From Cycloclasticus sp. (GTDB lineage Bacteria > Pseudomonadota > Gammaproteobacteria > Methylococcales > Cycloclasticaceae), in NCBI GenBank assembly GCA_002733135.1, contig NVUJ01000007.1, forward strand, positions 37,247-95,215: 57,969 bases of DNA. Direction: 5' to 3'. The notes under the pieces are model-generated. The model was not told the origin of the DNA. It searched no databases and worked only from the letters and a program-made list of their open reading frames with translations. Numbering within the stretch: the first letter of the stretch is position 1; each line of letters opens with the position of its first letter. Both the position numbers and the translations under genes were made by a program. Of this stretch, positions 1 to 57,969 are shown piece by piece.

Positions 1-1625
1 TCACAAAAAGCCCACTAACAGGCGCGGTTGCTTGTTCTAACTCAGGTGGTTATTTTGGTAACGAAATGAAATGCGCGGGTTGGGATATGATTATTCTTGA
101 AGGTAAATCACCAACACCTGTTTACATCAGCATTAATGATGATAAAGCAGAGATTTTACCAGCGGATGAAATTTGGGGTAAATCAGTATGGGAAGCGGAT
201 GAATGGCTACATGCTAAACATCAAGACCCTCAATTACGCTGTGCTGTTATTGGTGTATCAGGTGAAAAAGGCGTGCGTTATGCAGCGATTATCAATGACT
301 TGCACCGTGCGGCTGGCCGCTCAGGTGTGGGTACTGTTATGGGCTCTAAAAACGTTAAAGCGATTGCGTTACGTGGTAGCAAAGGCGTAACCGTTAATGA
401 CCCTAAAGCGTTCTTCGAAGCAACAACAGCAGCGAAGAAAATCTTGGCAGAAAATGCAGTAACAGGCGAAGGCTTGCCTGCATTAGGTACGCAAGTGTTG
501 ATGAACGTTATTAACGAAATGGGTGCACAGCCAACACATAACTATAAAGAAGTGGTATTTGAAGGTGCATCTAAGATTTCGGGTGAAGCCATGCTTGAGC
601 CTCGCGAAAGCGACGGCAAAGCAAACTTAACAAGAAATGCAGGCTGTTTTGCCTGTACGATTTCTTGTGGCCGTATTTCAACGATTGACCCACAGCATTT
701 CTCAGTACAAAACAGAGACGACTTACATAAAAGTTACCATGCAAATTCAGGTGGCTTAGAGTATGAAGCTGCTTGGGCTTTAGGCAGTGATACCGGTATT
801 GATGACCTTGATGCACTGACATACGCACAGTTTGTTTGTAACGAACAAGGTATTGATCCAATTTCATTGGGTTCAACCATTGCTGCTGCCATGGAGATGT
901 TTGAAGAAGGTATCATTACCACAGAAGACACAGGCGGTATCGAGCTTAACTTCGGTAATGCTGAAGCGATGATCAAATGTACAGAACTAGTAGGTAAAGG
1001 CGAAGGCTTTGGCCTAGAGCTTGGGCAAGGTTCAGCACGTTTTTGCGCTAAACATGGTCACCCTGAGCTATCCATGACGGTTCGTGGTCAAGAGTTCCCA
1101 GCGTATGACCCACGTAGCATTCAAGGCATGGGCTTAGGTTATGCAACGTCTAATCGTGGTGCTTGTCACTTACGTGGTTACACAGTGGCTTCTGAAGTAC
1201 TGGGTATTCCTATTAAAACGGATCCATTAGAAACTGAAGGCAAAGCAGGCTTACAAATTGCGTTCCAAAATGCAACAGCAGCGTTTGACTCAGCTGGCAT
1301 TTGTATCTTTACATCATTCGCTTGGTCACTTGAAGACGTAGCTCCACAGTTGGATGCTGCAATAGAAGGTGATTGGACGCCTGAACGTTTAGGCGAAATT
1401 GGCGAACGTATTTGGAACTTAGAACGTTTGTATAACGAGGCAGCAGGCGTAGGTGCTTCTGCCGATAAGTTGCCACCAAGAATGATGACATTACCTGCTA
1501 ATACGGGTCCTGCTGAAGGTAAAGTGAGTGGTTTAGACAAGATGTTACCTGAGTACTATGCAGAACGTGGTTGGTCGCCAGAAGGTGGTGTAACGGCTGA
1601 AACAAAGGCTCGTTTAGGTCTGTAA
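1..1625 (+). CDS. Aldehyde:ferredoxin oxidoreductase, tungsten-pterin type (5' end outside window)
   Basis: This enzyme family oxidises aldehydes to carboxylic acids with a tungsto-bispterin cofactor and one 4Fe-4S cluster, usually in the cytoplasm. The reading frame is open from base 3 with no start, so the gene begins upstream; about 541 codons are visible of a family usually near 600. Counting from the Met at base 66, a C-x2-C-x3-C cluster motif lies at residues 194-201, and the fourth ligand is the Cys of DSAGIC (408-413), which also matches the DxxGxC pterin motif. A second pterin-type motif, DTGIDD, starts near 242. The upstream residues (SNSGGYFGNE) fit the N-terminal AOR domain. A terminator follows at 1652. 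The downstream FAD oxidoreductase and MoaD-like protein match bacterial AOR operons. Substrate cannot be read from sequence; the family call is firm. Confidence 0.93.
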   Translation, partial: TKSPLTGAVACSNSGGYFGNEMKCAGWDMIILEGKSPTPVYISINDDKAEILPADEIWGKSVWEADEWLHAKHQDPQLRCAVIGVSGEKGVRYAAIINDLHRAAGRSGVGTVMGSKNVKAIALRGSKGVTVNDPKAFFEATTAAKKILAENAVTGEGLPALGTQVLMNVINEMGAQPTHNYKEVVFEGASKISGEAMLEPRESDGKANLTRNAGCFACTISCGRISTIDPQHFSVQNRDDLHKSYHANSGGLEYEAAWALGSDTGIDDLDALTYAQFVCNEQGIDPISLGSTIAAAMEMFEEGIITTEDTGGIELNFGNAEAMIKCTELVGKGEGFGLELGQGSARFCAKHGHPELSMTVRGQEFPAYDPRSIQGMGLGYATSNRGACHLRGYTVASEVLGIPIKTDPLETEGKAGLQIAFQNATAAFDSAGICIFTSFAWSLEDVAPQLDAAIEGDWTPERLGEIGERIWNLERLYNEAAGVGASADKLPPRMMTLPANTGPAEGKVSGLDKMLPEYYAERGWSPEGGVTAETKARLGL

Positions 1626-1651
1626 GCTGGCTTAAATACTAGTAATGTATT

Positions 1652-1683
1652 AAAAGGCGAACCTATTTAGGTTCGCCTTTTTT
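1652..1683 (+). terminator. Rho-independent terminator after AOR
   Basis: A perfect inverted repeat with arms GGCGAACCTA and TAGGTTCGCC (1656-1677, two-base loop) is preceded by four A and followed by six T. The A tract would also allow function on the minus strand. It lies 42 bases before the next gene of the same cluster, so that gene needs read-through or its own promoter. Confidence 0.88.
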
Positions 1684-1724
1684 AATGGTTTAATACGAAA
1701 TAAACCTATTAGGAGTGATGAGGT

Positions 1725-2993
1725 ATGAAACATTTGATAATTGGAGCAGGACCTTCTGGTGTTGTTGCGGCAGAACACATACGAAAGTTTGATCAATCAG
1801 CGTCAATAACCATCATAGGTGATGAGCCGGAAGCGCCTTATTCGAGAATGGCGATCCCTTATCATTTGATAGGTAACATTGAGGAAGAAGGAACGCATCT
1901 GCGACATAGTTCAGGCCACTTCGATAAACTCAATATTAAATTACTTAACGCTCGCGTCGAAAAAATAAACTCAACTAATAAAACCGTTCAGCTTAGTACA
2001 GGTGGAACAGAATCTTATGATAAATTGTTGATTGCATCAGGCTCACGTCCTATGTCACCTCCAATCCCAGGCATTGGTGAACCAGGTGTCCATTCATGCT
2101 GGACGCTTGAAGATGCACGTGCCATTGCTGCATTGGCTAAACCCGGTGCTAAAGTCATTCAAATTGGTGCTGGTTTCATTGCTTGTATTATTCTTGAAGC
2201 ACTTGCGCGACGTGATGTTGATTTAACGGTTGTTGAAATGGAAGACCGCATGGTCCCTCGTATGATGGATAGTGTTGCGGGTAATATGATTAAAGACTGG
2301 TGTGTTCACAAAAATGTTGACGTGTTTACGAATGGCCAAGTAACAGAAATCAAAAAAACCGGAGGCAACCATACCTTCAAGGTAAGTGTTAAAACGCCTG
2401 ATGGTGTCACAGAATTAGATGCTGACCTTGTGATTACAGCAACGGGTGTACGCCCTTGTGTAGACTTTCTCGATGGCTCAGGCATTACGGTTGATGATGG
2501 CATTATCGTTGATAAAAACATGCAAACGAACGTAGCTGATATCTATGCATCTGGCGATGTCGCACAAGGCAAAGATTTTTGTACAGGCGAATATGCCGTA
2601 CAAGCAATTCAACCAACTGCTACAGAGCATGGCTTGATCGCAGCACAAAATATGGTGGGTCTAAAAGGTGCTGAAAGTGGTGGAACTATTAATATGAACG
2701 TTCTCGATACAATGGGTCTAATATCATGTTCTTTCGGTTTATGGCAAGGCGTTGAAGGCGGTGACAGCTGCCAACTTGTCGAACAAGATAAGTGGCGTTA
2801 TCTCAACCTACAGTTTGATGGTGATGTGTTAATTGGTGCTACGGGTATCGGTCATACACAACACGTGGGAATTATTAGAGGATTAATTCAATCTGAAATC
2901 CCCTTAGGGCCTTGGAAAGATAAGTTGTTAGACAATCCTTTACAGTTAATGCCAGCTTATTTGGCCTGTACACAATCTGCAACGATACAATAA
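1725..2993 (+). CDS. FAD/NAD-dependent oxidoreductase, AOR partner (AorC-like)
   Basis: A 422-residue protein of the pyridine-nucleotide disulfide oxidoreductase fold. The N-terminus has a dinucleotide-binding Rossmann motif (IGAGPSG, about residues 6-12), the middle a second one for NAD(P) (IGAGFIA, about 147-153), and the FAD-closing motif is YASGDVA near 275. The C-terminal ~100 residues form an extra domain. In bacterial AOR operons such a subunit links the tungsten enzyme to NAD or ferredoxin; that role is inferred here from position. The start is preceded by AGGAG and GAGG. Its stop overlaps the MoaD-like start (TAATG), indicating translational coupling. A stand-alone NADH oxidase role is possible but less likely in this context. 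Confidence 0.85.
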   Translation: MKHLIIGAGPSGVVAAEHIRKFDQSASITIIGDEPEAPYSRMAIPYHLIGNIEEEGTHLRHSSGHFDKLNIKLLNARVEKINSTNKTVQLSTGGTESYDKLLIASGSRPMSPPIPGIGEPGVHSCWTLEDARAIAALAKPGAKVIQIGAGFIACIILEALARRDVDLTVVEMEDRMVPRMMDSVAGNMIKDWCVHKNVDVFTNGQVTEIKKTGGNHTFKVSVKTPDGVTELDADLVITATGVRPCVDFLDGSGITVDDGIIVDKNMQTNVADIYASGDVAQGKDFCTGEYAVQAIQPTATEHGLIAAQNMVGLKGAESGGTINMNVLDTMGLISCSFGLWQGVEGGDSCQLVEQDKWRYLNLQFDGDVLIGATGIGHTQHVGIIRGLIQSEIPLGPWKDKLLDNPLQLMPAYLACTQSATIQ

Positions 2994-3250
2994 TGAGCAA
3001 GATTACAGTAAAATTATTTGCAAGTTTGATGGAATACCTGCCAATCAATAGCACAAAGCATCATGGTTTTGATTACGACATCACGAAAAACCAAACGGTT
3101 GGTTATTTAATTGATGATTTGAAGTTGCCACGTAATGTTATTCATATTGTCTTATTAAACGGAGCATACTTGGATGCCGAAACGCGTGATGCAACAGTTC
3201 TGACAGAAGGAGATATTCTTGGCTTTTGGCCACCAGTTGCTGGAGGTTAA
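2993..3250 (+). CDS. MoaD/ThiS-like sulfur carrier protein
   Basis: An 85-residue beta-grasp protein ending in FWPPVAGG, the C-terminal Gly-Gly tail that is adenylated and thiocarboxylated in MoaD and ThiS. MoaD-type carriers give sulfur to molybdopterin, the organic part of Mo and W cofactors. Sitting next to AOR it is probably a dedicated carrier for the tungsten pterin (AorD-like); this is inference from context. It overlaps the oxidoreductase stop by one base and abuts the next gene with no gap, so the three genes look like one transcript. No MoeB-type activating enzyme is in the window. Confidence 0.88.
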   Translation: MSKITVKLFASLMEYLPINSTKHHGFDYDITKNQTVGYLIDDLKLPRNVIHIVLLNGAYLDAETRDATVLTEGDILGFWPPVAGG

Positions 3251-3553
3251 GTGATTACGCTTTTTTCAAAAAGTAAAATATTCCAAATGGAAATGGGGTT
3301 TACACGAACTGAATTTATTAAGCTTTTAGATCATCAAAATAAACTAAGCTACAAACGAGACGCTAACCGAGTGTGTTTCAGTTTTTTGGATAAAGAGGTG
3401 ATAGTCAATCTAATGGAAGAAGGCATTAGGCGTATTGCCTCTGCGGAGATACCGATGTTGACAGTCGGTTTTGACTGCTCAGGTATGGAGAAATCCGAAC
3501 AAGAACAGTTTTTGAAGCTGTTCTTGCGGACTTTTCATAAAGGCGGCGGTTAG
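3251..3553 (+). CDS. Unrecognised small protein of the AOR cluster
   Basis: A 100-residue protein starting with GTG directly after the MoaD-like stop. GGAGG at the end of that gene serves as its ribosome binding site. I see no catalytic motif, signal peptide or membrane segment. It has mixed charge, a central beta-like stretch ([14 protein letters not shown]) and two cysteines that do not form a metal motif, and it ends in HKGGG. The terminal glycines recall a sulfur-carrier tail, but the length and body do not match MoaD. Position suggests a helper for AOR maturation or its cofactor; this is inference. Its stop overlaps the convergent pyrE stop. Confidence 0.7.
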
Positions 3554-4191
3554 TCCGTCCCATATTGTTGGCGATACTTAACAATAGCTTCTAATGATTC
3601 TGCATTACCTGATGTTTCTAAGTAAGCAATAATGTCGGCTAAGCAGATAATAGACGCGACTTTAAATCCAAAGCTTTTTTCCACATCACCAATAGCGGAA
3701 GTTTCCCCCAAACCTTTTTCTTGACGGTTTAATGAAATTAACACGCCAGCAGGTTGAGCACTGGCCTTGCGAATAATATCAACAGATTCACGAACGGAAG
3801 TACCGGCACTGATCACATCATCAATAATCAATGCTTTGCCGTGCAGATCTGCGCCAACGAGTAAGCCACCTTCACCGTGATCTTTTACTTCTTTGCGGTT
3901 GAATACGTAAGGTATATCTACATTGGATAATTCGGATAAACCAATCCCCACAGCGCAGACTAATGGAATGCCTTTGTAAGCAGGGCCGTATAACATGTCG
4001 TATTCAATGCCAGAATCGTTCAACGCGTGGGCATAAAATTGACCCAATTTACGTAAGCGCTCACCGGTATTGAAAAGACCGGTATTGAAGAAATACGGGC
4101 TAATTCGACCTGATTTAAGCGTGAATTCGCCAAACTTTAATACGTCGCATTCAAGGGCAAATTCAATAAACTGGTGTTGGTAATCTTTCAT
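3550..4191 (-). CDS. pyrE: Orotate phosphoribosyltransferase
   Basis: A 213-residue enzyme that joins orotate to PRPP to make OMP, the fifth step of pyrimidine synthesis, in the cytoplasm. The PRPP-binding signature [11 protein letters not shown] lies near residues 118-128. The N-terminus ([19 protein letters not shown]) and the length match the E. coli-type enzyme. It is the last gene of the minus-strand run rph-rdgB-hemW-CPXCG-pyrE, separated from the previous gene by an 88-base gap that holds an imperfect inverted repeat (TTTTACACCCAT with ATGGGGTAAAA). The region before the start has only a weak ribosome binding site. Its 3' end overlaps the AOR-cluster small protein by four bases. Confidence 0.97.
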
Positions 4192-4279
4192 GGTGAGAGG
4201 CTAAGAGTGAAAATGATATTTTACACCCATAGCAGCTAAACATGACCAATGGGGTAAAAGAAAAACGCTTTATATCAGA

Positions 4280-4477
4280 TTAGTCGCTATCTGTCTGAGC
4301 GGTGAGGGTAATGGTTTGCTCAACCTCATCAACGCTGATATTCAGTTCAATAGGGCGGCAACAGACGCTGCAATCTTCAATTGTTTGATGGCTGCCTTGG
4401 GATATATCCACGAAGACATCAATGTGTTCACCACAATAGGGGCATTGATACGATTGCTCAGTCAGTTGATGATTCAT
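4280..4477 (-). CDS. CPXCG motif-containing cysteine-rich small protein
   Basis: A 65-residue protein with CPYCG followed by a second cysteine pair (CSVCC), which would form a small zinc-ribbon-like site. This family is widespread in gammaproteobacteria and has no known function. I chose the ATG at 4477, which overlaps the hemW stop as ATGA, over a longer in-frame start inside hemW. The C-terminus is acidic and Thr-rich. Translational coupling to hemW suggests co-expression, not a shared role. Confidence 0.85.
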
Positions 4478-5619
4478 TTTGTAGGCAAAAAATGCTCTAA
4501 GGTGTCGTTTAGGAAGTTCCAACCTTGTTCTGTACAGGTATAGTTTGTGTGGTTGAGCTGCAATAGTTCTTTGTCTAATAAAGTGGTTAAGGTAGGTTGG
4601 ATAATGCTAGCGTTTAGGCCGGTTTTGTTGCTGAACTGATCGAGTGTAAACCCTGCTTTTAAGCGTAATGCATTCATCATATATTCAAAGGGCAACTCGT
4701 TGGCTATAACATTATTTTCTCCACCAACTGCAGAGGGTGTGCCCGCGTGTTTCATATAGTCACGCGGTTGTTTAAGCTTCCAGTAACGCGTGATTTGCCC
4801 ACTAACATCGGTTAGTTTGCCGTGAGCGCCCGCGCCAATGCCGATGTAATCACCAAACTGCCAATAGTTGATATTGTGTTGTGACTGTTGTTGCTGAGCG
4901 GCGTAAGCAGACACTTCATATTGCTGTAATTGATCGGCGATTTGCCGTTGGCAAGCGATCTGCATATCCCAGATGATGTCATCGTGTGGCAAAACCGGCG
5001 GGTATTTATGAAATAAAGTGTTTTTCTCGAGCGTGAGTTGATAGTGAGAGAGATGGCGTGTTTGGTAATTAAGCGCCGTATCAATATCACTCACAGCTTG
5101 TTCTATCGTTTGTTCGGGTAAGCCGAACATCAAATCCAAATTGATGCGCTCGAAGCCAGCATCTTGAGCCATGTTGATGGCGCGGTGGGCTTGTTGGCTA
5201 TCGTGTATTCGCCCTAATGTTGTTAAGTGCGCATCGTTAAAACTTTGTACACCAATAGAAAGCCGATTAATGCCAATTTGGCGAAAGGCAGAAAATTTAT
5301 CAGCTTCAGCCGTACCTGGATTGGCTTCTAATGTAATTTCTATTTCGTTGTCCACGTTTAGTTGTTGGTTAACGGCAGACAAAATGCGCTCGATGCTGGC
5401 AGAAGAAAACAAGCTGGGTGTGCCGCCACCGATAAAAATACTCTTAAGTGTCCTGTTTTTTACCTTATCTGATTCGGTGCTTAAGTCTTCAATAAGCGCG
5501 TTAACATAGGCGTTTTCATCGTAATCGTCGCGTTTTTCGTGTGAGTTAAAATCACAGTAGGGACATTTTTTAACGCACCAAGGAATATGGATGTAGAGGC
5601 TATATGGGTCGTTATTCAT
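4474..5619 (-). CDS. hemW: Radical SAM haem chaperone HemW (HemN-like)
   Basis: A 381-residue radical SAM protein with the cluster motif CVKKCPYC at residues 15-22 and GGGTPS near 65. HemW proteins resemble oxygen-independent coproporphyrinogen oxidase but are thought to carry haem to respiratory enzymes. The shorter N-terminus lacks the extra residues of true HemN, and position after rdgB is the standard HemW context. The start overlaps the rdgB stop by four bases and follows AAGAGGG. A haem trafficking role would fit the large cox cluster in this window, although the two are 15 kb apart. Confidence 0.93.
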
Positions 5620-6227
5620 GCCCTCTTGTTAAAGACCTCAGACATTTGAGGCATGAGCTTGTTCAGAGCTTGGGCGCGGTGACTTAACGTGTTTTTAACA
5701 GAAGATTCAAGCTGCGCAGATGTGCCGCCTTGTTCGGGTACATAAAAAACGGGATCGTAGCCAAAGCCATTGTCGCCAGACTTTTCAAAAGCGATATTGC
5801 CTTCCCACGCGCCATGAGCAATCAATGGGGAGGGATCGTTGGCATGTGCCATAAACACCATCACGCAATGAAAACGCGCGCTGCGAAGTTCGCTTGGCGT
5901 GTTGGCCAATTCGGCCAACAGCTTGTCGGTATTGCGTTGGTCATTTGAAGGTAAGCCTGCGTAGCGAGCCGAATACACGCCAGGTTCGCCCTTCAGTGCG
6001 TCAACTTCCAAGCCAGAATCATCAGCAATGGCAGGCAGCCTTGATATTGCCGATGCGTGTCTGGCTTTGATAATGGCATTTTCAATAAAGGTGGTGCCCG
6101 TTTCAGCTACTTCGGCTACCTTAAAGTGCGATTGAGAGATAATCTCAATGTCGTGTTGCTGAAGAATCGATTGAATCTCGGCTATTTTCCCTTTATTACC
6201 GCTGGCTAGGACGACTTGATGTGTCAT
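5616..6227 (-). CDS. rdgB: XTP/dITP pyrophosphatase (non-canonical purine NTPase)
   Basis: A 203-residue Ham1/RdgB enzyme that hydrolyses dITP, XTP and related bases to monophosphates, keeping damaged purines out of DNA and RNA. The N-terminal ASGNKGKIAEI motif (residues 8-18) and the central DDSGLEVDAL motif define the active site. Length matches E. coli RdgB (197). Its ATG overlaps the last base of the rph stop (TAATG), and its own stop overlaps hemW, so it lies inside a tightly coupled operon. Confidence 0.97.
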   Translation of the reverse strand: MTHQVVLASGNKGKIAEIQSILQQHDIEIISQSHFKVAEVAETGTTFIENAIIKARHASAISRLPAIADDSGLEVDALKGEPGVYSARYAGLPSNDQRNTDKLLAELANTPSELRSARFHCVMVFMAHANDPSPLIAHGAWEGNIAFEKSGDNGFGYDPVFYVPEQGGTSAQLESSVKNTLSHRAQALNKLMPQMSEVFNKRA

Positions 6228-6940
6228 TAAGCTAGCGCATCCCGCTGATGCTGCATGAGTTCAGAAATACCGGATGCAGCAAGGTTCAACATCTCGTCTA
6301 ATTCCTCGCGACGGAAGGCGTGCCCTTCAGCCGTGCCTTGTACTTCAATAAACGCACCGGCTTCATTCATCACCACATTCATGTCCGTTTCAGCCTCTGA
6401 ATCTTCTGGGTAATCTAAATCCAACACAGGTACGCCGTCGTAGATGCCAACAGAAACAGCCGCAATTTGGCCATGAATTGGGTTCTTTTTAATCTTCTTG
6501 TCAGCTAACAGCTTATCAACAGCAATTGATAGCGCAATAAAGCTGCCAGTAATGGATGCGGTGCGGGTGCCGCCATCAGCCTGTAATACGTCGCAATCGA
6601 CGGTGATGGTATAACCATCCAGTGCGTTCAAATCCACTGCTGCACGTAATGAGCGCCCGATTAAACGTTGAATTTCTTGAGTGCGACCACTTTGTTTGCC
6701 ACGAGCAGCTTCGCGTCCCATGCGAGTATGTGTGGAGCGAGGTAACATGCCGTATTCGGCTGTTACCCAACCTTGTTTTTTATCTTTAAGAAAACGCGGT
6801 ACACGGCTTTCAACTGATGCTGTGCATAGTACTTGTGTATTGCCGCAAGTAATTAGCACTGAGCCTTCTGCATGGATGGTGAAGTTGGTTGTAATGTTGA
6901 TGTCACGAAGTTGGTCCGCTGTACGTCCGCTAGGTCTCAT
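6227..6940 (-). CDS. rph: Ribonuclease PH
   Basis: A 237-residue phosphorolytic 3'-exoribonuclease that trims tRNA 3' ends. The N-terminus [12 protein letters not shown] and later segments ([31 protein letters not shown]) are near-identical in type to E. coli RNase PH (238 residues). A longer in-frame start at 7027 is rejected: AGGA sits six bases before the ATG at 6940, and a TATAAT box at 6974-6969 lies inside the longer version. First gene of the rph-rdgB-hemW operon, divergent from yicC, as in many gammaproteobacteria. Confidence 0.97.
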
Positions 6941-6968
6941 GTTTTTTCCTGAGTAAATAAATGGAGGC

Positions 6969-6974
6969 ATTATA
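6969..6974 (-). promoter_or_regulatory. -10 box of the rph operon promoter
   Basis: The minus strand reads TATAAT, the sigma-70 consensus, 28 bases before the chosen rph start. The -35 region is poor (TCACGA at a 17-base spacer). The box lies within the possible N-terminal extension of rph, which supports the short start. Confidence 0.6.
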
Positions 6975-7110
6975 CCCAAAGCATCAAGCTGTCGTGATAT
7001 CTCTTTGTATGAGATAGGCATAATCAATGCATAGAATGTTTTTGCTTGTAAGCTGTTAATTTTAATTAAAAACGCCTAAGATTCATGCTTTAAAAATTAA
7101 GGTAAACACG

Positions 7111-7977
7111 ATGATAAGAAGCATGACGGCTTTTGCTACTTGCGAGGCAGAGATTGAGGGTTATACGTTGATTTGGGAAGTACGATCTGTTAATCATCGG
7201 TATTTAGATGTATCGCCTAGGTTGCCAGAGATCTTTCGTGCGATTGAGCCACAAGTTCGTGAAGCCGTTGCTAAGCATCTAAAGCGCGGGAAATTAGACT
7301 GCAATCTTTTTTATAGAAAAGAAAAGCAGGGCGAGGATGCAATAGAAATAAACGAAGCAAGATTAAATCAGTTGCTTAATGCGGCGTCCAAAATTGAAAT
7401 AAATATGAAACAATTCCAACCTATTTCACCGTTAGATGTTTTACGTTGGCCTGGTATTCAGGCTGAAGTTAGGGAGGATTTAGAGCCTGTACATGCAGCT
7501 GCTGTAGAACTGTTGAGCAAAGCACTAGTGCAGCTGGTTGAATCACGTGAGCGTGAAGGCGCAGCAATCACCAAAATGGTTGATACACGTTGTGAGTTGA
7601 TTCAGACGCAAATGTTGGTGGCAAAACAGCGTTTGCCTGAAGTACAAAAACTACTGCGAGAAAAGTTAGAAAAGAAAATTAATGATCTGTTGGAAGAGCC
7701 AGAACAAGCAAGGCTTGAGCAAGAGCTGGTGTATTTCTTGCAAAAAATGGATGTCGAGGAAGAGTTGGATAGGTTAGATGCCCATGTTAAAGAAGTTAGG
7801 CGAATTTTAGGGCAAACAGAACCCGTTGGTCGACGATTAGATTTCTTAATGCAAGAGTTAAACCGGGAGGCTAATACCTTGGGTTCAAAATCTGCAGATA
7901 TACAAACAACGAATGTGTCGGTTGAATTAAAAGTACTTATCGAACAAATGCGTGAGCAAATTCAGAATATAGAGTAA
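7111..7977 (+). CDS. YicC family endoribonuclease
   Basis: A 288-residue protein of the YicC family, described in E. coli as an endoribonuclease taking part in small-RNA turnover. The start MIRSMTAFA, the segment VRSVNHRYLDVSPRLPE, and the C-terminal DFLMQELNREANTLGSK are family signatures. The middle (residues ~130-210) is helical and charged. It lies just before gmk, nine bases from its start, as commonly seen. It is divergent from rph with a 170-base shared regulatory region. Confidence 0.95.
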   Translation: MIRSMTAFATCEAEIEGYTLIWEVRSVNHRYLDVSPRLPEIFRAIEPQVREAVAKHLKRGKLDCNLFYRKEKQGEDAIEINEARLNQLLNAASKIEINMKQFQPISPLDVLRWPGIQAEVREDLEPVHAAAVELLSKALVQLVESREREGAAITKMVDTRCELIQTQMLVAKQRLPEVQKLLREKLEKKINDLLEEPEQARLEQELVYFLQKMDVEEELDRLDAHVKEVRRILGQTEPVGRRLDFLMQELNREANTLGSKSADIQTTNVSVELKVLIEQMREQIQNIE

Positions 7978-7986
7978 AGGTATAAC

Positions 7987-8604
7987 GTGGCGAATATCGG
8001 TCATTTATTTATTATTTCTGCGCCATCGGGTGCAGGCAAAACCAGTTTAGTGAAGGCGCTACTAGAAGCGCTGTCTGGTATTCAAGTATCAGTGTCTCAT
8101 ACCACTAGAACACAACGTGCTGGTGAAGAGCCTGGGGTGGATTATCATTTTTTTGATAAAGTAAGTTTTCAGGAAATTGCTGCCAACGATGGTTTTTTAG
8201 AACATGCAACGGTGTTTGGTAATTCTTATGGCACGTCTCGTGAGCTGGTTGAACATACCTTGAACCAAGGTGTTGACGTTATTCTTGAAATTGATTGGCA
8301 AGGCGCACAACAAGTTCGCAAGGTGATGAATAATAACTTTTCAATTTTTATTTTGCCACCCTCAAAACAAGTGTTAGAAGACCGTTTAAGACACCGTGGT
8401 CAAGACAGCGATGAGATTATCGAAAAGAGAATGTGTGCCGCAGTGGATGAAATATCTCATTACAATGAATATGATGTCATCATTGTGAATGATGACTTTA
8501 ATGAGGCGTTGGATGAATTAAAATCGGTAGTTATGCATCAGCGCATGGGTCGATCGGTTACTAAGCAATTACATCAGGAATTAATTGATCAGCTGGTTAA
8601 TTAA
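7987..8604 (+). CDS. gmk: Guanylate kinase
   Basis: A 205-residue kinase that phosphorylates GMP to GDP with ATP. The P-loop SAPSGAGKTS is at residues 11-20. The GMP-binding region follows (SHTTRTQRAGEEPGVDYHF), and VILEIDWQGAQQV matches the family core. The start is GTG with AAAGGT upstream. It is followed by rpoZ and spoT, the usual purine/ppGpp neighbourhood; ppGpp inhibits guanylate kinase in many bacteria, which links these neighbours. Confidence 0.97.
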   Translation: MANIGHLFIISAPSGAGKTSLVKALLEALSGIQVSVSHTTRTQRAGEEPGVDYHFFDKVSFQEIAANDGFLEHATVFGNSYGTSRELVEHTLNQGVDVILEIDWQGAQQVRKVMNNNFSIFILPPSKQVLEDRLRHRGQDSDEIIEKRMCAAVDEISHYNEYDVIIVNDDFNEALDELKSVVMHQRMGRSVTKQLHQELIDQLVN

Positions 8605-8619
8605 ACTAAGTAAATAGAG

Positions 8620-8625
8620 TATAAT
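8620..8625 (+). promoter_or_regulatory. Likely -10 box of the rpoZ promoter
   Basis: A TATAAT consensus box lies 39 bases before the rpoZ ATG in the gmk-rpoZ gap. No good -35 box is seen at 16-18 bases. It suggests that rpoZ has its own promoter besides read-through from gmk. Confidence 0.5.
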
Positions 8626-8664
8626 TCTTGGTCATTAAAAATTTAGTATATACAAGGGGTTTAA

Positions 8665-8937
8665 ATGGCACGTGTAACAGTATCGGATTGTCTTGAAAAA
8701 GTTGATAACCGTTTTGATTTGGTTTTGTTGGCATCTAGACGTGCTCGTCAAATTATGGATGGCGCTGAAGCTACGATTGAACTTGAAAATGATAAGCCAA
8801 CAGTGGTTGCATTAAGAGAAATTGCTGAAGGTAATATTACTGAAGAAGTATTAGATTTAGTAGATAACCCACCCATTGAAGAGCTGTTTATTGATGATGA
8901 CGAAACGGTTGAACAATTAGCCGCAAACGAAGAATAA
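8665..8937 (+). CDS. rpoZ: RNA polymerase omega subunit
   Basis: A 90-residue omega subunit that helps assemble RNA polymerase and forms part of a ppGpp site. The N-terminus [20 protein letters not shown], followed by ASRRARQI, is the conserved omega core; the acidic tail is typical. AAGGGG precedes the ATG by five bases. It lies between gmk and spoT as in E. coli, but a terminator separates it from spoT here. Confidence 0.98.
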
Positions 8938-8997
8938 CGACGAAGCAAAAATTTGTTGGCAATGTCTTTTCGCCAACTCAGTTTTGGTGATAGACTC

Positions 8998-9029
8998 AAA
9001 TGCTCATGACGCTGTCATGGGCATTTTTT
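8998..9029 (+). terminator. Rho-independent terminator after rpoZ
   Basis: The hairpin arms AAATGCTCATGAC and GTCATGGGCATTT pair over 13 positions with one G-T pair and a three-base loop, followed by six T (9024-9029). A weaker hairpin (GTTGGC/GCCAAC) lies just before it. spoT starts only 24 bases after the T run. Confidence 0.82.
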
Positions 9030-9053
9030 ATGTGAGCTAGAAAAAGTACTGCG

Positions 9054-11210
9054 ATGGAATCAGGTTTAAACAAACAACATACCTTGCCGCAAGACAATCT
9101 AATGGGCGACTTGATGTCGGCTATTTCTGAGTACCTACCCAAAGAACAACTCCATGATGTTGAAAGAGCGTATGAGCTAGCTAGTGGTGCGCATGCAGGG
9201 CAATTTCGTTTAAGTGGTGAAGATTATATTTGTCACCCCGTTTCTGTGGCGCTTATATTAAGTGAAATGAAAATGGATGCCGATTGTATTATGGCGGCCA
9301 TCATGCACGATGTGATTGAAGATACGCCGGTTACTCTCGATGACGTAAAAGAACAATTCAATGAAGACGTCGCTGGCCTTGTTGATGCGGTTAGCAAGTT
9401 GACGCAAATAAACTTTAAGTCTCGTAAAGAAGCGCAAGCAGAAAATATGCGCAAGATGTTCCTCGCGATGACAGAGGACTTACGCGTGATTATTATCAAA
9501 TTATCGGATAGGCTTCACAATATGCGAACGATTGGCGCAATGAAGCCTGAGAGCAAACGGCGCATTGCGCGTGAAACACTGGATATTTATGCGCCGATTG
9601 CCAACCGCTTGGGTATGCACGAATATCGACTTGAGTTAGAAGATTTAAGTTTTGAGGCGATGTTTCCACGTCGCAGAGAAATTATTCTTAAAAGCATAAA
9701 AAAAGCACGTGGCAATCGTAAAGAGATTATCGGTAAGATTGAAGATGAGTTGATTGGCCGTTTTAAAGATACTGAATTTCCCGCGCTTATAAAAGGCCGT
9801 GAAAAGAACCTATACAGCATCTACCGCAAGATGAAACAACAAAAAATTCCTTTTGATGAGGTGTTTGATGTGTATGCGTATCGTGTGGTTGTTGATACTG
9901 CTGGGGAATGCTACCAAGCATTGGGAGTATTACACGATTTATATGGACCGGTGCCTGGAAAATTTAAAGACTATATCGCATTGCCAAAGTCCAATGGTTA
10001 TCAATCATTACATACAATATTAGTCGGGCCATATGGCGTGCCGATTGAACTACAGATTCGCACTGCGGAAATGGATAAATTAGCAGAATCGGGCATTGCG
10101 GCTCATTGGTTGTATAAAACAGATGGAATAACAAATGCGGCGCAAGTGAGCGCACATGAGTGGCTAAGAAACCTATTAGAAACACAAAAAAACTCAGATG
10201 ATTCATATGAATTTATGGATACGTTAAAGGTTGATTTATTCCCGCAAGAGATTTTTGTGTTTACGCCGAAAGGGAAAATAGTTAAATTACCTAAAGGCTC
10301 AACCTGTGTCGATTTCGCATTTGCTGTGCATACAGATGTTGGTATGGCTTGCGCGGGGGCTAAAGTTAATAGAAAAATGGAACCCTTACATACGGCTCTT
10401 AGGAATGGGCAAACCGTAGATATCGTGACGAGTGATTTTGCTGTTTGTAACCCAGGATGGTTAAATTTTGTCGTCACTAATAAAGCGCGTAATTCGATTC
10501 GTAATCACCTTAAGGAATTTAAAGAACGAGATGCCGTGTCTCTAGGTGGGCAATTACTGAATGAAGAATTGAAGGAGGCAGGGCTTTCTTTTGATGAAGT
10601 TCAACCGGAGAGGTTAAAGGCGTTCTTAGATGAACAACAATTAGGTTCAACAGATGCGTTGCTGATGGATATTGGTTTTGGTAATCGTATGCCGTTGTTG
10701 GTGGCTCAACACCTTATGGCATCCGATACATCTGCGATTAATATTGGCAAAGGCGACCAATCTACCGCAACGTTAAATATTCATGGCGCAGAAGGTATGC
10801 TTATAAACTTAGCTTCTTGTTGCCGTCCTATTCCAGGGGATAAGGTTATTGGCTTTTTTAGCCCGGGTCGAGGTGTGGTGGTGCACCGTATCCATTGTAA
10901 AAATACGCGTGAATATAAACGTAAGCACAAGAGTTGGCTAAACGTTCAGTGGACAGAAACAGTAGAAGGCGAGTGCAGCGTTGATATTCGATTAGAGGTT
11001 ACAGACCAACGTGGGGCGTTGGCGGGAATTGCAGCGATACTGTCTTCGTACGATTGTAATATAGAGAATATTAATATGGGAACGCCATCTACGGGCTCGT
11101 CAATCAATATCATAACGATTACCGTTCGTGATAGAAAACATCTAGCCCGAGTGATGAGGCGTTTAAGAATGCTACCTTCCATTATAAAACTATCAAGAGT
11201 AAGGAATTGA
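9054..11210 (+). CDS. spoT: Bifunctional (p)ppGpp synthetase/hydrolase
   Basis: A 718-residue RelA/SpoT homologue controlling the stringent response. The HD hydrolase domain is intact: CHP near residue 60 and HDVIEDT at 85-91. The synthetase domain carries [13 protein letters not shown] and [21 protein letters not shown] domain starts near 390, and a C-terminal ACT domain ([22 protein letters not shown]) follows. E. coli SpoT is 702 residues and starts near Met17 of this version; no ribosome binding site clearly decides between Met1 and Met17. The gene overlaps ridA regulatory sequence and follows the rpoZ terminator. The name is preferred over relA because of the intact HD motif and the gene order. 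Confidence 0.96.
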
Positions 11211-11215
11211 GTGAT

Positions 11216-11605
11216 ATGCAAAAAACAGTGATTCATACAGATTCAGCACCAGCGGCGATAGGTACCTATTCACAAGCCATTAAGGCGGGTGATACTGTTT
11301 ATTTATCTGGGCAAATACCCCTCGTGCCGAGCACCATGGAGTTAGTAGGTGGCGATATTAGGCAGCAAATTACACAAGTATTAGATAATTTAAAAGCTGT
11401 GGCTATGGCTGCGGGTGGCGATTTATCGGATATTGTAAAGCTCAATATCTTTCTTACCGACATGGCAAACTTCCCACACATTAATGAAATAATGGCGACG
11501 TACTTTTCTCAGCCCTACCCAGCAAGAGCTGCGATTGGCGTTTCTGCTTTGCCCAAGGGCTGTAGTGTGGAAATGGATGCGGTGATGATTGTTACTGAAG
11601 CATAG
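11216..11605 (+). CDS. ridA: RidA family 2-iminobutanoate/2-iminopropanoate deaminase
   Basis: A 129-residue RidA/YjgF protein that hydrolyses reactive enamine/imine intermediates released by PLP enzymes. [15 protein letters not shown] at the N-terminus and the Arg of [15 protein letters not shown] are family hallmarks. I chose the ATG at 11216, ten bases after AAGGA; an in-frame TTG at 11207 overlapping the spoT stop is too close to that site. Adjacent to spoT, as in many gammaproteobacteria. Confidence 0.95.
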
Positions 11606-11635
11606 TATTTAGCCAATATTTATAGATGCACGCAG

Positions 11636-13723
11636 ATGGTTGATAGCACGTGGTTAGACGACTTACCGATAACGCAACTTAAGGGCGTTGGCGAAAAAGT
11701 AGCGGAGAAGTTAAAGCGGTTAAATATTACATCTATAGCCGATGTGTTATTCCACTTACCTTTTAGGTATGAAGATAGAAGCAATGTGGTGCCAATCTGT
11801 GCGCTGGCTGCTGGTCAATCTTGTTTGTTTGAAGGTAGGATTGAATTATCTGAAATCGTTTTTCGAGGACGACGTTCAATGCTGGTTCGCTTGAGCGATG
11901 ACACAGGTTTTATTACCTTACGTTTTTTTCACTTTTCTAACAGTCAAAAACAAACCATGCTGCGAGGAAAATGGCTACGCTGTTTTGGTGACGTAAAATC
12001 CTACAGCAAGGCGGGAGGCGCAGAGGTCGTTCATCCTGAGTATCAATTTATTACTGAACAACAACGTGGGCAAGTTGAAGAAGGACTCGTTGCCGTATAC
12101 CCAGTGACCAAAGGGCTGAATCAAACGTCGTTTAGAAAGTTAATTAAGCAAGCGTTTGTGTTGCTCCAACAAGGGGCTTTAGTCCGCGATTGTTTACCAA
12201 GCAGTACATTAGTAAAAAATCAATGGCCGACCCTAGTTGAAAGTCTATTTGAACTACATTACCCACAGCGCATGCCGCCGCCAGATGTCAGTGAATTAAG
12301 CGCATTTAAGCGCTTAATTTATGAAGAATTATTAGCGAATCACCTGAGCCTTAGTCAATTAAAGAGTGGCGCGAAGAAAAACAGGGCGCCACGTTTTGAT
12401 AAAGGGGGAAAAAAGCATCGCTTATTTTTACAAGCATTAGGCTTTGATTTAACAGGCGCACAACAACGGGTGATTAAAGAAATATCAACCGATATACAAA
12501 CTAACGCTCCCATGCAACGTCTGCTGCAAGGCGACGTGGGGTCGGGTAAAACGGTAGTTGCCGCTAGTGCTGCGATAACGGCCATTGATTCAGGCTATCA
12601 AGTGGCCTTAATGGCACCAACAGAATTACTGGCGGAACAGCACCTCAAGAATTTTCAAACTTGGCTGCAACCATTGGGCATAACGGTTGAATATTTGGTG
12701 GGTAAGCATAAGGGTAAGGTGTATCGATCTATAACTGATGATATCCGCGAGGGGAAATCAGACATTGTTATTGGTACGCAGGCCTTATTTCAGGATAAAG
12801 TGACGTTTCGCAAATTAGGCTTAGTGATTATTGATGAGCAACACCGGTTTGGGGTGCATCAACGGTTGGCTTTGCGAGATAAAGGCGTAGCAGGGAATTT
12901 ATTTCCACATCAACTGGTAATGACGGCAACGCCGATTCCAAGGACGCTGGCTTTATTGGGCTATGCGGACTTGGATCTATCCATTATTGATGAGTTGCCA
13001 CCTGGACGGACACCGGTCACAACATCGGTGATACCGTTGTCAAAAAGAGCACAGGTTATCGAGCGTATTCAGCAAGGTGTAAAAGATGGCAGGCAAGTGT
13101 ACTGGGTATGTACATTGATTGAGGAGTCTGAAACATTACAGTGCCAAGCCGCCGAAGAAGCAACGGAGTTGCTGAAAAGCCAGCTGCCAGAATTCAATAC
13201 AGGCTTGGTACATGGGCGAATGAAGGCTGAAGAGAAACAGGCGGTTATGCAACATTTTAAAGATCAGACGTTACATATTTTGGTCGCCACGACGGTGATT
13301 GAGGTGGGTGTGGACGTGCCAAATGCCAGTTTAATGGTTATCGAAAATGCAGAGCGCTTAGGCTTGGCACAGTTGCATCAATTACGTGGTAGGGTAGGCC
13401 GAGGCCTACGTGAAAGTCATTGTGTTTTGTTGTATAAATCACCGCTGTCGGATAATGCTAACGAACGTTTGTCTATCATGCGGGAAACGACCGACGGTTT
13501 TAAGATTGCCGAGAAAGATATGCAGTTGCGCGGGCCAGGTGAGTTACTAGGCAAACGACAAGCTGGGTTTATGCGCTTTAAAGTTGCAGACTTTATTCGC
13601 GATGCCGATATGATAGAGCAAGTGCAGCATGATGCTGAAGATGTTCTACAAAACGAGCCTGAATTAGTTAATTCATTAATTCACCGCTGGCTAGCTAATT
13701 CAGTAGAATATGCGCAAATTTGA
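11636..13723 (+). CDS. recG: ATP-dependent DNA helicase RecG
   Basis: A 695-residue helicase that remodels stalled replication forks and Holliday junctions. The N-terminal wedge/OB domain (residues ~1-230) is followed by Walker A (GDVGSGKT), DEQH in motif II and the C-terminal helicase domain (RGRVGRG). The TRG-type region DMQLRGPGELLGKRQAG is present. The length matches E. coli RecG (693). The spoT-ridA-recG order is conserved. Its stop overlaps the start of ubiC. Confidence 0.98.
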   Translation: MVDSTWLDDLPITQLKGVGEKVAEKLKRLNITSIADVLFHLPFRYEDRSNVVPICALAAGQSCLFEGRIELSEIVFRGRRSMLVRLSDDTGFITLRFFHFSNSQKQTMLRGKWLRCFGDVKSYSKAGGAEVVHPEYQFITEQQRGQVEEGLVAVYPVTKGLNQTSFRKLIKQAFVLLQQGALVRDCLPSSTLVKNQWPTLVESLFELHYPQRMPPPDVSELSAFKRLIYEELLANHLSLSQLKSGAKKNRAPRFDKGGKKHRLFLQALGFDLTGAQQRVIKEISTDIQTNAPMQRLLQGDVGSGKTVVAASAAITAIDSGYQVALMAPTELLAEQHLKNFQTWLQPLGITVEYLVGKHKGKVYRSITDDIREGKSDIVIGTQALFQDKVTFRKLGLVIIDEQHRFGVHQRLALRDKGVAGNLFPHQLVMTATPIPRTLALLGYADLDLSIIDELPPGRTPVTTSVIPLSKRAQVIERIQQGVKDGRQVYWVCTLIEESETLQCQAAEEATELLKSQLPEFNTGLVHGRMKAEEKQAVMQHFKDQTLHILVATTVIEVGVDVPNASLMVIENAERLGLAQLHQLRGRVGRGLRESHCVLLYKSPLSDNANERLSIMRETTDGFKIAEKDMQLRGPGELLGKRQAGFMRFKVADFIRDADMIEQVQHDAEDVLQNEPELVNSLIHRWLANSVEYAQI

Positions 13724-14298
13724 TTAGGCGCATTTTTTTGAGCAACAGAAATAATTTTCTTAGAAAGCCCCCCAACTGGCGTGACGTCAGTCAATGGTCT
13801 TTGCACTCGATGCCGCATCAGGTCGTAGACTGGTTGCTTGAACCTAATTCATTAACGTCTAGGATAAAATTCACATTTGCAGAACCGTTTAGTGTTCGTG
13901 TGCATGAGCAGGGTTTGGGTAAACCATTTCTTAGTGACGCTAGGTGTTTGCAGCAACCGTTGCAGCATTATTCGTTGATACGCGAAGTGAAATTAAATGT
14001 AGGCGATGTTACAGTCGTCTTTGCGCGTACTACATTGCCTAGAAAAGTGGCTCACCAACTTCAAGAGTTGACCCATCTAGGTAACAAGCCTTTAGGAGAA
14101 GTTATTTTTAGTTACCCTGATTTGCGAAGATCTGGGCTTGACCTAGCAAAAATTGATGCCAGTCAATTAAACGATTCTTTATGCCAAGAACTGGATGGAG
14201 AATCTCATCTTTGGGCTCGACGTAATAGATACCAAATTAATAAAAACCATTTTGTGGTCAGTGAGTTTTTTTTACCAGCGTTATATAAAAAATGTTGA
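13720..14298 (+). CDS. ubiC: Chorismate pyruvate-lyase
   Basis: A protein of about 192 residues that splits chorismate to 4-hydroxybenzoate and pyruvate, the first step of ubiquinone synthesis. The C-terminus ([22 protein letters not shown]) matches the UbiC active-site end, and the middle holds the PLGEVIF motif. The start is uncertain: TTG at 13720 overlaps the recG stop, while TTG at 13738 has a weak AGG ten bases upstream. It precedes ubiA, which uses its product, with the two reading frames overlapping by seven bases. Confidence 0.9.
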
Positions 14299-15164
14299 TT
14301 AAATTAAATAAAGACAACGTACCGTTGTATGTGCAGCTAACCCGCTTGAATAAACCAATTGGTATTTTATTATTGTTATGGCCGACATATTGGGCGCTAT
14401 GGATAGCGAGTAACGGGCGACCCGATTTGCTTGTTTTTATCGTTTTTACACTGGGTGTGGTGATGATGCGTTCAGCGGGTTGCGTAATCAATGATTACGC
14501 TGATAGAAAAATTGACCAACAAGTCGAAAGAACGAAACTGCGACCTATCTCGGCAGGACAGGTGGCTCCAATCGAAGCACTGCAATTATTTGCCGTGCTA
14601 GTGTTTGTTTCATTATTATTGGTGTTACTAATGAACCCACTAACTATTTGGTTATCTGCTGGCGGTGTTGTATTAGCGGTGCTGTATCCGTTTATGAAAC
14701 GCCATACTCATCTGCCACAGGTCTTTTTGGGCATGGCTTTTGGTTGGGCTGTACCTATGGTTTATGCGGCACAAACAAATTCAGTTCCACCAATAGCTTG
14801 GTTGTTATTTGTTGCTACTGTGATTTGGGCAGTTGTGTATGACACGATGTATGCCATGGTCGATAGGGAAGATGATTTGAAAATAGGCGTTAAGTCCACG
14901 GCTATTTTATTTGGCGAATTGGATAAAATAATGATTGGGTTTTTTCAACTATTGTTTTTTATTACCTTGCTAATTATTGGTCAAAAAGCAGAGTTAGGGA
15001 CGGCGTATTTCATTAGTTTAGGCATTGCGCTTTTGTTCGCTATTTATCACCAATACTTAATTAAAGACAGGGATGAAGCTAAATGTTTCAATGCTTTTTT
15101 AAATAACAATTGGCTGGGCCTGGTTGTTTTTGTTGGAATTGTCGTCGATTATTCTATGCGTTAG
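14292..15164 (+). CDS. ubiA: 4-hydroxybenzoate octaprenyltransferase
   Basis: A 290-residue integral membrane enzyme that attaches a polyprenyl chain to 4-hydroxybenzoate in ubiquinone synthesis. The two Mg-diphosphate binding motifs are visible: NDYADRKID near residues 67-75 and [13 protein letters not shown] near 180-192. It has about eight or nine hydrophobic segments. The length matches E. coli UbiA (290). It overlaps ubiC and meets the comF-like gene tail to tail with a four-base overlap. Confidence 0.97.
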
Positions 15165-15892
15165 GCTCTAGCAAAAGCCCAAATTTCTACTCGTTTTACG
15201 CCTGCCTTTTTTAACGTTTTTGCAATTTCGTTGGCAGTTGAACCGGTTGTCACCACGTCGTCAATCACGGCGATAGATGGGTAAGTTTTTAACAACTCGT
15301 AACGAAAAGCATTCGTTAGGTTTTTTCGTCTTTCCGGCGCTTTCAGTGTGGATTGGCTGACTGTGTTAGTAACGCGTTGAAGTTGATGACTAATCATTGG
15401 GACATCGAGTGTTTGTTGGATGTATTGTGCGATTAAGTCAGATTGATTAAAGCCTCTTTCTATAAGCCGTTTTGGGTGTAATGGTACGGCGATGAGTGCA
15501 TCGGGTTTTTCGTTTAAATGGCTGAAATGCCGAGCCATCAGCGTGCCGATTGTTCTTGCGCAGCTATGTTTTGCGTTAAATTTTAATGATTGGATGAGGA
15601 ACCGTGTTGCGTCTGAATAACGATATAGGGTCCTAATTTTATCGTAGTAAGGCGTGGTCTTCAGACATCGACCACAAACCAGGTTTGTGGTGACTAGGGA
15701 AACGCCAGATAGTTCGATGTCACAGTATGTGCAGCGTTGATCGATAGAGTGGAAGTCATTCAAACAGGTTGTGCATAAGTCCATAGAAGTGCTGCTTGGT
15801 TGATCGCAAAGGAAGCAGGTGTGCGGATAAATATAAGTTTGAGCATTATTTAACCAGATGTTCACTTTACTGGGGATTAACTTTGACAACAT
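15161..15892 (-). CDS. ComF-family phosphoribosyltransferase
   Basis: A 243-residue ComF/GntX-type protein. The N-terminal part has several cysteine pairs (CFLC, CTTC, CTYC, CGRC) forming likely zinc sites; the C-terminal part is a PRTase fold with [11 protein letters not shown] as PRPP loop. ComF proteins take part in DNA uptake in competent bacteria, GntX in the use of extracellular DNA; function here is unproven. I chose the ATG at 15892 because AGGAG sits six bases before it; longer starts would reach into bioB. It is commonly found divergent from bioB. Confidence 0.88.
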
Positions 15893-15910
15893 CCGCGTCT
15901 CCTGTACCAT
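15883..15910 (+). promoter_or_regulatory. Likely promoter of the biotin operon
   Basis: A consensus -35 box TTGACA (15883-15888) is followed after 16 bases by TACCAT (15905-15910), a 4/6 match to -10, and bioB starts 33 bases later. The -35 box overlaps the start of the divergent comF-like gene. No paired BirA operator halves are seen nearby. Confidence 0.45.
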
Positions 15911-15942
15911 TCGCATTTCACATTCAATAAAAGGTTTAGACG

Positions 15943-16938
15943 ATGAGCGTAACATCTGAAGTTATAAATAAACAAAAAAGTGCTGATGTTAATTTAGTAT
16001 CCACAATGTGGCCATTAGAAAAAATTCAAACGTTGTTTGATACGCCGTTTAATGATTTGTTGTTTAAAGCGCATACCACTCACCGTGAAAACTTTGATGC
16101 GAATGCCGTTCAAATTAGCACGTTGCTAAGTATTAAAACAGGTGCGTGCCCAGAAGACTGTTCGTATTGCCCGCAAAGCGTTCGTTACGACACGGGGCTT
16201 GAAAAAGAAGCATTAATGGAAATTGACGCGGTTATTGAAGCAGCGAAAGCGGCAAAACAGAACGGTGCGAGTCGTTTTTGTATGGGTGCTGCATGGCGTA
16301 GCCCGAAAGACCGTGATTTAGATAAAGTGACAAAAATGGTTGAAGAGGTTAAAGCACTTGGGATGGAAACGTGCGTGACCTTAGGTATGCTCAAAGACGA
16401 CCAAGCGAAGCGTCTCAAAGATGCCGGCTTAGATTATTACAACCACAATATTGATACCTCTGAAGATTACTATGCTGAGGTTATCACCACAAGAACGTTC
16501 CAAGATAGGTTGGATACGATTGATACGGTGCGTGATGCGGGTATTAATGTTTGTTGTGGTGGCATTGTTGGCATGGGCGAGGAAGAAGTTGATCGAGCCA
16601 AACTATTACAAACATTAGCCAATATGCAGCCTCAACCAGAAAGTGTGCCGATTAACCAGTTGGTACAAGTAGCGGGTACGCCGTTAGATGGGGTTGAACA
16701 AATTGACTCGCTCGAATTCATTAAAACAATCGCAGTTGCACGTATTTTAATGCCTAAATCACAGGTGAGATTATCAGCTGGGCGCAGTGAAATGAGTGAT
16801 GAAATGCAAGCGATGTGTTTTTTCGCCGGCGCTAATTCCATTTTTTACGGTGATCAACTGCTAACAACTGAAAACCCGTCAGAAAGTGCGGACCATCAGT
16901 TATTTAAGCGTTTAGGTATCCATCCAGCAACAATCTAG
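15943..16938 (+). CDS. bioB: Biotin synthase
   Basis: A 331-residue radical SAM enzyme that inserts sulfur into dethiobiotin, the last step of biotin synthesis. The SAM cluster motif CPEDCSYC is at residues 69-76. The segment CMGAAWR and the second-cluster Arg region (RLSAGRSEM) are present. It is the first gene of bioB-bioF-bioH-bioC-bioD, all tightly spaced. Length and motifs match the family closely. Confidence 0.98.
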
Positions 16939-16940
16939 TT

Positions 16941-18098
16941 ATGAGCCAATGGGACCTCTCAGGTCATTTAGATGCCTTGAAACAGGTGCATCTGTATCGT
17001 TCTCGCGAAACAATTGAAGGTCCGCAAGGTAGCCAAGTACAACTTAATGGTAAGTCTTTCGATAACTTCTCAAGTAACGATTATCTCGGTTTAGCCAATC
17101 ACCCTGACGTTATTAAGGCGTTTACAACCGCAGCTGAGAAATATGGCGTTGGCGCTGGTTCCGCGCACCTTATCTGCGGACATAGCTATGAGCACCATGC
17201 CTTAGAAGAAGAGTTGGCGGGCTTTACGGGGCGTCAACGCGCATTGGTTTTTTCAACGGGCTATATGGCTAATTTGGGTGTTATCTCGACGTTAGTTCAA
17301 AAAGGTGACGCGGTGTTTCAGGACAAGTTGAATCACGCTTCATTAATTGATGGTGGCCTAATATCGGGCGCTAATTTTAGACGATACCCGCACAACGGTT
17401 TGGACCGTCTGCAACAGCTCGTTGAAAAATCGAACTACGATAAAAAGCTCATTGTTACTGATGGCGTTTTTAGTATGGACGGTGATGAAGCCAAAATAAT
17501 AGAACTAGCGTCCTTGGCAGCGCAATCAAAGTCAATGTTAATGGTCGATGATGCGCACGGCTTAGGTGTGTTGGGGGATAACGGTGGTGGCTTACTAGAA
17601 AAACACGGTTTGGGCGAAAAACAGGTGCCTGTTCTTATGGCGACCTTAGGGAAGAGCCTCGGTACCGCGGGCGCCTTTATTGCAGGTAGCGATGCATTGA
17701 TTGAAACGCTCATTCAACGTGCGAGAACCTACATTTACACAACGGCGATGCCACCGGCAGTGATGGCGGCGACACGCGTCAGTTTAAAACTGTGTCAGCA
17801 AGAGTGTTGGAGGCGTGAGAAGTTAGTGTCACTCGTCGCTCAATTTAGGCGAGGTGCGGGGCAATTGGGCTTAAACTTATTGCCTTCAGAAACGCCTATT
17901 CAAGCGGTCATATTAGGCACTAATGAAGCCGTGATAAAAGCCAATGTCCAGTTACGAGAAAAGGGTATGTTGGTGGGGGCGATTCGCCACCCAACCGTGC
18001 CAAAAGGTAGTGAGCGACTAAGAATCACTTTTTCAGCTACGCACACAGAATCACAAGTGACGGCTATGCTGCAGGCGTTAGAGAGTGTCGTGACGTGA
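16941..18098 (+). CDS. bioF: 8-amino-7-oxononanoate synthase
   Basis: A 385-residue PLP enzyme that condenses pimeloyl-ACP (or CoA) with alanine. The PLP lysine lies in TLGKSLGTAGA near residue 236; VDDAHGLGVLG carries the PLP-ring Asp; FSSNDYLGLA at the N-terminus is a family signature. It starts two bases after the bioB stop and overlaps bioH as GTGA, giving translational coupling. Confidence 0.97.
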   Translation: MSQWDLSGHLDALKQVHLYRSRETIEGPQGSQVQLNGKSFDNFSSNDYLGLANHPDVIKAFTTAAEKYGVGAGSAHLICGHSYEHHALEEELAGFTGRQRALVFSTGYMANLGVISTLVQKGDAVFQDKLNHASLIDGGLISGANFRRYPHNGLDRLQQLVEKSNYDKKLIVTDGVFSMDGDEAKIIELASLAAQSKSMLMVDDAHGLGVLGDNGGGLLEKHGLGEKQVPVLMATLGKSLGTAGAFIAGSDALIETLIQRARTYIYTTAMPPAVMAATRVSLKLCQQECWRREKLVSLVAQFRRGAGQLGLNLLPSETPIQAVILGTNEAVIKANVQLREKGMLVGAIRHPTVPKGSERLRITFSATHTESQVTAMLQALESVVT

Positions 18099-18871
18099 TT
18101 AAATTGAATATTAAAGTGTCTGGCGCTGGCCCCAACTTGGTGTTGATACATGGTTGGGCAATGAATTCGGCAATCTGGCGTGATTGGTTGGTAGCGTTAA
18201 CGCAATCTTATCGGGTCTTTTGTGTTGAACTTCCCGGGCACGGTGAGAGTGAGTATACGCAGCACTGGATGATGGATGAGTTGCTAGAGGCTCTGGCTAA
18301 GCAATTACCAGCAACGGCTAATGTGTTGGGTTGGTCGTTGGGTGGCATGGTGGCGTTGGCTTTTGCTGACAAATACCCTCAAAGAATTGAAAAACTTATT
18401 TTGCTCGCAAGCTCAGCAAAATTTACTCAATCTGATGACTGGGTTTTTGCCGTGGAGAAGGATACGTTAAAGATGTTTGCAGCAGGCTTGGTCGATAATG
18501 CTAGTGCCACCATTAAACGGTTTTTACTGTTGCAAACACACGGTATAGCTGAACCCAAAAAGATGAACGGTTGTTTAAAACACAGCGTTAGTGTGCCGTC
18601 TGATATTAAAGGTCTTGAAAGTGGTCTATATATTTTACAAAATACTGACCTACGTAAAGCGTTACAACAAATCGCCTGTCCAGTCTTGATGATATTGGGT
18701 AAAAAAGACGCGTTAATACCTGTGGGTGTTGGTGCTGAGTTGTTAAACATAAACCCAACAATCAAACTAAGGCTGATTGAGCAAGCGACGCACGTGCCTT
18801 TTTTATCGCATCAAAATGAGGTGGCACAGGTTCTAAATGATTTTGTTTTGGACAAAGAGTGCGTGTCGTGA
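18095..18871 (+). CDS. bioH: Pimeloyl-ACP methyl ester carboxylesterase
   Basis: A 258-residue alpha/beta hydrolase that removes the methyl group from pimeloyl-ACP methyl ester, ending the BioC-started elongation cycle. HGWAMN gives the oxyanion region, GWSLGG near residue 81 the nucleophile Ser, a likely acid lies in GKKDALIP, and the final His is in ATHVPF. The start is GTG overlapping the bioF stop. Its place between bioF and bioC supports the BioH call over a generic hydrolase. Confidence 0.94.
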   Translation: MIKLNIKVSGAGPNLVLIHGWAMNSAIWRDWLVALTQSYRVFCVELPGHGESEYTQHWMMDELLEALAKQLPATANVLGWSLGGMVALAFADKYPQRIEKLILLASSAKFTQSDDWVFAVEKDTLKMFAAGLVDNASATIKRFLLLQTHGIAEPKKMNGCLKHSVSVPSDIKGLESGLYILQNTDLRKALQQIACPVLMILGKKDALIPVGVGAELLNINPTIKLRLIEQATHVPFLSHQNEVAQVLNDFVLDKECVS

Positions 18872-19677
18872 GTAGTGTTACGCAAGCACAAGCTATTATC
18901 GATAAAAGCTTGGTTCAGCAATCTTTTGATGACGCGTCACAATGTTACAACCAATTTACATCGTTACAGAGAACCATTGGTGATCGCTTAATGGCTGAGA
19001 AAAAAGCGACAATAAGTCAGTCAATAGCGGCACTTGATGTTGGCGTTGGAACGGGCTATTTAAGTAAACAAATAGCTCAGCTGAAAAATATTGATACGCT
19101 GTTTGCACTGGATATCTCGTTGGGTATGCTGCAGCAGGCTGATAACGCTATGCGTGGCATTAAGCCAATTGAGCTGTTCTGCGCAGATGCAGAGCAGTTG
19201 CCGATGGGCGACTCAAGGCTTGGTGCGGTGTATTCAAATTTGGCTTTTCAGTGGTGCGATAATCTTCAGCAAGTATTTAGCGAGTCCTATCGGGTACTTC
19301 AGCCAGTAGGAGAGTTTGTGTTTAGTACGTTTGGCCCAGCTACGCTCAATGAATTAAAACAATCATGGCAAACGGTGGATGATTTGGTACACGTTAATGC
19401 GTTTGTGAGTGTTGAGGAGATAAACGCGTACTTACGAACCGCTGGGTTTCAGAAGGTGTCGGTGCGTAGCGAAAATATTGTGATGTATTACCAGACGCCT
19501 AAGCACTTGATGCTGGATTTAAAAGGTATGGGTGCGCACAATATGAATCCTGGGCGACAACACGGTTTAACCGGAATACAAGCGTTTAAAATGATGATAG
19601 GTTCATACGAAAAAAAGCGAACTGCAAAAGGTATTCCGGCCACTTTTCAGGCAGTTTATGCCTATGCTACTAAATAG
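18868..19677 (+). CDS. bioC: Malonyl-ACP O-methyltransferase
   Basis: A 269-residue SAM-dependent methyltransferase that masks malonyl-ACP as a methyl ester so fatty acid synthesis can make the pimelate chain. The SAM motif I is DVGVGTGYLS, and the acidic FALDIS end of strand 2 follows. I chose the GTG at 18868, which overlaps the bioH stop as GTGA and has AAGAG eight bases upstream; an in-frame GTG at 18859 is also possible. It belongs to the bio operon. Confidence 0.94.
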   Translation: MSSVTQAQAIIDKSLVQQSFDDASQCYNQFTSLQRTIGDRLMAEKKATISQSIAALDVGVGTGYLSKQIAQLKNIDTLFALDISLGMLQQADNAMRGIKPIELFCADAEQLPMGDSRLGAVYSNLAFQWCDNLQQVFSESYRVLQPVGEFVFSTFGPATLNELKQSWQTVDDLVHVNAFVSVEEINAYLRTAGFQKVSVRSENIVMYYQTPKHLMLDLKGMGAHNMNPGRQHGLTGIQAFKMMIGSYEKKRTAKGIPATFQAVYAYATK

Positions 19678-19694
19678 TATCTACGGGGAGATTC

Positions 19695-20393
19695 ATGGCT
19701 AAAGGTTTTTTTATAACAGGCACAGATACTGGAGTTGGGAAAACCTATGTAGCTAGCCAATTAATAAAAGCTTACCGTAAACAGGGTGTGCGAGTATCTG
19801 GCTTTAAGCCTGTGGCGTCAGGAGGGGTGTGGCTGAATGACCAGTTAGTTAACGAAGATGCGTTGAGTATGATGCGCGAAGCTTCTGTTTCCATGTCTTA
19901 CACAGACGTGAATCCGTATTGCTTCGAACCAGCAATAGCACCGCATCTAGCGGCTGAGCAGGCGCGCGTCGATATTAATTTTGAGAAGATTCAGTCCCAT
20001 TATAGGAAGCATGTGTCAGAGGTGGACATTGTTATTGTAGAAGGCGCAGGCGGTTGGAAGGTGCCGCTTAATGAAGAGCTGAGTTTTGATGAAATACCGT
20101 TGGTATTAGAAGTGCCTGTGATTTTAGTGGTGGGCTTAAAGCTGGGTTGTATCAATCATGCATTGTTAACAGAAGAAGCCATCTTGAATTCAGGCTGTAG
20201 GTTGGTGGGCTGGATTGGGAATAGTATTAGTGCGGACTTTGAAGTACAAAATGACAATTCACTAACGTTAAGTAAAAGAATGAAATCGCCCTGCATTGGG
20301 TTTTTTGAACACGCCTTCAATAAGGTAAAAAAGAACGGCGTAGGACAAATAAACATAGCGTCTACACTTGATTATTTGACCAATTTTCGTTAA
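19695..20393 (+). CDS. bioD: Dethiobiotin synthetase
   Basis: A 232-residue ATP-dependent carboxylase that closes the ureido ring to form dethiobiotin. The P-loop TGTDTGVGKT is at residues 8-17, with VEGAGGWKVPL near 112 and GFKPVASG at 36-43. GGGGAG sits five bases before the ATG. It is the last bio gene here; bioA, which makes its substrate DAPA, is not in the window and must lie elsewhere. Confidence 0.97.
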   Translation: MAKGFFITGTDTGVGKTYVASQLIKAYRKQGVRVSGFKPVASGGVWLNDQLVNEDALSMMREASVSMSYTDVNPYCFEPAIAPHLAAEQARVDINFEKIQSHYRKHVSEVDIVIVEGAGGWKVPLNEELSFDEIPLVLEVPVILVVGLKLGCINHALLTEEAILNSGCRLVGWIGNSISADFEVQNDNSLTLSKRMKSPCIGFFEHAFNKVKKNGVGQINIASTLDYLTNFR

Positions 20394-20434
20394 ATTGCAC
20401 TGCAATAATTCCTTTGGTCTGAATAGGTCTGGAG

Positions 20435-20902
20435 ATGATTATTTTCGGTCGCGAAGAAAAAGGCATGCGATACATTGTATTACGGCCTAATTCATCATTA
20501 TCAACACGGCAAGCATTAATATTTTTTGCTGGAATATCAATGGTTTTCTTGCTGATTGCCTGTATTTTTCTTTGTATGGGCTTGCGGATGATATTGCCCT
20601 TTTCGGGTTTGGAATTAGCTGTATTAGCGTATTGCTTGATATTGGCTCTGAAGAAAGGCAAGGTGCAAGAAGTCATAACAATCAGCGAAAAACCTGTGCT
20701 TGTACAGCGCGGTTTAGAGGAAGTAGAAAAACAAGAAGAGTTACAAATGGGTTGGGTGCAAGTTAATTTAGAAAAGCCAACGCATAGAGGTTATCCATCG
20801 AGCTTAATTATTAGGTCGCATGGTAGACGAATTGAGGTCGGGCACTTTCTGGTTGAAAGTGAGCGAAAAAAATTGGCAAAGCAGCTTAAACAATGGCTGT
20901 GA
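20435..20902 (+). CDS. DUF2244 membrane protein upstream of cytochrome oxidase
   Basis: A protein of about 155 residues with two closely spaced membrane segments (residues ~26-50 and ~55-72) and a basic C-terminal domain ending ERKKLAKQLKQWL. VLRPNSSLS and RIEVGHFL match the DUF2244 family, which often sits beside cox genes and has no defined role. The start is uncertain: ATG at 20435 has AGG seven bases upstream, ATG at 20465 would give 145 residues. It precedes coxB by 48 bases. Confidence 0.8.
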   Translation: MIIFGREEKGMRYIVLRPNSSLSTRQALIFFAGISMVFLLIACIFLCMGLRMILPFSGLELAVLAYCLILALKKGKVQEVITISEKPVLVQRGLEEVEKQEELQMGWVQVNLEKPTHRGYPSSLIIRSHGRRIEVGHFLVESERKKLAKQLKQWL

Positions 20903-20950
20903 CTGTCACATTTATAGTTAGTTTAAGTAAAAATAAGGGAGACTGTTTCT

Positions 20951-22081
20951 GTGAATAAACTAAAGCAACTTTTTGCTAGCGGTGTTGCATTGATATTTAT
21001 GTCAAGTGCTGCGCAAGCGGAATACGGGCTGAATATGCCTGTAGGTGTAACCGAAACGAGCCGACAGGTTTACGATTTGCATATGTTGATCCTTTGGGTC
21101 TGCGTAGCAATCGGCGTAGTGGTTTTTGGTGCGATGATCTATTCAATGATTTATCACCGTAAATCACGTGGTGCCGTTGCATCGCATTTCCATGAAAGTA
21201 TGACGGCTGAATTGGTTTGGACCGTTGTTCCTTTTATTATATTGATTGTGATGGCAATTCCAGCGACTAAAGTGCTTATCGATATGCACGATACAAGCGA
21301 AGCTGATATGACAGTGAAAGTAACTGGTTATCAATGGAAATGGCGTTATGAGTACATTGGTGAAGATGTCTCTTTCTTTAGTTCTTTAGATGCTGCAAGT
21401 AATGCTGCTCGCCAAGTAGGTTCAGATATCGATCCTGCCACAGTGGAAAATTATTTGTTAGATGTAGATCATCCGTTGGTTCTTCCGGTAGGCAAAAAGG
21501 TTCGTATTTTATTAACTGCAGCGGATGTTATACACGCGTGGTGGGTGCCAGACTTTGGCTGGAAAAGAGATGCTATTCCAGGGTTTGTTAATGAAGCGTG
21601 GGTCAAAGTAGATGAGCCGGGTGTATATCGTGGCCAATGTGCAGAACTTTGTGGACGTGATCACGGGTTTATGCCGATCGTAGTTGTAGTTAAATCGGTA
21701 GCAGATTACGAAGCATGGTTAGCGGCACAAAAAGGAGCTGCTGTTGCAGCAAAACTAGCTGCAATTGAAGATCTTGACCCTAGAGAGCTTAAGCAAAAAG
21801 GTAAGAAAGTTTATCGCGCGAACTGTGTAGCTTGTCACATGAAGAAAGGTGAAGGTATCCTAGGTGTCTTCCCAGCAATTACAGGTAGTGCGGTTGCTAC
21901 GGGCGATATCAATAATCATATTAACATGGTAATGAACGGTAAGGCAGGCACAGCAATGGCAGGCTTTAAAGCCCAGCTTAGCGATGTTGAGCTAGCGGCT
22001 GTTGTTACCTATCAACGTAATTCATTGGGTAATAAAGTAGGCGATGCAGTTCAACCTGCTGCTATTGCCGCATTAAGATAA
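20951..22081 (+). CDS. coxB: Cytochrome c oxidase subunit II with fused cytochrome c domain
   Basis: A 376-residue subunit that takes electrons into the oxidase. A signal-like segment ends near AQA (residue 24), followed by two membrane segments (~37-60 and ~80-105). The CuA site is CAELCGRDHGFM (Cys230 and Cys234 with His and Met). The C-terminal ~100 residues form a class I cytochrome c with CVACH at 292-296 and a likely Met ligand in the GTAMAGF region. Fusion of a c-haem domain makes this a caa3-like subunit II. The start is GTG with GGGAG upstream. First gene of the oxidase operon. Confidence 0.97.
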   Translation: MNKLKQLFASGVALIFMSSAAQAEYGLNMPVGVTETSRQVYDLHMLILWVCVAIGVVVFGAMIYSMIYHRKSRGAVASHFHESMTAELVWTVVPFIILIVMAIPATKVLIDMHDTSEADMTVKVTGYQWKWRYEYIGEDVSFFSSLDAASNAARQVGSDIDPATVENYLLDVDHPLVLPVGKKVRILLTAADVIHAWWVPDFGWKRDAIPGFVNEAWVKVDEPGVYRGQCAELCGRDHGFMPIVVVVKSVADYEAWLAAQKGAAVAAKLAAIEDLDPRELKQKGKKVYRANCVACHMKKGEGILGVFPAITGSAVATGDINNHINMVMNGKAGTAMAGFKAQLSDVELAAVVTYQRNSLGNKVGDAVQPAAIAALR

Positions 22082-22097
22082 TCAGGAGATTTAGATA

Positions 22098-23678
22098 ATG
22101 ACGACTGTTACAGATACACATGAGGATCATCACGATCACGGTCCAGCAAAAGGCTTAATGCGTTGGGTTACAACGACTAACCATAAAGACATTGGTACTT
22201 TATATTTAATCTTTTCACTCATCATGTTTATGGTGGGTGGTGCAATGGCGATGATTATTCGTTTGGAATTATTCCAACCAGGTTTACAGTTTGTAGACCC
22301 TGGTTTCTTTAACCAAATGACAACAGTTCACGCTTTGGTGATGATTTTTGGTGCGGTTATGCCAGCGTTTGTTGGTTTGGCTAACTGGATGCTTCCAATT
22401 ATGGTCGGTGGCCCAGATATGGCGTTACCTCGTATGAACAACTGGAGCTTCTGGATTCTTCCATTTGCATTTGCCATGTTGTTAGGCACATTTTTTATGG
22501 ACGGCGGCGCACCAGCCGGCGGTTGGACTATGTATCCGCCGTTAGTTTTACAAGGTGGTAACGGTTTTCCATTCATGATTTTTGCAATTCACATGATGGG
22601 TATCTCATCTGTGATGGGTGCGATTAACGTGATTGTAACTATTCTTAATATGCGTGCCCCAGGCATGACATTAATGAAAATGCCTTTGTTCGTATGGACA
22701 TGGTTTATTACAGCGTACTTGTTAATTGCGGTTATGCCAGTTCTAGCGGGTGCCGTTACTATGTTGTTAACCGATAGATTCTTCGATACAACATTTTTTA
22801 ACGCAGCAGGCGGTGGTGATCCAGTCTTGTTCCAGCACATCTTCTGGTTCTTCGGACACCCTGAAGTGTATATTTTGATTTTGCCAGCGTTTGGTATCGT
22901 CTCTCAAATCATCCCAACGTTTGCGCGTAAGCCCCTGTTTGGCTATAGCTCAATGGTGTATGCGACATCATCCATTGCATTCTTATCATTCATCGTATGG
23001 GCTCACCATATGTTTACAGTGGGTATGCCTCTACAAGGCGAATTATTCTTTATGTATGCAACGATGTTGATTGCGGTACCAACGGGTGTAAAAGTGTTTA
23101 ACTGGATTTCTACCATGTGGAAGGGGTCAATGACATTTGAAACACCGATGTTATTCTCAATTGGCTTTGTGATTATGTTTACCATTGGTGGTTTCTCAGG
23201 CTTGATGCTTGCGATTGCGCCGGCTGATTTCCAATACCACGATACTTACTTTGTTGTTGCTCATTTCCATTATGTGCTGGTAACAGGCGCAATTTACGCG
23301 ATTATGGCGTCCGTTTATTATTGGATACCGAAATGGACTGGTCATATGTATAACGAGAAAATGGGCCAGTGGCATTTTTGGATTTCAACGGTGTCTGTAA
23401 ATGTGTTGTTCTTCCCGCAGCATTTCTTAGGCCTTGCAGGTATGCCACGTCGTATTCCTGATTATTCAGTGCAATTTGCTGAATTTAATATGTGGTCAAG
23501 TATTGGGAGTTTCGTCTTTGGTTTATCGCAAGTGTTCTTCTGCTACATTGTTTATAAAACAATTAAAGGCGGCGAGAAAGCGACTGACCAAGTTTGGGAA
23601 GGCGCAGAAGGTTTAGAGTGGACATTACCCTCTCCACCTCCATATCATAGCTTTACGCAAGCACCAGAAATTAAATAA
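22098..23678 (+). CDS. coxA: Cytochrome c oxidase subunit I
   Basis: A 526-residue catalytic subunit with about 12 membrane helices that holds low-spin haem and the haem-CuB centre where oxygen is reduced to water. GHPEVYILILP carries the CuB His-Tyr crosslink region, HDTYFVVAHFHYV the haem ligands, and TVHALVMIFGAV a further haem His. The N-terminus TTNHKDIGTLYLI is typical of aa3-type enzymes. It lies 16 bases after coxB with GGAG upstream, and is followed by a hairpin before the next small gene. Confidence 0.98.
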   Translation: MTTVTDTHEDHHDHGPAKGLMRWVTTTNHKDIGTLYLIFSLIMFMVGGAMAMIIRLELFQPGLQFVDPGFFNQMTTVHALVMIFGAVMPAFVGLANWMLPIMVGGPDMALPRMNNWSFWILPFAFAMLLGTFFMDGGAPAGGWTMYPPLVLQGGNGFPFMIFAIHMMGISSVMGAINVIVTILNMRAPGMTLMKMPLFVWTWFITAYLLIAVMPVLAGAVTMLLTDRFFDTTFFNAAGGGDPVLFQHIFWFFGHPEVYILILPAFGIVSQIIPTFARKPLFGYSSMVYATSSIAFLSFIVWAHHMFTVGMPLQGELFFMYATMLIAVPTGVKVFNWISTMWKGSMTFETPMLFSIGFVIMFTIGGFSGLMLAIAPADFQYHDTYFVVAHFHYVLVTGAIYAIMASVYYWIPKWTGHMYNEKMGQWHFWISTVSVNVLFFPQHFLGLAGMPRRIPDYSVQFAEFNMWSSIGSFVFGLSQVFFCYIVYKTIKGGEKATDQVWEGAEGLEWTLPSPPPYHSFTQAPEIK

Positions 23679-23685
23679 ATTGATA

Positions 23686-23713
23686 GCGCTCAGCTAAAAC
23701 TGGGCGCAATTTT
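23686..23713 (+). promoter_or_regulatory. Hairpin between coxA and the 33-residue gene
   Basis: The arms GCGCTCAG (23686-23693) and CTGGGCGC (23700-23707) pair over eight positions with one G-T pair and a six-base loop, followed by AATTTT. The T tract is short, so this may be a weak attenuator or a 3'-end stabiliser that lowers expression of the downstream genes relative to coxB-coxA. Confidence 0.5.
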
Positions 23714-23719
23714 AATAAA

Positions 23720-23821
23720 ATGAATGAGCAAAAAAGAAAGAACTTAATAGCAGTTGGTGTTTTAGTAACAGTTGCTTTGACTTTCTATTTAGGTTCATTC
23801 ATATTTTTAACAAGTAAATAA
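23720..23821 (+). CDS. 33-residue single-pass membrane peptide in the cox operon
   Basis: A short gene encoding MNEQKRKN, then one hydrophobic helix (about residues 9-29) and a Lys at the C-terminus. The charge pattern suggests a cytoplasmic N-terminus. It resembles the short cytochrome oxidase small assembly proteins found between coxA and ctaG in many beta- and gammaproteobacteria. Here ctaG (Cox11) is not next to it; coxC starts 18 bases later. A degenerate Cox11 anchor is an alternative, but no other Cox11 sequence remains in the gap. The function is inferred from position only. Confidence 0.65.
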   Translation: MNEQKRKNLIAVGVLVTVALTFYLGSFIFLTSK

Positions 23822-23839
23822 ATTGGAATAGGTAAATTT

Positions 23840-24703
23840 ATGTCTTCAGAAAACGCGTATTACATTCCTCATGATGCCAAATGGCCTATCGTTGGCTCAA
23901 TTGGCCTAACATTATTATTGGGTGGTTTTGCAAACCAACTTAATGGTTCTACTTCAGCGTCTAACGTTATGATTGTAGGGTTCTTGATTCTGGTTTATAT
24001 GATGTTTGGTTGGTTTGGTGAAGTTATTGATGAGAGTGAGTCAGGTACTTATAAAAAGGTAGAAGGCGTCTCTTTCAGGATGGGAATGGTGTGGTTTATC
24101 TTCTCAGAAGTCATGTTTTTTGCGGCTTTTTTTGGTGCTTTATTTTACATAAGAATTTTTTCATTACCTTGGTTAGGTGGCGAAGGTTCAGGCGCATCTA
24201 CTAATGAATTTTTATGGGGTGGTTATGAGAATGTATGGCCATCTAACGGTCCTGGTGAAGTAGGTGGCGAATACGAAAAAATGGGTGCTTGGGGCTTACC
24301 GGCTATCAACACACTATTGCTACTAACCAGTGGTGTAACATGTACGTGGGCGCACTGGGGTTTAGTAGCGAACAAACGTAAACAATTGATCTGGGGCTTA
24401 GTAGCCACAGTAGTTCTTGGTTTTGTATTTGTTGGGTTGCAAGCACTTGAATATAGCCATGGTTACAATGAGTTAAATCTAACATTAGGTTCAGGTGTAT
24501 ACGGATCTACTTTTTACATGCTAACGGGCTTCCATGGTTTCCACGTGACGGTGGGTGCGATTATGTTAACGGTGATGTTATTCCGTAGTATTAAAGGACA
24601 TTTTACACCTGAGAATCACTTCGCTTTTGAAGCGGCGGCCTGGTATTGGCACTTTGTTGACGTGGTTTGGTTGGGCCTATTTATATTCGTTTATTGGCTG
24701 TAG
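23840..24703 (+). CDS. coxC: Cytochrome c oxidase subunit III
   Basis: A 287-residue membrane subunit with about seven helices that stabilises the oxidase core. The conserved segments FRMGMVWFIFSEVMFF, GFHGFHVTVG and AAWYWHFVDVVWL are clear subunit III signatures. Its ATG follows AATAGG. Directly after it lies a strong bidirectional terminator, which ends the coxB-coxA-small-coxC transcript. Confidence 0.98.
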   Translation: MSSENAYYIPHDAKWPIVGSIGLTLLLGGFANQLNGSTSASNVMIVGFLILVYMMFGWFGEVIDESESGTYKKVEGVSFRMGMVWFIFSEVMFFAAFFGALFYIRIFSLPWLGGEGSGASTNEFLWGGYENVWPSNGPGEVGGEYEKMGAWGLPAINTLLLLTSGVTCTWAHWGLVANKRKQLIWGLVATVVLGFVFVGLQALEYSHGYNELNLTLGSGVYGSTFYMLTGFHGFHVTVGAIMLTVMLFRSIKGHFTPENHFAFEAAAWYWHFVDVVWLGLFIFVYWL

Positions 24704-24718
24704 CAAACGTTGAGTACT

Positions 24719-24749
24719 AAAAAAGGCGCTACTCAGTAGCGCCTTTTTT
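24719..24749. terminator. Bidirectional terminator between coxC and the DUF2909 gene
   Basis: A perfect eight-base stem (GGCGCTAC/GTAGCGCC, loop TCA) is flanked by six A before and six T after, so it can end transcription from both the coxC side and the convergent minus-strand gene. Confidence 0.92.
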
Positions 24750-24822
24750 ATATCTTAAGGTCAGCTTATGTTGAACCAATTGTGAATGTGTTAATCGAAT
24801 TTTCGACAATTAATACGTTATA

Positions 24823-25071
24823 TTATTTAGCAGGTTGTTCAAGTTGTGCTGGGTTGGGTGGTATCAATCCGTGAGATTTTATGAGCCCGAAGTGTGTGGC
24901 TAATAAAATTGATACAAACAGGGCAATTGAAAGGCCAACTCGTATAACTAAAGATTTGACAACTTGTTTTGGATTAGATGTTTGCTTTGATAAATGATAA
25001 AAGGCTTTAAACAGGTTGTAAATAATAACGAATAGAATGAAGACAATAAGGTATTTAATGAGTGGTGGCAT
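24823..25071 (-). CDS. DUF2909 twin-transmembrane protein
   Basis: An 82-residue protein with two membrane helices (residues ~5-25 and ~45-65) joined by a basic loop, ending in PPNPAQLEQPAK. KSLVIRVGLSIALF and the His-Gly-Leu near the end match the DUF2909 family, which commonly sits between coxC and SURF1. The ATG at 25071 fits the family start; a longer in-frame version begins at 25131. It is opposite in strand to the oxidase genes and shares the promoter region with SURF1. Role in oxidase assembly is suspected from context only. Confidence 0.82.
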   Translation of the reverse strand: MPPLIKYLIVFILFVIIYNLFKAFYHLSKQTSNPKQVVKSLVIRVGLSIALFVSILLATHFGLIKSHGLIPPNPAQLEQPAK

Positions 25072-25141
25072 GTGAATAATTTCTTTAAAAGTGTCGACAT
25101 TGTCATGCAAACACTCATAAATAACCAACAATAATTTAATA

Positions 25142-25855
25142 ATGCAGTTTAAAGCTAATTTATTTCTTACAGTACTTGCAATATTGGTGCTTGGATTACT
25201 GCTTAGCCTAGGCTTTTGGCAGTTGGATAGAGCTCAACAAAAACAAGATTTGTTGGACTTGCAATCATCAAGAATGTCATTGCCAGCTGTGGAATTAATA
25301 AATATTACAGTGAGTGACAATAATATGCGCTACCTACCTGTGCGTGTAGCGGGTGAATTAGATGTAGCGCAACAAATCCTTATTGATAACCAAGTAAGGC
25401 ATGGTATAGCGGGTTACTCGGTGTTAACGCCATTAAGGATTAATAGTAAGAAAGCTATATTACTAAACAGAGGTTGGCTGCCTTTGGGCGGTGATCGTAA
25501 TGTGCTACCCGACGTCACGGTACAAGCATCTAATGTGCAGGTGTCGGGAAAGTTAGATCATTTCCCAACTGTAGGCTTAAAGTTAGATAAGGCTGATGAG
25601 TTATCAGCAGGGTGGCCAGCTATTACGCAAGTAGTCGATACGGATAAAGTATCAAAGCGATTAGGGTATCAAGTAATGCCATATCAGCTGTTATTAAATG
25701 CTGATGAAGCAGAGGGCTATAACAGAGACTGGGTTGTCATGAGAATGGGGCCTGAGAAGCATCATGGCTATGCATTTCAATGGTTTGCGCTAGCGACGTC
25801 GTGGGTAATTATATATTTTGTATTAACAGTAAAAAGAAGGTGTGAAGAAGAATGA
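25142..25855 (+). CDS. SURF1 family cytochrome oxidase assembly protein
   Basis: A 237-residue protein with one membrane helix at each end (residues ~5-25 and ~210-230) and a periplasmic domain between, the SURF1 topology. LGFWQLDRAQQK after the first helix, VLLNRGWLP in the middle and the C-terminal HHGYAFQWFALA are family motifs. SURF1 helps place haem A in subunit I. It overlaps the next gene by four bases and starts the assembly sub-operon SURF1-SCO-like-ctaA-ctaB. Confidence 0.94.
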   Translation: MQFKANLFLTVLAILVLGLLLSLGFWQLDRAQQKQDLLDLQSSRMSLPAVELINITVSDNNMRYLPVRVAGELDVAQQILIDNQVRHGIAGYSVLTPLRINSKKAILLNRGWLPLGGDRNVLPDVTVQASNVQVSGKLDHFPTVGLKLDKADELSAGWPAITQVVDTDKVSKRLGYQVMPYQLLLNADEAEGYNRDWVVMRMGPEKHHGYAFQWFALATSWVIIYFVLTVKRRCEEE

Positions 25856-26430
25856 ATTCATTAACAAAAAATAGGTTGAAACTAGTTTTTATTACAGTGT
25901 TATTTGCATTGCCCGTTATCACTGCTTGGTTGGTGTTTAGCAATCCACAATGGCTAGAAGGTGGAGACACTAAAAATAATGGAGAGTTAATAACCCCAGC
26001 TATGCCATCAAATATTAGTGATTTTGTAATGACATCTGACGATACTAATCTTGATCATTTAAAAGGTCGCTGGGTATTAATACACTTGGATTTTAACGGA
26101 AGTTGTAATGCCGGCTGTGAAAAATCAGTGCATATGTTGAAGCAACTTCATACGTTGTTAAATAAGGATTCTAATCGTTTAGAAAGAGTCTATTTAGATA
26201 AATCGATGACGGTTAATTCAATCTTAGCTAAAGATACAAAACTGACTGTCTTAAAGTGGAATGAGGCTAATCTGAATACATTAAACGCACTTGTGAAAGA
26301 GCTGAAAGACGATGATATGTTATTGCTCGACCCACTAGGTAATATCATGATGAAGTACCATCACGATGCGGATCCTTACGGCATACAGAAGGATTTAAAA
26401 CTTCTATTTAAAGCGTCTCAAATAGGTTAA
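25852..26430 (+). CDS. SCO-like thioredoxin-fold membrane protein
   Basis: A 192-residue protein with an N-terminal membrane anchor (residues ~12-30) and a periplasmic domain. GSCNAGCEKS gives a CxxxC pair near residues 84-88, the spacing used by SCO copper chaperones, and DPLGNIMMKYHHDADP near the end resembles the SCO region that supplies a His ligand. Similar proteins are usually annotated as hypothetical between SURF1 and ctaA. A role in CuA or CuB maturation is inferred. ATGA overlap with the SURF1 gene shows coupling. Confidence 0.8.
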   Translation: MNSLTKNRLKLVFITVLFALPVITAWLVFSNPQWLEGGDTKNNGELITPAMPSNISDFVMTSDDTNLDHLKGRWVLIHLDFNGSCNAGCEKSVHMLKQLHTLLNKDSNRLERVYLDKSMTVNSILAKDTKLTVLKWNEANLNTLNALVKELKDDDMLLLDPLGNIMMKYHHDADPYGIQKDLKLLFKASQIG

Positions 26431-26432
26431 TC

Positions 26433-27401
26433 ATGTTTAGAAATCTAACTATTTTTGCCATTTTATTAGCATTGCTTGTTGTTGTTTTGGGTGCATATGT
26501 GCGGCTTTCTGACGCTGGACTTGGATGTCCAGATTGGCCGGGCTGTTATGGTAACTTAATTCTTGACGAATCAAGTGCCGGCCTTGAGCATGCTGCTAAT
26601 AACTTTGAGCGGCCAGTTGAAGCATCCAAAGCGTGGAAAGAAATGATTCATCGTTATTTTGCCAGCACATTAGGCTTAGTCATTTTGATTTTGACTTTTA
26701 TGGCTTGGCGAAAGCCAGAGTTGGGGCAACGCGCCTTAACAACTTCGTTATCCTTGTTAGTTATGTTTCAAGGAGCACTGGGTATGTGGACAGTGACAAT
26801 GCTGGTTAAGCCAGCCATTGTAATAAGTCATTTATTGGGTGGTTTAGCAACCTTGAGCCTTTTATTATTACTGTTATTACGGATTAGAAATAGACGACTT
26901 CTCAGTGCGAGTAAAACGAGTTGTGCTAAGAAGTTAGCATCAGTCGCATTAATCGTTTTAGTGGCTCAGATAGCCTTAGGTGGCTGGACAAGCACTAATT
27001 ATGCAGCGTTAGCTTGCCCAGAATTTCCAACGTGTTATGGAGACTCGTGGAATCCTGATTTAGATTATAAAGAAGGTTTCGTATTATGGCGCGAACTCGG
27101 GGTAGATTATGAATTTGGTGTGCTCAGCAACGAAGCACGTGCGGCGATTCACTGGTCGCATAGAATCGGTGCGCTAATAACAACCATCGCTTTAGTGTGG
27201 CTGTCGGTCATGCTAGTAAGACTACGCGCCATTAAAGAATCAGTTATGTTATTTGGACTACTGGCTGGACAAGTAATATTAGGTATATTAAATGTCTTGC
27301 TAAGTTTGCCACTACACGTAGCTGTAGCGCATAATGCAATTGCTGCCATGCTGTTATTAAGTTTGGTATATGTAAATTTTCGGCTGAATAAAGAATCGTA
27401 A
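26433..27401 (+). CDS. ctaA: Haem A synthase (Cox15/CtaA)
   Basis: A 322-residue membrane enzyme with about eight helices that oxidises the C8 methyl of haem O to a formyl group, giving haem A. The first half has GAYVRLSDAGLGCPDWPGCYG; the second half repeats the pattern with CPEFPTCYGD. Haem-ligand His residues are in EMIHRYFA, VISHLLGG, IHWSHRIGA and VAHNAIAA. It lies two bases after the SCO-like gene and is followed by ctaB, whose product is its substrate. Confidence 0.96.
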   Translation: MFRNLTIFAILLALLVVVLGAYVRLSDAGLGCPDWPGCYGNLILDESSAGLEHAANNFERPVEASKAWKEMIHRYFASTLGLVILILTFMAWRKPELGQRALTTSLSLLVMFQGALGMWTVTMLVKPAIVISHLLGGLATLSLLLLLLLRIRNRRLLSASKTSCAKKLASVALIVLVAQIALGGWTSTNYAALACPEFPTCYGDSWNPDLDYKEGFVLWRELGVDYEFGVLSNEARAAIHWSHRIGALITTIALVWLSVMLVRLRAIKESVMLFGLLAGQVILGILNVLLSLPLHVAVAHNAIAAMLLLSLVYVNFRLNKES

Positions 27402-27417
27402 TTATTAAGGCATCACT

Positions 27418-28308
27418 TTGACTGATCAAACCATTAGTAACTCAACTGGTAACATTAGCTGGAAGAGTTATTACGAGCTGTGTAAACCTAAAGTTGTAAT
27501 ACTTATTATTTTTACCGCGGTTGTTGGTATGTTCTTAGCTGTGCCAGGCATGGTTCCATGGCAATCTCTTATCTTTGGCACAATTGGCATTGGTCTTGCT
27601 GCGTCATCTGCTGCTGCAATCAATCACTTTTTAGACCGGAAATATGATGCGAAAATGGCGCGGACTAAAGGACGCCCATTACCCCATGGCGACTTAAATG
27701 GTACTCAAGTGTTAGGTTTCGCCTTCTCTATAGGTGCGATAGCTATGTTGGTTTTAGTGTTTTTAGTTAATGAACTAACAGCGCTCTTAACCTTTTTATC
27801 GCTTATTGGTTATGCGGTGATCTATACCGTTTACTTGAAGCACGCCACCCCACAGAATATAGTTATTGGTGGTGCTGCTGGCGCGGCGCCTCCAGTGTTA
27901 GGCTGGTGCGCGGTTACCGGGACCATAGACCCACATGCGTTACTACTATTTTTAATTATTTTTATTTGGACGCCCCCACATTTTTGGGCGTTAGCGGTAG
28001 CAAGGCGTGACGAATATGCTAAGGCAGATATTCCCATGTTGCCCGTTACCCATGGGGCTGAATTCACAAGGCTACAAATTGTTTTATATACGGTTTTACT
28101 AATAGTAGTTAGCGTGTTACCGTTCTTAACTGGAATGAGTGGGGTGCTTTACTTAGTAACTGCTTTAGGCCTGGGATTTGGGTTTTTATACTATGCCATT
28201 CTGCTAAAGAAAACTGCAGATGATGTTATTGCTATGAAGACATTTAAGTATTCCATTACTTATTTAATGGTGTTATTTGCTGTTTTATTAATAGATCACT
28301 ACATCTGA
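27418..28308 (+). CDS. ctaB: Haem O synthase (protohaem IX farnesyltransferase)
   Basis: A 296-residue UbiA-superfamily membrane enzyme that adds a farnesyl group to haem [22 protein letters not shown] holds the first Asp-rich motif; [10 protein letters not shown] and the [10 protein letters not shown] segment are typical of the family. The start is TTG, with AAGG about seven bases upstream. It follows ctaA as usual and completes the haem A pathway beside the oxidase genes. Confidence 0.96.
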
Positions 28309-28309
28309 T

Positions 28310-28897
28310 ATGACTATACGTTTGACATGGCTAGTTGCACTAATATTATGCGTTGTCAGTACAGTGCAAGCCAATGAATTTACTGCGGGACGCGATAAGA
28401 ATAGTGTTGAAGCGGTACAATCTTTAGAAGCGTACGCCAAATACAAAATGGGCCAATACGATGAGGCGCGTGAAATTTGGCTGATGCTGGCGGAGAAAAA
28501 CAACACCTCTGCGTTCATTAACTTGGCTAATTTATATGAACAAGGGCAAGGCACCAAACGTGACCTTAAACAATCGATTGTGTGGTTAAGAAAAGCAGCA
28601 GAGGTTGGTGATGCTAGAGGCCAGTACCAGCTTGGTATGGCTTATGAAAAAGGCTTAGGTGTTGAGCGAGACCTTCAACAAGCAGCACTCTGGCTTGAAA
28701 AAGCAGCTGAACAAGGCGACGGAACAGCGCAATTCAACTTAGGTGTGATGTTGGCAACAAACTTTGGAAAAGGTGTGATGACGAGCTCAAAAGAACAACG
28801 TGATGAAGCGGTACATTGGCTAACTAAAGCTAAGGAAAATGACGTTGAAGATGCTGAAGAGTTTCTAACCTTATTATCAACACTAGAAACCAGTTAA
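28310..28897 (+). CDS. Secreted Sel1-repeat (SLR) protein
   Basis: A 195-residue protein with a Sec signal peptide (cleavage after VQA near residue 22). At least three Sel1-like repeats follow between about residues 60 and 165, recognisable by LANLYEQGQGTKRDLKQSI, LGMAYEKGLGVERDL and LGVMLATNFGKGV. Sel1 repeats form superhelical protein-binding surfaces. It begins one base after the ctaB stop and is followed 21 bases later by a retropepsin-like protease; the pair may share a periplasmic role, which I cannot define. Confidence 0.85.
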   Translation: MTIRLTWLVALILCVVSTVQANEFTAGRDKNSVEAVQSLEAYAKYKMGQYDEAREIWLMLAEKNNTSAFINLANLYEQGQGTKRDLKQSIVWLRKAAEVGDARGQYQLGMAYEKGLGVERDLQQAALWLEKAAEQGDGTAQFNLGVMLATNFGKGVMTSSKEQRDEAVHWLTKAKENDVEDAEEFLTLLSTLETS

Positions 28898-28918
28898 CTT
28901 TTCCGGTATTTGTTGTAA

Positions 28919-29452
28919 ATGAAACAGGTTGGGCCGAACAAAAAAATTTCAAAAATGATGGTATCACTGGCTTGGGTTGGTTTTCTAGCCATGCTGGTTA
29001 TTGGTTTTGATCGTTATTTGGGACAGCAAGCCAATCCAAATGAGAGTCCTGAAGTGACGTATGCTTCAGATGGCGCTGCGGAAGTTAAGCTAGCTCAAAA
29101 TAAGCAAGGGCACTATATTGCAAATGGCCAGTTAAATGATCATTGGGTAACGTTCGTATTGGATACAGGTGCTACTAATATTAGTATTCCAGCTAAAGTG
29201 GCGCAGAGAATGGGGTTGACTAAAGGTAACCCAGAAAGAACTCGCACAGCCAATGGAGATATTGTTGTGTATCGAGTTATTTTGGGTTCGGTAACGTTGG
29301 GTGCTATAAAATTAAACAATGTGAAGGCCCATATCAACCCACACATGAGTGGAGAAGCCGTTCTGCTAGGAATGAGTTTTTTGAAACATGTTGAAATGGC
29401 CCAAAAAGATAAGCAATTGACGTTACGGCTTAAACCTAGAGCATCTCAGTAA
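28919..29452 (+). CDS. Retropepsin-like aspartic protease, membrane anchored
   Basis: A 177-residue protein with an N-terminal membrane anchor (residues ~13-32) and a periplasmic aspartic-protease domain of the single-domain, dimer-forming type. The active-site motif FVLDTGATNISIP is near residue 80, and LLGMSFLKHVE near the C-terminus is the second conserved element (clan AA, TIGR02281-like). Proteins of this type are common in proteobacteria with unclear substrates. The ribosome binding site is weak. A possible hairpin follows the stop. Confidence 0.88.
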   Translation: MKQVGPNKKISKMMVSLAWVGFLAMLVIGFDRYLGQQANPNESPEVTYASDGAAEVKLAQNKQGHYIANGQLNDHWVTFVLDTGATNISIPAKVAQRMGLTKGNPERTRTANGDIVVYRVILGSVTLGAIKLNNVKAHINPHMSGEAVLLGMSFLKHVEMAQKDKQLTLRLKPRASQ

Positions 29453-29453
29453 G

Positions 29454-29481
29454 TTAGAGTTTAAGCAGGGTTAAACTCTAA
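29454..29481. terminator. Possible terminator hairpin between the convergent protease gene and rpoH
   Basis: A perfect ten-base inverted repeat (TTAGAGTTTA/TAAACTCTAA, eight-base loop) covers the gene junction and the last codons of rpoH. Neither side has a good T run, so termination is only possible, not clear. Confidence 0.4.
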
Positions 29482-30330
29482 TAACTCTTGTTTAACCCTA
29501 TTCATCGCATTTTTTTCGAGTTGACGAATACGTTCAGCAGATACTTCGTATTTGTCCGCCAATTCATGTAGGGTTGATTTCTTATCACTCAACCAACGCT
29601 CGGCGAGAATATTTCTACTGCGTTCATCTAAACGATTAAGAGCAGAGTGTAATTGACGCTCATGGTGCGATTTTTCGCTAAGGTTTTCAATAAGGCGAGC
29701 AGGATCGTGCTCTTCTTTAGTGACAAACGTCGCGGGTGTATGCACGAGTTCATCAGAGTCAGTATTATCATCTTGGTGACCATCAAAGGCCATATCAAAA
29801 TTACTCAGGCGCTTTTCCATTTCATACACGGCAGACTTATCAACACCCAAATCTTGAGCAATAGCGTCGGCTTCATTTTCGTTTAGCCAAGAGAGGTTTT
29901 TCTTTTGTTTTCTTAGGTTGAAGAACAACTTTCGTTGTGCTTTTGTAGTCGCTATTTTCACAATACGCCAATTTTTAATCACGTATTCATGGATTTCAGA
30001 TTTAATCCAATGCACTGCGTAGGATACTAATCGCACGCCTACCTCAGGGTCAAAACGTTTAACTGCTTTCATCAGACCGATGCTGCCTTCTTGAATTAAG
30101 TCTGGTAACGCTAGGCCATAACCACTATAGCTTCTGGCGATATGAATAACATAACGCATATGGGATAAGACAAGCGTACGAGCGGCTTCTAGGTCATTAT
30201 CATCTCGTAGGCGTCGCGCTAACTCTCTTTCTTGCTCTGCCGTCAAGGCAGGCGCAGAAGAAACAGACGCGATGTACGCATCTAGTGAACCTGCAGATAA
30301 ATTCATAGGTATTGCTAAAGCTTGTGTCAT
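29461..30330 (-). CDS. rpoH: RNA polymerase sigma-32 (heat-shock sigma factor)
   Basis: A 289-residue sigma factor that directs transcription of chaperone and protease genes. Region 2 has DLIQEGSIGLMKAVKRFD; the RpoH box QRKLFFNLRKQKK at 132-144 is diagnostic and separates it from other sigma factors. Region 4 ends with a DNA-binding helix (YEVSAERIRQLEKNAMNRV). GGAAGG lies six bases before the ATG. It is downstream of ftsYEX, as in E. coli, but its own promoter overlaps a perfect CIRCE element, so HrcA control of its transcription is predicted in addition to any post-transcriptional control. Confidence 0.98.
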   Translation of the reverse strand: MTQALAIPMNLSAGSLDAYIASVSSAPALTAEQERELARRLRDDNDLEAARTLVLSHMRYVIHIARSYSGYGLALPDLIQEGSIGLMKAVKRFDPEVGVRLVSYAVHWIKSEIHEYVIKNWRIVKIATTKAQRKLFFNLRKQKKNLSWLNENEADAIAQDLGVDKSAVYEMEKRLSNFDMAFDGHQDDNTDSDELVHTPATFVTKEEHDPARLIENLSEKSHHERQLHSALNRLDERSRNILAERWLSDKKSTLHELADKYEVSAERIRQLEKNAMNRVKQELLEFNPA

Positions 30331-30362
30331 TTCTTACCTTCCATAAACATGCCGCGAATATC

Positions 30363-30389
30363 TTAGCACTCGCTATATAAGAGTGCTAA
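30363..30389. promoter_or_regulatory. CIRCE operator (HrcA binding site) upstream of rpoH
   Basis: The sequence reads TTAGCACTC, nine bases, then GAGTGCTAA: a perfect match to the CIRCE consensus in both arms and spacer. It lies 33-59 bases before the rpoH ATG and touches the last base of a TATAAT -10 box, so bound HrcA would cover the transcription start. CIRCE normally precedes groESL, hrcA or dnaK operons; none is in this window. Confidence 0.95.
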
Positions 30390-30418
30390 TTATAGCAAAA
30401 GTTCAGATTCAGTGTAAC
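30389..30418 (-). promoter_or_regulatory. Sigma-70-type promoter of rpoH
   Basis: On the minus strand GTTACA (30418-30413, 4/6 match) is followed after 18 bases by a consensus TATAAT (30394-30389). The start of transcription would fall inside the CIRCE element, making a classic repressor-over-promoter layout. Confidence 0.7.
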
Positions 30419-30427
30419 TAGTGGTTA

Positions 30428-31387
30428 TTAGCTTTCTAGCTCAGACAAATAACGGCTAACAACAACCCATGATCCGACTATTCCCAGCAGTATCGAAAAC
30501 AAAATCCACAGCAGCGCGTGGCTTAAAGGCATTAGTTGTAGGCTAAAGGAACTATTGTATAGAGAAGCTAATGAGCTGGTTGGTCCATCAATTAACAACA
30601 CCGATAGATTGACTAATAGACAGGCAAAAATACCACCCAGCAAGCCATACCAAAACCCGCTGTAGATAAAAGGCCGCATGATAAATGAGCGCGTTGCACC
30701 GACTAAACGGGTGATGTCGATCTCATCACGACGGTTTTGCAGTTCTAATCGGATGGTATTGCTAACAATTAGTAACACCGCAAAGCCCAGTAGAATAGTA
30801 ATTAAGCTAACTCCACGTTGGGCAATACTGAGAATGCCGTTTAAACGCTCAAGCCAACCCATGTCCATTTGTACGAGCTGTATGTTTTGACGTTGCTTGA
30901 GTTCGTTAACCAACGATTCGAGAGCCATTGGGTTATTAAAAGTCTCACTGGGTGTGATTTGAATAACGTGCGGTAATGGGTTTTTTCCAAGCGAACTGAT
31001 GGCGGAACCAAAACCACTATATTGGCGAAACTCATCTAAAGCCTGTTGTTTATTAATTAACAAGGCATGGTGGATTTTGCTGTCTGCTTGCAACGACTCA
31101 GCCAACGCATCTGCCTCGCCAAGGGTGACGTTATTTTTCAAAAATAATGAAATATTATTGTTTAAATCAATTTGGCCGCTTAATGAATGTAGATTATTGA
31201 TGGATACCAACAGGCCAGAAGGTAATGATAGTGTGATAGCAATAACTGCGACAGTCATCATAAAATTAAACGGTGCTCGTGAGAAACGACCAAGGCTGGC
31301 GAAAAATGTATGTAGATGAATCAGCGCATAAGAGCGCAGGCTACCCCGAGCTGTAGGTTTATGAATATTACTGCGACGACTAGCCAC
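30428..31387 (-). CDS. ftsX: Cell division protein FtsX
   Basis: A 319-residue membrane protein with four helices (about residues 43-63, 193-213, 243-268 and 288-312) and a periplasmic loop after the first. With FtsE it forms an ABC-type complex that controls cell-wall hydrolases at the septum. FMMTVAVIAITLSLPSG and EIDITRLVGATRSFIMRPF are family features. The start is GTG, overlapping the ftsE stop by eight bases. It ends 38 bases before the rpoH promoter's -35 region begins to be used by rpoH. Confidence 0.96.
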   Translation of the reverse strand: MASRRSNIHKPTARGSLRSYALIHLHTFFASLGRFSRAPFNFMMTVAVIAITLSLPSGLLVSINNLHSLSGQIDLNNNISLFLKNNVTLGEADALAESLQADSKIHHALLINKQQALDEFRQYSGFGSAISSLGKNPLPHVIQITPSETFNNPMALESLVNELKQRQNIQLVQMDMGWLERLNGILSIAQRGVSLITILLGFAVLLIVSNTIRLELQNRRDEIDITRLVGATRSFIMRPFIYSGFWYGLLGGIFACLLVNLSVLLIDGPTSSLASLYNSSFSLQLMPLSHALLWILFSILLGIVGSWVVVSRYLSELES

Positions 31388-32042
31388 GGTTGTTCACCAA
31401 TTCGCCCTGAGATAATTCAAGGGTTCTATAACCCATGCGTTGAATCAATGAAATATCGTGACTGGCAATTAGCACTGTCACGCCCACTTGGTTGAATTGT
31501 TCAAATAAACCCATAATTTCGGCGGATAGTTCAGGGTCTAAGTTACCAGTGGGTTCGTCCGCAAGAATCATGGGTGGTCTATTAACGACGGCTCTAGCGA
31601 TGCCAATTCTTTGTTGTTCACCTCCAGACAAAGTGATGGGGTAGCGTTGCTCTTTACCAAGTAAGCCAACTTTATCTAGTGATGCGCGAACGCGGCGCTT
31701 AATTTCATGACGGTCAAAGCCAGCAATTATCAAAGGTAGGGCGACGTTATCAAAAACAGTGTGGTCGTGCAGTAGGCGGTGATCTTGAAAAATCATACCA
31801 ATTTTTCGACGCGCATAAGGCACGAGCCTTTGGGATATGCGGCCAATGTTTTGATTATCAAGCATCACTTGGCCTTGCGTACTGCGCTCAAGTACGGCAA
31901 TGAGTTTAAGCAAGGTGCTTTTACCGGCACCAGAATGGCCGGTTAAGAAAGCCATTTCACCATTTTGTAATTCAAAACTGACATTCTTCAATGCATCAGC
32001 ACCACCATGGTATCGTTTGCTAACGTTAAGAAGTTGAAGCAT
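31380..32042 (-). CDS. ftsE: Cell division ATP-binding protein FtsE
   Basis: A 220-residue ABC ATPase and partner of FtsX at the division site. Walker A GHSGAGKST, signature LSGGEQQR and Walker B MILADEPTGNLDPE are intact. The length matches E. coli FtsE (222). It starts five bases after the ftsY stop and overlaps ftsX, the conserved ftsYEX operon. Confidence 0.98.
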   Translation of the reverse strand: MLQLLNVSKRYHGGADALKNVSFELQNGEMAFLTGHSGAGKSTLLKLIAVLERSTQGQVMLDNQNIGRISQRLVPYARRKIGMIFQDHRLLHDHTVFDNVALPLIIAGFDRHEIKRRVRASLDKVGLLGKEQRYPITLSGGEQQRIGIARAVVNRPPMILADEPTGNLDPELSAEIMGLFEQFNQVGVTVLIASHDISLIQRMGYRTLELSQGELVNNRG

Positions 32043-32047
32043 GGTGC

Positions 32048-33046
32048 TTAGTCAGCCTCGTTGGGTTGCTCAAATAATGCCTGAGTGAAATCTTGTGCAT
32101 TAAACTCGCGCAAGTCATCAATCCCTTCACCAATACCAATAAAGCGAATGGGTAGATTAAATTGTTTGGCGATGGCGAAAATAATGCCACCTTTAGCCGT
32201 GCCGTCCAGTTTTGTCAGCGTAATACCGGTGAGCGGTGTCGCCTCATTAAAATGTTTTGTTTGCGCGAGTGCGTTTTGCCCAGTGCCGCTATCAATGACG
32301 AGCATGACCTCATGCGGAGCGTTGTCGTCTATTTTTTTAATCACTCGGTTAATTTTACTGAGCTCGTTCATTAAGTTTGTTTGCGTGTGTAAACGGCCAG
32401 CGGTGTCGGCGAGTAGTACATCTATGTTACGTGCGCGGGCTTTTTCAAATGCATCATAAATAACAGAAGCAGAGTCAGCGCCTGTATGTTGAGCCACAAC
32501 GTCAATATCGTTGCGTTTACCCCATTCTTGCAGCTGCTCAATAGCGGCGGCTCGAAAGGTGTCTCCGGCGGCGAGCATGACGCTTTTACCTTCAGCTTGC
32601 AGGCGTTTTGCTAATTTACCAATGGTGGTCGTTTTGCCCATGCCATTAACACCTACAACCAGTATGACGAAGGGCCTGTCAGTTTTTGGGATGGTTAATG
32701 GTTGTTGGTTGAGCTCTAAAATAGCGAGCATCTCTTGGTGTAATGCGGCGGTTAGAGCTTGTGGGTCAGAAAGCTGTTTACGCGCAACACGTTCAGTTAG
32801 TTGGCCGATGATGTGTTGGGTGGCTTCCATACCAACATCAGCAGATAGAAGAATCATCTCAAGTTCTTCCAATAAGTCGTCATCAATTTGTTTTTTACCA
32901 AGAAACAAATTACCTAAGTCGCCGGTTAAGCCACTGCGTGTTCTGGACAGTTGGCTTTTTAGCCGATCAAAGATACTTTCCTTTTTTTCTTCGACGGGTT
33001 GGTCAACGAGTGTTTCGGCCTTATTTTTTTTACCAAATCCAAGCAT
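32048..33046 (-). CDS. ftsY: Signal recognition particle receptor FtsY
   Basis: A 332-residue SRP GTPase that docks ribosome-nascent chains to the membrane. The G1 motif GVNGMGKTTT, DTAGRLHTQ and TKLDGTAKGG are intact in the NG domain. The acidic N-terminal A region is only about 35 residues, much shorter than in E. coli (497 residues total), which is common in other proteobacteria. First gene of the ftsYEX run, divergent from the M16 peptidase pair. Confidence 0.97.
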   Translation of the reverse strand: MLGFGKKNKAETLVDQPVEEKKESIFDRLKSQLSRTRSGLTGDLGNLFLGKKQIDDDLLEELEMILLSADVGMEATQHIIGQLTERVARKQLSDPQALTAALHQEMLAILELNQQPLTIPKTDRPFVILVVGVNGMGKTTTIGKLAKRLQAEGKSVMLAAGDTFRAAAIEQLQEWGKRNDIDVVAQHTGADSASVIYDAFEKARARNIDVLLADTAGRLHTQTNLMNELSKINRVIKKIDDNAPHEVMLVIDSGTGQNALAQTKHFNEATPLTGITLTKLDGTAKGGIIFAIAKQFNLPIRFIGIGEGIDDLREFNAQDFTQALFEQPNEAD

Positions 33047-33119
33047 GATATTGTGTTTTTTTGTGGGCGCTAACGTAAAATGCCCATTTTAATACGGTTA
33101 ATGGTTAAGTGAGAACACG

Positions 33120-34490
33120 ATGAAAAAGCGATTAGTGTTATTTTTTATTCTCAATATTTTCTTTGTACTAACGGCGTTTGCCTCGTCAGAAAATCAAGCC
33201 ACTATGGTACACCAAAAAGTGCTAAAAAATGGCTTAAAAGTATTGGTAAAAGAAGACCGTAGAGCACCGGTTATGGTGTCACAGGTTTGGTATAAAGTAG
33301 GGGCCAGTTACGAATATGATGGCATTACAGGGCTGTCACACGTTCTTGAACACATGATGTTTCAAGGGACTGAAAATTTGGCACCTGGTGAGTTTTCAAA
33401 AATAATTGCTGAAAATGGTGGGCGTGAAAACGCATTTACGGGTGCTGATTACACAGCGTATTTTCAAACTATGGAGGCATCTCGATTAGACGTCAGTATG
33501 AGGTTGGAATCAGAGCGGATGCATCGGTTGAATTTGCAAGAAAAAGAGTTCGTTAAGGAGCTGCAAGTCGTGATGGAAGAGCGACGCTTACGCACAGAAG
33601 ACAAACCTCAAGGCCAAACGTACGAATACTTTAAGGCATTAGCGTATACCAGTAGTCCCTATAGGAATCCGATTATTGGTTGGATGCAAGACCTTGAAGA
33701 TATGAAATTGGCTGATTTAGCCGTTTGGTACAAGCGTTGGTACGCACCGAATAACGCGACGTTAGTCGTCGCCGGTGATGTCAAAGCAGCCAACGTATTT
33801 AAATTGGCAGAGCAGTACTTTGCTGATATTCCTATGGTTAAATTTGAAGCGGTTAAAAAAAGAATAGAGGTGCCTCAACTGGGCATAAGACGGGCCATTG
33901 TTAAACAAAAAGCAAAGGCACCGTATATCTTAATGGGCTACAAAGTGCCGGTGTTAAATTCAACCAAAAACGAACAAGACGTGTATGCGCTTGAAGTGTT
34001 ATCAGGCATATTGAGCAGCGGAGGTAGTTCTCGCCTAGCATCAAATTTAATTCGCGGCACACAAGTAGCCGCAAGTGTAAGCGCAGGTTATGACATGAAT
34101 GCACGTCTACCCACCTTATTTATGTTTGATGGTATTCCGGCAGAAGGTAAAACAGCGCAGGAACTTGAAACGGCTATCATCGAGCAAATTAACCAATTAC
34201 AAAACGCTGTTGTAGAGACTAAGGAGCTAGCGCGTATTAAAGCGCAAGTGGTAGCGTCCTCTGTTTATGAGAAAGACTCGAACTTTTATCAAGCGATGCA
34301 GTTAGGCATGTTGGAAACCGTGGGTGTGGGTTGGGAAAAAGAGTCAGAGTACGTTGATAAGGTCAAAGCAGTAACGGCGGAACAACTTCAAGCGGCGGCC
34401 AAAAAATACCTTATTGAAGATCATCTAACGGTCGTGCATATGCTCCCTCAGAGTGAAGGCGTTAAGCAGGAGGTGACCAGTGCGCAGTAA
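33120..34490 (+). CDS. Secreted M16 zinc peptidase, catalytic partner
   Basis: A 456-residue periplasmic protease with a signal peptide (residues ~1-22). The inverted zinc motif HVLEH is at residues 74-78, and the distal Glu lies in MRLESERM. The C-terminal half lacks the usual Arg-Tyr pair (it has SSRLASNLIRG without the Tyr context). The next gene has the reverse pattern, so the two proteins probably form one active heterodimer, as known for paired M16B proteins. ftsY-M16-M16-rsmD order is conserved in gammaproteobacteria. Confidence 0.93.
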   Translation: MKKRLVLFFILNIFFVLTAFASSENQATMVHQKVLKNGLKVLVKEDRRAPVMVSQVWYKVGASYEYDGITGLSHVLEHMMFQGTENLAPGEFSKIIAENGGRENAFTGADYTAYFQTMEASRLDVSMRLESERMHRLNLQEKEFVKELQVVMEERRLRTEDKPQGQTYEYFKALAYTSSPYRNPIIGWMQDLEDMKLADLAVWYKRWYAPNNATLVVAGDVKAANVFKLAEQYFADIPMVKFEAVKKRIEVPQLGIRRAIVKQKAKAPYILMGYKVPVLNSTKNEQDVYALEVLSGILSSGGSSRLASNLIRGTQVAASVSAGYDMNARLPTLFMFDGIPAEGKTAQELETAIIEQINQLQNAVVETKELARIKAQVVASSVYEKDSNFYQAMQLGMLETVGVGWEKESEYVDKVKAVTAEQLQAAAKKYLIEDHLTVVHMLPQSEGVKQEVTSAQ

Positions 34491-35796
34491 TCAACAAAGG
34501 CTAATGGGCTTGGTTTTATGTCTAGTAACGACAGTAAGTGTTGCCGTGCCCACTATTCAACATTGGAACACTAAGAACGGCGCAACGGTTTACTTTGTGC
34601 CAACACAGGGTTTACCCATATTGGATGTGCAATTGGTTTTCGATGCAGGAAGCGCACGAGACGGCGAAAAACTAGGCGTTGCGGCATTAACCGCTGCTGT
34701 GCTAAATGAAGGAGCTGGCGGCTTAACAGCGCAAGAAATAGCAGAACAACTGGAGAGTGTTGGTGCTCAGTTAGGCGTGTCAGCCTCTAGAGATTTTACG
34801 TCTATTTCGTATAGAAGCTTAACCGATGAACAAACGCTAGCAACCTCTTGGGCGGTATTTAAAAAAGTGCTGAACCAGCCATCATTCCCATTGAAAGAAT
34901 TTAAGCGGGTGAAACAAAATACGTTGTTAGGCATTAAGCGGCGCGAAGAATCTCCTGGCACATTAGCGCAATTGGCTTTGTATAAAGCGATGTTTAAAAA
35001 CCATCCCTATTCGAACGCTATTAAGGGAGAAGAGGCGTCAGTGAATGATATACACAAAGTAGACTTAAAGGCTTTTTATAAGCAATATTATGTGGCGAAA
35101 AACTTACTCGTCGTAGTGGTGGGCGGCATCAGTCGTGAACAAGCTGAACAGTTAACTAATGAGTTATTACTAGCGCTTCCATCAGGTAAAGAAGCCGAGC
35201 CTATCAAGCCAGTCGCTGATTTAAAACAAGCCGAAAACCTGCATCAAGAATACCCGTCACAACAAACGCATTTGATGTATGGCTTGCCTGTTTTAAAACA
35301 TAACGACGCCGACTATTTCGCCTTGTACGTGGGTAACCATATATTGGGTGGCAGTGGTTTTAGTTCGCGTATAGTCAAAGAGATTAGAGAAGAACGTGGG
35401 CTGGCTTACAGTGCGTATAGTTATTTTCACCCGATGGTTGAAAAAGGCCCGTTTTTAATGGGTTTACAAACGCGTAATGAAAAAGCAGCGGAAGCCTCAG
35501 CGGCGGTTAAAGGTTTATTAACAAGCTTCATTGAAGAGGGGCCCACAGAAAAAGAGCTAATCGCGTCAAAGAAAAACATCAGCGGTGGCTTCGCCTTAAA
35601 ATTGGATAGTAATAAGAAACTACTCGGCAACATAGTAAGTATTGTTGCCAGTGGTGCGCCTTTAGATTATTTGAATACCTACTTGCAGCGTATTGAGTTG
35701 GTTACTCGTAAGCAAATACAAAATGCTTTTAAGCGACGCGTGGATATGAATCAAATGGTGATGGTGACGGTTGGCCAAACGGCGACAGAAAAATAA
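34480..35796 (+). CDS. M16 peptidase-like protein, non-catalytic partner
   Basis: A 438-residue protein with a signal peptide (about residues 1-22). The place of the zinc motif reads GVAALTAAVLNEGA, without His or Glu ligands, so this subunit cannot bind zinc. It keeps the C-terminal substrate-binding element EERGLAYSAYSYF with the Arg-Tyr pair. This fits a dimer with the preceding gene, which it overlaps by 11 bases. A strong AGGAGG precedes its GTG start, giving efficient coupled translation. Confidence 0.93.
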   Translation: MRSNQQRLMGLVLCLVTTVSVAVPTIQHWNTKNGATVYFVPTQGLPILDVQLVFDAGSARDGEKLGVAALTAAVLNEGAGGLTAQEIAEQLESVGAQLGVSASRDFTSISYRSLTDEQTLATSWAVFKKVLNQPSFPLKEFKRVKQNTLLGIKRREESPGTLAQLALYKAMFKNHPYSNAIKGEEASVNDIHKVDLKAFYKQYYVAKNLLVVVVGGISREQAEQLTNELLLALPSGKEAEPIKPVADLKQAENLHQEYPSQQTHLMYGLPVLKHNDADYFALYVGNHILGGSGFSSRIVKEIREERGLAYSAYSYFHPMVEKGPFLMGLQTRNEKAAEASAAVKGLLTSFIEEGPTEKELIASKKNISGGFALKLDSNKKLLGNIVSIVASGAPLDYLNTYLQRIELVTRKQIQNAFKRRVDMNQMVMVTVGQTATEK

Positions 35797-35798
35797 AG

Positions 35799-36364
35799 GT
35801 GGCAGGTAAAGAAAACAAAGTTCGTATCATCGCAGGGCAATGGCGTGGACGAAAGCTTTCGTTTCCAACGGCGGATGGGTTAAGGCCAACCACAGACCCG
35901 ATCAGAGAAACATTATTTAGTTGGTTGCAAGCCTACTTACCATCTGTAAATTGTTTGGACTTATATGCAGGAAGTGGTGCTTTAGGGTTTGAGGCGGCGT
36001 CTAGAGGGGCGAGTCAGGTTGTGTTGGTTGAGAATAATCGTGATAGCGTTGCTTATTTGAATAAAAATAAAACGGCCTGTCAGGCAGATACGATTCAAAT
36101 AAAACACATGGATGTCTTAAGTTACCTTCAATCAACTAAAGGCTCATTGTTTGATGTGGTATTTTTAGACCCACCGTTTAGGGACAATAACTTAATAGAA
36201 TGCGTTGAAAAACTTGAGCAAAGCGGCTGTTTAGCAGATGATGCAGTTATCTACTTGGAATGTGAACGAAAATTAGATTTAAACTTTATGCCGGCCAATT
36301 GGCAGGAACATCGCAGTAAAACGCGTGGCCAAGTTAAATTTAGTCTCTACAAAAGAGAAAAACC

Positions 36365-36368
<4 letters not shown>
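35799..36368 (+). CDS. rsmD: 16S rRNA (guanine966-N2)-methyltransferase
   Basis: A 189-residue SAM methyltransferase acting on 16S rRNA in the 30S subunit. IAGQWRGRKL at the N-terminus, DLYAGSGALGFEAASRGA (SAM motif I) and the catalytic FLDPPF are typical. The start is GTG two bases after the M16 gene, with a weak ribosome binding site. ATGA overlap with coaD matches the conserved rsmD-coaD pair. Confidence 0.96.
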
Positions 36369-37106
<738 letters not shown>

Positions 37107-37107
<1 letters not shown>

Positions 37108-38780
37108 TGCAACGTCATTTATCGATAATCTTTGTTTGTGCGCTACTTTTTGGTTGCGCTAACAATGCTATAAAACCCAATGGGCACGCCATTGCAAGTG
37201 CTCACCCAGCAGCGACCCAAGCAGGGTTAACTATTCTTAACAAAGGCGGTAATGCGTTTGATGCAGCGGTAGCTGTTAGCGCAGCATTGGCGGTTGTTGA
37301 GCCTAGAGGTTCGGGTATTGGCGGTGGTGGGTTTTGGTTGTTGCATCAGGCAAAAACCAACCGGCAGGTGATGATTGATGGACGAGAGGTCGCCCCCAAT
37401 GCCGCGCATAAAAATATGTTCCTAGATGAATTCGGCGTACCGAATAAAAACGCATCCGTTAATGGTGTGTTGTCAGCGGGTATTCCGGGTATGCCAGCAG
37501 GGTTGGTTCACTTATCTAAACATTATGGTGTATTGCCGTTATCAACAAGTTTGCAGCCCGCTATAGCCTTGGCTGAACAAGGCTTTAAGGTCAACGGAGA
37601 TTATCACCGTTCGGCGACTTTTAGACAGGATGTGCTAGCTGCAAACAAATCAGCAAGCGATATCTTTTTGGTTGATGGGAAAGCACCAGCGATTGGTAGC
37701 GTAATAAAACAACCCGATTTAGCGAATACATTAAGACTGATAGCCGCCCATGGTTTTGACGGTTTTTATCGTGGCGAATTAGCTAAAAAATTGGTTGATG
37801 GGGTTAGAGCAAACGGTGGTATTTGGACTGAACAAGACCTAGCAAGCTATACCGTTAAGGAACGTAACCCAATCGTCATCAGCTACAACGACATGAAAAT
37901 CACCAGCGCGGTATTACCGTCATCAGGTGGTTTGGTATTATCGATTGCGTTAAATATTCTTGAGCAATACAACTTATCGACCATGGACGAGGCAACACGT
38001 GCTCACGTCATTGTAGAAGCGATGAGACGAGCCTATCGAGATAGAGCCTTATACATGGGCGATACCGACTTTGTTGATGTGCCAATCAACATGATGACGA
38101 AAAAGTCTTACGCGATAAATAAGATGGTGAATTTTCGCTTAGACAAGGCAACAGCGAGCGAGAGCTTAACAGGTTTGAATGCAACAGAAGCTCGTGACAC
38201 AACGCATTTCTCAGTGATTGATAAGGAAGGTAACCGCGTTGCCGCAACGCTTTCGGTTAACTACCCGTTTGGTTCTTGTTTTGTAGCACCGGGTACCGGC
38301 GTGTTGTTGAATGATGAGATGGATGATTTCTCTAAAAAACCAGGCGTGCCCAATATCTACGGTTTGGTTGGTGGTTCAGCAAATGCCATAGAGCCCGGCA
38401 AACGAATGTTATCCAGCATGTCACCAACGTTTATAGAAACGGATGATGTCGTGGGCATACTCGGCACCCCGGGTGGCAGCCGAATTATTAGTATGGTGTT
38501 GTTGGCTATATTAGATGCCGAAAAAGGTAATGGCCCCATATCATGGGTATCGCTGCCGCGTTTTCATCATCAATATTTACCCGATGAAATTCAATACGAA
38601 CCCAATGCTTTAAGTGATGAAGCCGTCATAACCTTAAAACAAAAAGGCCACCATTTGAAATTGTTGAAGGGGAGCTATGGCAATATGCACGCCGTGATGT
38701 GGGATAAAAAGTCTAACCGAGTTCAAGCGGCAAGTGACCCTAGGCTTTTTGGTAAAGCTACGGTGGAAAACAAGCAGTAG
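37107..38780 (+). CDS. ggt: Gamma-glutamyltransferase, lipoprotein type
   Basis: A 557-residue Ntn-hydrolase that cleaves the gamma-glutamyl bond of glutathione, acting outside the inner membrane. The N-terminus ends its hydrophobic stretch with LFGC (Cys17), a lipobox, so it is probably a lipoprotein rather than free periplasmic. Self-cleavage is expected at the TTHFSV motif, with the catalytic Thr365. Substrate residues are visible in GSGIGGGGFWLLH and SSMSPTF. It is followed by a second lipoprotein of glutathione-related type (phytochelatin-synthase-like), suggesting a shared pathway. Confidence 0.94.
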
Positions 38781-38826
38781 CGTTATACTGTTATCAACCA
38801 TTGAATCGTTAATTTAAGAGATGTTT

Positions 38827-39630
38827 ATGTTTAGACGTTTTGTCATCATTGGAATTATTGCCCTTACAGGCTGTGCAACGCATACCGTTTCTTCCCAGCA
38901 GCAGGTTATTTCTTGGAATACATCCGAGGGGGTTCAGCGGCTTTCTTCATCAAAGCACAACGTCGATTTTTTTAAGTTAGCAAACCACTTTGAAAGCCAA
39001 TCAAACAAGCTTTTTTGTGGGCCAACGTCTGCCACCATCGTTTTAAACGCATTACGATTGCGCCAGTCACCGATTGAGTTACCCAAAGGTTTAGCGTTGC
39101 TTAGTCAGCAAGATCTAACGTATTTACCTAAAAGAGAGGGTTGGTCACCTTATTACAAACGTTATACACAAGACAATATTTTAGACATCAGCCCTAAACC
39201 CAGAGCGGTTATTTTAGGTCAACCGATTGGGAAAAAAGAGGGCAAACCAATAAAAGACTACGGTATTCAATTGCATCAGCTAGCATCGATATTTGAGGCG
39301 CACCGGTTGAAAGTGGAGATGCACGTCGTCAGCAATAATGCAGATGATAAGAGTTTGAAACGCATAATGGTCGCGAGTCTAGCAAATGCTAATGATTACC
39401 TAGTTGTTAACTATCAACGTGCTGTCCTTAAACAACCCAAAGGCGGGCATATTTCTCCGATTGGTGCATACCATAAACCCAGTGACTCTTTTCTAATTTT
39501 GGATACCGCACCCAATAAAGCTGATTGGGTTTGGGTTACAGCCGACGTGTTAATTAAGGCAATGCAAACTTTCGATACGATAGAAAACCGAGGGTTTTTA
39601 GTCGTGAGTGAAAAAATAAAACCGCATTGA
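38827..39630 (+). CDS. Phytochelatin-synthase-like cysteine peptidase, lipoprotein
   Basis: A protein of 267 residues with a lipobox LTGC near residue 16. The papain-like phytochelatin synthase domain has catalytic Cys in FCGPTSATIVLNAL (about residue 64), His in GGHISPIGAYH and Asp in LILDTAPNKADWVWV. Bacterial members of this length lack the C-terminal domain of plant enzymes and mainly remove glycine from glutathione to give gamma-Glu-Cys. I chose the ATG at 38827 because AAGAG lies six bases before it; the ATG at 38821 is too close. It follows the GGT gene with a 46-base gap. Confidence 0.9.
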   Translation: MFRRFVIIGIIALTGCATHTVSSQQQVISWNTSEGVQRLSSSKHNVDFFKLANHFESQSNKLFCGPTSATIVLNALRLRQSPIELPKGLALLSQQDLTYLPKREGWSPYYKRYTQDNILDISPKPRAVILGQPIGKKEGKPIKDYGIQLHQLASIFEAHRLKVEMHVVSNNADDKSLKRIMVASLANANDYLVVNYQRAVLKQPKGGHISPIGAYHKPSDSFLILDTAPNKADWVWVTADVLIKAMQTFDTIENRGFLVVSEKIKPH

Positions 39631-39644
39631 GAGACGACTTTATA

Positions 39645-40040
39645 TCAATCAGCTGACGGTTGTTCTTTCATTTTTAGCAACCAACCATCCACACCATTAC
39701 AGCGATTTATAGTACTGGCGCTTACATCGACCCTTACGTACTTCTTCTTTATAGCGGCAGGTAGTTTTCCTGTCACGATATAACCATTAGTCATTTCACT
39801 AATCGTTATCTCAACGGGTAGTTTATTGGCAACCACCTGAATACTGCTCAATAAAGTGGACGATGACGTTTGGAACGAAAACTGAGACTCTGGCAGTACC
39901 TCAGTTAAGGCCGCTGGGGTGATATTCGTTAACGTGGGTTTACTGCAAGCTTTTTTACTGCTGCTGGTACTGCCATAAGCGAGTGCATGGGTACTTAAAA
40001 CAGTAAGCATTAGTGCCATCAATAAATGTAGTGGGTACAT
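39645..40040 (-). CDS. Secreted small protein of unknown function
   Basis: A 131-residue protein with a signal peptide (cleavage after ALA near residue 21), then a Ser/Lys-rich stretch with one Cys and a likely beta-rich domain (SQFSFQTSS, IQVVANKLPVEITI, KYVRVDVSAST). A second Cys lies in NRCNGVDGWL, so one periplasmic disulfide is possible. GGAGG six bases before the ATG is a strong start signal. I do not recognise the family. It is convergent with the phytochelatin-synthase-like gene and lies just downstream of the DUF1538-PII-CBS operon, but with a 75-base gap. Confidence 0.75.
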   Translation of the reverse strand: MYPLHLLMALMLTVLSTHALAYGSTSSSKKACSKPTLTNITPAALTEVLPESQFSFQTSSSTLLSSIQVVANKLPVEITISEMTNGYIVTGKLPAAIKKKYVRVDVSASTINRCNGVDGWLLKMKEQPSAD

Positions 40041-40114
40041 AATAGTCCTCCAAAGAATGAGTAGGTAGCTAAGTTAAACACAAAATGCACCAATCAAACA
40101 CGTTTAGGGTTTTA

Positions 40115-40528
40115 TTAACAAACCCCTGATAATTCGCATAATCCATCAAGCACTAATTGAATAGGACTAACCACGCCGATAATCTTGCCATTTTCCATAA
40201 CAGGTGCTCGCATTAGGCCGTATCTGGCGAATAGGCGTGAGCAGTAACGGATGTCCATATCGGGTGATACTGAAATAAGCGGTTTTTCGTTTATCTCGTA
40301 TACGTTTACACGATCGGGTGCTTTGTCTTTAGCCAGTACTTGTTTGGCGATAGTGCCGGCATTGATGACGCCGTATTCGTCATCATCGTGAAATTTGTCT
40401 ACGAATAAAACCGATGTTTTATGTCGTTTCATTTCTCTAACGGCTTCGGTCACGTTCATTCGCCCATCGATGATATGGAACTCTGTTTTCATCACGTCAC
40501 GTACGCGGATTGTTTTTTTATCACTCAT
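40115..40528 (-). CDS. Two-CBS-domain regulatory protein
   Basis: A 137-residue protein made only of a CBS pair. The first domain spans about residues 8-65 (VRDVMKTEFHIIDGRMNVTEAVREM), the second about 75-132 (ISVSPDMDIRYCSRLFARYGLMRAPVMENGKIIGVVS). CBS pairs bind adenosine nucleotides such as AMP or ATP and change the activity of partner proteins. ATGA overlap with the PII-like gene and position after two DUF1538 genes suggest it senses energy state for the transporter; that is inference. Confidence 0.9.
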   Translation of the reverse strand: MSDKKTIRVRDVMKTEFHIIDGRMNVTEAVREMKRHKTSVLFVDKFHDDDEYGVINAGTIAKQVLAKDKAPDRVNVYEINEKPLISVSPDMDIRYCSRLFARYGLMRAPVMENGKIIGVVSPIQLVLDGLCELSGVC

Positions 40529-40875
40529 AATTCTTCCTCAATAATTTGTGTAATTTCTTTTGCTTGATGCAATACGCCTATGGCGTCTTCAACGTCTATT
40601 TGTATAGCAATGCCACTGCCTGGCTCTTCGTCAAACTGTCCCGCTCGTGCAATTTCTTCGATAATCTTTCGGCTTAAATGTTGCTCGACTAAAAAGAGGA
40701 TGACGTCTCGTTGAGCCTCTAAGTTGAGCCCCATAAACGTTTTCTTTTTCTCTATCCCCTCGCCGCGGGCGTTGTTGATAATCGTTGCGCCTGTAGCGCC
40801 AATGTTTCGAGCGGCCTCAAGAACCGTGTCGGTTTTGTTGACATCAACAAATACTAAAATAAGCTTGAAATGCAT
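40525..40875 (-). CDS. PII-like signalling protein
   Basis: A 116-residue protein with a ferredoxin-like GlnB/CutA fold. GATGATIINNARGEG replaces the usual PII segment before the T-loop, and the T-loop is short and lacks the uridylylated Tyr; EEPGSGIAIQIDVEDAIG covers the C-terminal nucleotide-binding part. It therefore belongs to the divergent PII-like group, not GlnB or GlnK. Such proteins bind nucleotides and gate membrane partners. AAGGAG overlaps the end of the DUF1538 gene upstream. It probably regulates the two DUF1538 proteins. Confidence 0.85.
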   Translation of the reverse strand: MHFKLILVFVDVNKTDTVLEAARNIGATGATIINNARGEGIEKKKTFMGLNLEAQRDVILFLVEQHLSRKIIEEIARAGQFDEEPGSGIAIQIDVEDAIGVLHQAKEITQIIEEEL

Positions 40876-40877
40876 AA

Positions 40878-41672
40878 TTAATCTCCTTCTTCGGGGCGTT
40901 TAAGTTGTGCCCTGCGCGTTAACCACTCAGTTATTTGAGCGTATGCAAGCACGGCTATTATAGGGAATAGACTAGCAAAGGCAATGAGCCCAAAGCCGTC
41001 TAATAATGGATTACTGCCGGGTATTGCGGTGGCTAAACCGATACCTAGCGAGGTGACTAATGGAACGGTGACAGTAGACGTTGTAACGCCACCTGAGTCG
41101 TACGCTAAACCAACAATCATTTTGGGGGCGAACATGGTTTGTATGATGACGATGATGTAACCGGTAATGATGAATAAATATAGTTCTGTACCACTCACGA
41201 TACGGTAGGTTCCTAAGGCAATACCGACAGCAACACCGATTGAAACAGAGAGCCGTAGATACCGTGCTTTTATGTTACCGGCAGATATTTGTTCTGCTTT
41301 GATGGCAACGGCTATCAGTGACGGTTCGGCTAGGGTGGTGGCAAAGCCTATACAACCACCAAATACATAGACCCAAATGTAGTCTTGCCATGCAATAGAC
41401 ACAGATTGGTCGGTGCTGGGGTTGATAAAGCTGTTACTCGTGAGTTGTTCGGCCATCAGGCGGCCGAGCGGGAAGAGCGCTTTGTCCAGCCCCACTAAGA
41501 AAAAAGTAATACCTATAATCACATAAACCATGCCAATGATGAGGTTTTTAAGCTGACTAAACTGACGTTTAATGATGAACAGTTGAAAAAATATGATAAC
41601 CACTAAGATAGGTGTCACATCTTTAATGGTGGATAAGAAAACACTGGAAAATTCGTTAATCCAGCTGCTCAT
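40878..41672 (-). CDS. DUF1538 membrane protein, second of pair
   Basis: A 264-residue protein with about seven hydrophobic segments. The repeated signature [25 protein letters not shown] (described here in part: SGGVTT and TVPLVT) and [18 protein letters not shown] define DUF1538. As I recall, a paired DUF1538 system from Halomonas (UmpAB) was reported as a two-component Na+(Li+,K+)/H+ antiporter, so cation exchange is the best guess. It overlaps the other DUF1538 gene by four bases. The C-terminus is basic and cytoplasmic-like ([15 protein letters not shown]), a possible PII contact. Confidence 0.88.
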
Positions 41673-42403
41673 ATAATCATTCCATACGCCATAACGAAAA
41701 TAATTGGCGTGAGTGAGGCGATTGCGATAAGCCCAAAGCCATCAGTCAAGGGGTTGCGTCCCTGAATAGCAGACGCTAACCCAACACCCAATGCAGCGAC
41801 CAGTGGAACGGTGATGGTACCGGTGGTTACGCCACCCGAATCATATGCAATACCAATGATCGCAGCGGGTGCGAAAAAGGTCATTATAACTACACCAATG
41901 TAGCCTGGAATAATTAGGTAATGTAAAGGCCAGCCACGAATAATTCTGAGTACGCCAAGCAAAATAGCAAAGCCAACAGCAATAGCGACAGTAAAGCGTA
42001 AACCAATGGCGTATTCGAGTTGTGCCGCATTAGAGTGGTGAATCATGCCGCCATCCGCTGCAATACGCGCAGCTTCTTTGGCCACGGCAATGAGTGCGGG
42101 TTCAGCTGCGGTGGTGCCAAACCCCAACGCAAACGCAAAGAAGAGCAACCAAGGAACACTGCCTTTTTTGGCAAAGGCGTAAGCCATATTTTCGCCAATG
42201 GGAAAGAGGCTTTTTTCGAGTCCTTGAATAAATAATGCCAAGCCCAGTACAACGAAAAATGTACCGATGACAATATCACCGAGGTTAGGTACAGGTTGTT
42301 GAAGAACGAAGATTTGGAAAATAAAAATAACAACAAAGATGGGCAGCAGATCAAAAATACTGCCGATTATTTGGTTTAAAAATTTATTTTTAACGTTAAA
42401 CAA
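41669..42403 (-). CDS. DUF1538 membrane protein, first of pair
   Basis: A 244-residue protein with about seven hydrophobic segments and the same DUF1538 core as its neighbour: [16 protein letters not shown], then [17 protein letters not shown] (a Ser-Gly-Gly motif that could line an ion path) and [18 protein letters not shown]. The two genes share order of motifs, showing an old duplication. The start is TTG with GGGAG seven bases upstream. Together with the next gene it matches the UmpAB-type antiporter arrangement (from memory). Its leader carries several palindromes. Confidence 0.88.
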
Positions 42404-42412
42404 ATCTGCTCT

Positions 42413-42459
42413 CCCTAGGGCTATAACTCTATAGGAAAAGGGCGCATATTTCTAATATG
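42413..42459 (-). promoter_or_regulatory. Palindrome-rich leader of the DUF1538 operon
   Basis: Three perfect palindromes follow each other: CCCTAGGG (42413-42420), CTATA-N4-TATAG (42421-42434) and CATATT-TCT-AATATG (42445-42459). On the minus strand TATAGA inside the second could be a -10 box, with TTAGAA inside the third as a weak -35 at 16 bases. The layout suits a repressor or activator site, but no regulator is next to it. Confidence 0.4.
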
Positions 42460-42502
42460 GATTACTACTAATGGAACGCGATTTGTGTAACCGCCTGTTA
42501 GT

Positions 42503-43318
42503 TTAGCGTTGGCATTGGGGGCAGTAGAACGTAGAACGTTGTCCGATAACGATTTGTTTGATGGGGGTTTTGCAATGTGTACAGGGTTGCTTGGCTCTGC
42601 CGTATACGTTGAGTGTTTGTTGGAAGTAGCCAGGTTTTCCTTCGCTATTTACAAAGTCTTTGAGCGTTGTGCCACCTTGTTCAATGGCTTGTGCAAGGAT
42701 GTCTTTTATCGCAATAACCAAATTGCTTAGGCGAGTTTTAGAAATGTTATTGGCGGTCCGTTTTGGGTGAATACCTGATAGAAAAAGCGCTTCGCTCGCA
42801 TAAATATTACCGACACCAACGACGATATGGCCATCCATAATTAAACGTTTGATAGCTACCTTCTTGCTTTTAGCTTTGGGGTAAAAGTTGGCTAAATCAA
42901 ACGCGTCTGACAAAGGCTCTGGTCCCAAATGTTGGATTAGCTTATGTTGCTGAATGGGTGTTGATGTCCATAGCAAACAACCAAAACGGCGTGGATCTTT
43001 ATATCGTAAGCATTTGTTATCATTGAAGATAATATCTATATGTTCGTGTTTTTCAGGTAATATATTTGCATTGATAACACGTAGGCTGCCGGACATACCA
43101 AGGTGGATAATAAGCGTGCCTTTTTCCGTTTCAATCAGTAGATATTTTGCTCGCCGTTTAACGCGTTTAATTGTTAAGCCAGGTAGCAGGGTGGATATCT
43201 CTGGGCTAATGGGCCAACGAAGTTTCGGTTGCCGAACAATCACCTTGATAACCTTTTTTCCTTCTACGTGTGGGGCAATACCTCGCCGTGTTGTTTCTAC
43301 TTCAGGTAGTTCAGGCAT
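42503..43318 (-). CDS. mutM: Formamidopyrimidine-DNA glycosylase
   Basis: A 271-residue bifunctional glycosylase/lyase that removes 8-oxoguanine and FaPy lesions. MPELPEVETTRRG gives the catalytic Pro2 and Glu3; GVGNIYASE holds the conserved Asn; the C-terminal zinc finger is CTHC...CPQC. The length is typical (269 in E. coli). It overlaps the DUF4340 gene by eight bases, so it is co-transcribed with the ABC/GldG-like genes. Confidence 0.98.
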   Translation of the reverse strand: MPELPEVETTRRGIAPHVEGKKVIKVIVRQPKLRWPISPEISTLLPGLTIKRVKRRAKYLLIETEKGTLIIHLGMSGSLRVINANILPEKHEHIDIIFNDNKCLRYKDPRRFGCLLWTSTPIQQHKLIQHLGPEPLSDAFDLANFYPKAKSKKVAIKRLIMDGHIVVGVGNIYASEALFLSGIHPKRTANNISKTRLSNLVIAIKDILAQAIEQGGTTLKDFVNSEGKPGYFQQTLNVYGRAKQPCTHCKTPIKQIVIGQRSTFYCPQCQR

Positions 43319-44168
43319 CGGGTGTTTCTACGGCAGTTAGGGTAGTCATTTTTTTATACTTATCATTGCTAAACGTATAACTCAATTGTGTCTTATGGGA
43401 GGTGAGCACCACGTTGTTTTTTTGCTTATTTAGTTGAAACATCAGTTCTTTACCGTCATTGATTGTTAGCGTGATTTTTTCACCGTTTGTGTGTTGTGCT
43501 TGTGAACTTACAGACATGGCGCGTGCAAAACGCCATTCGTCGAGAAGCATTTGAACCACGTCTGATGATAGTGATTTGGAAGGTTGTTGTTTATTTGTCC
43601 ACGTATTATCAGTGTTTCGTTGAAGGTTGATAGTGGGTGTTTGCAAGCCAATAAGTTGAATATTGTCTACTAGTAAACGAGTGTCGATATAGCTGTCTAC
43701 CGGCGCAGCAAGGAGGTGTAAGAAGGTGTCGTCGAGTAAATACAGTTGCGTTTCATCGCTAACATAACGTCTTAAATTAACGCTTTCTGTTGAGCCAATA
43801 GATAGCACCGTATTATTGAAATGCAGTCGAACTACTGGCTTATCTAGGCCAAACTGTTGCAGTGAAGCGATTTTGAGCGGATAAATAACAGGCGGTTTAA
43901 TTTGCGAAATTTTAAGTAAGCGTTCAATTTTTCCCGTTAGTGCAGGTGCTTGAATAGGTTGGCTTAATGCCCACTGGCCTTTGGTGCGGGTTAAATGTAT
44001 GGTTTTAGCTTGTTTTCGTTCGATGGTTATCGAGTCGATAGCTGATGTATCTAACGAGGTGAGACTGGCGACTTTAGGTGAGTCTTTTCCAGGTTTTATC
44101 CAAGCGACCAGTGTCAATGCAATAATTATTAGCAATAGCAGAAGGTTAATGAATAGACGATTATTCAT
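43311..44168 (-). CDS. DUF4340 domain protein
   Basis: A 285-residue protein anchored by one N-terminal helix (residues ~5-24), with the rest outside the membrane. It contains repeated beta-rich segments such as IHLTRTKGQWALSQPIQAP and INLQRNTDNTWTNKQQPSK, the DUF4340 pattern of short W-containing units. DUF4340 proteins are usually encoded after GldG-like ABC components. It lies four bases after the GldG-like gene and overlaps mutM. A surface-substrate or assembly role is inferred from context only. Confidence 0.85.
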   Translation of the reverse strand: MNNRLFINLLLLLIIIALTLVAWIKPGKDSPKVASLTSLDTSAIDSITIERKQAKTIHLTRTKGQWALSQPIQAPALTGKIERLLKISQIKPPVIYPLKIASLQQFGLDKPVVRLHFNNTVLSIGSTESVNLRRYVSDETQLYLLDDTFLHLLAAPVDSYIDTRLLVDNIQLIGLQTPTINLQRNTDNTWTNKQQPSKSLSSDVVQMLLDEWRFARAMSVSSQAQHTNGEKITLTINDGKELMFQLNKQKNNVVLTSHKTQLSYTFSNDKYKKMTTLTAVETPDA

Positions 44169-44172
44169 CGGA

Positions 44173-45534
44173 CTATCGTTTTTTCCGCTTCAGCCAAATA
44201 ATAATGCCCGACGAGATAAATAGGATAGGTAGTAAGAATAAGAACCCGAAGCCAAATACGATGGACCAGGTGTCGGTAATAACTAGGCTTGTATCGAGCG
44301 CGGTTTTTGCGGGAATGTCTATGAGGCTGTCATCGTGGTTTAACCATTGAATTAGACTTAAGCCAAGGTCTAGGTTTGCACCGTTACCAAGAAACGAGTT
44401 AGATAAAAAGTCTGCATCCCCAATTACTGCAATTCGTTGCTGTTTAGTCGATGTGTTGCCGGAGATTTCTTTTGGCCTTAATGCATAGCCAATAATAATA
44501 GGTCCGCGTTGTTCATCGGTATTATCGTCAAACTTAATTTGTCCTTCGATGTTGTCTGTTTCAGTCCATGATCGCTCTAGTGTAGAGAGAATTGGTATGG
44601 CTGCGTAGGCGCTATCACTTTCAACGCCGAGGCCAGCCGCTCCGGGGAACAAGCTCATCGCTTGTAGGTGCTGGGTAACGAGGTGATTAGGGTACTGGGT
44701 GACTAACGCAAAAGTAGGGTCATCTATGCCGAACATTTGTGTAGTGGCGTCCACGACAGTACCCGTTAGTAGAGAAACGCCGAGCAATCTCATCAATGCT
44801 TGAACTTGAGGTGTTTTATTCGGCTCGGTGAGTAGCAGTAACGGGCGGCCATTATCGAGATATTCTTTAATAATATTTATTTCGCCATTAAGTAATGCCA
44901 CGCTGGGGTCGGCAATGACTAGCAGGGATGTATTTCGCGCGATGGCAGGGGTTTCAACTAAGTTAACCGTCTGACTGTTAATACCTTTATTTTTTAATTC
45001 CTTAGCAAACAAGCTGAAATCAAAATTGGCTTGGCCCATTGGATTTCTCTCACCGTGACCAGTTAAAAAAACGACCCAACGTTGTTCACTATTAGCTAGC
45101 CGTTGTAGTGTATTCGTTAACGCTTGTTCGTTTAGTTGTTGTAGTTGTTCACGTTTGCCTTTGTAACGAATAATGAGCTCACCATCCGTTGTAATACCTT
45201 CTTCACGCGCTTGGTCGGGTCGCATATCGGGGTTGATGATATGCAACGAAATATTGGCCTTATGCCGGCTATATTTGGCAACCAATTCAGAAATTTGTTG
45301 ACGAAGGATGTCGTTTTCAGAGACGTAGGCGGTTATCTCAATGGGCAACTCGAGTTTAGTAAGCAATTGAATACTGGGTGACGATAGGGAGTTTCTATTA
45401 TTAGCCGTCCAGTCAGATTGAAAGACGTACTGAGTACTGAGCCAGGCTAATAACCCAATGGTGCCGAGAAATAAAACGGTGAATGCAACATTTTGCAGTC
45501 TAATAAATAGGTGGGCTTTACGTGAAATCTTCAT
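44173..45534 (-). CDS. GldG-like ABC-associated protein
   Basis: A 453-residue protein with a helix at each end (about residues 14-32 and 425-448) and a large periplasmic domain. DNGRPLLLLTEPNK and WVVFLTGHGERNP match the ABC_transp_aux/GldG family, which partners GldA/GldF-type ABC transporters. In Bacteroidetes these serve gliding; in proteobacteria the role is unknown. It overlaps the permease gene by four bases and is followed by DUF4340, the standard order. Confidence 0.88.
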   Translation of the reverse strand: MKISRKAHLFIRLQNVAFTVLFLGTIGLLAWLSTQYVFQSDWTANNRNSLSSPSIQLLTKLELPIEITAYVSENDILRQQISELVAKYSRHKANISLHIINPDMRPDQAREEGITTDGELIIRYKGKREQLQQLNEQALTNTLQRLANSEQRWVVFLTGHGERNPMGQANFDFSLFAKELKNKGINSQTVNLVETPAIARNTSLLVIADPSVALLNGEINIIKEYLDNGRPLLLLTEPNKTPQVQALMRLLGVSLLTGTVVDATTQMFGIDDPTFALVTQYPNHLVTQHLQAMSLFPGAAGLGVESDSAYAAIPILSTLERSWTETDNIEGQIKFDDNTDEQRGPIIIGYALRPKEISGNTSTKQQRIAVIGDADFLSNSFLGNGANLDLGLSLIQWLNHDDSLIDIPAKTALDTSLVITDTWSIVFGFGFLFLLPILFISSGIIIWLKRKKR

Positions 45535-46286
45535 TTTTGCAGTCGATCGTTATCGAGTCGACGAATGCTGAGGATTAAAAAACTAGCGATAAATAGGATG
45601 AAATAAATAATGTCCGTCGTATTAATAAGGCCTCTTAATAAATTTTCAAAATGCCTCATGATGGAAATATATTCAAACAAGCTACTACTGTTTCCGCTAT
45701 TACTCCCCGCCCAATCAATAATCCATAACAGCAACAGTGCGCCAAAACTACCTACGGCAGCAACGGTGGGTTGTGAAGCAATCGCCGACATATAAAGCCC
45801 GAGTGCGTTAAAAGAGGCCATTAATAAAGCCATTGCCAATAAACAGGCTGCTAGCTTTCCTATGTCCAAATCACCAACAGTTAGGAGCGAGAGCGGCATG
45901 AGCGCTATCGAAAAAAGAATAATCAGTAAAAAGGCAAAAATAGCGAGAAATTTCCCCAATACAATTTCTGTAATACTGATGGGCGCAGAAAACAATAAGC
46001 TAATGGTTTTGTTACGTCGTTCATCACTAATAACCCGCATGGTTAATAGCGGTGTGATAAGCAATAAAATAATCGCAGAATTGCCGAATAATGGCGCGAC
46101 GATTAAATCGGTCACCCCCGGTGCGCCGGGTATGCCTACTAATTTGGGTTGTATAGTTAGGTAGTAATCAATTTGCGTTAAAAACATGTACGCAAGAATT
46201 AGTTGAGTAACGCCTAACATGGTCCATGCAAGGGGCGACAAAAACAGGCTTCGCAATTCGCGACTAGCAATAATAAAACTATTCAT
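45531..46286 (-). CDS. ABC-2 type permease (GldF-like)
   Basis: A 251-residue membrane protein with about six helices. The ELRSLFLSPLAWTML start, RVISDERRNKTISLLFSAPIS after the second helix and the C-terminal NLLRGLINTTDIIYFI fit ABC-2 permeases of the GldF/NosY type. It overlaps the ATPase gene by eight bases, which is its partner. Substrate unknown. Confidence 0.9.
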   Translation of the reverse strand: MNSFIIASRELRSLFLSPLAWTMLGVTQLILAYMFLTQIDYYLTIQPKLVGIPGAPGVTDLIVAPLFGNSAIILLLITPLLTMRVISDERRNKTISLLFSAPISITEIVLGKFLAIFAFLLIILFSIALMPLSLLTVGDLDIGKLAACLLAMALLMASFNALGLYMSAIASQPTVAAVGSFGALLLLWIIDWAGSNSGNSSSLFEYISIMRHFENLLRGLINTTDIIYFILFIASFLILSIRRLDNDRLQK

Positions 46287-47211
46287 TGTTGTCAGCCTGC
46301 TGCGTCATTGAAAGAAAAATGTGCTCCATATCGTGCTTCTCAGGGGTTAATTCAAGCAGACCCCAGCCCTTATTAACCGCAAGTTCGGCGATGACTTCAG
46401 CGAGATTTACATCTTGCGCATGATGGATTCGATATCGATAGGGTTCGAGCGTATCGATAGTATCGACATGAGCTAGGTTTTGTAATGTATTTATATCGGC
46501 TTGTTGGCGACAACGTAGGATTAAACTGGATGAAGACATTTGCTGCGTTAAGCCTTCAACGCTTTCGTTTAATACTAGTTTTCCCTGATGGATAATTTGT
46601 ACACGACTACATGATTGCTGAACCTCAGGCAAAATATGGGTCGATAGAATAACGCTGTGCTGCTGGCCTAACTCACGTATTAGTTGACGAATTTCCAAGA
46701 TTTGAATGGGGTCTAGACCAACGGTTGGTTCATCTAAAATAATCACAGATGGACTGTGCAATATAGCCTGTGCGATACCAACGCGCTGCTGATAACCCTT
46801 TGATAAGTTAGTAATCAAGCGACTTCCAGTGTCAGATAGACCACATTTTTCTTTGCCTTGTTCGACGGCCTTTTTAATAGCTGTGTTTTTTAATCCATGC
46901 AGTTTGGCGCAATAAAAGAGAAATTCATCAACCGTTAAGTCGGGATATAACGGCGGAATTTCGGGTAAAAACCCCAGTTCGGCTTTTGCCAGCTTGGGTT
47001 GGTCGATAATGTCGTAACCGCCAATCTTAATTTCGCCAACGGTGGGGGTTAAATTGCCGCAAATCATTTTCATCGTCGTTGATTTGCCAGCACCGTTTGG
47101 CCCTAAAAAACCGAGCACTTCGCCTTTATCAAGCGAAAACGTAACGTCATCGACGACGCAAAGTGCACCGAATTGTCGGGATAGATTCTTTACTTCAATG
47201 AGTGTGCTCAT
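46279..47211 (-). CDS. ABC transporter ATP-binding protein (GldA-like)
   Basis: A 310-residue ABC ATPase. Walker A GPNGAGKST, signature LSKGYQQRVG and Walker B VIILDEPTVGLDP are intact; the last ~90 residues are the extra domain of the ABC-2 ATPases. First gene of ATPase-permease-GldG-DUF4340-mutM on the minus strand, divergent from the HyuA gene with a 151-base spacer in which I see no clear promoter. The four membrane-associated genes probably form one complex. Confidence 0.93.
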   Translation of the reverse strand: MSTLIEVKNLSRQFGALCVVDDVTFSLDKGEVLGFLGPNGAGKSTTMKMICGNLTPTVGEIKIGGYDIIDQPKLAKAELGFLPEIPPLYPDLTVDEFLFYCAKLHGLKNTAIKKAVEQGKEKCGLSDTGSRLITNLSKGYQQRVGIAQAILHSPSVIILDEPTVGLDPIQILEIRQLIRELGQQHSVILSTHILPEVQQSCSRVQIIHQGKLVLNESVEGLTQQMSSSSLILRCRQQADINTLQNLAHVDTIDTLEPYRYRIHHAQDVNLAEVIAELAVNKGWGLLELTPEKHDMEHIFLSMTQQADNNE

Positions 47212-47362
47212 CCAGTGAGTTTACGCGATATTAGTTAACGAGGCATTCAGTAAAGCTTAATATGTGACAACTATCGTTTCAAGCTTTCTAAGCAGGTTGA
47301 AATAATTATCTCTACGGCGTTTAGTCATGTGAGAATACGCATTTTGAGAAAAAGAGTTTTAA

Positions 47363-49306
47363 ATGTTACTAGGTGTCGATACTGGCGGTACGTTTACCGA
47401 TTTTGTTTATATTGATGGTCAAGGCGTGCGGATTCATAAAGTACTGTCTACCCCGCAGGCACCTGAAAAAGCTATTTTACAAGGCATAGATGAACTGGCT
47501 ATCGACAGTAATCAGCTATTAATTGTGCATGGTTCAACTGTTGCGACTAACGCGGTTCTTGAAAAAAAAGGCGTTACATGTTGTTTCGTGACTAACCATG
47601 GCTTGGCTGATTTGCTGACGATTGGACGACAAGCTAGAAAAGAGCTTTATAACCTAAATCCTTCGCCAGTAGATCCGCCAGTGCCTTTTGAGTTTTGTTT
47701 GGAAACGGGCGGGCGATTATCTGCGCAAGGTGAATTGATAGAGCCACTAACAGAAGAACACATCACTAAATTAGTGTCAGAAATAAAATCACTGGCACCA
47801 GAGGCGGTTGCGATTAATTTATTGTTTTCGTTCTTAAACGATGAAGACGAAAAACGTATTGAACTCGCGATGCCCGACGGTTTGTTTGTGTCGCGCTCAT
47901 CTAACGTATTACCTGAATATAAAGAATATGAACGCGGCATCGCTACTTGGTTAAACGCCTATGTTGGGCCGTTAGTTATTGGTTATTTAAAGCGTTTAAC
48001 AAAAAGTGTTCGTGCATTATCAGTATCGGTCATGCAAAGTTCTGGTGGCACAATTGCAGCTGAACAAGCGGGCGAGCAGGCAGTACGTATGTTGTTGTCA
48101 GGCCCCGCTGGTGGCTTGATGGGCGCGCTACATATTGGGCAAATGGCGGGGTTTGAAAAATTACTGACACTGGATATGGGCGGTACATCAACCGATGTGG
48201 CCTTATTAGACGGAACAATTTCCTTAACCAACGAGGGTAAAGTAGCCGGATACCCCGTGGCCGTTCCCATGGTGGATATGCATACTATTGGTGCGGGTGG
48301 TGGCTCTATTGCAAAAGTAGATAGCGGTGGCATGTTGTGTGTAGGGCCGGAGTCAGCCGGTGCATCGCCAGGGCCTGCTTGCTATGGTAAAGGTGGTAAG
48401 CAAGCAACGGTAACAGATGCTAACTTATATTTAGGCCGCATTAGTACAGCGCACTTCTTAGGCGGTGAAATGTCCCTAGACCTACAGGCATCAAATATAG
48501 CAATGGGTTCGTTGGCTCAGGAACTTGGTTGTACGCCAAAACTAGCAGCAGAAGGTGTCATCAAGCTCGCTAATGAACACATGGCTCGCGCCTTACGCGT
48601 TATATCCATTCAACGGGGCATCGACCCAAGACCGTATACGCTAATGACCTTCGGTGGGGCTGGTAGCTTGCACGTTTGCGCACTGGCGGATGAGCTGGAA
48701 ATGGAAACAGCCATTGTGCCGATTAACTCTGGAGTGCTATCGGCTTTCGGCATGTTAGCGGCGCCCCGTTCGCGCGAATTATCGCGAAGTTTATTGGGCG
48801 AATTATTGACTATGTCCATAGATGAGATTGAACAGAGTTTTTCAACAATGGCAGCAGATGGACAAAAGGAGTTGGTAGCGGAGGGTGTGCCTATCGATAA
48901 AATTGCTAAAAAATATTCGGTAGATTTGCGTTACCTAGGACAGTCTTACACGCTCCCAGTGACCTGGTCTGATAAAGCATCTGTGGTAGGTGAATTTCAT
49001 CAGTTGCATAAAAAACGATATGGCCATGCATTAGATTTGCCCATTGAATTAGTCAATATACGTGTATCTTTAGCGGCCGATATGGCAAAACCAAGTTTGG
49101 CTCTATTACAAGAGCGCTCTGCAGATGAAGTGCTCAGTTGTTACGAAGAAAAAGGTTTGAAAGTCTACCAAAGGGACGACTTGAGGCCGAATGATAGTGT
49201 TAAAGGAGAAGCGTTAATTGTCGAAAAAGTAGCGACAACTTATCTTGCACCGGACTGGCAGTGCAAGGTGAGTAAACATGGCAATTTAATATTAAGTAAA
49301 GTTTAG
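47363..49306 (+). CDS. Hydantoinase/oxoprolinase family protein, HyuA-type
   Basis: A 647-residue ATP-dependent amidohydrolase of the hydantoinase A/oxoprolinase group. The N-terminal DTGGTFTDFVY and STVATNAVLE, the actin-like second half with DMGGTSTDVALLDG, and GAGGGSIAKVDSGG with SAGASPGPACYG are hallmarks. Members cleave 5-oxoproline, N-methylhydantoin or act as acetone/acetophenone carboxylases with a HyuB partner; no HyuB gene is adjacent. A link with glutathione breakdown (5-oxoproline) 9 kb away is possible but unproven. It meets the next gene tail to tail with a four-base overlap. Confidence 0.9.
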   Translation: MLLGVDTGGTFTDFVYIDGQGVRIHKVLSTPQAPEKAILQGIDELAIDSNQLLIVHGSTVATNAVLEKKGVTCCFVTNHGLADLLTIGRQARKELYNLNPSPVDPPVPFEFCLETGGRLSAQGELIEPLTEEHITKLVSEIKSLAPEAVAINLLFSFLNDEDEKRIELAMPDGLFVSRSSNVLPEYKEYERGIATWLNAYVGPLVIGYLKRLTKSVRALSVSVMQSSGGTIAAEQAGEQAVRMLLSGPAGGLMGALHIGQMAGFEKLLTLDMGGTSTDVALLDGTISLTNEGKVAGYPVAVPMVDMHTIGAGGGSIAKVDSGGMLCVGPESAGASPGPACYGKGGKQATVTDANLYLGRISTAHFLGGEMSLDLQASNIAMGSLAQELGCTPKLAAEGVIKLANEHMARALRVISIQRGIDPRPYTLMTFGGAGSLHVCALADELEMETAIVPINSGVLSAFGMLAAPRSRELSRSLLGELLTMSIDEIEQSFSTMAADGQKELVAEGVPIDKIAKKYSVDLRYLGQSYTLPVTWSDKASVVGEFHQLHKKRYGHALDLPIELVNIRVSLAADMAKPSLALLQERSADEVLSCYEEKGLKVYQRDDLRPNDSVKGEALIVEKVATTYLAPDWQCKVSKHGNLILSKV

Positions 49307-49830
49307 TACACGCCACCTAAAGGGTGTGCCGGAATTTCTGGGTCACAAGCATGAATTTCAGCATCGGAGTGGTGTTCTTTTACGCTGGTTGTTATGGCCT
49401 TAACTTTATCAATGGGTACGTCGACCATCATCAGGTATTGACCATTTTTTACGGCCTCGTCAAAGGCTTTAAGTCTAGAGTTTGGAGCGCTAATGCCAAT
49501 CATCGCAGAGCCCCAAGAGCCAACGCCAGCGCCGGCTAATGCAATTCCAAGGACAGCTCCACCGCCCAGTACCAGTCCTGCTGGAGGGAATGTTATTGCA
49601 GCTAAGCCTGCTAAAATTCCGGTAACGCCACCAACTGCCGCGCCTATTTCGACGCTGTGAATAAAGTCACTGGATTGCAGTAAGTTAGCTTCGGGCAAGT
49701 CGTGCATATCTGAACCTGCTTTGGCAAGGATGTGAATATGAGATTCAGTTATGCGCGCTAATAACATCTCATTAACGACTTGTTCGCAGGTATCGTGGTC
49801 AGGTAGTAAAAAATATAAACGTCTTTTCAT
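49303..49830 (-). CDS. Glycine-zipper membrane-associated protein (DUF1269-like)
   Basis: A 174-residue protein. The N-terminal ~60 residues (RRLYFLLPDHDTCEQVVNEML) resemble proteins with a general-stress 17M-like start; a Gly/Ala-rich region follows (GAAVGGVTGILAGLAA and GAGVGSWGSAMIG), which looks like a glycine-zipper hairpin. The C-terminal part (LMMVDVPIDKVKAI) forms a beta-alpha unit, and the tail has His, Cys and Pro (HACDPEIPAHPLGG). AAGGAGAGG precedes the ATG at 49830; a longer start at 49872 has none as good. Function unknown; an envelope-stress role is a guess. Confidence 0.75.
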   Translation of the reverse strand: MKRRLYFLLPDHDTCEQVVNEMLLARITESHIHILAKAGSDMHDLPEANLLQSSDFIHSVEIGAAVGGVTGILAGLAAITFPPAGLVLGGGAVLGIALAGAGVGSWGSAMIGISAPNSRLKAFDEAVKNGQYLMMVDVPIDKVKAITTSVKEHHSDAEIHACDPEIPAHPLGGVY

Positions 49831-50061
49831 ATAATCAACCTCTCCTTTGATTGTGTAAGATAAAACTAACATATTATTAGGCTATTGTGATATTTTTTAG
49901 TTCAATTTAATCAATAAAAGCATCCTTCCAAGTCGAGGGTGAATATTTGAATATATCGATGTGCTTTCCCTGAGTTTCATCATGGTTATAAAATTGTAAA
50001 AGCTGTTGAACTAAATATTAATAGTCGTTTCTAAACAGCAAATTAAATAATAGGTTAATAA

Positions 50062-52500
50062 ATGAGTGAAAGTAGCCCTTGTTGTAGTGGGTCGTCTAAA
50101 ACAGCGAATGAGTTGAAAGACTCTGTTTGTGGAATGAGCGTCAGCAAAGAGGCTCAGTATCATATGGATTACAACGGCCAGTGGTATGGCTTTTGTTGTG
50201 AAGGCTGTTTAACGAAATTTAGTAAAGATCCTGAGCTGTATTTGTCAGATGAACCTCGGCCAGAACCGGTTGCTATGCCGGGCGCTATATATATCTGTCC
50301 AATGTGCCCCGGTATTGAAAGTGACGGCCCAGACATTTGTCCTAAATGTGGCATGGCGTTAGAGCCGGAAGTTTTCGTACCACCTTCCACGCATACTGAT
50401 TATATCTGTCCTATGCATCCAAACGTGGCTGAAGAGAATCCGGGGTTATGCCCTATCTGTGGGATGAGTTTGGAGCCGCGAACGGTTGTGCTTGAGGAAG
50501 AAAACCCTGAGTTAGATGATATGATGCGGCGTTTTAAAGTCAGCCTCATGCTTACCGTGCCGCTCTTTTTAATTGCGATGTCTGAGATGTTAGTTGGCGA
50601 CAGCCTATTGCAATGGGCTTCAGCCAAGGCCTTTCAATGGATACAGCTCATATTAGCAGCACCGGTGGTGCTGTGGGCTGGCTGGCCGTTTTTTGAACGT
50701 GCAGTGCAATCGGTTAAAAGCTGGAATTTAAATATGTTCACCCTGATTGGTCTGGGCGTGAGTGTGGCATGGCTATATAGTTTGGTGGCGGTGTTTGCGC
50801 CAGATGTATTCCCAGCAACCATGCGCAACTCAGAGGGCCTTATTGCGGTTTACTTTGAAGCCGCAGCGGTCATTATTACGTTGGTGTTATTGGGGCAAGT
50901 GTTGGAGTTAAAAGCACGAGGGCAAACAAACAAAGCGATTCATATGCTGCTTGGTTTATCGCCAAATACCGCTAGGCGAGTAGACGAAAATGGCGAAGAA
51001 AAAGACGTTCTCTTAGAGGATGTGATGGTGGGTGATTTGTTACGCGTTCGCCCCGGGGAGAAAGTGCCAGTGGATGGTGTGCTGGTTGAAGGCAATAGTT
51101 CAATTGATGAATCGATGGTGACAGGGGAGCCGATACCCACTGAAAAACTCACGGGCAGTAACGTTGTGGGGGGCACAGTAAATGGCACGGGCAGCTTTAT
51201 TTTTAAGGCGCAGCGTGTGGGTAGCGAGACTTTACTGTCGCAGATTATCCAAATGGTTAGCGAGGCGCAACGTAGCCGTGCACCCATTCAGCGTGTTGCC
51301 GATATTGTCGCGTCTTGGTTTGTGCCAATTGTTGTGAGTATTTCTGTGATTACCTTTTTTGCTTGGTACTTCCTTGCGGCGGAGTATGCGCTCGGTCTGG
51401 CGGTTGTTAATGCGGTAGCCGTGTTAATTATTGCTTGCCCCTGCGCCTTGGGTTTGGCAACGCCGATGTCGATTATGGTGGGGATGGGTCGAGGAGCGCA
51501 GATGGGTGTGCTGATTAAAGATGCGGCTGTGCTGGAGGTGATGGAAAAAGTTGACACCCTAGTGGTGGATAAAACAGGTACCTTGACGGAAGGACGCCCT
51601 AGTGTCGTGGCGATTGAAACCGTGCAAGGTTTTGTTCAAGACGATGCGTTAATGTTAGCCGCAAGTTTGGAAAAAGTGAGCGAACATCCTTTGGCGGAAG
51701 GGGTTGTGCGGGCGGCGGAAGGAAAAACCTTAAGCGAAGTGACTGAATTTGATTCAACACCGGGTAAAGGGGTGTCGGGCGTGGTGGATAATAAAACCAT
51801 ATTGTTGGGTAACCTACGATTTCTAACAGAAAAGTCGGTAGACGTTACCGGCCTAAACGAATTGAAATCTGCGCGTAAAGCGGATGCGGAAACAGCGCTT
51901 TATATGTCGGTGGATGGCCAAGCCGCAGGCATTCTATTTCTAAAAGACGAAATAAAAACCTCAACGGCTGATGCAATTCAACAGTTACACAATAGTGATA
52001 TTAAGGTGGTGATGTTAACGGGTGATCAGCAAGATGCCGCTGAGCAAGTGGCAAAACAACTCAATATTGATGAGTATAGAGCGGGTGTCTTACCTGCCGA
52101 AAAAGCACGAGTTGTTAAGGAATTACAAGCCGCAGGCCACGTTGTGGCAATGGCGGGAGATGGTGTGAATGACGCGCCTGCTTTAGCGCAAGCTAACGTA
52201 GGTATTGCGATGGGCAATGGTTCTGATATTGCCATTGAAAGCACAGGGGTTGTCTTAGTTAAAGGTGATTTAAGAGGTATCGTGCGTGCTCAACAGCTCA
52301 GCAAAGCAACGATGAAAAATATTCGTCAAAACCTAGTTTTTGCCTTTTTATACAATAGCTTAGGTGTCCCTGTTGCAGCAGGTGTGTTGTATCCATTCTT
52401 TGGTGTCTTGTTATCGCCGATGTTGGCAGCAGCGGCGATGAGCTTGAGTTCGGTGTCGGTAATTGGTAATGCATTGCGGCTAAAAAGCGTTAAATTTTAG
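50062..52500 (+). CDS. copA: Copper-translocating P-type ATPase
   Basis: An 812-residue P1B-type ATPase that exports Cu(I) from the cytoplasm. The N-terminus carries, in order, a Cys-rich start (PCCSGS), a YHS domain (about 15-61, with VCGM and CCEGC), and two short heavy-metal binding units (CPMCP...CPKCGM near 78-98 and CPMHP...CPICGM near 114-134). No classical HMA domain (CxxC) is present. The core has CPCALG (about 459), DKTGT (D503) and [11 protein letters not shown] predicts Cu+ transport. No CueR or CopZ gene is adjacent, and I see no convincing regulator box in the upstream 231 bases. Confidence 0.95.
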
Positions 52501-52575
52501 AGGGTAAAAAAAATTAGTTACCTCAGGTGTCTTACCTTGTTGTTCCAGCACTAAACTTAGGTTTATGATGCTTTT

Positions 52576-55434
52576 ATGAACCAGAAGTTTGACCATGTTA
52601 TCTTACAGAGTGTGCCCAGCACGTTTATAGATGAAGTTAAAGGCGTTGCTGAGTTGTTAGCAAGTAATAATGATTTTTCGTTTAACGAATTAAGTTTAAA
52701 ACGTGTTAATGCATTCGGCCGTGCATTAGCGAGCAGCACATTTCTCCAAAAACAGGCAAGTCTTCACCCTAAAGCAGTGTTACAAGCTTTGTCAGTCGAG
52801 GTAAACCTTGGGCGCATTGCAACTTGCGTAACAAAAGAGTTGCCCTTAGATGCTGCGCTGGATATGACGGAGGCTAACTTCATGTCTGCGCTACGAAAAA
52901 TCCGCAATAAGCAGATGCTGCTCATAGCCTGGCAAGATTCAGTCGGTTGTGACGTTAATGATATTTTAACTGCGCTATCTGATTTAGCAGATGCGTTAAT
53001 TCGACTGGTTGTAAATTGGAGTTTTCTTAAAACGTCGCATCGGTTTGGCGTGCCACGTGATAGCGCTGGTAAAGAACAACAATTAATAGTGATAGGCATG
53101 GGCAAATTGGGTGCTCACGAACTAAATTTTTCATCCGACATTGACCTTATCTTTTGTTACCCCTCAGCGGGTGAAACAGACGGTTCTCGTTCAATTAGCA
53201 ACGAAGAGTTTTTTACTCGCATGTGTCGACTAATTGTGAAATTGCTCGAGAAGCAAACAACAGATGGTTTTGTCTACCGTGTGGATACAAGGCTCAGACC
53301 CTTTGGTGAGAGCGGAGCGCTGGTTTTAAACAGCGACGCGATGGAATTTTATTACCAAAGCCACGCGCGTGAATGGGAACGTTATGCGATGGTTAAGGCT
53401 CGAATTATAACGGGCGCAGAAGAAGACAAAAAATACTTAATGTCACTATTGCGCTCGTTCGTTTATAGGCGTTATTTAGATTACGGTGTGTTCGATTCTA
53501 TACGCGTGATGAAACGCCAAATTGAGGAGCAACTTAAGAAAAAAGGGGTTGCGCATAACGTTAAATTAGGTCCGGGCGGTATCCGTGAAATTGAGTTTAT
53601 TGGTCAGGCTTATCAGTTAATTCGTGGTGGGCGGGATACATCATTACAAGAACGTAGCATTGTACGGGTGTTAGCCCTGTTGGCGGACAAGGGGTATATT
53701 CCAACGCACGCAGCAAAAGAATTAAAGGATGATTACCGCTATTTACGACGCTTAGAAAATCGTATTCAGGAACTAGATGATAAACAAACACACGAATTAC
53801 CGAATGATGAAATAGAGCAAGCGCGTTTAGTACTAGCAATGGAAGTAAAAGATTGGCCTGAATTGGTTGGGAATACGCATAAAGTTATGGCGCGAGTGCA
53901 CGGCCACTTCCAGCACTTGGTAGACTTTTCACCGCCATTACAAATCACCCATGAAACTGATTGGTTGGCGTTAGATGAGCTGGCTCTGGAGCAATATCTT
54001 CGAGCTAAAAACATCACCGCCAGTACGGCTATTCGCCGTGATGTGATTGATTTTTGCGAAAGCTACCCTGTGCGACAAATGCAAGAAAAAGGTCGGCAGT
54101 ATTTCATGCGATTAATGCCGATGCTGATGGATGCCTTACTGTTGGACGGCTCTCATGAAAACACATTGTCGGCATTTTTAAATATGCTAGAGAAAATTTG
54201 TAACCGAACCGTGTATTTGGTTTTGTTAGTCGAGAATAAGTCGGTGTTTGACCAGCTTATTCGGTTGGCAAAATTGAGTCCTTTAATAATTACTCAGGTA
54301 ACGAAGTCACCAATTTTATTGGACGAGTTAATTGACCCAGAAAGCTTGTATTACCCGCCTTCCAAAGAAGAACTTGCGGTTGATTTAGATCGTGTATTGG
54401 CAGATATTGAGCAAGATAATATTGAAGAACAAATGGAAGCGCTGCGGTTGTTTAAACAAATTAATGCGTTGCGAGTGGCTGCGGCCGACTTAACAGACGT
54501 GATTCCTTTAATGGTTGTAAGCGATAAGCTGACCGGCATCGCAGAGGTAATTATTGAAAAAGTGCTAACCTTGAGTTGGCAATCGGCCTGCGCGCAATAT
54601 GGCGTGCCTATTGGTGCGAGCGCAGATGTAGTCTGTGGGTTTGCGGTAATAGCTTACGGAAAACTGGGCGGTATAGAACTGGGATTTAGTTCAGATTTAG
54701 ACGTTATCTTTCTGCATGAAAATGTATCGACAGATGAAATGACAGTCGGTGATAAAGCGATATCGTTGGTTGAGTTTTACATGCGTTTAGGTCGGAAAAT
54801 TATTACGTATATGACCACGCGAACCTTTTCTGGCCCGCTCTATGAAATGGACTTGCGGTTACGCCCAAATGGTAATTCTGGGTTGTTGGTGACTAGTGAA
54901 TATTCGTTTGCAACGTATCAAAAAAATCAAGCATGGACGTGGGAACATCAAGCGTTAGTACGTGCGCGTTTTGTTGCTGGTTGCGCAAAGATGGGTAAAG
55001 CGTTTAACGCTATTCGAAAAGAGGTTTTAGCAACACCATACGATACCGCTAAGCTAAGAAAAGATGTTATCGAGATGCGAGAAAAAATGCGTGTGGCCTT
55101 GTTAATATGCAGGCCGAGTTATTTCGACTTAAAACATGGTGTTGGAGGTATTGTCGATATTGAGTTTATTGTACAATTCGGGGTATTGGTTAATGCTAGT
55201 CGATATAAGGCATTATTGATGTACACAGACAACGTTCGTTTGTTGCTTGAGTTGAATAAGGTAGGCTTCTTAAACAATTCACAACAACAAGGGCTTAGTT
55301 GTGCGTACAAGGTGTATCGTGAAGCGTTGCACCATGCATCGTTAGCAGAAAAACCTATGCTGGTTGATGAAACCTTGTATGAAGAACATGCTCGGTTGGT
55401 GAGTTCAGTTTGGAAAGTATATTTAAATAGCTAA
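52576..55434 (+). CDS. glnE: Bifunctional glutamine synthetase adenylyltransferase/deadenylase
   Basis: A 952-residue enzyme that adds or removes AMP on glutamine synthetase in answer to glutamine and PII state. The two nucleotidyltransferase domains are visible: GMGKLGAHELNFSSDIDL near 175 and AYGKLGGIELGFSSDLDV near 695, each with the G-x10-DxD pattern. Length matches E. coli GlnE (946). It is followed by ilvE and waaF, a conserved order in pseudomonads and relatives. The ATG has no strong ribosome binding site. Confidence 0.97.
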   Translation: MNQKFDHVILQSVPSTFIDEVKGVAELLASNNDFSFNELSLKRVNAFGRALASSTFLQKQASLHPKAVLQALSVEVNLGRIATCVTKELPLDAALDMTEANFMSALRKIRNKQMLLIAWQDSVGCDVNDILTALSDLADALIRLVVNWSFLKTSHRFGVPRDSAGKEQQLIVIGMGKLGAHELNFSSDIDLIFCYPSAGETDGSRSISNEEFFTRMCRLIVKLLEKQTTDGFVYRVDTRLRPFGESGALVLNSDAMEFYYQSHAREWERYAMVKARIITGAEEDKKYLMSLLRSFVYRRYLDYGVFDSIRVMKRQIEEQLKKKGVAHNVKLGPGGIREIEFIGQAYQLIRGGRDTSLQERSIVRVLALLADKGYIPTHAAKELKDDYRYLRRLENRIQELDDKQTHELPNDEIEQARLVLAMEVKDWPELVGNTHKVMARVHGHFQHLVDFSPPLQITHETDWLALDELALEQYLRAKNITASTAIRRDVIDFCESYPVRQMQEKGRQYFMRLMPMLMDALLLDGSHENTLSAFLNMLEKICNRTVYLVLLVENKSVFDQLIRLAKLSPLIITQVTKSPILLDELIDPESLYYPPSKEELAVDLDRVLADIEQDNIEEQMEALRLFKQINALRVAAADLTDVIPLMVVSDKLTGIAEVIIEKVLTLSWQSACAQYGVPIGASADVVCGFAVIAYGKLGGIELGFSSDLDVIFLHENVSTDEMTVGDKAISLVEFYMRLGRKIITYMTTRTFSGPLYEMDLRLRPNGNSGLLVTSEYSFATYQKNQAWTWEHQALVRARFVAGCAKMGKAFNAIRKEVLATPYDTAKLRKDVIEMREKMRVALLICRPSYFDLKHGVGGIVDIEFIVQFGVLVNASRYKALLMYTDNVRLLLELNKVGFLNNSQQQGLSCAYKVYREALHHASLAEKPMLVDETLYEEHARLVSSVWKVYLNS

Positions 55435-55477
55435 ATGTCCAAAATTTAGTTTTACACAGATAAATTAGGAGTTGATT

Positions 55478-56398
55478 ATGGGAATGGATGACAGAGATGG
55501 CGTCATCTGGATGGATGGAGAGTGGGTGGATTGGCGTGAAGCCAAAGTTCACGTATTAACGCATACCTTCCATTATGGAATGGGCGTTTTTGAAGGCACG
55601 CGTGCTTATGAGACTCCAAAAGGAACGGCAATTTTTAGACTTCAAGACCACACGGATCGTTTATTTAGGTCCGCGCATATTTTGAATATGAAAGTGCCTT
55701 ACGATAAAGACACGCTGAATCAGGTTCAGCGTGAAGCCGTTTCGCGCAATAAATTGAAATCAGCTTACCTTCGCCCGATGTGTTTTTACGGATCAGAAGG
55801 CATGGGTATTCGCGCGGATGGTCTTAAAGTTCACGTGATGGTTGCTGCATGGGAGTGGGGCAAGTACTTAGGTGAAGACGGCATCGAAAAAGGTATTAGG
55901 ATTCGTACTTCTTCTTATACGCGTAACCATGTGAATAGCGTGATGTGTAAAGCCAAAGCCAATGGCAATTACATGAACTCTATTTTGGCGCTACAAGAAG
56001 CCATTTCTTGTGGTTACGACGAAGCGATGTTGCTGGACCATGAAGGTTATGTGGCAGAAGGCAGCGGCGAGAATATCTTTTTAGTACGTAATGGAAAACT
56101 GATAACGCCAGATTTAACATCAGCATTAGAAGGCATTACCCGCGAAACTATTTTCCAACTGGCTGAAGAATGTAACTTACAAGTGGTTGAGAAACGCATC
56201 ACACGCGACGAAGTATACGTGGCAGATGAAGCCTTCTTTACCGGAACAGCAGCAGAAGTAACCCCAATTCGCGAAGTAGACGATAGAACCATTGGTAATG
56301 GTGGCCGCGGTCCAATCACAGAACGTTTGCAAACACTGTATTTTGATGCAGTTCATGGGCGCTCACCTGAGCATAGTGATTGGTTAACCCACGTTTAA
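55478..56398 (+). CDS. ilvE: Branched-chain amino acid aminotransferase
   Basis: A 306-residue fold-type IV PLP enzyme making leucine, isoleucine and valine from their keto acids. The PLP lysine lies in NSVMCKAKANGNY; HYGMGVFEGTRAY and the EGSGENIF motif are family signatures. The ATG at 55478 follows AGGAG by six bases; a longer in-frame TTG at 55472 overlaps that site and is rejected. Placed between glnE and waaF as in many gammaproteobacteria. Confidence 0.97.
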   Translation: MGMDDRDGVIWMDGEWVDWREAKVHVLTHTFHYGMGVFEGTRAYETPKGTAIFRLQDHTDRLFRSAHILNMKVPYDKDTLNQVQREAVSRNKLKSAYLRPMCFYGSEGMGIRADGLKVHVMVAAWEWGKYLGEDGIEKGIRIRTSSYTRNHVNSVMCKAKANGNYMNSILALQEAISCGYDEAMLLDHEGYVAEGSGENIFLVRNGKLITPDLTSALEGITRETIFQLAEECNLQVVEKRITRDEVYVADEAFFTGTAAEVTPIREVDDRTIGNGGRGPITERLQTLYFDAVHGRSPEHSDWLTHV

Positions 56399-56405
56399 AC
56401 AAACC

Positions 56406-57419
56406 TTGAGCGCACCCTATCGAATTTTGGTCGTCGGACCTTCTTGGGTCGGTGATATGGTGATGGCGCAAAGCCTGTTTATGGCACTAAAACAGCAGCA
56501 CGAACAGTGCGAAATTGATGTGCTAGCGCCAGCGTGGTCACTCGCAATACTGGAGCGAATGCCCGAAGTGCGTAAAGGCATTGTTATGCCGTTTGTGCAT
56601 GGGCAGTTTGACATTAAAGGCCGTAGGGCATTGGGGGTAAAACTTCGTAGTGAACAATACGACCAATCTATCGTATTGCCCAATTCTTGGAAATCAGCTT
56701 TAACGCCTTTTTTCGCCAATATTTCCAAACGCACTGGTTATGTTGGCGAAATGCGCTGGGGCTTGTTAAACGACGCAAGAAAATTAAATAAGCAGTTTTT
56801 AACCAAAACAGTGCAACGTTTTGTCGCATTAGCAACAAAACCAAGCGAGCAATTGCCAATTATTCCACAGCCACGTTTAGTAATAGACCCAAGTAGCGTA
56901 GATGCGGCTAAAGAAAAATTTGGTATTTACCAAACTAGCAGCAAAATATTAGGGCTATGCCCAGGGGCAGAGTATGGCCCCGCAAAGCGTTGGCCAGAGG
57001 AGCATTATGCAGACGTCGCCAAGCAAGCCATTACTAAAGGTTGGCAAGTGTTTTTATTTGGTTCAAATAAAGACGAGCAAGTTACCAAAAAAATCAACGC
57101 ATTAGCCAATAATCATTGCCGCGATTTTGCAGGTAAAACTAACCTAACCGAGGCGTTAGACCTTATGTCACTATGTGACCAAGTGGTAAGTAATGACTCA
57201 GGTCTTATGCACGTTTCAGCGGCACTTAATATAAAAACGATAGCGCTTTATGGCTCGTCCGATCCTAATTTTACGCCACCTCTACACCCCGAAGCAGAAG
57301 TGGTTAGCCTAGGCTTGCCATGTTCTCCTTGCTTTAAACGAGAATGCCCGCTCGAGCATTTAGATTGCTTGAAAAAAATCACACCAAATAGTGTTATCAA
57401 GCGTTTAAACTTTAGTTAA
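56406..57419 (+). CDS. waaF: ADP-heptose:LPS heptosyltransferase II
   Basis: A 337-residue GT9 glycosyltransferase that adds the second heptose to the LPS inner core. VGPSWVGDMVMAQSLF at the N-terminus, LCPGAEYGPAKRWP in the middle and SNDSGLMHVSAAL in the nucleotide-binding part are characteristic of WaaF. The start is TTG seven bases after the ilvE stop, without a clear ribosome binding site, so coupled translation is likely. No further LPS gene follows; the next gene is a secreted repeat protein. Confidence 0.94.
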   Translation: MSAPYRILVVGPSWVGDMVMAQSLFMALKQQHEQCEIDVLAPAWSLAILERMPEVRKGIVMPFVHGQFDIKGRRALGVKLRSEQYDQSIVLPNSWKSALTPFFANISKRTGYVGEMRWGLLNDARKLNKQFLTKTVQRFVALATKPSEQLPIIPQPRLVIDPSSVDAAKEKFGIYQTSSKILGLCPGAEYGPAKRWPEEHYADVAKQAITKGWQVFLFGSNKDEQVTKKINALANNHCRDFAGKTNLTEALDLMSLCDQVVSNDSGLMHVSAALNIKTIALYGSSDPNFTPPLHPEAEVVSLGLPCSPCFKRECPLEHLDCLKKITPNSVIKRLNFS

Positions 57420-57578
57420 TGTTTATCGATGAAAGCTAACGCCTTACCGGCGGGGAGTAACCTTCTAAATTAACGCATAAAACAGGTGCTAATGTTCATT
57501 AAATTCAACGATTTACCCACCCCATTTTATTTAATATGGGTATTTAGTAATTTATTGTTGCTAAAAAGCAAAAAAAGC

Positions 57579-57606
57579 TTGTTTTGAATGGCTTTAATGC
57601 TAGTAT
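57579..57606 (+). promoter_or_regulatory. Possible promoter of the coiled-coil surface protein
   Basis: TTGTTT (57579-57584) and TAGTAT (57601-57606) are spaced by 16 bases in the 289-base gap after waaF, about 100 bases before the ATG. Both boxes are 4/6 or better matches. No terminator for waaF is evident in this gap. Confidence 0.35.
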
Positions 57607-57708
57607 TAACTTAATTAACAATTGCGCCTAATGTGTTTGGGATGAATGGATGCAGGTTAAGGAATAAAATAATTTAAGATTAATAAAACCTAGGGATAAA
57701 AGGAAGAT

Positions 57709-57969
57709 ATGAATATTAAACAAACAGGGTTTAAACAAACAAAAATCGCGGGTATATTGTGTTCGGCTGTACTGCTAGGAGCTTCAATGGTTCCGATAGG
57801 GGCAATGGCTGCGAATTTAGAAACAGTTGGCAACGTCGATAGTGGTATTGACGAAACAGTAATTACGAACAACTCAACATCCATTGCAACGAATTCAGGT
57901 TCGATAGTAAGTACTAATCTGTCAGTTGCTGATAACTCAACATCTATTGCAACGAATTCAGGTTCGATA
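57709..57969 (+). CDS. Secreted coiled-coil repeat protein, probable trimeric autotransporter adhesin (3' end outside window)
   Basis: Only the first 87 codons are visible. A Sec signal peptide has a basic start (KQTGFKQTKIAG), a hydrophobic core (ILCSAVLLGA) and likely cleavage after AMA near residue 34. From about residue 53 the sequence runs in heptads such as IATNSGS and VADNSTS, with Ile or Val at position a and Asn at position d. This N@d pattern is a mark of trimeric coiled-coil stalks in YadA-type adhesins. The repeat continues past the window edge. AGGAAG precedes the ATG. A phage-fibre-like or S-layer-type protein is a less likely alternative because of the signal peptide. Confidence 0.7.
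   Translation, partial: MNIKQTGFKQTKIAGILCSAVLLGASMVPIGAMAANLETVGNVDSGIDETVITNNSTSIATNSGSIVSTNLSVADNSTSIATNSGSI
57871..57969 (+). repeat. 63-base tandem repeat inside the surface protein gene
   Basis: The 36 bases at 57871-57906 recur at 57934-57969 with a single difference, giving a period of 63 bases (21 residues, exactly three heptads). The second copy is cut by the window end, so the number of units is unknown. Confidence 0.9.

Follow-up and report, generated by a model that had tools for sequence, protein, structure and literature searches.

Is transcription of rpoH, the gene for the heat shock sigma factor sigma32, controlled by the repressor HrcA in Cycloclasticus, and if so, through what kind of promoter? 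E. coli rpoH is controlled mainly through mRNA structure and protein stability, and to our knowledge E. coli has no HrcA. We analyzed a 57,969-base stretch of Cycloclasticus DNA (the window) for which a sequence-only reading had proposed such a circuit, based on a perfect CIRCE element lying over the rpoH promoter. The gene at 29461 to 30330 (minus strand) matched the rpoH profiles NF005143 and TIGR02392 above their cut-offs (TIGR02392, 385.4 bits versus a cut-off of 323.1), and the nearest named rpoH among the matches listed is L063, that of a Cycloclasticus symbiont of sponges, at 86% identity. The CIRCE-like letters found upstream of rpoH in the L063 record recur in genus member G016. Upstream on the same strand are ftsX (30428 to 31387; TIGR00439 above cut-off) and two genes assigned by profile match, ftsE (31380 to 32042) and ftsY (32048 to 33046), and the gene order ftsY-ftsE-ftsX-rpoH is identical to that of E. 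coli K-12.

The CIRCE element itself was confirmed. A mismatch scan placed it, with 0 mismatches, at 30363 to 30389 (TTAGCACTCGCTATATAAGAGTGCTAA), and this predicted HrcA operator, annotated without a strand and conserved at the rpoH genes of relatives, has the operator form TTAGCACTC-N9-GAGTGCTAA at a promoter. It is the single site with three or fewer mismatches in the whole window, where 100 shuffles gave a mean of 0.02. Reading 5' to 3' on the rpoH strand, we found a weak -35 box (TTACAC), GAACTT, TGC followed by TATAAT, the CIRCE, 32 nt, and the rpoH ATG. TATAAT (30394 to 30389, minus strand), which had been described as abutting the CIRCE, is present but shares one base with it, the last T of TATAAT being the first T of the CIRCE; the TG of the preceding TGC makes it an extended sigma70 -10 box. 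The weak sigma70 -35 box (30412 to 30418, minus strand) is either TTACAC with a spacer of 17 or GTTACA with a spacer of 18, and the sigma70 promoter scan by itself was not significant, with 1 match versus a shuffle mean of 1.0. A possible 7-codon upstream frame (ATG TTT ATG GAA GGT AAG AAA TGA, 30327 to 30350, minus strand) overlaps the rpoH start codon, and it was not seen in the two rpoH upstream sequences of G002.

The interval extending to 30418 to which the sequence-only reading pointed does span the CIRCE and the promoter, but that reading missed a sigmaE-type pair of boxes on the minus strand. The -35 box, TGAACTT (30399 to 30405, with GAACTT at 30404 to 30399), lies 16 nt from a -10 box, TCTTA (30382 to 30378), which shares its TC with the end of one arm of the CIRCE. 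This arrangement, TGAACTT-N16-TCTTA, corresponds to a sigmaE-type promoter with a -35 box near GGAACTT and a TC-containing -10 box at fixed spacing; the sigmaE -10 consensus contains TC. RNA polymerase carrying sigma70 (from the extended -10 box) or sigmaE (from the GAACTT-N16-TCTTA pair) would start transcription inside the operator. The region upstream of rpoH in E. coli K-12, after ftsX, carries GAACTT-N16-TCTGA with the same spacing, which we take to be rpoH P3, the sigmaE-dependent promoter. In contrast to the perfect site in the window, there is no CIRCE upstream of E. coli rpoH, where the best match has 8 mismatches, and E. coli gave no match as the control in our hrcA profile search. 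As described in PMC8103513, the -35 box of E. coli RpoE is GGAACTT, and RpoE drives rpoH P3.

The proposed circuit calls for an hrcA gene in the same genome, and one was found. The genome of the window (an assembly of 1.76 Mb in 24 contigs, 83% complete) has an hrcA match to TIGR00331 at 333.7 bits, versus a cut-off of 197.2, with a 3-mismatch CIRCE, weaker than the rpoH site, about 50 nt upstream of it. An rpoE gene is also present (301.5 bits, above cut-off). Besides the hrcA operon, groESL is a usual CIRCE target; we did not find groEL in this 83%-complete assembly.

Comparison of rpoH upstream regions among relatives had been suggested as a check on the circuit, and the site proved to be mostly kept with hrcA and mostly absent without it. 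Among the best 80 named rpoH loci (L063 to L142), 45 had a CIRCE with three or fewer mismatches within 400 nt upstream; these loci are the best of a larger number of matches to one query, and some of the upstream stretches are short (64 nt for L101). Loci from Methylobacter, Crenothrix, Pseudoalteromonas, Alcanivorax, Alishewanella, Thiodiazotropha, and Ketobacter were among the positives, and in the same set those from Pseudomonas, Acinetobacter, Halomonas, and Aeromonas had no CIRCE in the 400 nt upstream. Because the named loci were the best matches to one query, we also sampled the class evenly, taking 140 gammaproteobacterial genomes, one per family, all at least 90% complete except the window's own, which was included. 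Ten genomes with no rpoH match near the cut-off were dropped, leaving 131 regions from 130 genomes, with G173 retained at 295.9 bits, below the rpoH cut-off, and G090 contributing two regions. A CIRCE with three or fewer mismatches was present upstream of rpoH in 91/100 regions from genomes with hrcA (47 of them perfect) versus 4/31 from genomes without it (Fisher P = 2.8 × 10−16, treating genomes as independent and without correction for phylogeny). In the 27 hrcA-lacking regions without a CIRCE, the best match upstream of rpoH had 5 to 9 mismatches, and the threshold of three is therefore not a delicate one. The same distribution was seen within the order, the genus included, where 48/50 regions with hrcA had the rpoH CIRCE versus 1/8 without; this sample comprised 58 regions from 57 genomes (G002 giving two), after 4 of 61 relatives with no rpoH match above the cut-off (G003, G007, G029, and G031) were left out. 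With a CIRCE in so many hrcA-bearing regions of the class, the rpoH operator is no peculiarity of this genome, and from these alignments the arrangement looks common in hrcA-bearing Gammaproteobacteria.

There were exceptions in both directions. The 9 of 100 hrcA-bearing class regions without an rpoH CIRCE include one of the two rpoH copies of G090, and each of the 8 other genomes has at least one CIRCE elsewhere; in the order, 2/50 hrcA-bearing regions were without the site. In the class, G178, G074, G171, and G125 lack hrcA but retain an rpoH CIRCE, as does G054 in the order. A second CIRCE is present in both G178 and G054, whose assemblies may therefore have missed an hrcA gene. In G171 and G074 the rpoH CIRCE is their sole one, and G125 has no CIRCE with two or fewer mismatches.

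We also noted three further arrangements in the class sample. In G068 (L253), two CIRCE-like sites lie in tandem before rpoH, the one perfect and the other with a single mismatch. G090 has a single-mismatch CIRCE at one of its rpoH copies (L229 and L237) and none at the other, perhaps reflecting a division of labor. G122, which carries hrcA, has four perfect CIRCE elements, one of them upstream of hrcA, and none was found upstream of rpoH.

The genus Cycloclasticus provided a natural experiment. No hrcA match was found in 7 of its 18 genomes, and a CIRCE with two or fewer mismatches was missing from the entire genome in these 7 and in no others; five of the 7 are 98 to 100% complete, G001 is 89% complete, and G003 is 80% complete. 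In the six hrcA-lacking members with a readable rpoH upstream region, the rpoH CIRCE has 4 to 8 mismatches, the count for G001 being inflated by a one-base shift. The groESL CIRCE behaved in the same way, with 0 to 1 mismatches in 9/9 hrcA-bearing genomes tested versus 3 to 8 in 5/5 hrcA-lacking genomes tested, a comparison that excludes G009, where the gene is split between contigs. The sigmaE-type pair, in the form GAAC(C/T)(T/A)-N16-TCTTA, was kept in 5/6 hrcA-lacking members and lost from G009. Since this pair mostly outlives the operator, the two functions appear to be separable. The best four-protein tree, which omits the FtsX row of G008 (read in the wrong frame) and has some rows without other proteins, requires 4 changes of hrcA presence, and its well-supported branches force at least 2; an RpoH-only tree was poorly resolved. 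We infer that these changes were losses, not gains. In G012 (L158), 210 nt separate the CIRCE from the rpoH match, compared with 63 to 80 nt in the other hrcA-bearing genus members, which indicates extra DNA between promoter and gene. We dropped the idea that a CACTC-to-CAGTC change in one operator arm is a compromise with the sigmaE -10 box, since the other arm, away from the -10 box, carries the mirror change, GACTG.

These comparisons bear on two explanations in which HrcA plays no part. The CIRCE could be a relic that regulates nothing at present or the target of another repressor, as its retention in the few hrcA-lacking class regions would allow; we consider this very unlikely given that the element accompanies hrcA across families and decays without hrcA in the genus. 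Alternatively, the inverted repeat could fold into a stem-loop in the leader of the rpoH mRNA and serve there in mRNA stability or thermosensing, rather than as a DNA operator. A perfect inverted repeat so close to the start codon fits such a role, but both starts predicted from the sequence fall inside the repeat, so that the RNA would hold one arm alone. The decay of the repeat also tracks the absence of the gene for a DNA-binding protein, and an Rfam search of 29300 to 30700 gave no match, making an RNA element extremely unlikely. HrcA control of rpoH is thus the reading we retain, and it is strongly supported by the genome comparisons.

The remaining question was whether the sigmaE-type boxes belong to the promoter under the operator. 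When rpoH sites of the class were aligned on the CIRCE, [GT]GAAC began 16 nt before it in 46/95 and 17 nt before it in 9/95, with 0 to 3 sites at every other position within 40 nt; the position of the -35 box relative to the CIRCE is thus conserved. GAAC starting 14 to 17 nt before the CIRCE was found at 63/95 rpoH sites versus 1/36 hrcA-promoter sites (P = 4 × 10−12). The control sites came from 53 of the 106 hrcA-bearing class genomes, chosen by following the list and passing over G000, of which 36 had a CIRCE with three or fewer mismatches. A sigmaE-like pattern ([GT]GAAC, 17 to 19 nt, TC[TAC]NA), scanned in the last 260 nt of each region, occurred in 62/100 hrcA-bearing regions versus 1.35 expected from shuffles and in 5/31 hrcA-lacking regions versus 0.5 expected. 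In 49 cases this pattern takes its TC from the end of the CIRCE arm; since the CIRCE dictates that TC, the position of the -35 box counts as independent evidence and the -10 TC does not. The first and third bases of the CIRCE spacer were jointly T and A at 47/95 rpoH sites versus 7/36 hrcA sites (P = 0.003; the Fisher P values count genomes as independent). Not every site fits: among the 32/95 rpoH sites without GAAC at 14 to 17 nt, some have a sigmaE-like pair further upstream (G111, G061, and G198), and others, such as G064, G087, and G172, have no such pair within 40 nt before the CIRCE. In the genus, a GAAC and a TC spaced as at rpoH also occur upstream of rpoE in 13/15 genomes, including the window's own.

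These data have to be weighed against a simpler scheme in which HrcA represses rpoH through the sigma70 promoter alone and GAACTT is either incidental or used by another ECF sigma factor. Several members of the genus have a well-formed TATAAT with a preceding TG, and the genus groESL genes carry the same CIRCE operator as rpoH behind a TTGACA-type sigma70 promoter, with no GAAC at the sigmaE position in the sites examined; a second, weaker RpoE-family match in the window's genome (37.7 bits, below cut-off) might supply the other ECF factor. However, TTGAC was found 21 to 40 nt before the CIRCE at only 3/95 rpoH sites of the class, far fewer than the 63/95 with GAAC at 14 to 17 nt. Most hrcA-lacking genus members have also kept the GAACTT-N16-TCTTA pair, and RpoE is present in the genome. 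We therefore regard the sigma70-only scheme as unlikely.

Our preferred interpretation, which we consider highly probable, is that the element is an HrcA operator overlapping the start of a composite sigmaE/sigma70 rpoH promoter, with HrcA gating both activities. It draws on the sequence parts, the hrcA and rpoE genes of the genome, the conservation of the site, and the joint absence of operator and hrcA, all of which were observed. The sequence-only reading identified the element correctly and probably also the HrcA circuit, which hrcA presence and conservation support. The promoter under the operator, though, looks dual, sigma70 plus sigmaE, so that the circuit would go beyond HrcA control of a housekeeping promoter. 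Bound HrcA would cover the sigmaE -10 box, the edge of the sigma70 -10 box, and both predicted starts; with both starts inside the operator, HrcA bound there would block both. HrcA loses activity when unfolded proteins titrate GroEL. Titration of GroEL by unfolded proteins would inactivate HrcA and release rpoH, and envelope damage, by setting the activity of sigmaE, could raise rpoH expression further. HrcA binding and repression, the start sites, and the joint logic at this operator are what the arrangement of parts leads us to predict, and sigmaE and HrcA may form a strict two-input gate. Two stress signals thus probably meet at one switch that is absent from E. coli.

A CIRCE at rpoH is already in print. 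The Geobacter sulfurreducens rpoH gene has a likewise perfect TTAGCACTC-N9-GAGTGCTAA at position -51, given as a predicted HrcA target, and Table 8 of that paper gives rpoH for G. sulfurreducens alone (PMC545781). G. sulfurreducens belongs to a different class from the window, and the account of this site in PMC545781 does not tie a sigmaE promoter to it. For β-, γ-, and ε-proteobacteria, PMC545781 refers to Permina and Gelfand 2003, a study that may include γ cases of CIRCE at rpoH. Our searches of open-licence full-text papers turned up no description of an HrcA operator on a sigmaE promoter of rpoH, and hence no earlier description there of the composite.

We can go one step further and suggest, as an idea that could equally well prove right or wrong, that in the ancestor of the Gammaproteobacteria the rpoH promoter was a single switch in which two signals were fused. 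The sigmaE -10 box and start would have lain inside an HrcA operator, full envelope-stress drive of sigma32 would have been possible only with cytoplasmic GroEL overloaded, and E. coli P3 would be the remnant left after hrcA loss. The natural absences of hrcA permit direct tests. If the interpretation is correct, most hrcA-bearing Gammaproteobacteria would control sigma32 through a repressor that senses GroEL and binds over a sigmaE promoter. A single DNA site would then connect stress in the cytoplasm with stress in the envelope, and the P3 promoter of E. coli rpoH would have a suggested origin.
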